From contig CM061921.1 in assembly GCA_031002005.1 (NCBI GenBank), positions 173,546,935 to 173,610,934 on the forward strand: a stretch of 64,000 nucleotides of DNA, read 5' to 3'. This document shows, piece by piece, positions 1 through 64,000 of the stretch. The stretch is from Vandiemenella viatica. Lineage: Eukaryota; Arthropoda; Insecta; Orthoptera; Morabidae. The notes beneath the pieces are model-generated. The model was not told the DNA's origin, ran no database searches, and worked only from the letters and a program-made list of their open reading frames with translations. The translations under genes were made by a program, and so were the position numbers. Positions within the stretch are counted from its first letter, which is position 1, and every line of letters begins with the position of its first letter.

Positions 1-236
1 ATCGCAGGGAACAGAAATGTCTCAAGGTAACAATAAATTAAAAATCATGGTTTACCCTGGCTATTTTAATTTGAAAAAGAAGAGCAAAATACTAAAGTTT
101 ATAATTTTTTTAGTTAAACGGATTATTAATAGTATATTTATGATGAATTTTATAATTACAATGAATCCACCGCTGGCAACAAATTTTACTATACAAAAAA
201 ATTCCAAAAATACCAATCAAATGTTTAAGAAATATA

Positions 237-455
237 GATAGCCTCGCGAGTGAGGGAACGCAGGTTCGAGTCTGCATGTGGCCATCAAGATTTCGGTATT
301 ACATTGTTTCTCGAAATCTCTACACTTGGATAGTTTTATCAGAGTCATGGCCGAGCTTCTTCCCGTTTCTATCCACACTCCTGTTCTGTCTCTCATGTCC
401 TCGACGTCAACTAGGCGAAGGTATAGAAAAAAAAATAGAAATAAATGTATTTTAG
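237..455 (+). repeat. tRNA-derived SINE, family A (diverged copy)
   Basis: A tRNA-like B box (GGTTCGAGTCTGC) is followed by the family A body: GGCCATC, a degenerate version of the TTTCCATGGTTTCCC segment, then GCCGAGCTTCTTCCC and CCTCGACG, ending in an A-rich tail. The same order of blocks recurs about 13 more times in the window, in both orientations. The head is degenerate, so this is an old copy. Nothing suggests a functional tRNA. Confidence 0.7.
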
Positions 456-3110
456 GGTATACTGATTATAAAACAGAAACCATAACCTCTCCTAGACTGC
501 CGGCGAAGAGATTTGGATGAAAATTTCTTCTAGCACCATCTTGCTGCCGGAACAACCTGAGCCAATGAGAAACCCTTATCCACGTAGTCTAGGTAGTTGA
601 CAAAACCCAATGGTTGACAGAAACGATGCTGAAATACCGAACTCTCACTAGAGCGCTTATGCGTAACAGAATCTAGGTTATCAATGTGAACAGGAATGTT
701 TTTCGCGAAACAAGCGTTAACGGATTGTCTATATTCTCTTGTGTCAGTTTGAATTAAAGTCAAGTGGTATATTATGATCACTTTGTGGCTATCAATCGAG
801 AAACTTTGCTTAAAATTATAGAATGCCTGAGACTAGCTTTATTGAACAGAGCTCTTCACATCCCTAGGGAGAGAGAACACGCGGCGGGAAATAATCCTTA
901 TTTACGTACAATCCTTACGGTAATGAACATTTTTCTTTCATAGTTATATTAAGAAATTGTAAGTTTTTTCGTTTAATGCCAGTAAAGTTTTGCTAAGCGT
1001 TTGTTGTTTCACTCTGTCTCTAATCATACTGAAACTAGGGCTTTAGACTACCGAGTGACATTTGTTTCGCGAAGATCGCAGTAAAGTGAACCGGCCGCCT
1101 TTGTTTCGTTTCCGGTGTTCTACGGATTGCTAATGATACCTTCTTTGCAACCGTATAAATTTTTGTTTATTTAGACTTGGTTATTGACGGGAATAGGCCG
1201 AAAGTGCGTATTCCATTGTTTATTTTCAACTTCATACATTTTCAGCATAACTATTCGACATCTCATAGTTTAAATGAGTCAAAAGTTTAAGTAAACGCAC
1301 CAATTGTCAATATGAAATTGTAACAAGTTTGAATTGAAGGAATTACGATGATCCAGATAGTTGTAGATAAAACCAGCAACTTTGTCGGCTTTACTTTTAT
1401 TCTGAACTGGCCCGTATGTTCGTGTGGTTCTCGTCGATGGTAAACAGTTTTTGTAGAGCGTGTGCATACCATAGACCAAACGAGTATCCTGTTAGCAAAA
1501 TCGCCACTTCTGGAAGTACTTTGACTATTAGTTAATGTAAGATTGCTTTACTTTCTACTAAACGTGAGTATGTAAATAATATCATGATAAAATAAACGAG
1601 CGACGTATTCATAGTTTAAACAAGAAAACTATTTCTATTATGGATAAACTCTATGTCGAATATAGGTACATAAGTCTTGTGTGTTCCTTAAATCAACAAA
1701 GGTATCGAACTTAGCTTTATGTATAAACTAAACGATCTTTCGTGCATTTACAACATTAAGTTATTTTTTTCGATATGCGGATATGGTGCTGTGCTAGAAA
1801 TCTAGAATCGACATAGTTGTCAGTCTTCGATGTCTTTTTAAGAGCCCACAGTTATATTATGTAATACACAGAGTATGAAATCCATCACTTACGAAGAACT
1901 AAGTACCACATGTAACCAACCTCCTGATTTACGCAAGCGGCCGGTGTGAATTATGAGATGGGGGAAAGGATTTGTTTCCTGACCGAATTCTCAATATAGA
2001 GGAGGAAACTCAGTGTCGTTATCTATCTGAAAAACGAGTAACTTATTGTGTTCTGTACGATTAGTGTATTTTTGTTTATGTAATGTGTAGTTTATGGGGC
2101 TGGGATTAGGGACCGTCCCAGTATTCGCACAAATGATTGCCGGGATCCACCTAAAATTGTAATCAGGAGGTTGTTACGCGGGTACCAGGACTATAAACAA
2201 GTCCATTGTACCTCCCCGATACAGTGTGCTCAGCCACTTTTGCTGGTTTTTATTTTTTCATTTATTTATATGGACGTTTTTACTAGTGTAAACTTACTTC
2301 TCTGAATCTACAGTATCCACCAGAGGCCATGACTTGTGGAACCTAGGAGAACATCTATTACAAAGTGTCGACTGTAGGAGCAAATGCAGAAGTTTTGTTG
2401 TTGTTGATATATATACATTTTATTCCTACAATATCCCTGGAAATGTTAAATATAATGGAGCAGAAATTTGAAAGTTGCTGAACATGACGTTAAAATGCTT
2501 AGTTAGCGAATGGTATGGTCAGAGGCTTGGATGCTGCAAAAATAAATCTTTAATGTGTGGACAATATCTCATATGGGTGGCGCCTCCCCCCCCCCCCTAC
2601 TACAAACCAGACACTTATTGAAACGCCGTATGTGCTGTCACTTCGTTTCTTGTTACCCTTGATTAGTCCTCCTCCGTGGTTGGAATAAAATCATTGGAAA
2701 TTAATTGGAAAAATTGTGTGACGCTCAGACAGAAACTATTCTTTTACTTACCACGTTGGTGGTAGTATAAGCGAATACTATCAGATTTTGTGATATTTGT
2801 AACGTTAGAAGCCCCTACCAAAAAAAAATAAAAATAAAAATAAAAATGCATCTGGCTGGATAATCTGGCAGAAACGGAATATGAGGTATGCAGGAATATT
2901 TAATTCTTAGATATGTGGATAGCTATTTTTCCCATGTACGAATGAATTAACAACAGTAAATAGACTTTAAAAAAGTGTTTATCCTATTTGCAGAATCTTT
3001 CGGATTACATTACAAATAAAAATGTAATTGGCTTCGTCTGCATCTCTGCAGATGCCGAAGTATCCGTGGGGTAGCATAATTCTTCGTCAGGATCATACAA
3101 TACAGGAATG
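456..3110. other. No recognised gene
   Basis: I see no supportable gene. An 83-codon open frame lies on the minus strand at 530-781, without recognisable motifs. A 17-base inverted motif around AACCTCCTGATT occurs at about 1914-1930 and 2159-2175 and could be the ends of a roughly 260-bp MITE. There is a run of 12 C at 2586-2597 and an A-rich (AAAAAT)n stretch near 2820-2848. The rest looks like unassigned, decayed intergenic DNA. Confidence 0.4.
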
Positions 3111-3119
3111 TCGATTCTA

Positions 3120-3330
3120 TTAAATGTGATCACGAGTAATGTGGAATGGATTAAACTTTGTATGATACTGTACCAGGCGTATTCGTAACGGCAAAATCGC
3201 CGATACATAATCGACCTGAAGATGGCTACTGAGCTAGTTGCCGAAAGCTTGTCGCTTTGTAATAAAATCCGGCTGCAAACCCGAGAAGATTTGTTATCAA
3301 AACATCCGCTGTACATCCACAATAAATATT
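3120..3330 (+). repeat. Possible 3' end of a Penelope-like retroelement
   Basis: The block CTGAAGATGGCTACTGAG, then GCCGAAAGCTTGTCGC, then AATAAAATCCGGCTGCAAAC, has the order seen downstream of GIY-YIG endonuclease genes in Penelope-like elements. A comparable ACGAAGGCTG...GCCGAAAGCT block follows the endonuclease scrap at 18.3-18.5 kb. No coding sequence survives here, so the call is weak. Confidence 0.3.
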
Positions 3331-3639
3331 GAGTATGCGGATGCTAAAGCGGATGTAGGAAATTACACGAATGTTCGGCACTTGCGGATGCGGAGGTCCG
3401 TTACATCCCTATTTGAACACTACGTGCAGTCACTATCTGTACGTTACTGACTGTTCGTCCGCCTAAATCGAGTGACTGGTAGGAGCCCTCATCGCGGGAA
3501 GCTGTTTCTCCATTATCCCTTGAGTTAAGGGATTCATTTCAGAAGCTCTTGTCATCTTCACATTGACTTCTTTGGTTTTCTGTTTCCGTATAACTGTATT
3601 ATTTTCTTTCTCATATTTTTCCTTTCTGTTGAGCCTCTT

Positions 3640-4215
3640 TTTTGTCATTATTTGTTTTATTTTTAAATTATTTTAGTTTTATTTTATATTTTTTACTGTT
3701 TTTTTTCTTTTTTTAGATTAGTAGTGCTTACTTCTCGAACTGTGAAATTTTTTGTTTAATAACACTGGGTTGTCGCCCGTCAGCAGCTGAACTGGTCTTT
3801 TGTGTGGACCCACTGTGCAAGAGAGCGTATTACGTGGTTATCTCCCTCTTTCGTTTTCTTATAGAATTCCTTTGCCAGCGGTCTGAATGTCTCCCGAAGT
3901 CTTCGGATTCTTGTTATCTTGTGGAGGATATGTGTTGGAAATTTTTGTGATAGGTGAAGTGCTATTTCCAGCTCCTTGTTCCGCATTATTTTTAGCTTCT
4001 CGTCGTGCGTCTTTGCGACATATGCTCATGCTGCTGATGCATATTCCAATACCGGACGCAACCAGTGCCTGTTATATTTTGAATTCGCATCTGAGTGGTA
4101 GTGTACTATTGTGATTCAGCACTGTCTGGAATTATCCCAGCCGATGGTTGACTCTGCACTTGATATCTTCCATGTACGGCTTGTGTACTAATTTTGAATC
4201 AAGGGTCACCCTAAG
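3640..4215 (-). pseudogene. Non-LTR retrotransposon (jockey-like) C-terminal relic
   Basis: Read on the minus strand, the stretch from about 4215 to 3780 encodes, across frameshifts, the region after the reverse-transcriptase core. A YLRVTLDSKL block is followed by RCEFKI.QALV, RPVLEYASAA.AYVAKTH, and then a 68-codon open frame (3986-3780) containing EIALHLSQKFPTHILHKI and AKEFYKKTKEG. This order is typical of the C-terminal thumb and tail of jockey-type LINE proteins. Beyond the stop, 3640-3715 is A-rich on the minus strand and may be the eroded 3' tail. The catalytic part is absent and at least two frame breaks are present, so it is a dead 5'-truncated copy. The clade is uncertain. Confidence 0.65.
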
Positions 4216-4555
4216 ATACCAAAGAGCCTAAGTATCTGACGTGTTGGCTGACGCCTCCGCGTCAACATGGTGGTCTGTACTTCAGTGTCAAACCACCTTT
4301 ACACGTAATGAAATTCTGTCCCAACAAACCACGAACGTTTGAAAACCTCCAAGGGTGAATAGTTGACGTTTTCATTTTGCTAGATTGAAAATCAAGTTTG
4401 CTAGTCTCTCGCTGCTCCTCTTAGTTGACTGGAAACGGGAATTTGATTCTTGACTAAATTTTATGTGCCTACTTTAACAAAAAAAAAAAAAAAAAAAAAA
4501 AAAAATTGGATGAAACAAACAAGAAATTAAAATTTCTAGAATTTTTATATTAATT
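4216..4555. other. Gene-free stretch with 27-bp poly(A)
   Basis: No coding signal. A pure run of 27 A at 4479-4505 could mark the 3' end of an otherwise unrecognisable plus-strand retroposon. Confidence 0.5.
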
Positions 4556-4775
4556 TGGGTATTGGCGCCGTAACAATCGTAATTGGCATTTCAGTTCTCG
4601 GTATGTGCAGGTGTAAACAGAGCACCAGAGTTTGAATTTCATTGATAAAATTAGTTCTACCATGTTTTGCAAAAATTGACGGGCTGACGGGAGATGCGTG
4701 GGCGAGCATTGTCGTGGAGTATGTCCATGAAACGATTTGGTAGAGACTACACTACCATTTTCCAACCAAATGTCA
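4556..4775 (-). pseudogene. Possible mariner/Tc1-type transposase scrap
   Basis: On the minus strand near 4735-4665 the frame reads FMDILHDNARPRISRQ, resembling the HDNARPH motif that carries the second catalytic aspartate of mariner-family transposases. The sequence after it does not align with the usual PPYSPDL block in any frame, and stops are frequent. An open frame on the same strand at 4550-4765 is in a different frame and is probably a shadow. Weak, motif-only call. Confidence 0.35.
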
Positions 4776-5231
4776 ATCTCTCCTTCACGTGGTGTACCCT
4801 GTTTGCAAGTACGAGGCTCTGGTGACTAAAAGATTCCAGGTATAAGGAGTCACCTACTACTTGCCAACGGCCTCCTAAAGGAGGGCGGAAGAGCGGTGAG
4901 CGGTTCAGGGCACCCTCTCGCACTTGGGGAAGGAAACGGACCCTTAAGGCGGGTGAATCAGTGGCAAGGGTATGTAGAAGGCAACGGGAAACCACTGCAT
5001 TAAAGACACAAAGGGTATCCCGAGGACAGGTAATCCTCTCACATGACATATATCATGATGGCTTCTTCCTCGGTAAAATATCCCGGAGGTAAAATAGTCC
5101 TCCAATCGGATCTCCGGGTGGGGACTGCTCAGGGAGGAGTCATCAGAATGGATATAAACATTCTACGAGAAGGAACGAGGAATTCTACAAGTCTGAATAG
5201 GGCAGGTAGGTCAGAAATCTAAAAAAGGGAG

Positions 5232-5820
5232 TTGGAACAACTTAAGTTAGATGTTGTTGAGATTAGTGAGATTAAATGGAAGGACCCAAAGGATTTCTGG
5301 TCTGGGGAACACAGGATAATCAGCACACAAGCCGTCAATGCAGTCACTGGTGTAGGATTTGTAATGAACAAGAAAGTAGGGAAACGGGTGAGTTATCATG
5401 AACAGTTTGTTGACAGGATTATTTTGATTTTGGTGAGAAACTAAGCCCACCCCAGCCATGTTAGCACAAGTGCATATGCCAACGTCACAGGAAGATGACG
5501 AAGAAATGGAGAAAATATACGCCGAAGATACAGAATTAATCCAATATGTGAAGGGGGAGGAATTTCTTATAATCATGGTTGATTGGAATGCGATAGTGGG
5601 AGAAGGAAAAGAGGGGAATACTGTAGAAAGTTTCGTCTAGGAGAAAGAAATGAGCGAAGATGCAGGTTGTTATAATTTTGTGACAGATATAAGCTAGTTA
5701 TGGCAAACGCACTGTTTAAGAACCATGCAAGAAGTATATACACCTGGAAACGTCCTGGGGATACAGGTACATATCAGCTAGATTATATCATTGTCAAACA
5801 GAGAATCAAGTTCTAGACTG
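5232..5820 (+). pseudogene. LINE endonuclease (EEP fold) pseudogene
   Basis: This corresponds to the apurinic-like endonuclease that nicks target DNA to prime reverse transcription. The first open segment (5232-5444) has LDVVEISEIKWKD and GVGFVMNKKVG, matching the early strands of the exonuclease-endonuclease-phosphatase fold. The second (5458-5640, shifted frame) ends in VDWNAIVGEG, equivalent to the family GDFNA motif; the aspartate and asparagine remain. A third piece near 5715-5810 reads SIYTWKRPGDTGTYQLDYI, the region preceding the DYI block. Two frame changes and a TAG near 5638 separate these pieces. The N-terminal residues before LKLDVVEISE are not clear. No functional product is expected. 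Confidence 0.75.
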
Positions 5821-6029
5821 AGAAGCGTACCACAAGCAGACAGAGACTGTGACCATAAATTGATATTAATGAAGCGCATGCTGAAACTCAAGCGAATAGG
5901 GAAGCAGTATAAGCAGAACAGACTGGAAGTGAATAAACTGAAACAATCTAGCACGAGAGAAAAATTTGCAGAAATGGTAGCCTAAGAAGTAATTCTAGAA
6001 GGAGCTCAACGGAGGAGGAATGGAACGCA

Positions 6030-7904
6030 TTAACGACCGAAATAATGAAAGGTGGTAAAGAAACTTTTGGCTTTAGGGAACAAGCTGCCCGAAAACCTAG
6101 GATCACAGAAGAAATTTTGGATCTGATAGATCAGTGGAGAAGGTTCAAAAAAGCTCAGGATAAAGCAGGAAGAGAGCAATACAAACACTTTAGAAACCAA
6201 ATAAACAGGAAATGCAAAAATGCAAAATAAAATGGCTAGAAGGAAAGTGTGAGGAAGTAGAAAAGAAATGGTCGTAGTTAAAACAGATGTTCCATAAAGG
6301 AAGATCAAACAGAATTTTGGAGAAATGAATAAAACACGTGTAAACATTAAAGCTGCAGACGGGAAACCTGTTTTAAGCTCAGATGATATAGCTAACCAAT
6401 GGAAAGAATTCATTGAGAAACTGTATGGTGGGGACAATAGCGTAATGGAAATGGAAGGTGATGTTGATATTGATGACTTAGGAAATTCTGTTTTTTGGGC
6501 AAAATTTAATAGTGCTTTGAATGACTTGAAACAAATAAGGCAGTTGGAATTGATGAGATCCCTTCAGAACTTCTTAAATCCCTGGGAGACGAAGGAATCG
6601 ATTGATTATTCAAGCTGATTTCAAATCGTTATGAAACAGGAGAAATTCCAATTGATTTTAATAAAAATGTTGTCTTCGCACTTCCGAAGAAAACACAAGC
6701 CAACAAATGTGAGAATTATCGCAACATTAGTCTTACGTCACATGGTTAAAAATTACTGAACAATGGAAAGGGTAGTAGAAGATATAGTTGGTGAAGATCA
6801 GTTTCAGTTAAGAAAAAATCATGGTACGTGGAAGCAATTCTGGTATTAAGATTAATATTTGAATGGCGGATCAAGAAAAATAAATAAACTTTTTTCGCGG
6901 TTGTTGATTTAGTAAAAGTTTTGATGATGTAAGTTGGGACAACATATTCAATTTTTCAGTCTCTAAAATAAAGAGATTGAAATATACTTTATAAGATACA
7001 TAAGAATCAAGTAGCTATAGTAAAGTAGAGATCCCTAAGAGACATGCATGAGTTAAAAATGGTGTGAGACAAGATTGTATTCTATCCCGTTAATATTCAA
7101 CTTGAATGTAAAAGAAGCAATAAAGGAAATAAAAGAAAAATATTCATGTGGCAAAAGTGTTCAGGGAGAAAAAATCAGTACGCTACGATTTGCTGATAAC
7201 AGTGTCTTGTTATGAGGAATAGCTGAGTATATTGAAAATACTGAATGGCATGAAAAAAATACTGAAGGATGATTTTGGACTTAATGTAAATCAAAGCAAC
7301 ACAAAAGTGATGGAATGTAGCAGAAAGATACCAATACAAGGAGATTAAATATAAAAGTAAGATGGGATGCAATAGGAGAGGTAAGTGAGTACTGTTACTT
7401 GGGAAGCAAAATTACAACCGATGGCCGAAACAGGAATGATGTTAAAAGCAGAATAGCGATAGCAAAAAGAGCCTTCATGAAAAAGATAAATCTTTTAGTT
7501 TCAAATATTGATTTAGGAATTAGAAAGAACTTTTTAAAACTCTACTTGTGGTGCACAGCACTTTATGATAGCGAAACATGGACTTTAGGAATACCGGAAA
7601 GAAAGAAAATTGAGCATTTGAAATGTGGTGCCACAGAAGAATGCTGAAATTTAAGTGGACAGACAAAGTACGAAATGAACGAGTGTTGGAAATGATGGGT
7701 GAGGAAAGAAGTTTGTGGAAGAAACTTACAGAAATAAGAGACAGGCTGGTAGGTCATATTTTGAGACATGCTGGATTGGTTAATTTTCTGGTAGAGGGTA
7801 CAGTCGAAGGTAAGGACTGTAGAGGAAGACAGAGATTAGAATATATGAAGCAGATAATTGAGAACGTGGGTTGTAAGGGATATGTAGAGATAAAAAAAAA
7901 AAAA
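6030..7904 (+). pseudogene. LINE reverse transcriptase and C-terminal region, broken
   Basis: Linker segments (6045-6230 and 6325-6618) include KPRITEEILDLID and ADGKPVLSSDDIANQW. The polymerase core starts near 6540 as AVGIDEIPSELLKSLGDEG in a shifted frame, followed by NVVFALPKKTQANKCENYRN. The catalytic block near 7174-7212 reads LRFADNSVLL, so the second aspartate of the usual FADD box is Asn (codon 7198-7200) and a stop follows. After this come VSEYCYLGSKITTDGR, the open frame 7399-7647, and 7623-7988 with KWTDKVRNERVLEMMGEE and VGHILRHAGLVNFLVEGTVEGK, the usual tail. Many frameshifts and the lost catalytic residue mean it is dead. Confidence 0.8.
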
Positions 7905-7999
7905 ACTCTCTGGGCATTTGCTCCACATTCCGCTTCTTCGGTTCTGAATTTTCTTTTTTTCACAATCGGTGGTAACGTGGTTATTTAGAAGATCAATTC

Positions 8000-8395
8000 A
8001 ATTCAGAAGAACCGAACCGAAGGCGAGAAATATTGAGGATGAGCGTAAGCATTCTCCACGACAACGCTCACCCGCATGTAGCACCTTCAAACTCTCAAAA
8101 CGCTCCACAACTGTGGTTGGAACATAACGGTACATCCACGCTATAGTGCGGACTTGGCATCTAGTGTCTACCTTCTTTTCCCTTGGCTGAAATAACATCT
8201 GACCGGAAGACGATTTAGCACAGCAGAGGTGAAAGGTGAAGTTTAACGCTTACTCAAAAACATGGCTGTGAGCTGGTGTGATATGGGCTTACACAATTTG
8301 TCACAGTCGTTACAAAAATGCATCGATCGAAATGGTGATTATGTTGTTAAACAGATAATTGTTCAACGTTTAAAAAGATCTATAAATTAGAAAAT
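8000..8395 (+). pseudogene. Mariner transposase relic (C-terminal half)
   Basis: From about 8050 the plus strand reads ILHDNAHPHVAPSN, the block with the second catalytic aspartate. About 90 bases on comes YSADLASSVYLLFPLAE, which matches the YSPDLAPSDYHLFP block, except that the third catalytic aspartate position is now Val. The C-terminal end follows in another frame: WYDMGLHNLSQSLQKCIDR and NGDYVVKQ. This segment order is diagnostic for mariner transposase. A second relic at 34.8-35.4 kb is similar along its length. No start or N-terminal DNA-binding region is visible. The catalytic substitution and frameshifts make it non-functional. Confidence 0.75.
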
Positions 8396-9230
8396 ATAAA
8401 TAGATTTTGTATATCAAATGTTTTGGACACCTTACATTTGGTATTGTCCTCGTACTAAACGGCTGAAAGATTAATGAGCTTCCATCAGAGTTGAAATATG
8501 AAACAAAGAAATTAAAAGTTTATTTTACTAAAGTAAATATGCATATAATTCTGGTGTCTCATAGTTGATTACAATTAGAAGTGGATTCGTTAGTAACTGG
8601 ACTCCGCAGGCCGTCTTTATTTACAAATTGATGATACACAATACTGAAGGCTTTAAAACCCAGATCGCATTTGGAATATATTAAGAGTCTGCATTTGCAG
8701 CAGAGTCCTGGAACATATCTAAGGCTCCAAAATTGTATTTTTTATGCAAAAACTAATTACTCAATCCAAAATGACACATTTATTTAGGAAGAAATGGCCC
8801 TTTATAATACACTCGACATCAAATAACCCACAAAATCATAAACAAGATGAAATAAGTTACATACTAAGCATATTAAGCTCAATCCCACTAACTAAGAAAA
8901 ACTAATTAATGAAAACTCAACACTATAAAGGAAACGGAACAAAAATTAACATAAACCACGCACAGATTACGCAATTAACAGGAAAACAATAAAACAAATA
9001 GAACAAGGATAGATTAAATAACACAACCAAACATTTGCAACTCAGTAACCGTCAGACAAACACATCCACAACACAAAAAACTATAAAAAAAGCCTCGCAA
9101 ACCACAAAGGACACTCAAAATGACACTCAGTGACAGAAGAACACATACAAACACCGAATCTATACTTATAATAAATCTGTACATTAAATGAATTTTGAAA
9201 ATTGTAAATGGAGAAAGCATTACTAATGAT
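8396..9230. other. Gene-free; T-poor, A+C-rich strand at about 8810-9150
   Basis: No coding signal. From about 8810 to 9150 the plus strand is strongly depleted in T and rich in A and C, with scattered CACA and ACAAAC words. It resembles the composition of the A+C-rich repeats at 29.1-30.4 and 33.3-34.1 kb, but I found no shared long block. Confidence 0.4.
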
Positions 9231-9239
9231 ATAGAAGCC

Positions 9240-9880
9240 AAAACCGTATTTTTTTATTTTTGTCTCTCTGTCTGTATGTTCGTATCTTTGAAAGCGCATG
9301 AAACCATCAGATGGATTTGAATGAAACTTGGCATAATTAAAACAGACACTATGTCTTAACATTCAGAATAATTTTTATCCCGACAAATGATAGTTTTCCC
9401 GTGGGATAAGTTGTACAAGTTAAGTATCCTTGAAAATCAAGCTCAAACTACAGAATGGATTTGAATGCAACATGGCATAATTATAAATGATACTATGAAT
9501 TATCAGTTAGAATACATTGTATCGTGAAATCAATAGTAATCCCGTTGGATAAGTGATGAAAGTTAAGTATATTTGGAAGCGTGTGACGCAGAAACGACCG
9601 CATGGATTTGAGTAGAATCTGACATCATTATAACTGATACAATGGGTTAACATATAAAATACTTTTTATCTCGAAAATCGATAATGTTCATGAGAGAGAT
9701 AAGAGATGAAAATTGAGGGACATTGAATGCGAATTACGCTGAAACAACCGGATGGATTTATATGAAACTTGGCATAGATATAACTGATATTATGGATTAA
9801 AATACTTTTTATCCCGAAAAACAAATTGTTCCAGTGGATAGGTGATGAGATTTACGGTATAAATTTAGTTTGTAATGGTA
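9240..9880 (+). repeat. Tandem array, about 145-bp unit, four copies
   Basis: The core ATGGATTTGAATGAAACTTG recurs in diverged form near 9312, 9457, 9602 and 9752, each followed by GGCATAATTATAACTGATAC-like sequence and then TTTTTATCCCGA and GGATAAGTGATGA. Spacing is about 145 bases. The array opens with CTCTCTGTCTGTATGTTCG. Such modules occur in arthropod repeats; I cannot name the family. Confidence 0.75.
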
Positions 9881-12800
9881 TGCAAGTCGAACAACGTGCA
9901 CAGAATGTAATGAGCGTGGCGGGGATGTCAAAGAGTGAGCTGTAAGATTCACGGGTGGGCCACGCTATACACACAACCGTACGCATAATGCATTTCTTGA
10001 CTGAGAAAATCTGAGCACCCAGACATATTCATTACGTTTACCACTAATCCGAAGTTCACATAGATAAGAAGTTCTGAAAAAACAACCACCCACAATCGAC
10101 ACGATATTGTTGCTATAGTATTCCATCTGAATTTCTCACTGAGAAGAATGTATTTGGTTCATCGCTTTAATTTATGTACAGTGTAAAATGGTAAAAAAGG
10201 GGTTTGCCGCATACACACATTTTTTTATGGCTGCAGGAAAATATGTGTCTTAACGACGTCGATAGCACAATAAGCCCAGAAATTAGAGACCCTATGTATG
10301 ATCCTTCTCCATAAACTATCGTAAAAATACATATCACTGCACGGCCCTTGCGGCACCGTTAATACTAACTCACCTGCCTGCGAGATTGCCGTTGCACAAA
10401 GAAATTTCCGAAAACGCCGGTCTAGCGAACGGTAGCAGGGGAGGATGGTTATACATCATATCTTCGATGTTTACCTATACATGGTAGTTTTAACAGCGTT
10501 CAGTCACTCAAGTACAATTGCAAATATGTGAACAAAGATAGCGATCAAGCAACCACTGCAATGGAGATGTGGTCACTCGATACCCATGCGGCCGATACAC
10601 TAACCCATCAGAAGCTGTTTGCGTATTCTTAGTTTTCTGATACATTAGAGGTACTCGCCAGTCACAAATCCTGATGTTCACGTAGAGGGTGAGCAACGCA
10701 TATTATGTCCCTAATACTGTAGGTGAGCGTTTAGGTAATCTAAGCAAAGTACCTTCCTTGCCTTTTTCCGGTTATGTGTGACGGGAAACTTCGCTAAAAC
10801 ACTGCCGTACAACGACGTATTTGTCCGCTACACCTACAGACAAGGTGTATTTAATAACCCAACAGAGATATCGCAGTAGAGGGTGTTCTGCAGAGGAGTT
10901 TTTAAGACATGGTCACGACCCCAATGTGTCTTTGAATCTTTGCCTGACGACTATTCAACATACGTACAGTTTTGTCTGCCGCTGGAAATCCTCTGGCAAA
11001 TTAAACCCGCAACACTCAAATGGTGAACAGCTTGGTAACAGATAATACTCTCAAACAAGCCATTACTGTACTGAAATAATGGCAACTCTACGAGAACTCT
11101 ATTTTTCTGTTATCAGGGGTAGATCACTCAGCATAACAGAAGAACAGCGGAGGGTCTTCCTTCGTGTTTGCGTTATGTCTATAAACAGCTCATGGGAACA
11201 TTTGTAACAAAATTTATAGTGGGCACAAATACGCAATGAAGAAGCAAAATTGCACTAGGTGTGGAATTCTTTCTTGGTGGTAAAACTGTATATGCCGTGT
11301 TAAAAATACTATAGAATTAAAAACACCGGTTTTTGGTCTCACGTGAAATAGTAACAAAGCGCGCTTTTTTGAGGTTGTTGTCTGATTGTACGGGATGAAT
11401 GTACCATGGCTTAACGAAATGGTTTGTCCTGCCATCAGTACAATACAGGATATTTGGTAAAACTAAAGACCGATAGGAGGAATCACAATGTTGTTATGTG
11501 GTGACATCAGGTAAACACTGCCTGTATTGCTACGAGGCAAAAGAGCAAATGAATTCAATGACTGTCTCAGAAGCTCATGTATCTGGCCTCACATGAGATT
11601 GCGCTTGATAATCAAAATGCGTTCATTTAGTTGTGGCGACAGTTCTCACATTTATTGCTCGAAATCGGTAACGATAATTTTCCGAAAGAAGAAGGAAAAG
11701 TTAGACTTCCACCTAACTTATGTGTAGTCGTTCCTTGTTATAAGGAATTAATTATATCAGCTTACGGTGAAACAGAGAAAGCAACAAATAGAGAGAACTC
11801 TTGGCTCTGAGTGCGAGCTATATTCTCGCAACAATCAAGCTGTGTTTATTAACAACACCATATCAACTCGCGCAGATTGTGAAAATATTACCTGTAAACC
11901 CTCAAAACGGGTCGTGGAGCAAGGCGAGGCCACCATCTACCTTTTTGAGATCTTAAATTCTTTAAATGTACCCGTCGCATGCATTAAATTTAAAGGTTGA
12001 TGTGGTTTTTATCCTGTTGTGAAATTTAAGTCCTTCAGAATTATGTATCGGGACCCGACTTAAAGTGACCACTTTGCAGCGCAACTTAATAGAAGCAATG
12101 ATTTTGACTGGATGCGGTGCCGGGGAACAAATTTCTGTTCCGCTTCAAGCACGTACAGTTTCGGGTAAGCGTCTGATTTGCTATGGCGACAAAGGACCTG
12201 CCGGAAAAATGGCTAGGAACCACATGGCATTATTATTTCCACATACTTTGCAATAGTGAAAGTGCAGTTGCACGGGGAATTGTTTTTACTCAAATCAAAA
12301 CTATTTATTTTGTTTACAGATTCGATTCTGCTGTAAATAAATATAAAATTGTATCAAATTGATATTGCTCCTTACAGTACGTAACAAGTTTGGAGTTACA
12401 AAATAATTACATGCATAATAGCAAATGTTTATTAGAGATATAGCTTGAGGTAATTCTGGTCCTTAATAGAAAATTCCTAGTAGCTTTGTATTTGATGCAG
12501 GATTGTCCAAAATTCAACTTCAAATTTTGGTAATTAACATGGAGAGTACATGTGAGGTGTATTTTAATTCTAATCCACTCGCTATTTCTTGCAGTAATAA
12601 TTCATATGTAATAGAAGTTTGGGGTAGCTGAAGATAGTTATGTATGAGATAATTTCAATTGATATAAAAATTATATAAAGAAGCCTCTCAAAATGAGGAA
12701 GAGTTAAGAATATAGGATGTTAACAATGATGTCCAATTGATATAGAGGCTAAGTATTTAATGAATAATGAGTTAGAATAAGTAAATTTTGCTAATGATAT

Positions 12801-15027
12801 TGTCCGTAGGAGAGGAAATATATAATGAAATTACTCAATGGAATGATTGAACTATTAAATGGCGATACTTTTAACGAAACAAAATGTAACGAAGATCAAT
12901 CAAAAGAATAAGAATACGAAAGAATCGAAAGTGAATAAAGATCCTGAGGAGATAGTAAGCGAATTTTCTGATTCAAATAGTAAATTCAAATTTATAAAAA
13001 GCCGCCTCCCTGTTACACAAAAAAGATTGAACTGTTAATAGCAAATATTGATTTCGAGCACAGGAACAGTATGCGTGGACCACGTCGACAATATGAATTT
13101 TTAGTGATTCATATGAAGTAAAACAGGAATTGGAAAGGATATTCAAGATCGTGCTGATCGATTACAAGAAAGGAGAATGGGAAAAATTTAGTTAAAAAAA
13201 AATATAAATAAATAAAAAAGCAAAAAAAACGCAAAACCACAAAGAAGATGACAAGTTCGCATTTTGGCACGTACAGAATCGGTTAACTTGATAGTGGAAT
13301 GTACAGCAGAATTAAATAACTTTAGAATAAGGAAAAATTGTTGTGCGTGAAGCAGATGAGAAAAGAACATTCTACAAGATCTGTTGAGGTAAGGACGGTA
13401 CGCCATGTATTCCGCAACAAATAAAAATTATGATTTTTATACGTATTTTTAGTTTGTTACAGGTGCATATGCCACAGACGTTGTCGGTAAAGACGTTGTC
13501 TGTTGTTTGTGTATTAGAATCTCTGTAGTAAATCTCAAGAAAAATGAATTCAACTGTTCTTTTTTTGTGACCAGAATGGTTGATTTGTATGAAAAATAAA
13601 TCTTAAATACATGCCTTGCAAATAAAGATACTGTGAATTTGGATGCTGAAGTAATATCTTATTTTTCCTAAGATACTTTAAAGATTATCAAACAAAAGTA
13701 AGCCGCAATGGCTATGGAAATTAACTGGTGTATTTTTATATGTCTCTTAACAAAAGAACCAACCAGGTAAGTCAAACAACAATTAAATTTTTTACCCCGG
13801 AATGGGAACACGTTCACAGATGCGATTTAAATACCTCTCTATTTGTAAAAAACGTTGGGATAAAAATGTACCTGACAAAAATGAAAACGTATAACATGTC
13901 AATAAAATAGTTGATTTATTAAAACAAATACTTCCTACTTTGATAGAAAGATTCACACAATTTTCTTCGATGGTTACCTCTTATCCGCAAATGAATACAA
14001 AATGAATGAAACCAAACTGAAATATACAGTAAACCAATGGCTTCTCTGAATGTTCTTTACAATAGTCTCTTCAATTTTATCAAATGTTTGCAGTTAATTT
14101 AATTTTGAATCTCCTCTTCCCGTTTTTATTTCTTTTATAAGCTTTGTATGCAGGTGCCCAAACTTGAGTGAGTGAAATGAAAAGCGCAGCGACTGTTGGC
14201 CGCTAAACACAGACCGGAAGTTCGTCCTTAGACCTCTGCTCTAATCGCACATAATGGCGGACATCTTGTGTCATTTCGTTCATTAAAGTCATTACATGGT
14301 TCGTGAATAGCCTATGAGAACTCTGTTAGGTCAGAGCCGACGGCATCCAGAAAACACGGGCATTAGCCTGATTGTCTTCCAGTCACTTTATTTTTTATCG
14401 TTTCAGTAGTCTTTCCTTCCCACGGCAGCTGCAGGGACACGTGAAGCTTTTTTTTCCCTTGTAGATACGATTTCTTTGTTTAATGTCAATAACATATTAT
14501 TCGACTTATTTTATTGTGCTATTCTGTTCCCTAATGACAAAAGACAGAAATAGCTCATAGTGTCATTGCTTTGCTAATCTCTAACATTTTGGAAAACAAC
14601 GAAAATTAACATGTGGAATGAATCGTTACAAGAGTCATAGAGTATGATGTCAGTAACATTTTTTCTTCTTCTTAGGACACCTTCTTCTATTTGAATGGAA
14701 AATATTTAAGATTTAGATATATTTTCTGCCCTACAAGCTTTGTCTGAAAATTTGTTGCCTTTCGACTGTTTGTTTATTATTTTTTAATACTTATTTATGA
14801 AGTGAAAAGATTAAACTAGCAAGGTTCTGTTTATTTCTGAGTTTAACAAATGATCAGATAGACACTAATCAGAAAAAAGCAGTATAAGGTATTTCTGTTG
14901 ATAATTCGTTGTTTTTATTTGATTTTTGCGTCCTTTGATCTCAATGAAGCACATTGTACTCAAATATACAGCCATCGAGTCATTGCCTGATAAAGTATGA
15001 TTTATTTCAATACAGTGTCATTATTTG
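9881..15027. other. No recognised gene
   Basis: About 5 kb without a recognisable element. Two modest open frames on the plus strand, 11767-12000 (77 codons) and 12065-12256 (63 codons), sit close together and could be pieces of one decayed gene, but I recognise no motif. 13188-13220 is A-rich. The region 14140-14420 is less AT-rich than its surroundings but has no coding pattern I trust. Confidence 0.4.
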
Positions 15028-15940
15028 TATTTTTTTTTTTTTTTTTTTTTGCCATAAGTCTTTTGGCTTGAGTGAAGCAATCCTTCATATTTTTCTAACA
15101 TGAATTAACTTCTTCTTCTCAGAAATCCATTACAACCTACGTCCTAACCTACATGCTTCGCGTACGCTGTTCATTGTCTTTCATCTTAGTTATTATCTTT
15201 AATTGTTTCCCTCAGGATCAAATTCTCATTTCATGTTTCAAAAACAAGACCCCGTCGTCTGAAGTTTTTCCTCATATTCCTGCAGTTTTCCATCATTTCC
15301 ACTGTTATTAATTCTTACTTTATCCGCTCAATTAGTTTTTAACATGCCTCTACAGCCCTGTGCTTGGAATCGTTCAATTTTCTTTAGTTTTGGTATCGTC
15401 AAAAGTCCAATCGTCATTTCTATGAATCGCTCTACCTAATACATATAATTATGGAAGGTTGTTTGTGTTCCTTTGACAAATTTTTGATACATAAATGATT
15501 CTGCTTTTCAGGAAGGATCCTTTTGCTAGTGCTGTTTTGCTTTAGAGATCGCTCACGCTTCATCAATCTGTTCTATTTTTCTTTACCAAATAATAGAATT
15601 TCGTATTTCTTATAATACATCTTAATATATTTTTAAGTTTAGCGTAGTTCTTCTGTTTATCTCTGCAATTCATAACCATTATTGAGATTTTGTTGTTGCT
15701 TTGTTTACGTCATTTAATAATTTCTGGATACCTTCAATCCTATCTGCGAACATCACAATATTATGAACAAACCATAATAGGTCCATTCTATCTCCTTGAT
15801 CCATTATGACAGATTCAGATGTTTCTGTTTCTTCTTGATTGCTGCCTATACATACAAGCTGAATATTAATAGGTCAATGTGAGGTACATGAACTCATTTC
15901 TTATGGAAGTTAATGATAAATGGTTTTTGTAGAAAGTGTA
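15028..15940 (-). pseudogene. Antisense LINE relic with oligo(A) tail
   Basis: A run of 21 T at 15030-15050 is the likely minus-strand poly(A) tail. Reading upstream on the minus strand gives ALAKGSFLKSR near 15510, KLKKIERFQAQGCRGMLK near 15390 and then ADKVRINN, which follows the order of the C-terminal LINE block WRRMLKISWTDKVRNEE of RTE-like elements. Stops are frequent. The relic runs almost to the 15,943 target duplication of the 8.3-kb element, so that element may have inserted within or beside it. Clade assignment is tentative. Confidence 0.5.
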
Positions 15941-15942
15941 AT

Positions 15943-15948
15943 AAGGAC
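15943..15948. repeat. Target-site duplication AAGGAC, left
   Basis: The hexamer AAGGAC abuts the left terminus of the 8.3-kb element and is repeated exactly at 24290-24295 against the right terminus. Confidence 0.85.
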
Positions 15949-16462
15949 AGCAGCAGGAGAACGATTAGGGCTGCTTGTACCCTGCACCAAAAAAGAATAA
16001 TCGATACCCCGCGTAGGTGTTGCGATGTAACTGATACCCCCTCACTCTCCCCTCCTTATAACTGATACCCCCTCCCATTGTTCTATTGTTAGGCCTTCCC
16101 CACTAACCCCAGTTTTAGCTGCCTCCCCTCCTTGCAATCATTGAAACCCCGATTAGCTGTTCCATTGTAACTGATACCCAACACTCTGTCCTTGAAATCG
16201 ATACCACGCGCAGGTGTACCGGTGTAACTGACACCACCCATTATTCTATTGTTAGGCCTTCCTCACTAACCCCAGTTCCAGGTGCCTCCCCTCCTTGAAA
16301 TCGATACCCGCACATGTGTTCCAGTTGTAACTGATACCCACCGCGCTGACCTTGAAATCGATACCCCGCGTAGAGAACAGTTAGCGGTGTACCTAGAAAA
16401 CCAGTTTTAGTGCAGGTGGGTTAACAAAAACCGGTACTACCTACCTGGAAATGTGCTACCTA
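15949..16462 (+). repeat. Left terminal inverted repeat with modular subrepeats
   Basis: After the outer 40 bp, four modules alternate long, short, long, short. Long modules (about 105-140 bp) contain TTCTATTGTTAGGCCTTCC and CACTAACCCCAG. Short modules (about 57 bp) contain GATACCCAACACTCTG or a variant, then CCTTGAAATCGATACC. All modules start with TGTAACTGATACCC and end near GCAGGTGTTCC. The inner edge is the shared block AGAGAACAGTTAGCGGTGTA to AAATGTGCT. Confidence 0.9.
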
Positions 16463-16574
16463 AGGATAACGCGCTCGCGTGTTAACCTGAGTTACACATT
16501 GTAACATGCTGGGCTTGCCTAACCTAAAGCGCCTACAATAATCTCAATTACTGCTAAGGTGTGATGGTTGATTA

Positions 16575-16668
16575 ACCAAAAAAGAGATTAACTTTGGTGC
16601 TGAGCACCCTCTGCCACCCACAATTTTGTGAATTGCAGAGTATATATGTAGATGTAGATGTAGAAAAA
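16575..16668 (+). repeat. LINE 3' end fragment with GTAGAT tail
   Basis: TTGGTGCTGAGCACCCTCTG, then CCACCCACAATTTTGTGAAT, then GCAGAGTATATATGTAGATG closely match the 3' end of the LINE at 60.9-61.35 kb. It is a severely 5'-truncated copy ending in hexamer-like GTAGAT repeats. Confidence 0.75.
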
Positions 16669-17003
16669 CTGGGGTTAAACTCTAGCGCATCCCACACCCG
16701 TTAAATAAAATTATCGCATCACATGCGCCACAAATTTGTGAAAATAACGGTTAACCTGAGCTTACGCTAATTTATTCCACCTTCATTACATGAAGTAGAC
16801 GCTTAAAAGCGATTTTGAGTAAATGGCGCTCATAACTGTAACACCACGATCGAGATTTAACTTAGCCTTACTCAATGTGCCATTCTACAGTAAACCGAGT
16901 TACCGTTAAGATGTGATAGACTAAGCTAACTTGGTCTAACCGAATATATCTTACCCCTATATTAACCTGAGTTTAATGTAAGTTGTGTAGGTTCGTAAAC
17001 CTA

Positions 17004-17666
17004 CAAGGGGTGATCAAATGAAAAGGTACGAAACGACACGGTGGGTACAAATGTAGACTTTATTCAAAATATACACCATAAGCCTGAGCACAACGATCCC
17101 ACTGATGAACAAGCCGCAGGATTCCTAGTTCCCAGAATTCCTGTGACGAGACCCAGTCCTTCACAGCGTCCTTGAGTACGTCGTCCGAGTTGAAGCGCTT
17201 CCCTTTCAGGCGTTTCTTCATTGGTCCAAACACATGGCAATCGCAGGGCGACATGTCCGGACTGTAGGGCGGATGGTACAACGTCTCCCACTTAAACTTG
17301 GCCACTTCCATGTGTGTGACTCTGGAGACGTGTGGACGCGCGTTATCATGGAGCAGCCCCGGTCTTTTGTTCTTGATGGACCTGCGTAGGCGTCGGAGTG
17401 TCTCACAGTACACATCGAAGTTAATGGTTTTTCTGTGCTCGAGGAATCCTGTCCTCACACGGACTGCCGCATCATTTGGACGCCGCTTTTGATAAGAGAT
17501 TCTGCTCTCTACTGCACATGCGGGTGCCCGCGCATGCTCCGATCCCAGTCAGAGACTCCAATCGAATCCCGAGATGTCTCGCTACGTTTTCCCATGGCGG
17601 AATATGCAACTATTTAACTGTTACGTTTTTACGTCGTTTCGTACCTTTTCATTTAATCACCCCTTG
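17004..17666 (-). mobile_element. Internally deleted mariner with intact TIRs
   Basis: The termini are a 34-bp inverted repeat starting CAAGGGGTGATCAAATGAAA, with one mismatch between ends, flanked by TA on both sides (17002-17003 and 17667-17668). At 663 bp the element is about half the usual 1.3 kb, and the missing part is the middle of the transposase. Near-identical ends and a clean TA duplication point to a comparatively recent insertion into the 8.3-kb element. It could still be mobilised in trans by a full-length relative. Confidence 0.93.
17060..17500 (-). pseudogene. Mariner (DD34D) transposase, C-terminal part
   Basis: The catalytic domain of a cut-and-paste transposase in one open frame ending at 17060. 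It shows RTGFLEHRKTINFDVYCETL, LLHDNARPHVS with the second catalytic Asp, and HPPYSPDMSPCDCHVFG with the third. Exactly 34 residues separate the two aspartates, giving the DD34D signature. The end, RLVHQWDRCAQAYGVYFE, is the normal C-terminus. The open segment continues upstream of 17458 through RRPNDAAVRVRTGF. The first catalytic Asp and the DNA-binding N-terminus are missing, and a few residues between KNKRPG and LLHDN appear deleted. No ATG is well placed. The product would be inactive alone. Confidence 0.9.
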
Positions 17667-18284
17667 TACTAATGATAGTGATTTTAGCTATGCCTTTTGT
17701 GGGTGTTAATATGTCTGATACGTTCAGTCAGCACCTTTTATCGAATACATTGAGTTATATGATGCACAGATATGTTGTTTCCATCCTTTGCACACCCTAT
17801 CATGGTGGGAAGATTATATGTGTGGTGTATACTTATCAAATAGTTTTCCTAACCTAATGTGCCATACTACGTTAACCAGAGCATAATCTAAGTTATGATG
17901 GGTCGTGTGTATACTGATGGTTGTAGTTTTAGGTACACTTCGTTGTGTTAATGTTGGCTTCTGTGTCAGTATATCTACTGCCTGCCCCATTGATCGATGA
18001 CATCCGTAAGTTTCATCCTTTGCACTCCCTAACGGTAACGTGATGTGGTGGAGGGTCCGTGCTGGTTTCTTTTGAACTGTTGCGACTGCCGAAATATACA
18101 TTCTTGTACGTATATAACACTTTCCAGTGGCTAGTTCTGGTAATTTAACCACATCATATATTTGGGCACTGTACTCTGTGATGCACGCAGGTGTAATTGT
18201 CACGTCAACCGACGAGGGAAATTACATGAGTTTGGCTACATTTTAGGTACTTAAAGTCTCTACAAATATAACAACACCTACAAA

Positions 18285-18540
18285 TCCGCCATGCTATTAA
18301 TACCGGGCATGAAATAAAATTTCAAGAAACGAGGCTACTGTGGAGAGAAAACCAGTGGTGGCCTCGACGGGTGAGAGAGGCAGCAGAAATTTTAAAGTAT
18401 ACCAAGAAAATCAACGAAGATAGCGGCCTTTTACTCTGAGATGCTTGGCGCTTGTTGCTATGTCAACATAAACAGTATCTCTGACGAAGGCTGTAGGATA
18501 CCAGCCGAAAGCTAAGGTAATTAAATAAACAACACGGCAT
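18285..18540 (+). pseudogene. Penelope-like element, endonuclease C-terminal scrap
   Basis: The plus strand from about 18306 reads HEIKFQETRLLWRENQWW, then RRVREAAEILKYTKKIN and EDSGLLL. This is the pattern that follows the GIY-YIG core in Penelope-like retroelements (H.I.FE.T.LL...VREA.EI...NI...DG..L). A stop follows, and then the block ACGAAGGCTGTAGGATACCA and GCCGAAAGCT, typical of the region after the coding end. The reverse transcriptase and the GIY-YIG core itself are absent. It lies inside the 8.3-kb element and is presumably a later insertion. Confidence 0.55.
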
Positions 18541-18982
18541 AACCCGAAAGTCTATTAATCATGAATTTAAATAATTGATAGATTTCCATTTTTAAAAGTG
18601 TATATGTTGTGTCACATCCACAAAAAGCATTCAAAAATAATTTGTTTCTTAGAACAAGGATATTTGTCCAAGCGTTTAGTCGAATATATTTGTGTTTCCA
18701 CAATACCATTACCCATTCAAAAAAATAAAAAATAAACAAAAAAAAATTGCTGATGTGATTGAGTATGTCCTATTAAAAGAACTAGTATATCGATATCTCT
18801 TCTCCTATAACGTAGACAGTGTAGATTCTACAATGGATATCTCGAATATCAGCATCATCTCTGGCTTGTTTTATAGCGATGTTAAAAGCTTTTATTTCTT
18901 AATAAGCATTTCAATAAAGTTATTCATTAGATCGGTTCGATAAAAAAAATTCTTGGTAGATTGGCACAATCATTGTTTCATC

Positions 18983-19009
18983 AAAAAAAAAAAAAAAAAA
19001 AAAAAAAAA
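18983..19009 (+). repeat. Poly(A), 27 bases
   Basis: A pure A run with no recognisable retroposon body immediately upstream. It may mark a very short or heavily decayed plus-strand retroposon. Confidence 0.6.
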
Positions 19010-19528
19010 GACAACACTTAGTAAGACCTAGAAAATCTTAATCTTTTTACTTTAAAGCTTGAATCGTAGTAGATTTACGGTAAACTGCTGGGAGATAAAA
19101 ATATAATCAAAATGCATTTTAACAATTTCATTTAAATATCTCATTAATTTTATTAAATAAATGTGTGATATTCATAAATAAAATAATATCCATAAATAAA
19201 ATTTATTAACTAGTAAATTTTTACAGTTATTGATAATTACAATATTATTAATAAACAATTACCATTATAAATCGTACTGTCTATTGGATTTTACAGTTAA
19301 CAAATAGTACAGTAGCATTATCGTCCATACGGCTAAGCGCTCCCCTCTCTCCACGCTCTATCTCAAGATGTGTTAAACCTATTAAATATTGTCTAGGACG
19401 AAATTTGTATAGAATGTTATGCTCTACAACTTTTGTAATAACTCAAAATAATATGTAAAGTAAGCGTGATATTTGTAAAAAAAAACTATTTTTGTGACCT
19501 TTCACCCAGAATATTTTGACTAGCGTAC

Positions 19529-19717
19529 ATGAGATTCTATGTGACTTTTGAGCAAACTTATAAAATATCAAAACAACGATTTATGCAAATTTTCAGCTTG
19601 TTATTTTTCATTCCGAGGTTTAATCCATATTTAACTGGACTAATACAAGTTCCCTGTGAACTTACAAGACAACAATATGAAAAAATAAATTTAGCTTGTA
19701 ATGTGTGGTGGGCGTAA
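19529..19717 (+). pseudogene. Unassigned decayed reading frame with C-terminus duplicated
   Basis: I do not recognise this 62-codon frame. It ends PCELTRQQYEKINLACNVWW. The region from about 19640 to 19840, covering this end and about 120 bp after it, reappears at 23328-23585 in frameshifted form, directly inside the right TIR. The duplicate suggests that the 3' end of a real ancestral gene once lay next to the TIR. Whether it was a structural or replication gene of the element cannot be told. An adenine-rich 3' flank follows. Length and position alone do not show that it is expressed. Confidence 0.35.
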
Positions 19718-19886
19718 TAAAACAAATATTAATTAAATGCAATATGTATTTATTTATACTTTTCACATACAAGTAGTATCATCAATTCGTAATTACTGTA
19801 TTATTAACATCATCAGATACTAGTAAATTATTTCACGCAGTAAGTTCTTGTCTTATAAGCGTATAGTCCAATGATGAACTGGTTGT

Positions 19887-20288
19887 CTATTGAGCAACAC
19901 TAACATTATTAAAATTTATATCAATCAGTACTTGCACTGTAGCCATACGATAGTCACGTAGCATTTTAATAGCTAAAATGTCCACAAAATCTGCATAGTA
20001 TCTTAAAACTAGGTAATCCCACTTCTTCTTGACGGCCAAGGCACCGGAAACTGCGAGCTGCGCCCTGATGAGGTTCCTCTAAGACAAATCGCCTAAGAAG
20101 ACACCGCTGGTTGGGTCAATATTTGGGTAAAAACATACTATTTTCACCCCGACAACAGGTTTGATGGAGACGGTGAGCTCGCCGAGTGGAACTTCGGTCT
20201 TGTCGTATGCAGAGCTGAAGTAGTCGGAAACCACGTCCAATACTTGGATCAGCTCGATCTGTTCTTCATATGTTGGTTGTGACTCACT
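19887..20288 (-). pseudogene. Unassigned protein-coding remnant (about 133 codons, one stop)
   Basis: The minus strand is open from 20288 to the stop at 19887-19889, apart from one TAG at 20079-20081. It reads YEEQIELIQVLDVVSDYFSS, PLGELTVSIKPVVGVKIV, FYPNIDPTSGVFLGDLS, the stop, then AVSGALAVKKKWDYLVLRYY and finally VLIDINFNNVSVAQ. Base composition is distinctly more GC-rich in 20020-20280 than in its flanks, and the hydrophobic/polar alternation looks protein-like. I recognise no family. It points toward the frame ending at 19717 (convergent). It is a candidate cargo or structural gene of the 8.3-kb element. Confidence 0.45.
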
Positions 20289-20489
20289 TTATCGAGCACT
20301 AGAACTGGTACAAAATCGTGTTTAGACGATAAACTATCGTGAAACGCTTTGAATCAATAGCGTTCAGCTGATACACTGCCGAGAACAACATTACTTGACA
20401 AGGCACGATTGCAGAATTATGAAAGATCGGTTAGGAGACCATGCTCGAAAATCGGAACGGGGCTAACGATATGAACCAGTTTCAGGCAT

Positions 20490-20760
20490 CGATTTCAAGG
20501 TCAACAGTAAGCGTATCCATTACAACAGGTTTCTACCCGAGCGGAGTATCAATTACATTGTGCCGTGAAGCGTATAGCTAGATGAGGTTATAGGGGTATC
20601 GATTACACCGGAATACCTGCGTGGACTGTCAATTACAATATGCAGCGAAGTGTGAACCAATTTGAGTTTATAGGGATAACCAGATAACGACCAGGTTCTG
20701 CGAAGCAGTAAGCTATCTGAGGTTATAGAGGGTATCGATTACAATTAGGAGTGGGTTGCG
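20490..20760 (+). repeat. Internal degenerate array related to the TIR subrepeats
   Basis: GTATCAATTACATTGTGCCG, GGTATCGATTACACCGGAAT, CTGTCAATTACAATATGCAG and GGGTATCGATTACAATTAGG recur here with GATGAGGTTATAG or variants between them. The core GTATCGATTACA is shared with the right TIR in the same orientation, but the spacer words differ. It may be the eroded end of a second related element or an ancestral internal array. Confidence 0.55.
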
Positions 20761-20782
20761 TAAGAGGATTGACAGTGATAGG

Positions 20783-20925
20783 GTACGGAGACTGGTGAAC
20801 GAGCGGTAACACTATGGCCTCGCATTCAGGAAGAGGCAGCTTCGAATCCCGGTTCAAGAAACAAGATTTTAGTTTTTCAATAGTTTCCTGATGTTAGTCC
20901 AGGTGAATGCTCACTATAAATCTTG
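20783..20925 (+). repeat. SINE family A, 5' part
   Basis: The tRNA-like head GAGCGGTAACACTATGGCCT...CGAATCCCGGTTCAAG is followed by a diverged TTTTCAATAGTTTCCTGATG and CAGGTGAATGC body. It was inserted inside the 8.3-kb element and is 3'-truncated or decayed. Confidence 0.7.
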
Positions 20926-21375
20926 TCAGTATATGCGGGGAACGGGAATAGAATGAGGATTTGAATGCTAACTCATGAAATAGTGGAATGTCTGTCGATA
21001 GTTGTCACATCACCTTTTTTTTATGATCCTCGACAGTGGTGTGTGTATATGTACGTGTTACCAATTTTCTGTAAGTCCTAAAGGTATTTACATTCATAGT
21101 TTGTGTTCGACGACTTTCTTAGCTTGTTCTTGCAGTTCATAAAAACATTGGATATGTACCAATCCCCGACAATATGCATTTGTAACCGCTGATTCTACAG
21201 GAAGTATGCAATCTTCCATTTTCCTACTAACTGCGCTCTGTACCGCCTTGTTTTGGGATAAGAACTGTCCCACATTGCGTTGTTCACAATGTGCCCTTTG
21301 GGGGTTGCACACGAGATCGGTTTAAACTTCGGAACAGACTAGTACACTGGCACTGATGAAAAATTTCACAAATGA

Positions 21376-21639
21376 TCTAACATCTACAACTTAGCGGAAG
21401 TTATCTTCGGTGAATTCCTGTATCGGGACAGTAGAGATTTTAAAATCAGTGTAAAGTGGAACATTTTTACGCGTTTTGACAGTCAACCAGCTGAAGAGAG
21501 AAGTTTAGATCACCTATTTACAGCATCGAGAGTGTTTAAAGGCTTCTTTGCACATGCCAAAACGCAATACTATAGGATTGTTAGCCATGACAAAGACGGA
21601 GTGCGTGGCAAATCGAAACTCCTTTATTTTTTAATGTGA
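21376..21639 (+). pseudogene. Unassigned open frame, 87 codons, no ATG start
   Basis: The plus strand is open between TGA (21373) and TGA (21637-21639). It includes EVIFGEFLYRDSRDFKISVK, WNIFTRFDSQPAEERSLDHL and RVFKGFFAHAKTQYYRIVSH. The residue mix looks like a globular protein rather than random AT-rich translation, but I recognise no family. With the frames at 19.5-20.3 kb it may be part of the original gene content of the 8.3-kb element. It could also be chance; no start codon or splice sites are evident. Confidence 0.3.
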
Positions 21640-21819
21640 ATAACTATTCGAGGAATCCTAGCCAAAATTATATGAAAAAATTGGCTACAAGTAAAATCTC
21701 ATCCCTTCATACCTGTACAAACACTTAACGTGTTTTTCATTGTCAATTTTTCGCAGTTACTGTAGGCTATTAACGGCTACTTGTGTCTAAAGTACTACTG
21801 CAACCGATACTAATGAACA

Positions 21820-22620
21820 GTCGGACCGGGAATCAAACTCTCCACCTCTCACATGACAGTCTCAATCGTTAAAAACTCACCCACCAGGTTCGATATTTTC
21901 ATTGGCATATAAAACGTAACTCTAAAAGGACGACGAATAACCCCATTACTCGCTTCGAGTGATTTTTGGGGAATGAAAGAAAATCGGAATGTAAAGCCGT
22001 GCTGCAAATCCTCACGAACGATAGATCGGAACGTTACTGCTCACCCACCATGCTGGATACTCTATGGTCCTCTTATATTTCGACATCCGATACACGTTTC
22101 CGATGATAGTAATAGCGTCACTATCTTTAACTTTATATAGCTAACGGTCAAACTGTTAGAAATAACACTGTGTAATATCTTTCGCAGTGATATTAAGAGA
22201 TACTACAGCACGAATATAAATCCATCACTCGTAAAGTTTGTGGAATGGTGGGAGGAGGATAAGCCAGTCGTCTCTATGTATTCAATATAACGTGCTTCTC
22301 CATCAACTGCTTATTCATTACTTTGCTTTGAAAACTCAACCACCAGGCTAGATGTTCAGAACGGCATACAAGAAATAACTCTGAAAAGATGGCGAATGGA
22401 ATGCACTGAAGAGAGAACCCGCGGTCTCCAGTATTACAGTCCTGAACATTAAAAACTCACCAACTAGGCTCGATATCTAGACCAGCATACACAAATTAAC
22501 TCTGAAACGTGGACGAATATAATGCACTGGAATTATTACTGTACTCGCCTCGAGTGATTTTGGGAAAAGATAGAAAACTTGACTGTAAGACTGTGCTGGA
22601 TATTGTACCCCGGTGACGGA
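21820..22620 (-). repeat. tRNA-derived repeat (family D) in three partial copies
   Basis: The block AAAAACTCACCMACYAGGYT, followed by CGATATCTAGACCAGCATAC-like sequence and TTAACTCTGAAACGTGGACG, occurs near 21874, 22328 and 22447. The last two are 119 bases apart as a tandem duplication. Left of the first copy, CCGGGAATCAAACTCTCCAC read on the minus strand is a tRNA-like B box (GGTTTGATTCCCGG type) with an A-box-like GGTGGGTGAG. Confidence 0.6.
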
Positions 22621-22883
22621 ATTTCTTCCACAAACCGTTCTTTGGTCTTTCGAGATCTCACGTTTTCTCCTATAAGAATTTTAACAATAATCTGTTCTTC
22701 AAATCTAACATGCACTTCTAATTTTCTGTTAAACAAATAGCGCTTCCTGTTAGTTGACGAACCAAATTCTTGTATTTTGTTTCATTCATAATTCACTAAA
22801 ATTTAAATTCCTTATTTTTAATGCCCTTAGTTTTTCTTAAACTTGTATTGGATATAGGGTAGCTAGTTCCTTCCTTACATATA

Positions 22884-23045
22884 TTACTTAAGGGCACTTG
22901 CAGTTTAACGCGGAATCCGAATCATGGAATACTTTACAGCAAGCTATGTTACAGGTTTATGAGTATTCACCAGCGATATAGGAATTCAAACAGGGAATCT
23001 TTCAGTTTCAAGTCAGACGCCTTAACCACTGAGTCGCTCTGGCGC
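22884..23045 (-). repeat. SINE family B
   Basis: Read on the minus strand, a tRNA-like head (AGCGACTCAGTGGTTAAGGC near the right edge and a CCCTGTTTGAATTCC B box) is followed by a body ending GCGTTAAACTGCAAGTGCCC at the left edge. Related copies lie near 39568, 46630 and 52610. A short second piece with CATAAGGGCACCTACAAATT lies at about 23265-23310. Confidence 0.65.
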
Positions 23046-23327
23046 TAAAAACACTGTAATTATGTGAGATCCTTTTGTAGCAACATGAAATTATTGCCAT
23101 ATGATTTGCCTAGATGGAATTAAAATATCGACTTTATATCTGGAACTCTTGGAGCATACGGGGAAAAATAGATTAGTTTAAGTTTATAGTTGGAACTTTC
23201 CTGAATGAAATATGCTCAGCCTTGAATTGGAACAAGGGTGGCCAGTTTCTTTGCTCCTTACCTTACATAAGGGCACCTACAAATTAACGTAGAATCCGAA
23301 CAAAGAAGCTTTCAGGAAAAGATTTAG

Positions 23328-23585
23328 GATGTCTGTCCCTATGAGAACTAAAGGAAATAATTTGAATAAACTTTGTAATGCAATATGTGCTGTTGAATAT
23401 GTATTTTTAACTCTCAATTGTGGATGTAATAAAAAAATAAATCAAATTAAATACAATGTGTTTTTACATACAGACACCAAAATTTATTTATTATTATCAA
23501 ACATCAATTCTTGAACTATAAGTCATTACAAGGTTGAATGTTCTAATTCATAATTACTATATTACTAATATCAGCCAAAGGGCGC
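23328..23585 (+). repeat. Direct-repeat partner of 19640-19840
   Basis: GTAATAAAA...AAATTAAATACAATGTG and AATTCATAATTACTATATTA correspond to GTAATAAAACAAATATTAAT...AAATGCAATATG and AATTCGTAATTACTGTATTA at 19.7-19.8 kb. This copy abuts the inner edge of the right TIR. Its upstream frame is shifted relative to the first copy. Confidence 0.6.
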
Positions 23586-23639
23586 GAGTCGACTAGCCAA
23601 GCGTAAATACGTGATTTTCTTACCCCAGTATGGTAACAA

Positions 23640-24289
23640 GATACGGCCGCACGTTTCCAGCTAGGGAGAACAGGTTTTTGTACTCCCGCCAGCACTAAAA
23701 ACTTGTTTTCCACATATACCACCAACTGTTCTCTGCGCGGGGTATCTGTTTCCAGGTCAGCGTGGTGGGTATCAATTACACTGGAACACCTGTATGGGGT
23801 ATCGATTTGACGGAGGGGAGGCCGCTGGGTCTAGGGTTAGTGGGGAAGGCCTAACAATTGAACAATGGGGGGGTATCAGTTACAACGGAACAGCTGCGCG
23901 GGGTATCGATTTCAATGTCAGCGTGTTGGGTATCAGTTACAGTGGAACACCTGTTCGGGGTATCGATTTCAAGGAGGGAGGCAGCTAGCACTAGGGTTAG
24001 TGGGGAAGGCCGAACAATAGAACAATGGTAGGGGGTATTAGTTAGATGGAGGGGAGGGGAAAAGTGTATCAATTACACAGAAATACCTGCTCGAGGTATG
24101 CATTTCAAGGAGGGAGGCAGCTGAATCTGGGGTTAGCGGGGAAGGCAGGTGGCCTAACAATAGACAATAGAGGGGGTATCAGTTACAAGGATGGGAGGGA
24201 GTTATCACTTACATCGGAACACCTGCTTGGCGTATCGAATAGACTTATTGGTCCAGGATACTAGCCGTCCTAATCGTTCTCCTACTACT
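23640..24289 (-). repeat. Right terminal inverted repeat, one extra module
   Basis: The inverted counterpart of 15949-16462. Read inward from the right end it has modules long, long, short, long, short, so it has one more long module than the left end, which accounts for most of the 136-bp length difference. The outer end (AGTAGTAGGAGAACGATTAG) and inner edge (AGAGAACAGTTGGTGGTATA ... AAACGTGCGG) both match the left TIR. Confidence 0.9.
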
Positions 24290-24295
24290 AAGGAC
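24290..24295. repeat. Target-site duplication AAGGAC, right
   Basis: Exact copy of the hexamer at 15943-15948, immediately outside the right terminus. Confidence 0.85.
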
Positions 24296-24304
24296 TTTCG
24301 AGAA

Positions 24305-24480
24305 TTGGGAGAGTGACTGAAGATTGATTTTTAACAATCTGGAAGACGCCGGTTAGAATCCGCGTCCGGGCATTCCGATTTGGGTTTTCCATGGTTTCCC
24401 AAAATCACTTCAGACGAATGCAGGGATGCTTCCTTCAAAAAGGCCATGGCCCAATTCCTTCCTGTTGATTGATTTTGGTG
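24305..24480 (+). repeat. SINE family A
   Basis: A degenerate head with CCGGTTAGAATCCGCGTCCG as B box, then GGGTTTTCCATGGTTTCCCA, AAATCACTTCAGACGAATGC, GGATGCTTCCTTCAAAAAGG and GGCCCAATTCCTTCC. The body is well preserved and the head is decayed. Confidence 0.85.
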
Positions 24481-27400
24481 TCCTGGAATTGCCTGTTATT
24501 GTAATTTAAAAGTACCTGCCTGAGGGCATGACTGTAATAATAATTTGTTGTTAATATTTTATGGAAGACATATGTATTCAAATCTAACAAAAGGTAGGTA
24601 ATCGATAGTAGTTGCCGAATGGTAAAACTATTTGAAATATCAAAGTATTATGGTTTAATGAGAAAACAGAGAAGTGGTGATATATGAATATTAATGGTTA
24701 TATATAATATTAAGATTAAGATTATTATTATCAAGTAATTTATATCGTTGGTAGTAAATATTGGATCTGACGTATTGGTGATTAATGTGGAGCTATCCAA
24801 GAAATCCGATACCGCGAAAAAGGAATATAAATCAAACCAATTTGTATTATTTAAACAGAAAGGGGAAAGGCCGCAATATCATACATCGTACCTCTTCACT
24901 AGATTACAAAGCTGCCTTACAAACTGTGTAACTGGTGTATAAATCACGTGATTCTCAAATTATGTCACAGCCGCCAGATGGGTTATTAGTTAACCTCATT
25001 TTTCGGACCGATCGCTATGTGTTATCGGTAATACTTGGATCTGGCATTCCCGAGGACGGGAATTGGAATCACCGTACGGCCATTCAGACTTCCAAAATTT
25101 CACGAGCGCAAGGATGGTTTCATGAAAAGATCATACCCGAATTTATTTCCGTTTTTTGCCCCCCTCTCCCATCTCTTAAAAAAGAAAAAAAAATGTGTTT
25201 CGATAAGTGACGTCAAACTTCTCTCAAAATTTGGACTCCCGTAAAACGTAATCGGTCGTTTTTTTCCCCCAAAACAGTATCCTCGTTTTCTCGATCCATC
25301 CTTAAAATATTATTCTTAACAAACTACTCAGTTAATTATCAAATGATTTTCATCTGATATCTCTTCCACTTTCCTTTGTGTTGTATTATTACTGGATAAG
25401 TTTAAAGTTTGTAAAGTTAATGTAGGATAGTTATCACATCCTTTGGCTCGTAGTTTCTCCGGCAGTGTGTAGCCTGTACTTTTACTAATATCTTTTGGAT
25501 TCTCTTCCGTTTCATAGTTTCTTGATATAAGTACGAGCAGTATTTGAAAACATTTTTAACAGTTCGGAAGTAAATTCATCAACTACTGTTCCCTTATTCA
25601 AGTTTCAATCTTTCAAATTCTGAATTGGAAGCTACATCTCATATTTCAACACAATATTCCTTTCTTTCTGTCTCTACGTACTTGCATAGGTCAGATCGTT
25701 CTTCGACCTGGAAGGGATTCCCCGTCAGCAAACGTGATACCCAAATGTTTTTCTTTTAAGTTGTCAAAACTTGAGCTCGATTTTTATTAATGTCGTATCT
25801 GCCTGCAACAATTTCTTGCCCTCAGTCTTCTCAGTTCTATTACCACTTTTTCCCTTCGCCTTCTTTACTTCGTTTCTCATCTATTTATCAGTATCAGTAC
25901 TTCCTGGCAACTTCATGATTTCAGCCGGATTTTTTCCTTATGGCACAATTTTCCGTAGCATCTTGGATTGTCTCTGTCTTCAACGTAGTACTTCTCTTTC
26001 ATTCAGAAAAATTTTCTTCGTTACTTTCCATTAGCTACAGTATGAGCATATTTCTGTTATACTTGAAGTTTATTATGTTTGTCTACTTGATCCATATTCC
26101 TTCCCAACTCTCTTCCATTCCGATCGGCAGTTGATAAGTGCCAGACTGTTCATAGTAGTCGGTGCATTTGTGTAGGGACTTTACAGTCTTTAATACTCAT
26201 TTCTGTTTCTAAATTTCATCGGTAGCTATCTAAGCCTACACTACACGCCTCCTTATTGGATAATTTTCTACAATATATGTCGAAAGAGTCGCCATCTGCA
26301 ATAAAAGTCTAAACAGAGCAAAAGATAACAGCAGAATTACCAATCGCACCAGTCCGGAAACGATTCAAGCCATCTTGAACTCAAGGTACCCCTGACACTA
26401 GAGTAGTTCGACGATGATCATAGACACACATGTTCGTGATGAGACAGCGTCTTCATTCCCTCTCGCCCAGAACAATTGGCGTAGACCATCGATGAAGCGA
26501 CATGGAACGCCATCACTGAAAACACAGGTGTAGTGTTTCAAGGTAATTATTTTTTCTCTTCAGTACATTAACAAAACTAAGAATGTTTACATGCATCTCA
26601 GTTACAAGTGCAATCGGCTATGTCCCTTGTCTAATTTTATAGTTTTGCGCCGTGTTGTTTAATCAAAATATTCCAAACTTTGTTAAGTCGTGTAGGATTA
26701 TTTTCAAATCCCTTTGGAGTAATGTCACATAACTGGTCTCATTTATTATTATTCCAATGTCCTACTATCTCACATAGCCTCTGACACTTATTTCTGTTTC
26801 TTAGGCAGAAATACCATCTGTAAATTGTAGTTAATATAAACAGTTCAGTTACTAGCAGATTTAACTTTGATTTAGTACTGCAAAAATATATGACGAAACG
26901 TAATTAATTTCGGTTTGAAAACACAAAAACCAATTGACTTATTCTTGTTATAAACTGAAACACAGAGTGAATAATTACTCTGTCAAGAAAACTAAGTTTC
27001 CTGCTAAAATAATAGCTATTTCCTATTAAACATGGATTATAAAAAACTACTTCAGTTTTAAAAATGGCTTGTTAGCGCTTAGTGTTAATATCTTTCATTT
27101 GTAGGATGCTTAAGTAGATATTTGTAAATTATAAAGAAATTTCATGTTTGCTGTTGGTTAAACTGTCTGAGAGCATCGTTTCCTCTGAATGCATTGTGAG
27201 GTTGTCTAATGGCGTTTCTTTCATGCTCAAATTATGGGTAAAATTTATTTTAAATCCTTCAAAAATGTGTTGATGTTGTGAAAACTTTTGCTATGTTTGG
27301 GGTGTAGTGACATTTTCTGTTACTCTCAATACAAACTATATTTAATAATTTTGTTTCAAGGTGAACAAGGTGGAAGATTTATTGGCTGCCGGATCCATAA

Positions 27401-27483
27401 ATTTCTTACAGACAATAATTTTAAAAAGGCACAAAATATTAATCTGTTTTGGATTCTTCTAAAATGTTGTTACGACATTTTTA

Positions 27484-27486
<3 letters not shown>
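24481..27486. other. No recognised gene; pyrimidine-rich 25.3-26.2 kb
   Basis: Between about 25330 and 26170 the plus strand is T+C-rich, as antisense LINE relics are elsewhere in the window, and the minus strand has short open pieces (for example GMEESWEGIWIK near 26130). I could not anchor it to a reverse-transcriptase motif. The rest shows nothing I can name. Confidence 0.35.

Positions 27487-27525
<39 letters not shown>
27487..27525 (+). repeat. Poly(A), 39 bases
   Basis: The longest homopolymer in the window. The AT-rich sequence upstream could be a decayed retroposon 3' end, but no body is identifiable. Confidence 0.7.
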
Positions 27526-27528
<3 letters not shown>

Positions 27529-27619
27529 AAGAAAACTATGTTCATGACTTGAATGAGCTCGTGGAAAAAGTCACTACTCTCACGTCTGTTTCTTCCGTGA
27601 CAACTGTGGAGAATAAATG

Positions 27620-27795
27620 ACAAACATTTTGACAGGTTTCACCGGGATAAAGAGGTGGAGAAAGGATCCCAGGGCAAATGGGACGTGTCAATGTTCGCTG
27701 ACTACTAGTGGTCAACTGCGTGAGATGATCCGAAGCAGGTGTACAAGCATCAAGCTAACTGGAATCTCTCTGAAACTTGAATAAATATTTATAAC
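27620..27795 (+). pseudogene. Short remnant of a TE-associated arthropod protein
   Basis: One frame reads DRFHRDKEVEKGSQGKWDVS, then MFADY, a stop, WSTA, a stop, and DDPKQVYKHQANWNLSE. The spacing FH.D....E...QGKW..SM.ADY.W....DDP..VY.. resembles the C-terminal region of multi-copy uncharacterised arthropod proteins linked to transposons. That comparison is from memory and unverified. Two in-frame stops in 50 codons show decay. No other part of such a gene is visible around it. Confidence 0.35.
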
Positions 27796-29139
27796 TGTTA
27801 CAAAACCTGAAAGATGTTTTAAAAGATAAATATTTATATCAATAAACTGACATTTTTTGGCATTAATACCATTTATCAACATTCCTGATGTTTAACTAAT
27901 TATTTTTACCGAGTAAATATAGTGTCTGTTTTCTATAAAAACTTCTCGGATTTCGAGCCGAGTCAAAATTGAATTGACGTGGCTTGAATACCGAAATTAT
28001 TATATAAAAACATTGCGACTAGTTATAGTGTCTGCTTATTACCGTTTCCGATACAATATCTATGTTTATATATACCATACATAGCATATTATTATTATAT
28101 CTGGAGCTAAAAAAATTAGAACTATCTTAGACTACAAGCAATCATAATTTCTTAAATTCAGTCAGGAAATAATTAATTATTTTATTTTTTCGAGCAGTAT
28201 TTCTTGAGTCTACCTAAATTGAACAATGTTGCGTTATTATTACGATGATACCGGGTGGCGGAGCAAAGTAGCAGTCTCAGGGTGTTATAGGGTAAATGTT
28301 GAGCGAGAAACCCAGAAAATTTTAATGTATGAGAACTGCGTTTTACCAGAATGGTCCCATTGTGCAGTGTGAATTTCACTGCCATCAAATGATGTCGTCT
28401 TCATCGTCCTGACTTCAACTGTACAGCAGCGAGCACAAGACGAATCTTCAAGTTGCAACACTGTACTTTGACAAACTTAGGTTCTTTATTTTCATTTAAC
28501 TGGAATGCAAGGCAAAGGATCTATCCCGTTCTAAACAAATTCATCACAGTAAAACAAATGACTACTCAACCACTATAGAAAGAACAATTTTATAACTTAT
28601 GGATGTTCATCATCTTAAAGCATGGCAATTAACAGTAATTTCTTCAGTAGGTTGCAAAGGCTGGAGGGTTTGTGTATCGAAGTCGAGTAGAGCCCACATT
28701 CCTTTACTGTCGGTTGGTCATTTCGTTGGCTTAAATGTTCTGTCGAACTCTGATTAGACCGGACACAGATTCTATCACTCTTATCTTCCACAATCTGACA
28801 TATTTCATCCCAGGAAACAGTAACGCAATGCTGGCTCCACCTCTTGACAATCTCACAGGCGGATATTTCATTCAGAGCAATCTATACTTCAGATTATTCA
28901 TTTCCTTAAGTCAGTGGATGAAACAGTTTGCTAACAGGGAGGAATTAAGCTCCTCCCACTGACGATTCTTATCGGTGGGGTAGCTCATCAACCTTCCCCT
29001 ACATTTCAATAATACTTTTCCTACGTTCAGATCATGAAACCTATCGCGAAAGTTGTAATTAACGGCACTGTATTAAAGTGAGGCAAAAAATAGGCTCAGT
29101 GCTATATTTTACTACAACTGATTAGCGTATAACTATAAC
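27796..29139. other. No recognised gene
   Basis: Short open frames only (28182-28388 minus, 28735-28962 plus), with no motifs. I see nothing supportable. Confidence 0.4.
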
Positions 29140-30420
29140 CATAATTATTTACACAAAGACAATAACTAGCCCATAACCACATCATCACATAGCCGCACAA
29201 GGCCACTTCCAGATTTTTACATCAACACCCAGCCAAACATCCGGAACCAGACATCTTACACCACCACATTATGTAAAGATTGTTAACAATCTCACTGTAC
29301 GACAGTCATGTTGCTATTATGGTGTAAATACCGAAAAAAGCAAAAAGTGACGAAATTTCATGAAAATCATTATAATTACATAATTATCCAAAAAACAGGT
29401 CATTTGTATAAATTTGTGTATGCTAGAGGGTAAGCTTCGCCTGAGAGACAGGAGGTTGGGAATATGTCATTGCCATCGAAACGTATGTTTTCACATATTT
29501 CTGCCAGGTATGAGCTTGAGATATACACTGAGTATCTGTTACCCTTCTATCAAACCCACTCCATTTCACATACACACGTACTAATACGCTTACAAAATCA
29601 CACAAACATACTCGGACACACCAATATCACACATCTACAGTTCCTAAAACACACATACATACAAACCACAAAAAGATATCCACACACAAGAGAGTAACAT
29701 TAATATACATACAACATTCATAATGTACATTTAAGAACTTACCTTCACAGATCCTCAAACTCACGCATTTACAGAAGCGTTCTCCCATCCACAATACATG
29801 AAAATACAGTAGAACTCCAATTATCCGAACTCCGATTATCCGAATCGCTCATTATCCTAACCGTTTTTTTAATTAAAACGGAAACATACTGCGATTCAAA
29901 AAAATAATGATTCTGCCTACATACCACATGAAACTTCTCACTGTCAAGCGGATAAGCGACTTTGCTGCTACAGTCAAAAACAGCTTACTTTGACAGAGAT
30001 TTTCAGCAAGCAATGATTTTTATTTACAGTATGGTACGTACTGTATGTACTGTACTAACATACAATACTTGTAACTACGCTTAACATGTAAAAGTGTTGC
30101 CTTTTTATTCAATATATTAAAAGCTCTTTTCTTTTAAATATAGTTTTTTTCTCCCATTTTCAACATACATACAGTAATTAATTAAAATCGGCCCTTTTTC
30201 GGAAAAAAATCCAACTATCCGAATGGGGTCCTGTCCCAATTGATTCCGATAGTTGGAGTTCTACTATAGACTTCCACAGCATACCTCAAAAACCAATTTA
30301 CATCAATGCACAACAAAACCACACCCATCTACATTCATATTAACATCACCACACAAACAAACTACACACTCTCCACACACCACACAGACATCCATCATTA
30401 TACTCCAAACACATTAACAT
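29140..30420. repeat. A+C-rich repeat, copy 1, interrupted by a MITE
   Basis: The plus strand is dominated by CACA, ACATAC and CCACA words and is poor in G. The block TTTACACAAAGACA...CCACATCATCACATAGCC near 29150-29200 matches TTTATACACAAAGACA...CCACATCATCACATAACC near 33770-33820. The composition resumes at 30270-30420 after the Tigger-like insertion at 29807-30266, so the repeat predates that insertion. Confidence 0.6.
29807..30266. mobile_element. Tigger/pogo-like MITE, 460 bp
   Basis: The left end CAGTAGAACTCCAATTATCC matches the inverse of the right end (TAGTAGAACTCCAACTATCG), with TA on both sides (29805-29806 and 30267-30268). The TCCAATTATCCGAA subterminal words are typical of Tigger/pogo elements of the Tc1/mariner superfamily. 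No transposase fragment is recognisable inside, so it is non-autonomous. Confidence 0.85.
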
Positions 30421-30704
30421 CATTATATAGCTCTTCATGACTGTAATGGTGGGCGTTTTCAGTGCAGTGTGTACGTAATGTTACAGATGAGAGATGAAAC
30501 AAGGGAGAATATGGAAGATGTACATGTTCCTGCGAGATGACAAAGGGGGGAGGCACCAACTGTCGGAGAATCATCACAGGTGTGTACTTCGTATGTGCTC
30601 TGGAGAGGTTAGTGGAATTAAACAAAGACTTTCTTATATAATAAGGTTAAAACGAATCGCGCACCATCAGTCACCACCTCTCATAACTTGCTGGCACGTT
30701 TGTA

Positions 30705-32855
30705 GGACTAATAAAAGCTGCAGCGAATAGAGCCATCCTACGAGGCTTCAGAAAAGACAATATTCTAGGATGGAGTGAGGAGTCAAGTAGACTTAGAGAA
30801 GAATTTGAGGGAAACAGCTCTCATAGTAGGCAATAGAGCTGCTAGAATCACTTGACCATGTAGAAGCGATAAATGTATAAAAAATCTTAAAAATTTGAAA
30901 TTTACCCATTCCAGTAGAAAAGCCTGGTCTGTTATTCGTAAATTAGATCCTACATCAATACCTTGAAGGACACACTCATCCATTAATGTGGAATCAGTAG
31001 CAAACCCCAAGGTTTAAAGACCCTTCGAAATGGTAAAACTGCAGGATTAGATGGGATTCGTCCAGAACTATTGAAAAACTGTGGACCAGCTACATCCGTT
31101 GGCTTGCCTCATTCTTCAGTTCCATACTACAATCTGGAAGGTTTCCTCAGATCTTCAAGCGAACAAAAATCATTTCTTTACTCAAACCAGGAAAAGATCC
31201 AACTTTACAACAAAGTTACCGTCTGATAGCTTTACTCAATGTCACTTACAAATTAATGGAAAGAATTATATTGAACAGAATAGCTCCTGCAGTCGAAGCT
31301 ATGATCCCCTTTGAACAAGCTGGATTCCGTCCCAGTAGGGACTGTAGTGATCAGGTCCTGTCTCTTACCACCTACTTGGAAGTAGGTTATCATAAGAAAA
31401 TGAAGAACGTATCTGTATTCCTAGATCTTTCGGCAGCATATGATACAGTTTCGAGAGAGGGTCTCCTTCTCAAACTGATCCAAGCAGTTCCTCGCATTAA
31501 AATAATTTCTTTACTTGGAAAACATTTAAGTAATCGCCTGTTCCAGGTGCATGCTGAGTTCAGCAGGAGCAGATTTCAAAAGCTAAATAACGGTCTACCA
31601 CAAGGCTCGGTTCACCCCCCTATACTTTTCAATTTATATACTCATGACCTGCCAGACACGGTCTCTCGCAAATTTGTATATGCTGATGACTTCCATCTTA
31701 CAGTGCAAAGAACTAACTTCGTGGAGGCTTAGGAAATCCTGACTCATGATCTTCAGGAAATGGATTCCTACTTTCGAAGGTGGCGCCTTCAACCCAATCC
31801 ACAGAAACCAGAAGTAGCTACATTCCATTTTAGCAACAAAGAAATTAACTACCACCCAAATATAATGTTCAGAGACCAGATGCTGAAGTATAACAGCACC
31901 CCAAAATACCTGGGTGTGACATTAGACAGGTCCCTATCCTACAAAAGGCACCTGCAGAATACAGCTGCCAAGCTTAAAAGTCGGAAACACTTCAGCTACT
32001 GGCAGGAACTTCATGGGGAGCTGATGCAAATACATTAAGAACAACAACCGTAGCCTTGGTTTACTCCACAGCTGAATACTGCTCCAGCATACGGCTTAGT
32101 AGCTCTCACACCCAGTATGTGGACGTTCAACTTCGCCATACAATGCGCATTATAACTGGCTCGCTTCTATCTACAACTATTTAGTGGCTGCCTGTTCTCA
32201 GCAACCTCACACCACCTCATATCAGAAGGCAAAAGGTTCTAATTAAACTATGGTCGAGAATTTTGAACAATGAGGCTCTTCCCATCCATGGAGATGTTAG
32301 GTAATACAGCTGAAGTCACGTCGCCCTGCCTGGAAGACTGCTGTCAGTCTAGCATCTAACTCCTTCAGCCCTACAGATAGCTGGTCAGCGGAATGGGCAT
32401 CAACACCACAGGGCATAGTGCAAATTACCAATCCCTTCTCAAAACTACCAGGATTCAACTTACCGCGGTAAATTTGGTGTAAATTATAGATGTGGTATGA
32501 GAAAAAAAACTGCTGCAACTCTCCACACCTGGATTTGGGCAGATTCTCCGTACTGTGACCACGGTGAGGCTTTACAAACTGTGTCACACGTTGTGCAGGA
32601 CTGTCCACTGCGTGCCTTTAGTGGTTGTCTGGAAGACCTAAATTTGGCTACGCCGGAGGCGGTGGCCTGGTTGGAGCGCATCGACGTCATGTTGTAGTGG
32701 TTGTTACTGGAGATCCTGTCTCACTGGCCAGATGCGGGCATTGTCCGCTGAACTATGCGTATATATGTGTGTTCAGATTGTTCATTGAATACAATATAAT
32801 TGTAATTGAATTGTGTAAATGTCTTATAGCATCACACACAAAATAAAATAAAAAA
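30705..32855 (+). mobile_element. Non-LTR retrotransposon, 5'-truncated, inactive
   Basis: The element starts in the linker between endonuclease and reverse transcriptase (AAANRAILRGFRKDNILGW near 30718; FTHSSRKAWSVIRKLDPTS near 30900). It continues through the polymerase and a cysteine-containing C-terminus to the stop at 32695-32697, and ends in an ATAAA-rich tail near 32850. It belongs to the jockey/CR1-type assemblage that shares the LSAAYDTV and PKYLGVTLDR motifs. The endonuclease is missing, as expected for a truncated insertion. Frame breaks occur near 31090, a TAG at 31730-31732 and others after 32036. Confidence 0.85.
31094..32697 (+). pseudogene. Reverse transcriptase of the 30.7-kb LINE
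   Basis: From about 31094 one frame reads FKRTKIISLLKPGKDPTLQQ, YRLIALLNVTYKLMERII, FEQAGFRPSRDCSDQVLSL, VFLDLSAAYDTV, NNGLPQGSVHPPILFNLYTH and FVYADDFHL. The YADD catalytic box at 31679-31690 is intact. A single TAG (31730-31732) interrupts this frame before RRWRLQPNPQKPEVATFHF and KYLGVTLDRSLSYKRHL. After 32038 it resumes shifted with TVALVYSTAEYCSS, a stop and WLPVLSNLTPPHIRR. The C-terminal piece (32497-32697) has WADSPYCDHGEALQTVSHVV and DCPLRAF, the zinc-knuckle-like tail. The polymerase core is well preserved, so this insertion is younger than the 4.8-kb LINE. Confidence 0.88.
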
Positions 32856-33339
32856 TACCTTGCTGGCAAAGTTTCAATGAAAAACAAATATTTTTTTCCA
32901 CTACTGCAATTCGAACTAGCTAACGGGGCCAGTAAATATTTTGAATAGATGTAAAAAAATTATAATTTAATGAAAAATGTATAAATATATTAAATATCAC
33001 ATAAATTGGCCAACAAATCATGATAATTGTTTATGTTCCTCACAAAAGACATAATTTGCGTTAATTCTGAAATAATACACGGTGCAGAAATGATGACATC
33101 TTCACTCAGAAGAAGGGTAGACTGAATCATTGTGTTGAAGTGAATAACCTCTAGCGACTATTCCATGAAGAATGATAGAAGTAAAATTTCAACTAATGAC
33201 ACAGTCTGTCATCTAAGCTAGAGAGAGATTTTTAGTGTCACCCCAATGCATGTCTTCGTAGACTGCTGCCGCGTAAGGAAATAATGCCATCTTATATATC
33301 TATTATGTGATGCCCTTAACCTTACATGATAACTAATTA
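32856..33339. other. No recognised gene
   Basis: AT-rich sequence between the LINE tail and the second A+C-rich repeat. I see nothing in it. Confidence 0.5.
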
Positions 33340-34060
33340 ATTCAGCTAATTTCCAACATACCAACACTTGTTATGTCATACAAACGCAAACATTAAGACA
33401 GGCATCAAATAACACATTACTGCATATGTCAACACAGAGACACTCATGAAAGAATTCTAACTCGCCTACACGTGCACCACATACATTAAGACATAATCCA
33501 AATACACACAAAGGCACACCTATCACTGACCACTATTATCCAACACACACCCGGAAAGTTATCCAAAAATATGCGTTAGTAAACAGAACGAAACAAGTAA
33601 CCACACTCATGCAACCAGAAACACACGTCCACAGTAGTTAACACAAATACCTAACCCCACACACTCATGCATTTATCCACACTTTCAAATACAAATTACT
33701 AACAGATATTCAACAGTATACGTAAACATTCACTAACTCGCAACAGATTCATACAATGCACATGGGAAGGATTTATACACAAAGACACTGATTCGCTTCA
33801 GACCACATCATCACATAACCACATAAACACACATTCTGACACCATCAAAACTTACCAACACTCAAAACACACAAAAATCCACAAGCATACGTAAATACTA
33901 AATCATCCAATACTCACAAACAATAACACATCCGCTAAAGACACCATTCAGTAAACAACAACCTAGCTCACTAACACAGGCCTATGTCCTTACACATGCA
34001 CTACATAACGCACACAAGTATGCATAAACACTTTGTACAAATATATATACAATATAACAT
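33340..34060. repeat. A+C-rich repeat, copy 2
   Basis: G-poor plus strand full of CACA, ACACAC and CATAC words, with the CCACATCATCACATAACC block shared with copy 1 at 29.1 kb. It ends at the Tc1-like terminus at 34062. Confidence 0.6.
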
Positions 34061-34061
34061 A

Positions 34062-34490
34062 CACTGCTTGAAAAAAAATAATAAGCGCCCAGACGACAAG
34101 GAGGAAACGTAATGAAACTTTACTGGTTGAGTGGGTATGTAATGTTATTTTAATGAATACAAAACAACGTCAAATTTATAATAAACTTGGCTAAACCCCA
34201 TCTGTCCTGAATGCATGCACTATTCTGTTGGAAAGGGTATCATAAAGTCGTAATATCTTCTCCTGAAGCAAGCTGGCCCATAACTGATGCAACTGGTCCT
34301 TAATATCCCGGATACTGGGACTAGGCCGCATTTAACGTTTGAGCTAGTTTCAAACATGTATTGGGAACAGATCTGCGAAAGTACCTCAATATCCCATATG
34401 CAGGTGATAGAGACAAATGCCGTTTGCGACGTGCATTCTTCTGTTGAAAAATGCACCATGATAGTCGCATAAGAAGGTAATAAATGAGGA
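34062..34490 (-). pseudogene. Tc1-like transposase C-terminal relic with terminal repeat
   Basis: The outer end is TA followed by CACTGCTTGAAAAAAAATAA at 34060. On the minus strand, upstream of that end, one frame reads RPSPSIRDIKDQLHQLWASL, LQEKILRLYDTLSNRIVH and AFRTDGV. This corresponds to the last helices of Tc1/IS630-type transposases (residues after the third catalytic acid, ending in a RRI..VI...GG-like motif). Further upstream HLHMGY.GTFADLFPIHV is in the same frame with stops. The catalytic core is not preserved. A SINE of family A begins where the similarity ends. Confidence 0.5.
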
Positions 34491-34718
34491 TGTAGGACGT
34501 ACATGTAACGCTCTGGCCTCGTATGCGGGAGTACGCGGGTTCGAATCTCCATTCGGCCATCGAGTTTTGTGGTTTCTATGGTTTCCCCAGGTAAATGCTG
34601 GGATGATTCCTATAGAAAGCCCTGGTCGAGTTTCTTCCCTTTCCGTGCCACAAGTTCTTCCCCGCTTCTAAAGACTTCGACGATGCGTAATATCATAAGC
34701 AAGAAAGAAAGAAAATGA
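34490..34718 (+). repeat. SINE family A, complete copy
   Basis: tRNA-like head (AACGCTCTGGCCTCGTATGC; B box GGGTTCGAATCTCC), body (TTCTATGGTTTCCCCAGGTA, GCTGGGATGATTCC, GAGTTTCTTCCC), the GACTTCGACGATGCG block and a tail CATAAGCAAGAAAGAAAG. This is one of the best-preserved copies and defines the family tail. Confidence 0.9.
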
Positions 34719-34834
34719 ATCCGTAGAAGGTATTGTTAGTTGAATTCATGTCAGCCGTAATTAACACAGACAGCTGCTATAAAACATTGAAAAAACTCAG
34801 AAGGCAATTCAGAGCCAAAGAAAAGGAATTTTAA

Positions 34835-35372
34835 GCAAGGGCGCAAGCATTTTCCACAGTAAAGCTCGTCCACACGACGCCTCTCACACCATTGGTATTC
34901 TGCAAAACTTTGTTTGAAAAATAATCACCCTGCCACCCTCCAGTCCGGAATTGGCACCCAGTGACTACCACCTTTTTTAAGCTGAGAAGATATTTGACCG
35001 ACATAGATGTGATAGACACGGTGGCAGGAATACAATAACTTTCTTTTTGCTTATGATTTTATGCCTCGACTACATAGAAGTCATTGGAGGCTTGATAGGA
35101 GTGGTAGTAAGGATTGCGGCCATTGCATTTTAAAGGAACCGTTCCGGTATTCACATCGAGTGATTTGGGGAAACCATGGAAACCCTAAATTAGCATGGCC
35201 GGATGAGCATTCGAACCTGTGTCCAGCTGAATGAGAGACCATACTGTCACCGAGTATCCCACCACGCTCAGTCATTCATAAACTGTCACAGCGTCTACCG
35301 AACAGCGTCTGCGTGTGCCGAAATGGTGATGATATTGAAAAATAGATAATTGTTTGACCTTTAAAATCATAA
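34835..35372 (+). pseudogene. Mariner relic split by a SINE
   Basis: The left part (34835-35040) encodes ARPHDASHTIGILQNF and, after a stop, SSPELAPSDYHLF, the blocks around the second and third catalytic acids; the third Asp is kept. The right part (35276-35372) resumes with CACAGCGTCTACCGAACAGC and GAAATGGTGATGATATTGAA, which align with the C-terminal NGDYV end of the mariner relic at 8.3 kb. The intervening 233 bp are a family A SINE in the opposite orientation. Stops and frameshifts make it inactive. It is probably the same mariner family as the 8.0-kb relic. Confidence 0.7.
35043..35275 (-). repeat. SINE family A inserted in mariner relic
   Basis: On the minus strand: head GAGCGTGGTGGGATACTCGG, B box AGGTTCGAATGCTC, body GGGTTTCCATGGTTTCCCCA and AAATCACTCGATGTGAATAC, tail CATAAAATCATAAGCAAAAA. 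Complete copy. Confidence 0.88.
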
Positions 35373-36190
35373 ATAGATTATAGCAAATAAACTGATTCTT
35401 TCTTGGAATTTCCATCGTACCATTAGTATGGATTTCAACTGTATTTTTCAATACCAGTTATGATTTGCAATCTTATTATTTAAGTTGGATAATTGTAGTC
35501 AAAAATCAATAAATTCCTAAGCCGAATGTGCTGTTTGTGAAAAATTATTTGTTATTCATGTTATAAAGGTATTCTTCTTGACTGAAGGAAATCGGAGAGT
35601 TAAGACTTTTTCCTGGTGCAATGATGCCATATTTACTACCTCCGATGTTGTCACATTTTCTGCCTGCTAGCATTGCTGATTTATGTATACAAGGAATCAT
35701 GTCTCTTGCCCAGACGATATCTAAAGAACAGAGACGGTTTCGAACATTCTATCCAACAATTCTGCAAGAGATGTGTCGGTCCACAAAGACCTTGAATACG
35801 TTGTGAAATTTTACCACCATTACCTCTAGCCTGGATGGTCTTCGTGTTTTCAGAAAAAAACTATTATCCATTGCTTCACTCCCAAACTTCTTCTTAATTG
35901 CTCTCTGTTCTGATGATTTTGTCGCATATAATGTAATCGGATCAAATTCAGTCGCCTTAACCGAATGTAGCATTTTCAGAGCCGTAACTATACTTTCATT
36001 TTAACCAGGATCTCTCACCTAAGTAATGATAACGTCCATTCTTGCAAAAACACCATAGGCTTTATAATCCCAATAATACATTTCTTGTTAATGTTCCTTC
36101 GATATCAACTCTCTCTAAGGAATCTGAAATGGTTTTCCAATATCTCTCTATAATATCTCAGATTTCCCATAATTCTGTCACACTGTTCTG
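35373..36190. other. No recognised gene
   Basis: A minus-strand open frame at 35749-35973 and a plus-strand frame at 35621-35806 overlap each other; neither has recognisable motifs. The T-rich plus strand is reminiscent of antisense LINE debris, without an anchor motif. Confidence 0.35.
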
Positions 36191-36194
36191 AAAG

Positions 36195-36356
36195 AATAAA
36201 ACGAATGCAGAGGTAACAGACAGGGAAATGAATCATCCCAGCATTTGACTGGAGAAACCGTAGAAAAAATAAAACTCGATGGCCGAACGGAGATTCGAAC
36301 CGGCCTCCTCTCGAATGCGAGGCCAGAACGTAACCGCTCAGCCACGCCGCTTGGTT
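36195..36356 (-). repeat. SINE family A, 5' half
   Basis: Minus-strand head AAGCGGCGTGGCTGAGCGGT, TCTGGCCTCGCATTCGAGAG, B box CCGGTTCGAATCTCC, then a decayed body with CCAGTCAAATGCTGGGATGA. Confidence 0.85.
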
Positions 36357-36637
36357 TTCCGGTCCCTAAACAGTATCAACTTTACTTTACCGGTGGACTG
36401 TGTTTGAATTGTTGCGGCTTAACCCGCATATTCAATAGCCAGCTGTAACTGTAATCGTTGCACGTTACTGTTAAGGTAAACCATAGTGCGTACGAGGCTC
36501 CGAGCTTACCGCGAGCGTAACGCGTTGCATTCGCAGCGAGCCGACGATTGTCGATTGTTGCTGCGAATCAATGGGCGCTCGCAGTGTGTTCGTGAACGTC
36601 GAGAATGAAGGTTGTTGCACGCTGTGAACCTACCAGT

Positions 36638-37490
36638 ATGAGTGAATGGACAGAAGATAAATGTCTTCAGTAGATAGACGCCTACAACGAAAGCAGTGTA
36701 CTATGGAACAGGATTACTACAAAAAAAAAAACATGTAAAAGAACACGCCTGGGCCAGAATCAGGGATATTATGAATCAAAGTGTGTAAGTATGGAAGAAA
36801 AAAAAATATTAATTTCTTGGCTTGGCACAGAAGGGAGCGTATAAAAATGAACTCATCATTCTAGTTTAAGCAAAATGTGAAATAATAGTTGTATATTGTT
36901 AGTGTGTGTAAAGCATAATTATTTATTGTAAACACCTGGAATGATCTAAGAGAGTTCTTGCAGCCTTAATTTTGCAAGGCTATATAATCCTTTAAATAAA
37001 TAAAATTACTTCAATTATTATTATTGATAATTAATAAACAAAATATTTTATTTGTAGGAGGACCTCAATGGAAACTCAAAAACTGGCAGTGACGCTGCAC
37101 TACGTGTACCATAATTCCAAATTACAAATGCTCAAAGAGGCTTTCGAAATACTGAAAAATGCAGCGGATAAACCGAAAAAGGATACGGAACTATGGTTTT
37201 TCTTTGATTTTATTCAGGGAAAATTGAAAAAAATGCTATTCAACATGAAATATTTCAAAAAAATGATGCGTGCTGATCAAGGATATAACTCTATATAAAA
37301 TATGGTTATTGCTCCACTACACAAGCTCCACACTCTTCACCTTCTTCCTCCCGTACAAATCCAGATATAGCTACCCTTTCCACTTCTTCCCCAAATCAAA
37401 ACCAACAAACTCCTCTGCAGAACCCGCCATACTCCCCGTATAGCAACAATACCAAGTATTCATCAGATATGAATATAGAAAAATTATGAA
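36638..37490 (+). pseudogene. MADF/Myb-like accessory protein of the Harbinger element
   Basis: The ATG at 36638 opens MSEWTEDKCLQ, a TAG at 36671, then IDAYNESSVLWN and, after frameshifts, DYYKKKN and EHAWARIRDIMNQSV. This matches the start of the MADF DNA-binding domain (helix, WN/D block, W..I). A good splice donor (GTAAGTATGG at about 36786) and acceptor (TTTATTTGTAG ending near 37057) flank an AT-rich possible intron. The next open stretch (37068-37298) has a KKDTELWFFFDFIQGKLKKM motif that could be a BESS-like helix, then a Pro/Thr/Ser-rich part. In intact elements this protein brings transposase to the ends. Here it is broken. Confidence 0.45.
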
Positions 37491-37534
37491 CGAATTTTTT
37501 AAAATAAATTACATTATTATTGAATAAAGGATTA

Positions 37535-37964
37535 CCTTGATTTGTTCTTTCAATGATCCTTTCAGTGCCTTTCACACTTCAGGGAGAATTGGGATTACAG
37601 CTTGTTTGGTAATGCGAAACAGGTACACTTGTAAAAGAATCACTGGTCTAAGTATCTCAGCATCACAGCTAATAAGTCTTGAAACGACACTGCTTTCGGA
37701 ACGAAGTGTTTCCTCATTCTATCCTGGGCCCAATTATATTCATTAGATATTCAAAATCAGTTGGACAGATTCTCGTGTAACTTTTATAATGACCACTCAT
37801 TTGTTCATTTCTTAAAAGAAGAATTAGATTTCTTTCTCGATACATTCCGTGAATGCTCGATCTTCGTGGCCGTTTATAATCATCCAGTAAAGCATCTACA
37901 AGTATGTATGCTGCACAAGCGAGATACATTTCGTCTATCGCGGAGCTCTAAGGGAACACTGTGA
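37535..37964 (-). pseudogene. Harbinger-type DDE transposase, N-terminal part
   Basis: The minus-strand frame 37929-37714 reads RERNLILLLRNEQMSGHYKS and YTRICPTDFEYLMNIIGPRI, the conserved N-terminal helix region of PIF/Harbinger nucleases (R....LL.ELR......YFRM....FD.LL..I.P.I). After a stop, shifted frames continue KAVSFQDLLAVMLRYLDQ, DSFTSVPVS, and FRITKQAVIPILPEV.KAL, which correspond to the helix-turn-helix just before the first catalytic Asp. Everything downstream, including the DDE triad, is missing. Several frameshifts are present; it is inactive. Confidence 0.7.
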
Positions 37965-38030
37965 ATAGAGTCAGCTTGTCGTTACGGTTACAGTGAGCGC
38001 ACAAGCGAGAGAACCTCGCTAGTGCATTCG

Positions 38031-38400
38031 TTCGGTTACAGTTACAACTCGCTAGTGAGTTTTCCCAGAGAGGTGGCTCGGTGTTCGTCGCGAGCGATGT
38101 TCGTTTCACGCGAAACACTAGAACGTGGTTACTATACTATATCTGTTAGGTTACAGTTACAGCTCGCTAGATTGTACGCTCTGTGAGGTGGCTCGGTGTT
38201 CGTCACGAGCGAAGTTCGTTTCACGCGTACACACTAGAACGTGGTTACTATATCTGTTCGGTTACAGTTACAGCTCGCCAGTGGGTACGCTCAGTGAGGT
38301 GGCTTGGTGTTCGTCACGAGCGAAGTTCGTTTCACGCGTACACTCTAGAACTTCGTTACTGTATCTGTTCGGTTACAGTTCGTTAGTGAGTACCCGACTT
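38031..38400 (+). repeat. Minisatellite of 110-116 bp, 3.3 copies
   Basis: Units begin TTCGGTTACAGTTACAGCTC at 38031, 38147, 38257 and 38368 and contain GAGGTGGCTCGGTGTTCGTC and GTTCGTTTCACGCG. Copies two and three are most alike. Each unit carries the putative Harbinger terminal motif. Confidence 0.9.
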
Positions 38401-39315
38401 TAGGCAATTTTGGAGTCGATTATCATGGGTGACTAAACGTGAGAGTTCCAGCTTACACCTGAGACTAAGTAACAATCACGCGAGAGGCGACATCCTTCTT
38501 CGCCAAATGCTGGTACTTCACATGTTTCGGCAATTTAAAAAAAAATCAAAAAAAATCAATATCTCGAAAATGGTTAGACTTTTTAATAAAATAAAATTTT
38601 GTTATATAGTAGAAGATGACCTGACCTATCTAATAATAATAATAATAATAATAATAGTAAAATTGTTCATAATTGATGCTCTCATACCATAAACTTTTGG
38701 ACAGCCAGTCCCATCTCGCTACCACCTAAATTAGAAATTACGGTGCTTGCAGTGGAACGTTACAGGAATACAAACCACGGCCGAAAAATATATTTTCCTG
38801 CCGTTTCTCAAAAACCGTTAGCTTTGGATCCTTATTCAACTTATGAGAATTTCTCACTTTTTTATTACCAATTGATTCCCCCTACTCCCAAACAGACGCA
38901 GCGCCATGAAATTTCTTCTTGATTATTTTCCGAAAACTGAGGAGGTTTGATATTAATCCACTCACAATGCTCGGTTTTGTTCGGTCCTCAAGATTAATGT
39001 GTTTGGTCCTTTGGGATAGAAGAACTCAATACATACTTCAACATTAAAGTGAAACAGTTTAGATTTATCCCGTACTCCGCCTCTGCCTTTTAATTATATA
39101 AATGTGATATGCACTACATAGCAGACAGTTATCTACTTAACGAAGAAGTTGAACATTTTTATCGGTATATTCAAACAGAGAAATGTATATCGTCTTCATG
39201 AAAGTTTTTCTGATTCTATGACATTTATAGCAGTTAGTTCTGATTTATCTCCGTATTCCACCTTTTGTCGTATACTCCCTCAGCTTAACACGTTAGTCCT
39301 ACAGGGAATAAGGGA
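38401..39315. other. Gene-free; (TAA)n microsatellite at 38631-38655
   Basis: No coding signal. The trinucleotide run ends at about 38655. Confidence 0.5.
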
Positions 39316-39317
39316 CT

Positions 39318-39567
39318 TTTTTTTTTTTTTTTATTTATGGCTTTACGCCTCGTCGACGGCTAAGGTCTTTAGAGGAGGGATGGGAGTGGGGATAATGAAC
39401 GGGAATTAATTCGGCCATTGCCTTTTTGAAGGAAGCATCCCGGCATTCACCTGGAGTGATTTGCGGAAACCATGGAAAACCCAAATCTGGAAACCCGGAC
39501 GGGGATTCGAACCCACGTTCTCCTGAATGCGAGGCCAGAGCGTTAACCGCTTACCCACCACGCTTGG
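39318..39567 (-). repeat. SINE family A, complete
   Basis: Minus strand: CAAGCGTGGTGGGTAAGCGG, CTCTGGCCTCGCATTCAGGA, B box GGGTTCGAATCCCC, GGGTTTTCCATGGTTTCCGC, AAATCACTCCAGGTGAATGC, GGATGCTTCCTTC, then GACGAGGCGTAAAGCCATAA and an A-rich tail seen as T17 at 39318-39334. Best-preserved copy. Confidence 0.92.
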
Positions 39568-39760
39568 TGTAAGGGACCTACAGTTTAACGTGAATTTCGA
39601 AACAGGAAGAGTTCTGGCGTACTGCAGATTACACAGCAATTGTACTAGAGGTGAAGGCCTTTCAAAATCCCAGTCGAGACAGGGATTCGAATTGGGAACC
39701 TTCCGATCGCCATTAAGACGCCTTAAACACTGAGCCACGAGACCACTATTTCTTCTTTGA
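39568..39760 (-). repeat. SINE family B
   Basis: Minus strand: GTGGTCTCGTGGCTCAGTGT, AAGGCGTCTTAATGGCGATC, B-box CAATTCGAATCCCTGTCTCG, and the body end CACGTTAAACTGTAGGTCCC. It abuts the family A copy on its left. Confidence 0.85.
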
Positions 39761-39839
39761 GAACAAGACATACGCTTTTCAGATTTATACGTTATCCATT
39801 TATTACGATTTGAGTTGTCGCATCTTTGGAACAAAGAAC

Positions 39840-39975
39840 ATGAAGTAATTCATCAATTGCCTTTTAAAGGAACTATCCCGTAAATAGGCAGGAAAGATTT
39901 TGAGAAACAATGGCCGGACAGGAATTTAAATCCGTGGCACAAGCAATCTTACCATGAGAGTTACCGTAGCATTTA
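39840..39975 (-). repeat. SINE family A, diverged
   Basis: On the plus strand, CATCAATTGCCTTTTAAAGG, TCCCGTAAATAGGC, GAGAAACAATGGCCGGACAG and a relic B box follow the reverse order of the family A body. Confidence 0.65.
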
Positions 39976-40212
39976 ATACTAGGAAGGATAATTTTGAGAT
40001 AAGATTGCTGTAAGTCAAACATTTAGTTATGTTGTGAAAGGGAAAATGATTTTTATCGGAACACTAACTAAAATTTCCATAGGTGTCTGTGAAAGTAAGT
40101 GCATTGTTGATTGGAACCGGCAACATATGACATGATCTCGGTAAGATCTGAAATTTCTAGTGGATGGATCACTTCTGTGTCTTCTAGGTTGAACTTTAGA
40201 TAATTTAAATAA

Positions 40213-40290
40213 CAAATATGGGTTGTAAAAAATACAGCAACCAGTCACAATATTGTGACTGGTTGCTGTATTTTTTACAACCCATATTTG
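40213..40290. repeat. Perfect 78-bp palindrome
   Basis: Two 39-base arms, mirror-complementary without mismatch or spacer, meet between 40251 and 40252. The left arm starts CAAATATGGGTTGTAAAAAA and the centre is GTCACAATATTGTGAC. Symmetry stops exactly at A40212/A40291. Confidence 0.97.
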
Positions 40291-40589
40291 ACATCACAGT
40301 CGCGGAAGTTCCACCAATCCATCATGGATAAAATAAAATTTAAATAACATTTATGACCAAGTCCATTTCTAATTATTGTTGTTGTATGTTTCCATGTATA
40401 AATGTCAACTTGTAATATTATGTTAATTAACCCATGGTTCCTCACAAATCATTATGGTCATTAAAGTAGTACGAGGTAGAATATTCACAAGAATTTAGAG
40501 TATTCTGATGTCGAAATTCACAAGGTATAACTTTCAGAAATGTTTATATTTGGAATACATTTGAATTCGGTGGTATATTCTTCTTCTTT

Positions 40590-41610
40590 TCGTTATGGCC
40601 AGCTAGAAACCACGAGCCAATTTCAGTTCCTCTCCTGTTACTTTTTTTCTTTCTTTCCAGCAATACGTTTTTTCTTTCTCTTTTCAGACCATTTTGCACC
40701 CGTTTTCTTCTCCTCTCTACCTTGGAATCCTGCCGTATTCAAAATCTGCTTTCAAAGATTTTCTCTTTCCATAACGTCCTGTTCACTGATATTATTTCCT
40801 TTCAGATCTTTCTTAACCTCTTGATTCCAAGGTATAGTTGATTTTTTCGTCCCAAAAATATTTGAATATCTTTTTTGCTAGCCTGGTGTCTTCCATGCGA
40901 TAGATGTATCCAAAAATTATTATTCTCCTTTTTCTGATTGATTCTGTTATTTTTCAATGTTATGATAAATTTCCTCATTAGTTCTCAACTTCCATTACAC
41001 TGTATTTTTCAACGGACGCAAAATATTCCTTATAAATGTGCTTTCAAATTCTTAAAGCTTATCCAGTTTTTAATTTAATACCAGGCATTCATTTGCATAG
41101 TGACATTCCGGTTTCACCACTGTATTAAAGTGTCTTATTTTAAGGCTTTTAGACAGGCACTTTTTGTTGTAAAAATTCTTAGTAATACCATACGCTCTTT
41201 CCTCTTTGCGTATCCTTTCTTGTATTGAAAACTTTCTAATCAATTTTCTTGAATAATCTCCCCTAAATATTTGAAATTACTTACCTTTTTAATTCGGCCA
41301 ATATGTGTCATTATAAATTTTGGAGAATCATTTATATTAATTGTAAAGAAACTAATGTTTTTCTATTGAGATTTTCAAACCTGCTTTGTTAGCTATTTCT
41401 TCCAAGAGATTAATTTGTTTTCTGCATTTTTTAAGCTTTCTGAAGGGATAACGAAGTCATCTGCAATTGCCAGACAACGTATTTCAATACCTATGTTGTT
41501 TCTTCCCAAGGTTGTTGGTGGAATGTAATTTTCTTTTATATTTAATCCGAAGTAGTGTCTATCATTTTCAGCATAACGCCAGTCAGTGTATGTGTATGCG
41601 CTCATTATTC
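40590..41610 (-). pseudogene. LINE reverse transcriptase, 3' half, antisense
   Basis: The minus strand from 41605 reads YAENDRHYFGLNIKE, then IEIRCLAIADDFVIPSESLK, in which ADD is the catalytic box (Tyr or Phe before it replaced by Ile). Across frameshifts follow ISFFTININ, VSNFKYLGE, SIQERIRKEERAYGITKNFY, LKIRHFNTVVKPECHYANEC, IRKRRI.FLDTSIAWKT and TIPWNQEVKKDLKGNNISEQ. This is the standard order from catalytic palm through thumb to C-terminus of a LINE family common in insects. The 5' part and endonuclease are absent. Clade not determined. Confidence 0.75.
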
Positions 41611-42569
41611 GAAAAGAATGTTATTTTGAGTGCAGCTCAGCTTATGAGAGAAAATTCCTCTCACGTTTTCTTCACTTCCACATAGCCACTGTAAAGTAAA
41701 CTCTTCCTTGCAGTGTTCGTAACCTCTGAGCTGCATTTCCTCAATGCAGCCAGATATTTCTTCTTCTTGAAGAACCAAGCATTCTTCCACATGTCAACTT
41801 AAAGTAATTACTCATCCTTATTAGTTAAAGAACCTCACAAGAGACCGCTTACTATCCAAATTTTTGACTCAATATCCTTGAATGCTGTTTAGTACTCATA
41901 CTGAACGTCAGTTATTACAGTAATAGAGAACAAAATGAAGAACGTTTACCATACGTTATAAACAGAAATGATTGCATATTATTTGCGAAAATATAATTAA
42001 AACAAAATAATTCCATAACGGAAATAAGAATCTCAGCAATAACAGTGGGACTTTCTTTTTTGCCAAAACGAATTTTGGTTGGGAGTGCCTATATTCCCTA
42101 AAACACTCTGCCACGTATTAGGTAGCGAAAATTGGATATCAGGAATTCTTACAGTGGAAGAGGGTGTCAAATCCTGAATGTCAGTTTTTGGGGTCATTAG
42201 TTTACGATGATTCACAATGGTGGGAGCGAATCGTCAAAACAAGTCTGTTCCAAACAACCTTGCAGCAAATGTATATTGGAACATTTGCAGAACACGTCAG
42301 GCAATGAATGAGTTCATGCGTTTTCGATTCAAAGATATTCAAAGATGTGACAGCATTGTTTGGTGTTCGGCCATGATACCAACTGACAAAAATTAAGATT
42401 TTTTTGAATAGACTGGGTGGAACTGCGTGCGGCCCCTGATAGCGGAAAATCGCCTTTAGGTTTCTGGTTATATATTGTTGTTATGAGGCAAAGATGGTAG
42501 ATAACAGCTTGTGGGAATTACTTTTTTTGTAATGAATGTTTTAATCCGCAGCCCTATCAGTGATAAGTT
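41611..42569. other. No recognised gene
   Basis: The minus-strand open frame 41605-41790 continues from the LINE relic and may be its upstream part. The remainder shows nothing I can identify. Confidence 0.4.
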
Positions 42570-42735
42570 TTTTTCTTTCGTCTGGTCGACGGCAAGGTCA
42601 TTTGAGGACGGAGAGTATTGGAAACTAGGACCGAGAAATAATTCTATCATGACTCTTTTCCGACATGCACCTGTAGTGATTTAGGGAAAACTGAAGTAGG
42701 ATGGCCGACTATTGATGAAAAGGCGGTGTGTTCGT
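42570..42735 (-). repeat. SINE family A, 3' part
   Basis: On the plus strand, TCGTCTGGTCGACGGCAAGG, GAAATAATTCTATCATGAC, CACCTGTAGTGATTTAGGGA and GGATGGCC are in the reverse-complement order of the family A body and tail. The tRNA head is lost. Confidence 0.65.
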
Positions 42736-45700
42736 CAAGTGGCAGAATGGTCTGGGTGAAGGTGGTTTAGGATAAATCTGACACTCCTTCCTCTACCTGG
42801 ATTAGCACGTTCAATTCATCATACGAAAGTTTAACTACGTCTTGTTCCCCGTTTTGAGCACCACAACCGGTTTGAAATCTTATTTAGTTGGTAATCCTAT
42901 TGACAAACGATTTGTTTCACCAGCGTTCAGCTGACACACAAACAGGAACACCAACACGTGACAGGCCATCTCTGCAGATTGATGATTGAGGAGGAAGTCA
43001 AAGAAGTTGAGAGGAGGGTAGTCCTGCATGCACGAGTGATTACGTGGGGGGGGGGGGGGGGGCAGTTGAATCCTTCCAGTTAACACGTCAAGTGAAGCAC
43101 TATTATAATTTAGGTTAGCATTCCATCAATCTGTCAACGATCTGTGTTGTGACATCATTTGGCAGCAATTTATCAACCTTTCAACAGCGTCACAGAGGTA
43201 GGCTTTTGCGAACTCCATGCGAGTCACCTAATTTGCAGAACAACCTTCACACCTTTATGTATCCAAACGCCCCTTGTCCCACTACCAGCGAGCAATGAAG
43301 AATACTATCGAAACTTAAAGTTTCCCTTGTGTACAGTTTCCGCTTTTCTATTTGTACTCCTGACACAAGAGCTTTGACTGTATGATTTAATATTTGTATT
43401 CTGGTTTGCTAATACGAACATAATCTCTCAGATAAGGGAACTTTTCTCGTAACTTACTAAGCTTTGGATTCTGGTTACCTGTGAAGGTATTAATTCAGTT
43501 CGCGATTAAAAATGCAAGTGTTAGACGTTTTTTTAAACAACTGTGAACAATTCTTGAGTGAGAGAAGCCTTACTGGTCTATAATTTACATAACATCGAAA
43601 TGTTTCTAATTATATACCTATCGCTGGTCAGGTATAGAGTTTGTACCTTTGCTACATTTACTCTGTTACAACAGCTTGCGCTACAGTGATTAGAATCTTC
43701 AACATACTGTAGATGACCCGATGTGACTATTGCCATTTTTTATGGTTCGTGGCACAAACTCCATTTAAAAAGAGTTTCAAAATCAATGTAACTGCTGCTG
43801 TTCGAAATGTAATTACAATTTATTGAAAGGAGGCAAGCTCATTGATTTTGAATGATGCACAACAGGAGTACGCTTTATAGAGATAGAGGACTGTGACATC
43901 TTAATGTAATACATTGTTTGTTTTGTTACTAAAATGGACTATTGAATATGAGACTCTAATTTCACAGGTATCTTATATCTTTAAACGAGCGGTTATGTGT
44001 ATTTGGGATCTCGAAAACGGCTCTAACGATTTGGATAAAATTTTATATTTAGATAACGTTTGGTTTTTTAGTTTACCTATGTCGGGGCCTTCCCTGCAAA
44101 AAAGCGATTTTACAAAAATCAGCAATTCTTGTATTTGGTATATCTGAAATGGCTCTAACGCCATCTCGTAGACATTTCAGCTACCAGTAAGCTAGGCTGA
44201 CGTTAGTTAAGTTCTCATTGTTTACAGAAAGGAAGTCATATATTTAAACGAATAATTTTTGTACGCTAGCTGAACCGTGCTAATAGTATCGTGGTCAGTC
44301 GACTAATAGTAATATAATAATGTGAAAATAAGTAAATGCAAGTATTTATTAATGAAAGGTATTTTATTTTGAAGAGTTGTAATAAATATAACTTTTACTG
44401 TAAAAAGTCGATATCATTAAATACTGCATGTTTAATTACAAAAAATTTGAAAAGTAGATATTTAAAAATATTGCCTTTGTTAGATGTCGTTTTTCAATCT
44501 TCTATACTTTACAAAACTTCTTTGAAAACAATATTAGCAGTTCTAATGTGCTCATCGTTGACTTTATGATCGCATGTGTCTTTAGCATAAAAATAAATAT
44601 TAATGATTACACAAAATCGTCAAAAAGCGACTTACGTGTGTCCATACGAAAAAACAGGTTCTGATAAATACAATCCTACGTTTTGAAGGGTCATACCTTG
44701 AGCTTTTTTAATGTTTATAACGAAGGTTACTTCTATTGGTAATTATTTTCTTGTCATTTTAAAAGGCACGTTTGATCAGAAGAAGTTAGGCTTGTACAAG
44801 GAATGAGCGCAGTTTTATCGGAGTGAATAAATGTACTCTAATGATGTACTCGTCTAAGTGAATACCACAAATCTTGCACCATTCGAAAAAATTCATTATT
44901 ATAACGTTCCCCGTAGTGTTTGTTTCTGTTAATGTAAGTTTTCCAGATTTCCATTCTTCAGTGTTAGAGTTTGCTTCCTAAGATAGGTATTACCGAATCG
45001 TTACTTTGCCACTACAACTTAATACGCCTTCTTAAGTAACTTGGTGATTTCGCATTTAATATTTTACTATGATTTCTTCTAGATAAAAACCTGCAAAAAA
45101 TAAAGTCTAGATCCAACATAACAAACCTGCATTTATCATTCCTCTCACTACAAATAGAAAACTCAGCTAATCATCTCTACCATTCTGATACTGTCTTCCT
45201 ATACTATTTGTGATAACTGAACTCTTCTTGGAAAGCGGAAATACTCTTTGCACAGTTTCACAAATAAAAAAAAAAAATGATTCTTCTTTCTTCTACGCGG
45301 AGAACTGTTGGAGGGTTCCTATCTCACTACCTTTTAACTGGAGACTTAATTCACATAGTTCTAAGTATATCCACAATTGGCTAATCATTTTCTTCAGGTC
45401 TTGGCTCAGCCCGTCAAAACTACACATTACTGGAATGCGCTCTAAGGGGATCACGTTCTTTCTAAATAATAAACACGAGAATATTTGAATTCATAAAAAT
45501 GAATGCTTTGACTCTTTGTCGAATAGATCCCTTTAATACAACCAGCAACATAACAAAACATTTTTAAAATATTTCTCGACGAGGTAACCATGGATTTTAG
45601 TATCTTGCAGACGTACGTACCTCCACTATGGTTTCGTCACAATATACATGGTGAAATCTGGACTAAAACTATCATGAACATTATAGGTATGAGCTGAGTT

Positions 45701-46190
45701 ATAGATGTAGAACACCCGCATTCTGAATGGAATTTAGATTTAATAAATTTTACAAATTATTTGGTTTTCCATAATATCCGCCATGAAATTTCTCCACAGC
45801 AGAATCGGAAACTCAGTGCAGGTTCAAACTTAGAATGGGTAGTCTAATAACTTCAGCGTCAGCACCTAAACATTGGGGCTATTCTTGTACTCTGTAATGA
45901 AAGATGTAAGCAGCTACCAGTCTGTCAGATATATGGGATGAACGATTGTGATGAACGGCATAAACGTACCAGCGTTCTGAAGGTTACAGTATAAGCCCGT
46001 TCACCGTGCGATCGATTGTTGTTTCGAGGGACATACTCGTAACTACGAATATTAAATGTTATTGAACATCTTAAAGTCTTTTCTATATCAAAATCGATGC
46101 GATCTAGAGAAAAGCCTCTTTAAAGTATATATTCTGACAGGTTAATCTTATCTGAAAATCTTGTAGAAGCGCAATTCAGGCAAATCTGCT
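42736..46190. other. No recognised gene; G17 tract at 43046-43062
   Basis: Several short open frames on both strands, none with motifs. The run of 17 G is notable in such AT-rich DNA. Nothing else identifiable. Confidence 0.4.
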
Positions 46191-46194
46191 ATTT

Positions 46195-46370
46195 CGATGT
46201 CACACTCGATTCGCAAACACGTCCCCAATCCATCCAGTCACATTACCTTGGTTTCCATAAGTCACTGCTTGTGAAGGCCAGGATGCTTCCTTCAAAATTA
46301 TATGACCGAATTTATTATACTTTTTGCTCCCAATATTCTAATGACCTCGACGATGACGATAACAAAAAAT
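46195..46370 (+). repeat. SINE family A, body only
   Basis: ACCTTGGTTTCCATAAGTCA, GTGAAGGCCAGGATGCTTCC, TTCAAAATTATATGACCGAA, and CTAATGACCTCGACGATGAC match the family A body and 3' end. The head is decayed. Confidence 0.65.
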
Positions 46371-46629
46371 GATAACGTATCCGTTGGCTTTTACAAACAC
46401 GGATTTTGATCCGTTAACAAAAATTACAAACACTCCTTGTAGCTGTTAGAGCAAAATATGCCACACAAAACACTAAAACACTGCATTCGATCCTCAGACA
46501 AAATCTGTCACGCAGAAAATCAATTTGTAATTTTATAATTCATATTCTTGTTATCCAGATGATTACAATAAAACTTACAATTCTGACCGAGGATTGGAGC
46601 AACTTCCTTGCCTGTACTGACCAAACAAC

Positions 46630-46805
46630 CTAACACCGTTGCCCTATCGGTTAGATGGGATTTACAGCTTAACCTTCAATCCTAAGCACGGAAACTTTAT
46701 TCCCATACACAAAGATAAGCAATGCTCCATCTTAAGTGCCTTTAAAATGTTTAAACCTGGGATCTATTGACCGTCCGTAAAACATTTTGCCACTGAGTCA
46801 ACGGT
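46630..46805 (-). repeat. SINE family B, diverged
   Basis: The left edge TGGGATTTACAGCTTAACCT and right edge TGCCACTGAGTCAACGGTAT are the two ends of family B in minus orientation. The interior is degraded. Confidence 0.5.
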
Positions 46806-49800
46806 ATGGCGGATATCCAACTAGATGTATATTTTAGAGTTTTCATTTAGGACTTACATTGAACCTTCTGTTGCATTTCTACAATCATTTTCAACTTAGA
46901 AGGCAAATGATGCTGACTTAAAAACCCATTTTTATTTTTAAATAACAACGGTTTCTTTTTAAATAAATGTGAAAATAATTAAATATTTTTTTCTGTGTCG
47001 TACTTTACGGTTAAAAGGTTTCCTGTTTTTGAATTATCATATCCAAAGTAATAAACGTAACAGAATTGTAAAACAAATTTCAGAAAGTACGTATGCTCCG
47101 GCATATATGACGATTTGAGCTTCTTTGTGCTGTCAGAAGAAATGTCAGAAAGTGTCTTTAAATACAGCACGTTTTATAAACAGTCAGGTGTTGTTCCATG
47201 GTCGGGCTTCCATTAATTTTCTGTAATAACACCGATAAATTCAAAACTTTTCCAGTTTATATATTAATATTTAAAATACAGATATAATTACATTGTATGT
47301 TGGCCGCGTATGCTAAGTCAAAAATAATTTTCAAGATTTATTTTACTTTTGGAATAATTGCGTGAACATCATACACTATGTCAGCATTGCTTTTTTAAAA
47401 GTATACATATTTTACTGTTATTCGATAGGATAATGTTTGCATTTGGCAGAAAGAAAAATTAAACGTCTTCCACAGACCATACTAAAATGCAATAAAAACA
47501 TTCTTTGACTTTCATTGTAATAGCTCCCTGTCAGCTTCGTATTATTCCGGGCCAAAAAAGTTGACTTCAGCAGATATTTCTGAAGAAGTGTGTAGCTTCT
47601 TTGGTTTCTTCGATATGACAATAATTATAATTAAGTGGTGAGTGGGCGGAGGAGGTTTGTGTGTGACGAGAAAAGCAGTCGTGTTGTCTGCGCTTTCCTC
47701 TCTTCTTGCAGAGCATTTATCACAGACATTGTTCTACGGCGGAAGCGTTACCACTTGCGATTATGATGTTTAGCATTTCTGGCGAGTCTCTACTTGGCCT
47801 CCCTTTCACACAGATGAAGATAGGCTTAATGCACCATCGAATTTGTAGCTCTGGTCTTGACAGCGTTATGACATTGCCTTATTAATTTTTTTTTTGTTCT
47901 TATAGAATTTTAATGTTTTTTAATTTATAAATGACCTTTCATATCGTTCAATATAAAATATAATTTCTACACCTGACATTAATTTAGCCACATATTTCTC
48001 TTCATTAGGTGAACATTATGCGTTATGCAATCAGCAATATATGTGAATAATAACTACTAAAAAATGTACATTTAATTACAGAGATTACTAAATAACTAAA
48101 AGGAAGGGGAAACAAAGGTAGCATAAGGTGTAACTTATCTCAACGTGGCGACTCTTTATTCGCGAGTCTCAGTTAAGCCGATAGTACGTTTCATGTTTGA
48201 AGAGAAGGTGTCCTGATTCCTGAGTGATTCATAATTACAAAACACAGGTTTTAGATAGCGTTATAATTATTTTGTGGACATACTCCGACATAAATAAGAA
48301 GGTTTCACAATTATATTCGAATAGAGAGGTGAGCTACAATGATTACGTAAACCCTCATTGTTCATATTCAGTAATATAATTCCTAAAATATACAAGAGTT
48401 AAAAGTAAAATATTTTGTATCATCAGTTGTAAACGCTGATTAGTAATCCATTGGGTGCACCTTGTTCTGTCATTATCCTGACGAAGTCTATAGGTTCATG
48501 TCAATATGTATCTGGTAAGATAAATTTAAATATCATAGATAGCTTAATAATATCAATTACGGCATCATCTGATTCAGCATAGCGCAGTTACAGTGAGGAC
48601 AATGTATGGAATAAACTGTGTGAAATGTGAGAAACGGAGGACGAAATACTGGGCCATCATTGTGGAGGACGAAAAGGTATAGTGTATCCATTTGTCAGTT
48701 ATTATTACATTCTAACTTCGTTAGGTGGTGATTTAGTTCTAGGTGTTTCTATAAACTGTTGTCTCAATGTTCTGACACCCCCTTACTTAAATACGATAGT
48801 GTGAAATAACAAAATCAGTATCTCGAATGTTGTATTACTATATGATTATAATTAAATACATTTTCTAATCAAATTTAGCAAAATAATAGTCACTCTAAAA
48901 GAGAGGTATCATGTAATATCATATTTTTTACAGCTTGCTAAAATTAGGTATAGGACTTGTAAAGTTCATTCACGAGGCTAATCGAAACAGTATTCCAAAT
49001 CAATAAACAAATATTCCTACAGTCAAACTCATGAGGCATCGAGACAAAAAATAGATGAAAATTCGGAACTATAACCACGCATCAAGTTCGAGAAAATTTA
49101 AAAACCAAACGAAATATTACTCGATGACGCATGCAGATACCGAATAAACTCGTAGTAACGTTTACCATGATCGTGTCCGGTCCTATTTGTGAAGTGTATC
49201 GTCGCGAGAAGTCACCTCTGTCATTAGCCGAAAGAGTTTTATAAGGCTATTCATTGTGCTGAGCAACAGCAAAAAGCACGTCGAGCACGTAGCAGCTACA
49301 ACCTTATCATTAGAACAGGGACTGCATTTGTAGACGTTACGAGCCAGGGGACCCAGACTAATGATTACCTCAGCCGACTTCGTCCCACGGTTCTACTTTT
49401 TGTCAGGCCTTGTATCCAGGCCCAACCAATTAGCGCACATCACGACGATCCGGAATAGTATACGTTTTCTCGAGTCGTTAAAGCTTTAACTTAAACTTGG
49501 ATTTCATAAATGTTCAATACGACAAAAAAAAAGGGATACGAAAAGGTTGTATAGTGTCATAGTTGGATAATTAAACAGAATTAAAGGAGAAAGAATGAAT
49601 TTGAAAGTAGAATTAATTTATAGAAAGGAGAGGCTAATAGGATATGGACATCCAAGAAGTATGGAGTAATGAAGGTGACTAATAATTACGTAACTCGTGA
49701 AAGAAGAAAATTCGGCATACTCCGGGGAAGTTCAAACAAGCATAACAGGAAGTTTTCTAAGGGAACCAGATGTATATAGAAAAAATGACGGTTTCCATGT

Positions 49801-49996
49801 TGTAACACACCCACCAGAAGAATAAAAAAAAACTTAGGAGCATCATTTTTCGTCTTTCAACTCGAGCACTAGTAAAATGCCAAAAATTGTTCTACTGACC
49901 AAAAACTTATATGGGTCTAATTTTTTATCTATGCGTTTATAATTAACATTTGGGACATATTTTCCCTTGAGACCTACCACAAGGCCCTCATAAAAC

Positions 49997-50000
<4 letters not shown>
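46806..50000. other. No recognised gene
   Basis: A plus-strand frame without ATG is open from about 49229 to the TAG near 49460 (LIIRTGTAFVDVTSQGTQTN inside). A short peptide frame at 48604-48690 (INCVKCEKRRTKYWAIIVED) is preceded by AG and followed by GTATAG, so it could be exon-like. Neither has a recognisable family. Otherwise nothing. Confidence 0.35.

Positions 50001-50038
<38 letters not shown>
50001..50038. repeat. (TA)19 microsatellite
   Basis: Uninterrupted TA dinucleotides. A second, shorter TA run lies at about 50561-50575. Confidence 0.95.
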
Positions 50039-50041
<3 letters not shown>

Positions 50042-50560
50042 GGTGGGGAATTTAATATGTTTTCTGGAAATATTTCGGAAAGAAAGCATTTTAACAAACA
50101 ATAACCTATATAAAAAATAATCGTACAGTAGGGGGCTACAATTATGTGATATTGGTTTTTTCACAGGTGGCGCTGTTGTCGTTACAACAAGGTCAACTTA
50201 ATTCTTTTAAATGGGAACCCCTATTTTTTTTTTTTTTTTTTGAAGATTCCGATTCCTCATGAAAAAATAAAAATAGTTTGCTTAACTCACTTTTCTGTTA
50301 GCCTCACAGATGGCGCTGTAATCGCGAAAAATGAATATTCGCGTTTTTTGTGTATAATTTTAATTGTTGTTTAAATAATTAGATGTAATTTTCATTCTGT
50401 AAACATGGAAGGTAATTTTAAAGGATAATGACGAAATTGATTTTTTAAATGCTTTTTCTTACTTATTTGCAGCCATGTCTACAGCAGGTGCTCAAAAAGG
50501 TGACTATTTACTTCCAGACATTTTCTGACACACTTCGAGCTGTTCAGGCATCATTTCTGC
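50039..50560. repeat. Putative insertion within a TA microsatellite
   Basis: Between the two TA runs lies a non-TA block that starts CAGGGTGGGGAATTTAATAT and contains ACAGGTGGCGCTGTTGTCGT and ACAGATGGCGCTGTAATCGC as a diverged internal repeat, plus T18 near 50223-50240. Arthropod MITE-like repeats starting CAGGGTG next to TA runs are known to me in general terms; the family is not identified. Confidence 0.45.
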
Positions 50561-50634
50561 AATATATATATATATAACGAGTTTGTGGCCTGTTAATGAC
50601 CTACAGTTAAGGAATCAACTATTTAAGTATTTCT

Positions 50635-51340
50635 GTTTGTCTGTTTAGATGATCTGAATTCACGCAAAAACTACTGGGCAGTTTGTTACCTGTTTCGAAT
50701 TATGTACCACCTCTGGTGCTGGGGGTAACATAGGGATTGTTTCATTTTCGTATGGGGTTGAAAAGCTGTGAAAGCAAATACATAATAAAACAGTAACCGC
50801 AAAAAACTACATAACATTAAACATATTAAAGAAATCAGTTTTGGTCAATATTTGCAAGCAACGGAAAAAAATCAGTTAGTGTCTCTCTGTCTATCTGCAA
50901 GTTGGGATGAAGGATCCCCGCAAAAACTGCTGTTCGGATTTGACAGGGTTACTATTAATGTATAGCACGTAGTAACACAGGTAAAACAGGGTATGTTTCA
51001 GTTTCATATAACTTCGAAAAGCTGTTAAGTTTAAAAAATAACATTCCAAATCACTATCACATTTTCGTTAAACGCGATCTATGCAAAAATTAATGGTCGG
51101 ATTTCAAAGAGTGTTTTTATTAATGTATTGCCTATGGTTCTCTGCTTCCATTAGAAGAAAAGTGTGCAACCCGTAGTAACAAATGTTTCATTTTTATTTA
51201 ACATCCGAAAGCTGGTAAGTTTTCAATTAAAAAGTGTAAAATTACTATCATTCTTTCGTGGAACACGATTCACGTATAAATCACAAGTCGAATTTAGATG
51301 GGGTTACCGTTAACAGATAGTCCATGGTTCCACGGATGGT
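50635..51340 (+). repeat. Tandem array of about 180-250-bp diverged units
   Basis: Words recurring in order: GCAAAAACTRCTGKKCRG, TTATTAATGTATWGC or variants, CTRGTAACAMAGG, GTTTCATTTTYATATRAC and GAAAAGCTGTGAAG. They appear near 50670, 50925, 51085 and 51270. Units are old. The style is like the 9.2-kb array, but the sequence is different. Confidence 0.5.
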
Positions 51341-52605
51341 ATGATGAGACGTCGTTGAAAAATTTGAGATAAATTTGCCCATAGGTTGGTATCCATTTTT
51401 CCATGAGTCGATCAGATTTTAATTGGGTTTCCTCACAATTTACAGCCCGCGAACGGTGGAATAAAATAGCAGAAATCATATCCAGTGAGCCACGGGAAAC
51501 ATTCACCAAGTGGCTGTTGATGGTGTCCTCACATTTAAAATTGACGTTGAAGAAGTTGTGAGTGACAGCTAGTAATAACTATGGTTACACTATTTTTTTA
51601 TTTATTTATCTTTTACAATTTTTCTTAAGTTTTAGTGTAATATGAAGACAATTAATATAGTATAAACAATTAATTTTATTCCAGTTTAAGAAACCTTAAA
51701 ATATTTTTCACTATAATCACCCTTAAAGTAACTTCCTTGATACGCATTTGTCTACCGTGACGAGAGAAATAAGCCCCTGCAGTGAGCCATTTGGTATCTC
51801 TATGTATTTATAAACCTCAAAACGCTGTAAACGAGAATCTTCTCAAAGTAGGATTTTCTCGGTGCTTTCTGAAGACAGCAGAGAAAGTGTTCAAATTTTT
51901 CACATCCAAGTTATAAGGCATTGTGTATGGACTGGTGCAATGTGCGAACGATGTTGGAGGAAAATAATGCCTGAAGTCAACACGATCTTTCTGCTGGCAC
52001 GTCTTATGAGGTACGCTTTGTGCCTAAGAATTTCTTAAGAATGCTTATTCTTAAGTTTTAAAACGAATTAGAGACCTGATTTTTAAACGACGATTCACTT
52101 GTATACGTTTATAACGTTCTATACTCCATGTGAATATAAGCAAACTTCATTGCAATGTGTTTTAATTAAGAAGGAATGACAAGCCAACTCTGGCAATTTG
52201 GGTGTTAGCGTCTTGGCCTCGAATAGATAGTGTTGCTGGCTGAAATGCGGCCTCAAACAAGTGCGTGTGTCCTCCCTGTGTTGTGTGTACTCGTGGGGAA
52301 ATAAATTCTTTAACAATAAAATATGTTAAAGATTGAAAAATCAATTGATACATTTAATGCAATAATACACAGGTTTGCAACTGGATGAAAATTTAAAAAA
52401 ATGGCATTGATTGGGGACTGTAGACAGAAGTGAAAAGTTAAAAACTGTGAATATCATACGCGCAACATGTCATAATTGTAGCTACAGATATAATAAAGAA
52501 TAATAATTCCATGTAGTAGTAATGAACTGGTGACAGGGTTTCTACTGGCTACGCATTCCATTCAGCCCCTGTCTTAGCCGCCTTAACCCAACGCAGTAGT
52601 CCTAC
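51341..52605. other. No recognised gene
   Basis: I see nothing supportable; only short open frames. Confidence 0.45.
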
Positions 52606-52609
52606 TAGG

Positions 52610-52795
52610 TACAGTGGACAAACAGTTTAACTTGGAACCGAACCTTGGACACGTTCAGGCGTACACGGCAAACTGTGCCGGAGGGGAAGGTCGGGTTAAC
52701 GGTCTATTAAACTCCCTGCCGAGACAGGGATTCGTACTCGTGACCTTTCATTCCCCATTCAGACACCTCAACCACTGAGCCACCAAACCGCTAAG
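52610..52795 (-). repeat. SINE family B
   Basis: Minus strand: GCGGTTTGGTGGCTCAGTGG, GAGGTGTCTGAATGGGGAAT, B-box TACGAATCCCTGTCTCGGCA, body end CAAGTTAAACTGTTTGTCCA. Well-preserved copy. Confidence 0.85.
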
Positions 52796-52799
52796 GTAT

Positions 52800-52905
52800 A
52801 CTGTTAACATTAGAATGTCGGTGACGCGAACTCATAAAATTTTACCCATCCAAAATTCACCCAACGTGCCTAAAGAAGTTTTCACTGCAAAAACTTAAAA
52901 TCCAA
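52800..52905 (+). repeat. Dispersed repeat, partner at 54135-54220
   Basis: GAATGTCGGTGACGCGAACT, CATAAAATTTTACCCATCC and CCTAAAGAAGTTTTCACTGC match GAATTTCGGTGTTGCGAATT, CATAGATTTACTCCCACCAT and CCTATAGAAGTTTTTACTTC at 54.14 kb in order. Both copies lie downstream of SINE B fragments. Confidence 0.6.
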
Positions 52906-52989
52906 GTTAGTCCACAACCTGAAGATTGGTCGAATCTTCCCGAAGGAGATATATCAAGCTATTTTGACAGAGGCAGGCAGGGCAATTCT

Positions 52990-53930
52990 TTCTTCAGGGC
53001 CCTGCAGTTTAAAGTGAAACCAGAACCATGGAACGTTCCGGTATAACCGGCAGTCTGTGAATTGTGTCTTAAAATATAAATTTTAGTATTTTATTCAGTC
53101 AGAATATTGTAGGCTGATTGTAGGGAGAGCAAGCAAGTGAGATGCGTTTGTGAGCGAAACTGCAGAGTTGTAAGATTCAAGAATAGAAAGTTTCTTCAGT
53201 GCGTAGCTCTCTCATATGCATGGGCAGTGTACAAGAATACCTCATCAGAACACATAAAAACCCTGTCGCCATATTGAATGATGTCTGTTCTAGCAACGAT
53301 ATAGAGGTATGAGCAGTGTCTGGCTGTAGCCTTCCGGTGGCGTGGCAAGCCATTCTTGCACGAAGCCCTGTCTGATGTTAGTTATTGTTTGTGTATTCGG
53401 TTAGATAATTCATTCAGTCTGAGTAACATGAAAGTGGTTAGCCATTCCTTACATAAATGCTGAAATTCTTCGTAGTGATCATGTTTGTTAAAGCTTCATC
53501 GGGTTACGTTCAAAATCGTTATTTAATCAGTCAGTCGTTCAGTGAAGCCATGTTGCATTTATATCCGTAAGAAGAAGCTATTAATTCATCTAGCAAGGTC
53601 AAGTTAGTATGCCTGTATCCGAGCGTGTGACACGCTTGGTATTTCCTTCCGGCGAAACTATAGTCAGTAATTAGGGATAAATGTATGGTTAGGTTTTTAT
53701 AATCAAAGTACTTGTTAAACTTATCCAGTGTGTGTGTTCTAAAGTCATTTACACTTGTTATGTTAGAATTATTTCAGATAGTCATTGTGTTGAAGAAGTT
53801 GGTGATATGTCACTCCTAAATCCTAAAAATTCCTGCTCACCACATGAATTGAATGTCGACCGGAGAGATAAACATTCGGAAGAAAGTTCCTTAACCGCTG
53901 AGCTACCAGATCACCGTGTTTTGAACTAGC
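52990..53930 (-). repeat. SINE family B fragments (52995-53060 and 53855-53930)
   Basis: CCCTGCAGTTTAAAGTGAAA at 53021 is the 3' end of family B (minus orientation). TTAACCGCTGAGCTACCAGA at 53888 is the inverse of its tRNA-like head. About 800 bp of unassigned sequence separates them, so they could be two ends of one copy split by an insertion or two independent scraps. Confidence 0.5.
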
Positions 53931-54440
53931 AAAATTGGATTAAAAACTGTGAGTCTTTATGAACAAAGTTAACAGAAATAAAGGTGAGGAGGAGAGGGTT
54001 TAGGTTTTTGTAAATCAAGCGTAAACAGTATTTTTCTGTTTGTTTTAAAGTATATGTTTCCAAAGTTCCATCAAAATCGGATAAAAACTATGAATTCCAA
54101 AAGAAGTACAAGGCGTATACAATACGCGCAACACGTAATAGAATTTCGGTGTTGCGAATTCATAGATTTACTCCCACCATACAGCCCACCTATAGAAGTT
54201 TTTACTTCAAAAAAACGAAGGCCGCAAGCATGCATATCGAACTTCCTGTCTCTATATGCGTCAGACAAAACGGAAATGGCTTTGCGGAGAGCCCTCGTTT
54301 ATTACAAATACGTAAGATTTCGAAACGACACAATTTACGAATGATCATTAGTTACATATTTTCTTGCAAATCAACTTAGTCACCCATGAAAACCTTAACT
54401 GATGAAGAGGGGGACAGAAGAGATGGTTACTGAAGTGTGG

Positions 54441-54467
<27 letters not shown>
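54441..54467 (-). repeat. Oligo(T), 27 bases
   Basis: A likely minus-strand poly(A) tail, although no retroposon body is identifiable on its right. Confidence 0.5.
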
Positions 54468-54471
<4 letters not shown>

Positions 54472-55015
54472 CGTTTGTTATTACGTTGTAACCGCACATT
54501 GGGAGTGAAACTTTCTTTTGGTTGAGTGGTTCTCAACATGATTATTATATTTATTTGCGTTCTGAACTCTTTCCCGTTTTATTTATTTATCTTGCCCATT
54601 CTTTTTGAACATCTATCGTCGCGTTTTATTCATCGTTCTGAAGGGTTTCTTTCGTTTATACGTATTATTATCAATTTTTGTGTAAGCTGTACTTCCAATT
54701 CTTTCTTGACAGTCTTTTTCTTACCAGGAATTCACAGAATAAATACGAGACCCAGTTACATGAATACGGGAATGATTAACATCTAAAGCATAAAAGGATG
54801 CCGAAGGCAACAGCGAAGATAAGTTATGATCAAGGAAATACGAGTACATTTCTTTGTCTTCGATAGTAATGGCACAGTTTTGAGAAACTGTCTTATTCTA
54901 AATTTAAATTCAATTTTTTTCTCGTTTAATTATCTTGCGTCAGTCACTCGGCGGCGGTCGTATATTTACTCAAACACCAGATATTGTTTATTCGCGGATT
55001 TAGCCCTAGGCTAGT
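54468..55015. other. No recognised gene
   Basis: The plus-strand frame 54526-54786 is Phe/Ile-rich, as expected from translating T-rich DNA. No motif. Confidence 0.45.
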
Positions 55016-55017
55016 TT

Positions 55018-55245
55018 GATTGACTAGCGGTAACGATCTGGGCTTGCTTTCGGGGGGATTGCGAGGGTTCAAATCCCCATCGAGCCACCCAAATTTCGGT
55101 TTTCCATGATTTCCGGAAATCACTCCAGGTGAATGTGTGGATGGTTTCTTTAAAAGCCCAAGGTCAAATTCCTTTCTGTTCCTTGCCCCGTAGTTCTCAC
55201 CTGACTAAGCTATTTCATGGTTACGTATTACCTTTAGTCCTCGAC
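55018..55245 (+). repeat. SINE family A
   Basis: GACTAGCGGTAACGATCTGG, B box GGGTTCAAATCCCC, GGTTTTCCATGATTTCCGGA, AAATCACTCCAGGTGAATGT, GGATGGTTTCTTTAAAAGCC, GTCAAATTCCTTTC and CTATTTCATGG. The head and body are complete; the tail has diverged. Confidence 0.85.
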
Positions 55246-56079
55246 AAAAACGAGAAAATTAATAAGTTGGAAGGTAAGATTTTTCACTTGGAAGATAATT
55301 ATATTCTTCTAATAAAACTTTTCTTGCATCTCTGTATTGTTATAATGATTAGAATGAAATTTTTGCCCTCGGCTAAGATATGTCCCGTTCTCAATCTGCT
55401 CAGTAACCAAATCCCGCTCCTATCAGTCTTAATACCGTCATACCATAGTTTATCCTTAATCACACTGGCTATGGCCCAATACCAGCGATTAATTTCCTGT
55501 CTTTACTGATTTTATCTCTTTTCCCGTTCTTTCTGATGCAAAGAGGATATTGCGTCCTTATAGTCCACACATAGGACCAAAGTACATTCCATGTCTTGAG
55601 AGTTCAACTGTTTTAATCTATATGTATGTTTCATGTCATTGCCTGTAATACCCATATGAATTCGATACCTGTCTATACCTTTCGATATAATTCTTCACAT
55701 TTCCCTTACAATTTCGAAAATTAGGTAATTCTTACATTTCCTTTTGGGATTTCTACAATTGCCTTTGGGGCAGATTTGGTGCCCGAACATGTACGGGAGT
55801 TGGTTTGAAAGGTTTCCTGTATATTCTGTAATGCCTTTAGAATTGTGCAGGACTCTGTGGAAAAATTGATAAATGCAAGGGGATCCTGCAGTTCTTGTGT
55901 GTGTTCAGCTTTGGGATTCAGGTAGGATATCTCTTTTATCTTAGATCAGTTAGTAGAGATTACATGTTAAACCCTTCCAGTTTCTACTGAACCCAGATTA
56001 CGTTCCTACGAATTTTGGGTTCCCTTCCCTACAGGGCCATTTATGGGGGTCATATGAACATAAACACGCAATTTTGATC
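55246..56079. other. No recognised gene
   Basis: The plus-strand frame 55129-55509 begins inside the SINE and has no motif of its own. The region to 56079 may be the 3' untranslated end of the Penelope-like relic to its right, but nothing confirms it. Confidence 0.35.
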
Positions 56080-56640
56080 TTTGTAACACTACAAGATTCA
56101 TATCAAGGTGCACGGCAATGACCCGCATAAATCGAGATCACCCATGCTGTTTTTCAATAACTTCCGAGATAATGATGTCACAAAAATATCTGACACTTGC
56201 TAAATTTCTTATTACTTCCAGTTTAAATGTATAACACTTTTAGATTCCACTGATTTTTCTTCCTCGCCCAGAATAACATTTCTTTCATGCTCAACACACC
56301 GCTGGATTTGTCCGATGTAATCACTTCAACATTCACATGTAATGTAGAAAACACCATTGATTTCAGTCCCAAGGACATTTTTCACGCTGGCAAACTAGAT
56401 GTTAATTTTTGCATGTTTTGTAAAAATTTTCACCAATCCGTGTTTTGTCACAGATCTACCTATTTTTGAAATTGACACACCCACAAATAGAAGACCGTAC
56501 TGGAAACACAATCTTTCTGTCAGTCTTCGTTACATCGCACCTCTTCTGCTCCTCGTTTTAATCATTATTTGCAAAAGTTCCACGGATATACTATAATTTA
56601 ACAGCAAGGTTTTCGTATATCTTGCGTGCTCTATGTACAG
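56080..56640 (-). pseudogene. Penelope-like element, GIY-YIG endonuclease remnant
   Basis: The minus strand near 56350-56240 reads NGVFYITCEC, a stop, SDYIGQIQRCVEHERNVILG and EEEKSVESKSVIHLNWK. GVFYI and YIG are the two signature elements of the GIY-YIG nuclease, with the Cys pair typical of Penelope-like elements, followed by the R...H..N basic helix and the K.A...H segment. Upstream (56470-56360) frames give FVGVSISKIGRSVTKHGL and HAKINISFASVKNVLG, the linker before the nuclease; downstream are VSDIFVTSLSRKLLKNS-like remnants. The nuclease would nick target DNA for integration. Stops in and after the core show it is inactive. The reverse transcriptase was not found. Confidence 0.7.
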
Positions 56641-57515
56641 TCGTGGACAGAATTCGCCAAATCCTTCGCCTTTCGATTATACGTCGTTCTATACACAATT
56701 AACTCATGGGACAGCATAACTGGTAGATGGTATACTAAATTCAAGATACAATTGACCGTCAATCCCAATCACTTTACCCAAGCCTAAAAAAAATGTACTG
56801 CGCGCAAGAAACTCGCAGACGCACACAGGCGAAGTTCAGAATTCTGTAGGTAAAATAATTAGAAATATACCCCCTTTGGTCAGAATAATTACTAAAACAA
56901 CGAAATCTGTTAATCTTTTAGAAATTGTATCACTTTATTCATAACGTTGATAGTCGTCACAGCTTTTATCGTAAACAGCGCGCATTAACTAGCAAGGCAA
57001 TAACATGACGAATGCCAAAATTATTAACCACCATACACACGAAAAAAAAAATTGTAGGACCAATAAGAGAGTTTGACTGGATTTTAGTCATACTTTCTAC
57101 CTCTGCAGCATTATAGAACCATGTACAACATACAAACTTAATACTTAAGCATAAGTAGAAAGCGAATTTAAAAAAGAACGCTAATGGTCTCGTAAGCAGA
57201 ATATAAATTACTAGGGTTCGGAAAAAATAACTCCTTAATTTTATTCACCACAAAGACGGAGTATATTTGAAAAAAAAACAACTAAGAGGGAAGGTTGGCA
57301 CTTATATTCATGGGACCTGCCGCTATCTATATTTCCTTACTCAAGTCACCCGCTTAAGATAATAATATTTATAACAATATTAATTATGATAAAAATATAT
57401 TAAGAAAAATAAATCCGCCTCCATCTGAATTAGCGTTTGAGCTTTTGGGACTCAATTTTTTAAAATAAATACTACTTTAAAGATTCCTGTCATGAATTAC
57501 TTCCTGCTGACCATG
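56641..57515. other. No recognised gene
   Basis: AT-rich, no supportable frame. The reverse transcriptase expected upstream of the Penelope-like nuclease is not visible here. Confidence 0.45.
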
Positions 57516-57519
57516 TCCG

Positions 57520-57735
57520 ATGGGTGAGAGATAACGCTTGAGCCTGGAATTAGGCAGGACGCACATTCAAATCCCGTCGGTCATCCAGTTTGAGCTTTCC
57601 ATAGATTTTCAAAATCACTCCATGCTTATGAAGTAGAAGTTCCTTTAGAAAGTATTGGCAGAAATCTTTCGCGATCCTAGCTCACAACACTGTGCGGCCT
57701 CAAAGACCTTGGCATCGAGGAAACTAAAAAAACAA
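57520..57735 (+). repeat. SINE family A, diverged
   Basis: GGGTGAGAGATAACGCTTGA, B box ACATTCAAATCCCG, GAGCTTTCCATAGATTTTCA, AAATCACTCCATGCTTATGA, CTTTAGAAAG, and CAAAGACCTTGGCATCGAGG. Complete but old. Confidence 0.8.
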
Positions 57736-57964
57736 AAACGTGTTACTAATCGCATTCTGGATCAAAAACATTAAAAATATTCGTATAAAAACAGTAATTT
57801 CCACCTGATGACACGATTTCACCACAAGAACTTTCTCAAATGAAAATTATTACATCTTGGAAGTGTGCTTTGAACTTTCCCCTTAGGGATATATAGAAAT
57901 CTTTTTCACTGCTGTCTTTCCTAGTATATAATTTCAAGGTAGTGTTGATGAAGAAAAGAATTAT

Positions 57965-58342
57965 GAAGCAGGTTCAATTCCCTGTCCAGGTATCCAGATT
58001 TAAGTATTCCATGGTTTCACAATTTCAGTAAGGCGAATGCCGGGATCGAGCGTGGTGGGTGAGCGGTGACGTCCTGACCTCGCATTCGGGAGGATGTGAG
58101 TTCGAATCCCGGTTCGGCAATCCTGATTTTGGTTTTCTATGGACTTCCCGAAGTCACTCCTGCTTCTTGTCAAAGTCTTTTCCTGCCGCTAATGACCTCG
58201 GCGCAACGTAAACGGGGCGTAGAACCATAAGCATAAAGCATAACCGAATGCTGGGATGATTCCTACAAAAGGCATTTGCCGAATTCCTTCCCCTTATTTT
58301 GTCCCCAATTCAATCCCATCTCTAATGACCTCATCGTATACG
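57965..58342 (+). repeat. SINE family A, outer copy interrupted by another
   Basis: Left half: GGTTCAATTCCCTGTCCAGG, TATTCCATGGTTTCACAATT, CGAATGCCGGGAT. Right half: CGAATGCTGGGATGATTCCT, GCCGAATTCCTTCCCC, CTAATGACCTCATCG and tail GCCACTAAGCAAAAG. The halves join at the duplicated 13-mer around the inner copy. Confidence 0.9.
58047..58244 (+). repeat. SINE family A, inner copy with 13-bp TSD
   Basis: Starts CGAGCGTGGTGGGTGAGCGG, B box GAGTTCGAATCCCG, GGTTTTCTATGGACTTCCCG, and ends ACCATAAGCATAAAGCATAA. Flanked by CGAATGCCGGGAT (58034-58046) and CGAATGCTGGGAT (58245-58257), one mismatch. The copy lacks the GGGATGATTCC body block present in other copies. Confidence 0.93.
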
Positions 58343-58805
58343 TGTGAAAGCCACTAAGCAAAAGAGAGGCAAGTAACAGAACAACGTTTTCAGAGTAGAA
58401 ACTTAAATTGCTCAGTATTTTCGATCGACGGCACGGTAACAGCAAAAGCAAAATTTGAAATTTTGAGCAAATATGATCCTTTGTATTCAGAATATATAGT
58501 CACAGATATGTGATACCCACAGGAAAGACACATGTTTCGTTCATAAACATTTCTCGTTGACATCTGAAGGATTTAATTTGTTTAGTTTAAAAACTTTCTG
58601 ATTTTCTCGATAGGTTCAAGGGCAATAGTTGATTCTTGTTACATTTGCACGTAACACTTCACATTACCTTATATTTAATATCCGTTCACACATAAATATG
58701 AAATAATTAATGTGCCACTATGGTTTTATAAATATCCCAAACTACAAGTAGAAGTGTTTAGATTTCTTACCAGCTGGTTTCCATAACTTCGTATGTTTTT
58801 GTAAA
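58343..58805. other. No recognised gene
   Basis: AT-rich spacer between the nested SINEs and the satellite. I see nothing in it. Confidence 0.5.
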
Positions 58806-58809
58806 GAAT

Positions 58810-59835
58810 TTTGGTTGGTAGCTACCGACATATATCTACCTTAATGCACGATGAGAGACTGGAGGCTATTACTACACTCAAACGCAAGTGATCTGCGCAA
58901 GGTATTTACGGCTGCAATGTTAAATCTAGGAACACACATCTCTTTCGTCGAAATTAGAAAATGTAGTAGGATGACCACTTTAAACCCCCACTGCTGTCGT
59001 CATGTAACCGCCATAGTGCACGATGGAAGACTCGGGGCCAATACCACACAGAAACATCAGTGATATGTGCTTTGTAGTTGCGTTTTCAAAGTGAAATATA
59101 AGGACATACACGTCTTTTATTGAAATAACATAATACCCTTGGTCGACCAATTTCAACCACCATTTATCCCACATCACCTTAGCTACCGACATGTAAACAT
59201 CATGGTGCACATTGGGTGACTCAATACTACTGCCGCACAAACACCAATGTATTGCGCTAGGTAGTTTTGGCTGCAGAGTGAAACATATGGACACACATCT
59301 ATTTTTATATCAGGTTGACCACTTTCAATTACCACATATACTAGACCACCACAGCTACAAACATGCAATCAGCATAGTGCACGATGGAAGACTCCAGGCC
59401 TCTACCACATACAAACGCCAGTTGGCTGAGCTTGGTTGTTGTGGCTGCAAGGTGAAACATATGGACACACGCGTCTTTGATAGAAATAGGAAAGTGACCT
59501 AGGTCGACCACTTTCAACCACCATATATCATGCAGCTTCATAGCTACCGACATCTAACCACCATAGTGCACGATGGGAGACTCGAGGTCACTGCCGCATA
59601 GAAACACCTGTGGTCTGCGCTATGTAGTTGTGGCAGCAAAGTGAAATGTATAGACACACATTTCTTTGATCGAAATACGAAAATGTTACTGATCGACCAG
59701 TTTCAACTGCCATTTCTTCCCCACAACTACTGAAACTCGGCCTACGTTTTGCACGATGGGTGACCAAAATCCCGTGATCTGTGCTAGGTAGTGGTGGTTG
59801 CAAACTGAAATATAGGAACACACAAGTGTATATAT
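58810..59835 (+). repeat. Satellite array, about 172-189-bp monomers
   Basis: GTGCACGATGGGAGACTC or a variant recurs at 58846, 59018, 59207, 59379, 59568 and 59751, giving spacings of 172, 189, 172, 189 and 183. Each monomer contains CTGCGCTAGGTAGTTGTGGC, GTGAAACATATGGACACACA and CGACCACTTTCAACCACCA in diverged form. The open frames that cross it are repeat translations. The array ends at a short TATATA run. Confidence 0.92.
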
Positions 59836-59847
59836 ATATGAGATTTC

Positions 59848-60240
59848 TTAGACAAGACTAATGAAGAAAGATGAAAATCTACCTTGGGTACGAAGACAAA
59901 CAATTCCTAAGTCGGAATAGAAGGAAATACCAGGAGTGGAAGTAGAGAAGTGAGTCATGTCTAGAGAACCCCTAATCGAGATATTCAGCATAATGCTGCT
60001 GATGGGAGGGTTACCCCCGGTATCTGTCATTGTGTTAGTAATATCAATTGATCCCGCATGTGAAATAACTCTTTCTACTAGTGAAAATTCTTCAGTTAAT
60101 TGGTCTTTTCTCTCCATACTGAAAACAACAAAAACAGAGAGACTCTGTTGCCAAATGAAAACCGAATAACTCACACAAATGATAGTGACAATAGCCTTAA
60201 AATCAACTGTCAAAGATAGAATACAATTCAAACTTACCAA
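59848..60240 (-). other. Unassigned 130-codon open frame, TTG-initiated
   Basis: The minus strand is open from 60240 to 59848. The N-terminal 35 residues are hydrophobic (FKAIVTIICVSYSVFIW), signal-like, followed by a mixed region (SMERKDQLTEEFSLVERVIS). There is no ATG at the start; the first codons are TTG-GTAAGT, which also resembles a splice donor. I recognise no family. It is among the longer unbroken frames in the window, but length alone is not evidence of a gene. Confidence 0.2.
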
Positions 60241-60579
60241 AATGTAATCTATTCGAGGTGTGAGTTACTCTAAAATTATTCTGAAAACTATAAACCTTTA
60301 AAAGGTCAGTGTTCAAAATGCGAAAAAAAAAAAAATAGGTACCGAAGACGCGAAATGTAAGTCACCAAAGCACCAAATTTTAGTAGTACTATTTCGTAAA
60401 ATAGTCACTGGTTATGTGAGAATTTGTGAACAGTGAATTTACTGATGTTAAAATGTAGTATCTTCACAATTAACAACAAAGTCACCATTTTTAAATCTTT
60501 TTAAGATGTTATAATATGCATTCAACTGTAGACTACACTTATCTCAAATGTTTGTAAACATTATTTCAAAGATTGTAGC

Positions 60580-60910
60580 TTAGGCGTCGTCGTGTCTGCT
60601 ATCCGCTACCAGAAGCTTGTGTAAAATATGCTCCAACAGCCAGAGATGAAAAGAATTATACCAGCTGTTTTCGTCGTCTGCAGTGTTGTGAGCTGATAAA
60701 TTCCTGCGATTCTGATAGCGGCGCTGTCGTAAATTCGTCGTAACTGTTAAATGTTTTTTCTTCCGTACACTAGTTGCTTTCTTGAATATACTTTTCCCAT
60801 TACCGAGCCAACTGCACGTAGCCATGAGGCATAACCGTATGATTTGTGAAGCCGTTATAACTATTAAAGAATTCAGTCCTTTTGTTTCAAACAGTTTTAA
60901 GAGCTTATTA
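60580..60910 (-). other. Unassigned open frame upstream of LINE fragment
   Basis: The minus-strand frame spanning 60969-60580 contains a basic stretch (KKATSVRKKKHLTVTTNLRQ) and then FHLWLLEHILHKLLVADSRH at its C-terminus. Its first part overlaps the plus-strand LINE and is a shadow there; the part left of 60910 may be a piece of another mobile element. No family recognised. Confidence 0.25.
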
Positions 60911-60914
60911 ATGT

Positions 60915-61352
60915 ACCCTCTAGGAACAACATTGAAATTATGTTGTGGAGTTTGGGATCCGTATCGCAAGGGCCTGATAGACTCAGTGGAGAGGGCACAG
61001 AGGAGAGCCGCTTGATTCGTGGCTGGTTGCTACAGCCCTTATGACGGCGTCACAGAATTGATACGTAGATTGGGCTGGGATCGTTTGGAAGACAGAAAAC
61101 GTCATTTGCGATTGAATATATTGGATAATATGCTAAATTCTATAGCCTACGAGTGTAGTGAGATACCTCTTCCGCCAACCTATTTGGGTCGCAATGACCG
61201 GAGGTAAAGATTCGAGAAATAAGATGCCGTACTGATGCTTTTATGTATTCTTCCTTTCCTCGTGCTATTCGGGATTGGAAAGCGCAGAATTAAGATTGGT
61301 GCTTAGCACACTTTGCCACCCACAATGTTTGTGAATTGCAGAGTATGGATGT
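60915..61352 (+). pseudogene. LINE 3' end (L2/CR1-like), C-terminal reverse transcriptase
   Basis: The frame reads CCGVWDPYRKGLIDSVERAQ, RRAA, a stop, FVAGCYSPYDGVTELIRRLG, WDRLEDRKRHLRLNILDNML and YLGRNDRR; it shifts to IREIRCRTDAFMYSSFPRAI and RDWKAQ. This is the C-terminal block W.P....LI..IE..QRRAARF......VT..L..LGW..L..RR...R. of L2/CR1-type LINEs. The 3' end after CACCCACAATGTTTGTGAAT is GGATGTAGATGTAGATG, shared with the scrap at 16.6 kb. Strong 5' truncation. Only two disruptions in about 130 codons suggest a moderately young copy. Confidence 0.85.
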
Positions 61353-61369
61353 AGATGTAGATGTAAAAC

Positions 61370-62585
61370 GTGACTCGTCTGTTATTGAAGACGAACTGGT
61401 ACCTCAACAAGCTTGATTCAGAAAAGTCCGCTCAAGCTCTGACCAAGTCCTTCATCTAACACAATATGTTGAAGATGGCTTCGAAAAGGGTTTAGTTAAT
61501 CGAGTAGTCTTTGTTGACCTGACAGCAACCTATAACCCGATCAGCATAAAAAAACTTCTTCCTTAAGTATACAACATGACAGGGGATTTTGGTTTCACAA
61601 AAATAGTCTAAGAACTTCTCAGAAATAGGAAGTTCTTCGTAAGCTTTCAGATTTCATACTGAAATCAAGCCAAATCCCCCCCAAAAAATAAGTCTGTGCT
61701 GTTAACTTGAGCAATAAATGCGTCAAGCGAAAGCTAAATATGTCATGGAATGGATTGACTCGGCTGCACAGTGTAAACCCAAAGTTTCTCGGTGTGCTGT
61801 TGACACACTTCTCACTTTTAAAGCCATTGTTGCAACGTCAAGATGAAAGCATCTTCACGCAACAACATCCTAAGCAAGTTGACCGGATCTAGCTGGGGAG
61901 CTAACCCAAGTGTCAACCGCACCTCCGCCTTAGCATTATGCTACACCGCAGCAGAATATGCATGTCCTAAATGGCAACAATCAAGTCAAGCTACGACAGT
62001 AGACGTTACGCTCCACAGAACATGCCGGCTTATCACAGGTTGCCTGAGACCATCGCCTGAGAGCAAAGTGACTATACTAGTTGGCATCGCCCCTGGAGAC
62101 ATACGCCGGGAAGTTGCCAGTAGCTTGGCAAGGCTTACAGTGAACGAAGACGTCCGACACCCTCTACCTGGCTATATACCATCGCCATCTAGACTTAAGT
62201 CCGGGTCAAGCTTCCTGTGGACTTCAAAGTCACTAAATGGAGCACCAATCAATAAAAGAATATTGGCTTGGCAGATGAGAATGCAACATGATATCGAGCC
62301 AAAAACCACCTGAACAACCATGGCCCATGTGTATGTCACTAAACAGGCTTCGAGTTGGAGTTGGTCGTTCCAAAGATACCCTTGCTTCATGGGGATACCT
62401 GGGAGATCAGCCAGATACCACATGTTCGTCTAGGAAATGAAAACCATGGTATGTCTTTTGTCTTGTCCACAAATAGGAATGAATTTATCACAATTTCACC
62501 TCCAATCAGCTACTGACAAAGCCATCGCATTGGCGGAAAAACTGCCTCATATTTGATGCTGTCATCGACACGAGAAGAAGAAGAA
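61370..62585 (+). pseudogene. LINE reverse transcriptase fragment with GAA-rich tail
   Basis: Begins inside the polymerase: SVIEDELVPQQA, a stop, FRKVRSSSDQVLHLTQYVED, then GFEKGLVNRVVFVDLTATYN. The catalytic box and palm between about 61560 and 61840 are deleted or unreadable. The thumb follows in 61843-62313: RNNILSKLTGSSWGANPSV, RTSALALCYTAAEYACPKWQ, RTCRLITGCLRPSPESKVTI and GIAPGDIRREVASSLARL. After a frameshift at 62311, MSLNRLRVGVGRSKDTLASW is the C-terminus. The element ends in (GAA)4-like ACGAGAAGAAGAAGAAGAC near 62562-62580. A family distinct from the 30.7-kb LINE, though related. Dead. Confidence 0.82.
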
Positions 62586-62915
62586 GACAATTGCTATAGT
62601 TTCTAGATCAAAAGAGTGGTATCGAGACTCTGGGTTTGTCGTGTTTGCTGGGGTATGCAAAGATTCTTTTTTTTTTTTCAAAATTCGCTTTTGCATTGGT
62701 ATAGCTCTAAGGACAACCGCCTGTACGGAGTTCGACTGAATGCGTAGGTATAATTATTGCTAGCGCATTACTCGATTACGAGGTAGGGTACATGCCCGTT
62801 TGTGGCTTTCCTCATGCTTCTTTTGTTCGTCTAACATCTTGGTGTTGCCTCCTGCGAGTTTGAAGAGTGGGGCCATAATTTGGGAAAACAGGGGTATAAA
62901 TTGCCGAAAGCCGAC
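62586..62915. other. No recognised gene
   Basis: Spacer with a T run near 62669-62679. I see nothing else. Confidence 0.5.
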
Positions 62916-63031
62916 CCCGGTAGCGTAGGAGAAAGCGTGCTATCCTCGCGTTGCAGGGGTCACCGATTCGAGTCCGGCCTCGGGCAAGGGTGATTTTAAT
63001 TGAGTGTTGTGTTGTATTGTTTCGTCTATAC
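62916..63031 (+). repeat. tRNA-derived SINE, family C
   Basis: Head GCCGACCCCGGTAGCGTAGG with GCGTGCTATCCTCGCGTTGC and B box CGATTCGAGTCCGGCCTCGG; the short body GGTGATTTTAATTGAGTGTT follows and stops at the hAT terminus (63032). Only one copy in the window. Too divergent in the A-box arm to be a functional tRNA. Confidence 0.75.
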
Positions 63032-64000
63032 CAGTGATGGGGAAAGTACGGCCCGCGGGCCAAGTCCGGCCCTTCGGGCTAGTCAATCCGGCCCGCGACA
63101 TGGTTTCGAATAACCCCTACAATTACACATAGGACAAAATGTATTTTCTGCGTAGCTAGAATAGAATGTTTCCTTCTTATTGCGTTTTCAGTACGGTATT
63201 ATCGCGTCTAATATTAACTGAGTTTGCGTAGTGACGTAGTATATGTCTGTAGATCAGTAGCATGGCGATGTGGCGTACAATGCGCGTGTTGCTCGGCTAA
63301 GTTCGGAACGACTCGGGCGCTACCATTGTCGTTTAGTCTGTTCTCAAGGTCAGTGCAGTTCGGACAGTCGCGTAGTCAGTGCTGCGGCTGTGTGTCTGGC
63401 TTGTGTTTCTATAGTTTTCCTTTGTTGCTAGTGTTTTTTTTACATTTTTGATCGTTACAATGGCATATAAAAAGCGTAAAGTTGATTCAGAATGTCGTGT
63501 TTTTAAATCTGAGTGGACTTGGAAATACTTTTTCACGCCTATTAAGGATAAACCTGTGTGCCTCATTTGGAATGAAGCTGTAGCCGTATTCAAGGAATTC
63601 AACCTCTCACGACACTTTATGACAAAACATAACAACGCCACTTATGAATCTATGACCGAAGAAGATCGGAAGCAAAAAGCAGGAGCTCTACGTAAAAAAC
63701 TGTCAAGTCAGCAAAATATTTTTAAGAAACAAAGTTGTTCTCAAAAGCTAGCTACACATGCTAGTTACTTGTAGCATACAATATTGCAAAAAGTAACAAA
63801 GCATTGTCTGACGGCGAATTTGTTAAAACTTGTATGCTCCAAGTAAGTGACATTTTGTGTCCTGACAAAACAAAGGATTTTGAGACAGTAAGTTTGTCTC
63901 GAACAACAATTACTTCTAGAATTGAAGTAATTGATAAGCAGTTTGTCTCACAACTAGAGTCAAAGATAAGGGAGTTTAAATTCTGTTCTTTTGCATTGGA
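63032..64000 (+). mobile_element. hAT transposon, 5' part (runs off the window)
   Basis: The terminus CAGTGATGGGGAAAGTACGG, then CCCGCGGGCC, is the left end of hAT elements of the kind with CAG.G.TGGGC termini and GGCCCGCGGGCC subterminal words. A 430-bp untranslated leader precedes the transposase start at 63460. The right end and the 8-bp duplication lie outside the window. Its insertion just after or into the SINE C body means it is younger than that SINE. Confidence 0.85.
63460..64000 (+). pseudogene. hAT transposase with BED finger, frameshifted, partial
   Basis: The ATG at 63460 (ACAATGG context) starts MAYKKRKVDSECRVFKSEW. A BED-type zinc finger follows: KPVCLIWNEAVAVFKEFNLS and RHFMTKH. 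The expected Cys-x2-Cys pair reads C-x2-Trp (TGG at 63568-63570), so one zinc ligand is lost, while the His pair is kept. KLSSQQNIFKKQ and a helical region follow to 63770. A frameshift there creates a TAG at 63772; the other frame carries on VAYNIAKSNKALSDGEFVKT and PDKTKDFETVSLSRTTITSR to the window end. It resembles the transposases related to ZBED and GTF2IRD2-type proteins. The catalytic RNase H fold lies beyond the window. Confidence 0.85.

Follow-up and report, generated by a model that had tools for sequence, protein, structure and literature searches.

An 8.3-kb element in Vandiemenella viatica as a probable dead member of a composite, non-autonomous Maverick family

An 8,341-bp element within the 64,000-nucleotide stretch of Vandiemenella viatica DNA analysed here (the window) is very probably a dead copy of a non-autonomous, composite family of Mavericks (Polintons). 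Mavericks are virus-like jumping elements, and most work on them concerns full-length virus-like genomes and the fossils these have left. One reading in the first-pass annotation was a non-autonomous or heavily deleted Maverick, and it is supported by the terminal inverted repeat (TIR) core, AGT-type ends and 6-bp duplications that the element has in common with gene-bearing copies. The existence of a large family that is poor in genes but retains Maverick ends suggests that passengers can parasitise the Maverick replication machinery, and it limits which sequences are needed in cis.

The annotation proposed a discrete insertion spanning 15949-24289 and bounded by inverted, modular TIRs and a perfect 6-bp duplication; these boundaries were borne out (Table 1). 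From base composition, a 6-mer match has a chance of 3.5e-4; at the element's spacing, 29 of 55,647 window positions match. Aligned without gaps, the outer arms (15949-15993 and 24245-24289) show 82% complementarity, the first 260 bp of both ends are 80% identical (198/247), and the longest inverted match pairs 16004-16456 with 24099-23649 (82% over 456). A 136-base tandem unit lies in the right TIR. Allowing up to two mismatches, GGAGAACGATTAGG occurs at only two window sites, namely both element ends (0.21 expected). The termini are AG-type as annotated (AGTAGT on the right, AGCAGC on the left) and match the AGT-type end motif of Mavericks/Polintons, and both TIR lengths fall inside the Maverick/Polinton range of 46-1,447 bp. 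Similarity to 15 other loci begins in the 100-base bin containing 15949 and ends in that containing 24289; outside the element, the sole matches among these loci are L014 and L018 at 15700-15900, a left-flank repeat. A search with the joined flanks for an empty site gave no spanning match, its results being dominated by a SINE-like repeat.

Table 1. Features of the element and its flanks, in window coordinates.
Feature	Position	Strand	Basis
Left target-site duplication, AAGGAC	15943..15948	.	End chosen by terminus motif
Left modular TIR, 508 bp	15949..16456	+	Inverted match, module matches; terminus AGCAGCAGGAG
Left arm	16453..18255 (16453-16790 and 17672-18255)	+	70-86% over 39-293-base pieces
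Nested mariner-like element, 36-base inverted ends	17002..17668	-	Transposase piece 17060-17548, DDE_3 5.1e-7
Stretch common to none of 15 other loci	18300..19600 (approximate limits)	.	Locus comparison
Frame-broken copy of Maverick accessory gene	19785..20451	-	72.5% nucleotide identity over 663
Internal TIR-like modules, oriented as right TIR	20485..20743	+	Module matches
Interior segment B, multicopy	21500..23525	+	Copy searches, locus comparison
Capsid-side subterminal DNA, continuing into right TIR	23372..23754	+	69.8% to L052 over 387 bases
Right modular TIR, 641 bp	23649..24289	-	Inverted match; outward-strand terminus AGTAGTAGGAG
Right target-site duplication, AAGGAC	24290..24295	.	End chosen by terminus motif

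The same TIR core is found on gene-bearing Mavericks. One 19.9-kb copy combines this core with AGTAG ends and is flanked by an ATATAA duplication, and it has polB-type sequence near one end and a double-jelly-roll (DJR) capsid near the other; two same-TIR pairs are spaced 19.4 and 19.9 kb. A profile search of longer same-TIR copies, suggested by the annotation as a check for Maverick genes, detected a DJR capsid beside the TIR in L025 and L022, and L052 is a third TIR-linked locus with this capsid. The polB match in TIR-linked L013 scored 23.3 bits, under the cut-off. In L051 the two polB-side pieces that were scanned gave no Pfam match, and the polB-type call there comes from 79-81% nucleotide identity with DNA that runs into PF03175. 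Pox_A32 (packaging ATPase) in L025 reached 22.3 bits against a cut-off of 22.8. The Pfam rve integrase was confirmed in none of the TIR-linked loci scanned; L025:2168-2794, which we take to resemble a Maverick integrase, gave a weak chromo match only, and two L025 pieces had no match among PDB sequences.

The annotation's other reading, an undescribed long-TIR transposon, is not favoured, because the Maverick genes of the 19.9-kb copy lie between ends with this TIR core. We likewise regard descent from an unrelated Foldback- or Galileo-like (P superfamily), or Ginger2- or IS3EU-like, transposon as highly improbable. Galileo, in the parts of PMC3573991 that describe it, typically has long, internally repetitive TIRs of varying length, much as here, but belongs to the P superfamily and has 7-bp flanking sequences where our element has 6-bp duplications. 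Ginger2, as outlined in part of PMC2836005, targets 6-bp AT-rich sites but ends in TGTNR, and IS3EU ends are mostly TA..TA, against AGT-type termini here. The closer likeness is to vertebrate Mavericks, for which passages of PMC8097293 give the end motif (AGT)2//(ACT)2, 6-bp duplications and TIRs of hundreds of bases. Those elements measure 12.7-24.6 kb (PMC8097293, in the same passages), so that the window element is, as annotated, shorter than the usual autonomous Maverick. Its family resembles Mavericks/Polintons in that polB-type and DJR capsid sequence is present in its gene-bearing relatives; unlike them, the window element has TIRs of tandem modules, holds segment B and a second Maverick end inside, and had no working core gene that we could find.

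Across the 3.72-Gb genome, the 31-base TIR core has at least 174 matches (reversed control, 0), of which 100 places were listed; the counts for the TIR and for the family are minimum figures, with 40 of 110, 91 of 1,591, 126 of 3,975 and 40 of 995 candidates scored. Of 80 ends, 62 have AGTAG on the outer side of the core; L013 and L025 do not show this terminus. Eleven end pairs were assembled, six from the window and 20 fetched stretches and five picked by eye among the 100 listed places, and duplications were called at ends chosen by terminus motif. The annotation's expectation of a 6-bp duplication at each copy held in part: six of the 11 pairs have an exact one and one matches at five of six positions, while the script found none in four (L012 and L016, 3/6 each; the C5 pair, 2/6, whose flanks are inverted copies of each other; and L010, not callable). 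By eye, L010 has a GATACC duplication and, less surely, L012 has TAAGAA. The outcome that the annotation had named as contrary, TIRs alone or as satellites with no conserved duplication, is not what the genome search returned. Many TIR matches do lack a second end within the stretches fetched, and TIR-like modules also occur inside the element, as might be expected of satellite-like repeats facing each other by chance around a fortuitous AAGGAC; we give this explanation practically no credence, since six exact duplications in 11 pairs compare with about 4e-4 expected per pair, and similarity stops sharply at the element ends.

One or more units of about 31 bp follow the AGT terminus in 46 of 80 ends, each unit carrying a variable tag of about 10 bases. 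The two tag copies flanking the innermost spacer are more alike than are tags from different ends. This comparison kept 43 of the 46 ends, near-duplicates L044, L072, L094, L108 and L114 being dropped (three had units); five single copies are represented by both of their ends among the 43, which also contain the likely spurious L078 and the shortened L070. In several pairs the tag is, by eye, identical at both ends of one copy. The tag may serve as an address for recognising an end.

Inside the element, the arms and the accessory gene are, judged by sequence similarity, derived from Maverick DNA. The left arm resembles DNA downstream of polB, between convergent polB matches, and is cut in two by the nested mariner. 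The open reading frame of this mariner was considered as the element's own enzyme and rejected, since the nested element that holds it has inverted ends of its own. The stretch at about 18300-19600, which includes a 27-A run (18983-19009), is read as a later insertion, which together with the mariner (17002-17668) makes about 2 kb of later insertion. The accessory gene copy is 56% identical in amino acids over 162 residues, with extra pieces in two other frames, and L053 carries the gene as a 261-codon open frame. Two copies of the accessory protein had no match at E 1e-3 in a large protein collection; the L053 copy had no Pfam match and no relative in viral contigs, the L016 copy had only weak matches among PDB sequences, to proteins taken as unrelated. 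PHROGs gave weak matches only, all of unknown function. The element was annotated as lacking recognisable replication and capsid genes. Consistent with this, we found no functional gene for a polymerase, an integrase or a capsid: none of the polB or DJR capsid pieces matches it, and a packaging ATPase was not found in it. Rfam reported nothing at gathering scores over the window.

Could genes simply have been deleted from a once-autonomous Maverick at this site, outside any non-autonomous family? DNA of both Maverick sides is present in the element, and the copy is old, since its ends are only 80% alike, both as such a deletion would have it. We nevertheless consider this improbable, because a broken accessory gene, an internal TIR-like block and segment B follow one another in the same order at other TIR loci, and L012, a second two-ended copy of 7.5 kb, is collinear in inverse. 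The interior is common to 10 other fetched TIR loci and segment B was not detected in any of six gene-bearing pieces, which together argue for more than a single deleted copy. In 15 of 40 copies, counting that of the window, segment B and the TIR keep a constant arrangement (40 of 995 candidates scored).

As a member of a non-autonomous family, the window element keeps parts of a cis-acting type: the AGT-type terminus, modular TIR and subterminal DNA. It was presumably mobilised in trans, the protein-primed DNA polymerase and integrase presumably coming from a Maverick in this genome that carries genes. Copying, with a jump back at the terminal AGT repeat, would yield a linear molecule, which would then be integrated via a 6-bp staggered cut. 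The family is composite: from left to right it has post-polB DNA, a second capsid-side end (accessory gene and TIR modules) inside, segment B and the capsid-side end. Large retrotransposon derivatives (LARDs) offer an analogy, in that parts of PMC6431247 describe long non-coding interiors between functional ends and movement thought to occur in trans; LARDs are LTR elements using reverse transcription (PMC6431247, same parts), whereas the window element has AGT-type ends and TIRs.

It is conceivable, though we lean against it, that end exchange and snap-back copying take place in the Mavericks of this genome, which would yield palindromic half-genomes and passenger elements like the window's, the family recording the remaking of protein-primed ends. 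Adenovirus defective genomes arise in much the same way. If real, tag repeats and palindromic halves would form a genomic record of protein-primed end copying, readable from sequence alone.

Neighbouring polB matches are convergent in 13 of 13 cases, and opposite-strand capsid neighbours divergent in five of five. Ten of the 13 polB midpoints and all five DJR midpoints were fetched; seven of the ten polB midpoints are palindromic through the centre. Palindromes on chromosomes include C7:103.09M, C7:264.54M and C6490:180.03M. Some palindromes may be errors of assembly, chiefly those in short contigs.

We read the 8.3-kb insertion at window 15949-24289 as one old copy of a composite, non-autonomous Maverick family, probably mobilised in trans. 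It is a discrete insertion, as the first-pass annotation had it: AAGGAC flanks it on both sides, and the bins in which similarity to 15 other loci starts and stops are those that contain its left and right ends. A repeat in the left flank is also present in 2 of these 15 loci. From composition, the chance of a 6-base match is ~3.5e-4; at the element's spacing, such matches occur at 29 of 55,647 window positions. The two ends are 80% alike, with their outer 45 bases 82% complementary. An empty site was not obtained, the genome search with joined flanks being dominated by a SINE-like repeat of the right flank. This very common repeat (24335-24466) lies just beyond the right end, and was matched away from the window in 38 of the 40 places scored in that search. 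Elsewhere in the window, 31037-31732 is a reverse transcriptase fragment (RVT_1, 1.5e-25).

The V. viatica genome (3.72 Gb) contains many related ends. The left 152 bases gave at least 54 matches (40 of 110 candidates scored), and a 31-base terminal inverted repeat (TIR) core, allowing up to 3 mismatches, matched 92 times on the forward and 82 times on the reverse strand, against no match for its reversed control. A second, opposite end lay within 5 of 20 stretches fetched around first matches (L010, L012, L016, L018 and L019). We assembled 11 end pairs (the window, these five and five chosen by eye among the 100 core matches listed), setting the terminus by motif alone. The recurrence of 6-bp duplications across copies, proposed earlier as a check, held in part: six pairs had exact duplications and one matched at 5 of 6 bases, but the script found none in the other four. 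By eye, L010 has a GATACC duplication and, less surely, L012 has TAAGAA. The ends at C5:16536341 and C5:16541594 (L039 and L040) form a 5.2-kb pair whose host flanks are mutually inverted copies, which points to either inverted duplication of the site or misassembly.

Features of the window element and flanking duplications of the 11 end pairs
Feature	Position or copy	Orientation	Detail
Left TIR	15949-16456		repeated modules
Left arm	16453-16790 + 17672-18255		around nested mariner; matches DNA between convergent polB hits
Accessory gene copy	19785-20451	minus	frame-broken
Internal TIR-like modules	20485-20743	as right TIR	adjoin accessory gene copy
Right arm	23372-23754		matches capsid-side end of C6315 copy
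Right TIR	23649-24289		repeated modules
Exact duplication	window		AAGGAC
Exact duplication	L018		CTTGCC
Exact duplication	L019		AACGTA
Exact duplication	C6315		ATATAA
Exact duplication	C8:11380129		GATGGA
Exact duplication	C8:189727894		GGAATA
Near-exact duplication	C2541		5/6 bases
Flank match	L012, L016		3/6 bases; motif-chosen terminus
Flank match	C5:16536341		2/6 bases
Duplication not callable	L010		motif-chosen terminus

The same TIR flanks capsid- or polymerase-type DNA in other copies, which favours the non-autonomous Maverick among the identities first suggested. On contig C6315, two ends with AGTAG termini and an ATATAA duplication stand 19.9 kb apart. The right-end 3.5-kb piece encodes a capsid C-terminus (double-jelly-roll, DJR, 9.8e-40); the left-end 3.5-kb piece shares, along 1.5 kb, 79-81% identity with the DNA leading into DNA polymerase (polB, PF03175) in two other copies, and two translated pieces of it had no Pfam match of their own. 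Searching longer copies with profiles, as had been advised, also recovered DJR in L025 (1.6e-56), which has the same modular TIR as the window element, and in L022 (1.9e-33, with a phospholipase-like match), but Pox_A32 in L025 fell slightly below cut-off, as did PF03175 below its own in L013, where the TIR is directly adjoined by DNA with 86% identity to the polB region. Within the terminal bases inspected, AGTAG was not seen in L013 or L025. First-look searches of the genome gave 1,591 candidates for PF03175 (91 scored) and 3,975 for DJR (126 scored); the genome is very rich in Maverick-type genes, with long open frames among the scored candidates.

Comparison with polB and DJR pieces gave no match in the window element at E 1e-4, in agreement with the initial failure to find replication or capsid genes. 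Its left arm resembles inter-polB DNA at 70-86% over short pieces. The accessory gene copy has an intact relative, an open 261-codon frame adjoining the TIR of a 19.4-kb copy (L053:137-919), to which it is 56% identical in amino acids over 162 residues; the 261-codon protein had no match in Pfam or the protein collection. Across 20 alignments, the mismatch frequency was 0.207 at first, 0.191 at second and 0.317 at third codon positions, and the third-position excess indicates that the gene was once coding. Remnants occur in the window, L009, L012, L014, L016-L019, L021, L024, L026 and L028, with two copies in both L009 and L021. Near the gene in the 19.4-kb copy is a THAP-domain frame (L053:1334-1714, 4.9e-10). 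The accessory gene copy and internal TIR-like modules together resemble a second Maverick end. Between these and the right arm lies segment B (21500-23525), for which a 701-base probe gave 995 first-look candidates. Among the 40 scored, at least 15, the window's included, are followed at a distance of 1.9-3.9 kb by a listed TIR core on the other strand, and at least 17 had one within 12 kb (expected, ~0.001 per copy). Segment B was unmatched in six gene-bearing pieces (L022, L025 and L051-L054).

Among scored PF03175 and PF21738 (DJR) hits up to 20 kb apart, all 13 polB neighbour pairs were convergent, and the 7 DJR pairs comprised 5 divergent (5/5 of those on opposite strands) and 2 same-strand; where polB neighboured DJR, both shared a strand with DJR downstream (10/10). 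Of 15 pair midpoints fetched (L115-L129), the 10 from polB included 7 palindromic through the centre, 1 with arms around a 109-base spacer and 2 with essentially no palindrome; the 5 from DJR included 1 palindrome, 1 with a spacer and 3 with none. We read these orientations and midpoints as palindromic half-Mavericks; assembly error is possible, chiefly in short contigs. One midpoint (L120, C6:27.76M) bears TIR modules resembling those of the window element.

According to PMC8097293, (AGT)2//(ACT)2 is the commonest end motif of vertebrate Mavericks, with the repeats at the ends expected to act in jumping-back during protein-primed replication; intact copies are 12.7-24.6 kb long, with TIRs of 46-1,447 bp and duplications of 6 bp. 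PMC10045372 likewise gives a 6-bp Polinton duplication. The window element shares the AGT-type motif and duplication length with vertebrate Mavericks. An exact-phrase search of open-access literature returned no paper on non-autonomous Mavericks or Polintons, which does not prove their absence from print. Across 80 TIR ends (L031-L050 and L055-L114; up to 115 bases outside the core), AGTAG occurred outside the core in 62, AGTAGA in 41 and AGTAGT in 11; the window element ends in AGTAGT on the right and AGCAGC on the left. In 46 of the 80 ends, the terminus is followed by one or more ~31-base units, each with a variable tag. Tags flanking the innermost spacer matched at 7.84 of 10 bases, compared with 6.37 between different ends, an agreement reached in 0 of 2,000 shuffles (43 ends, partly non-independent).
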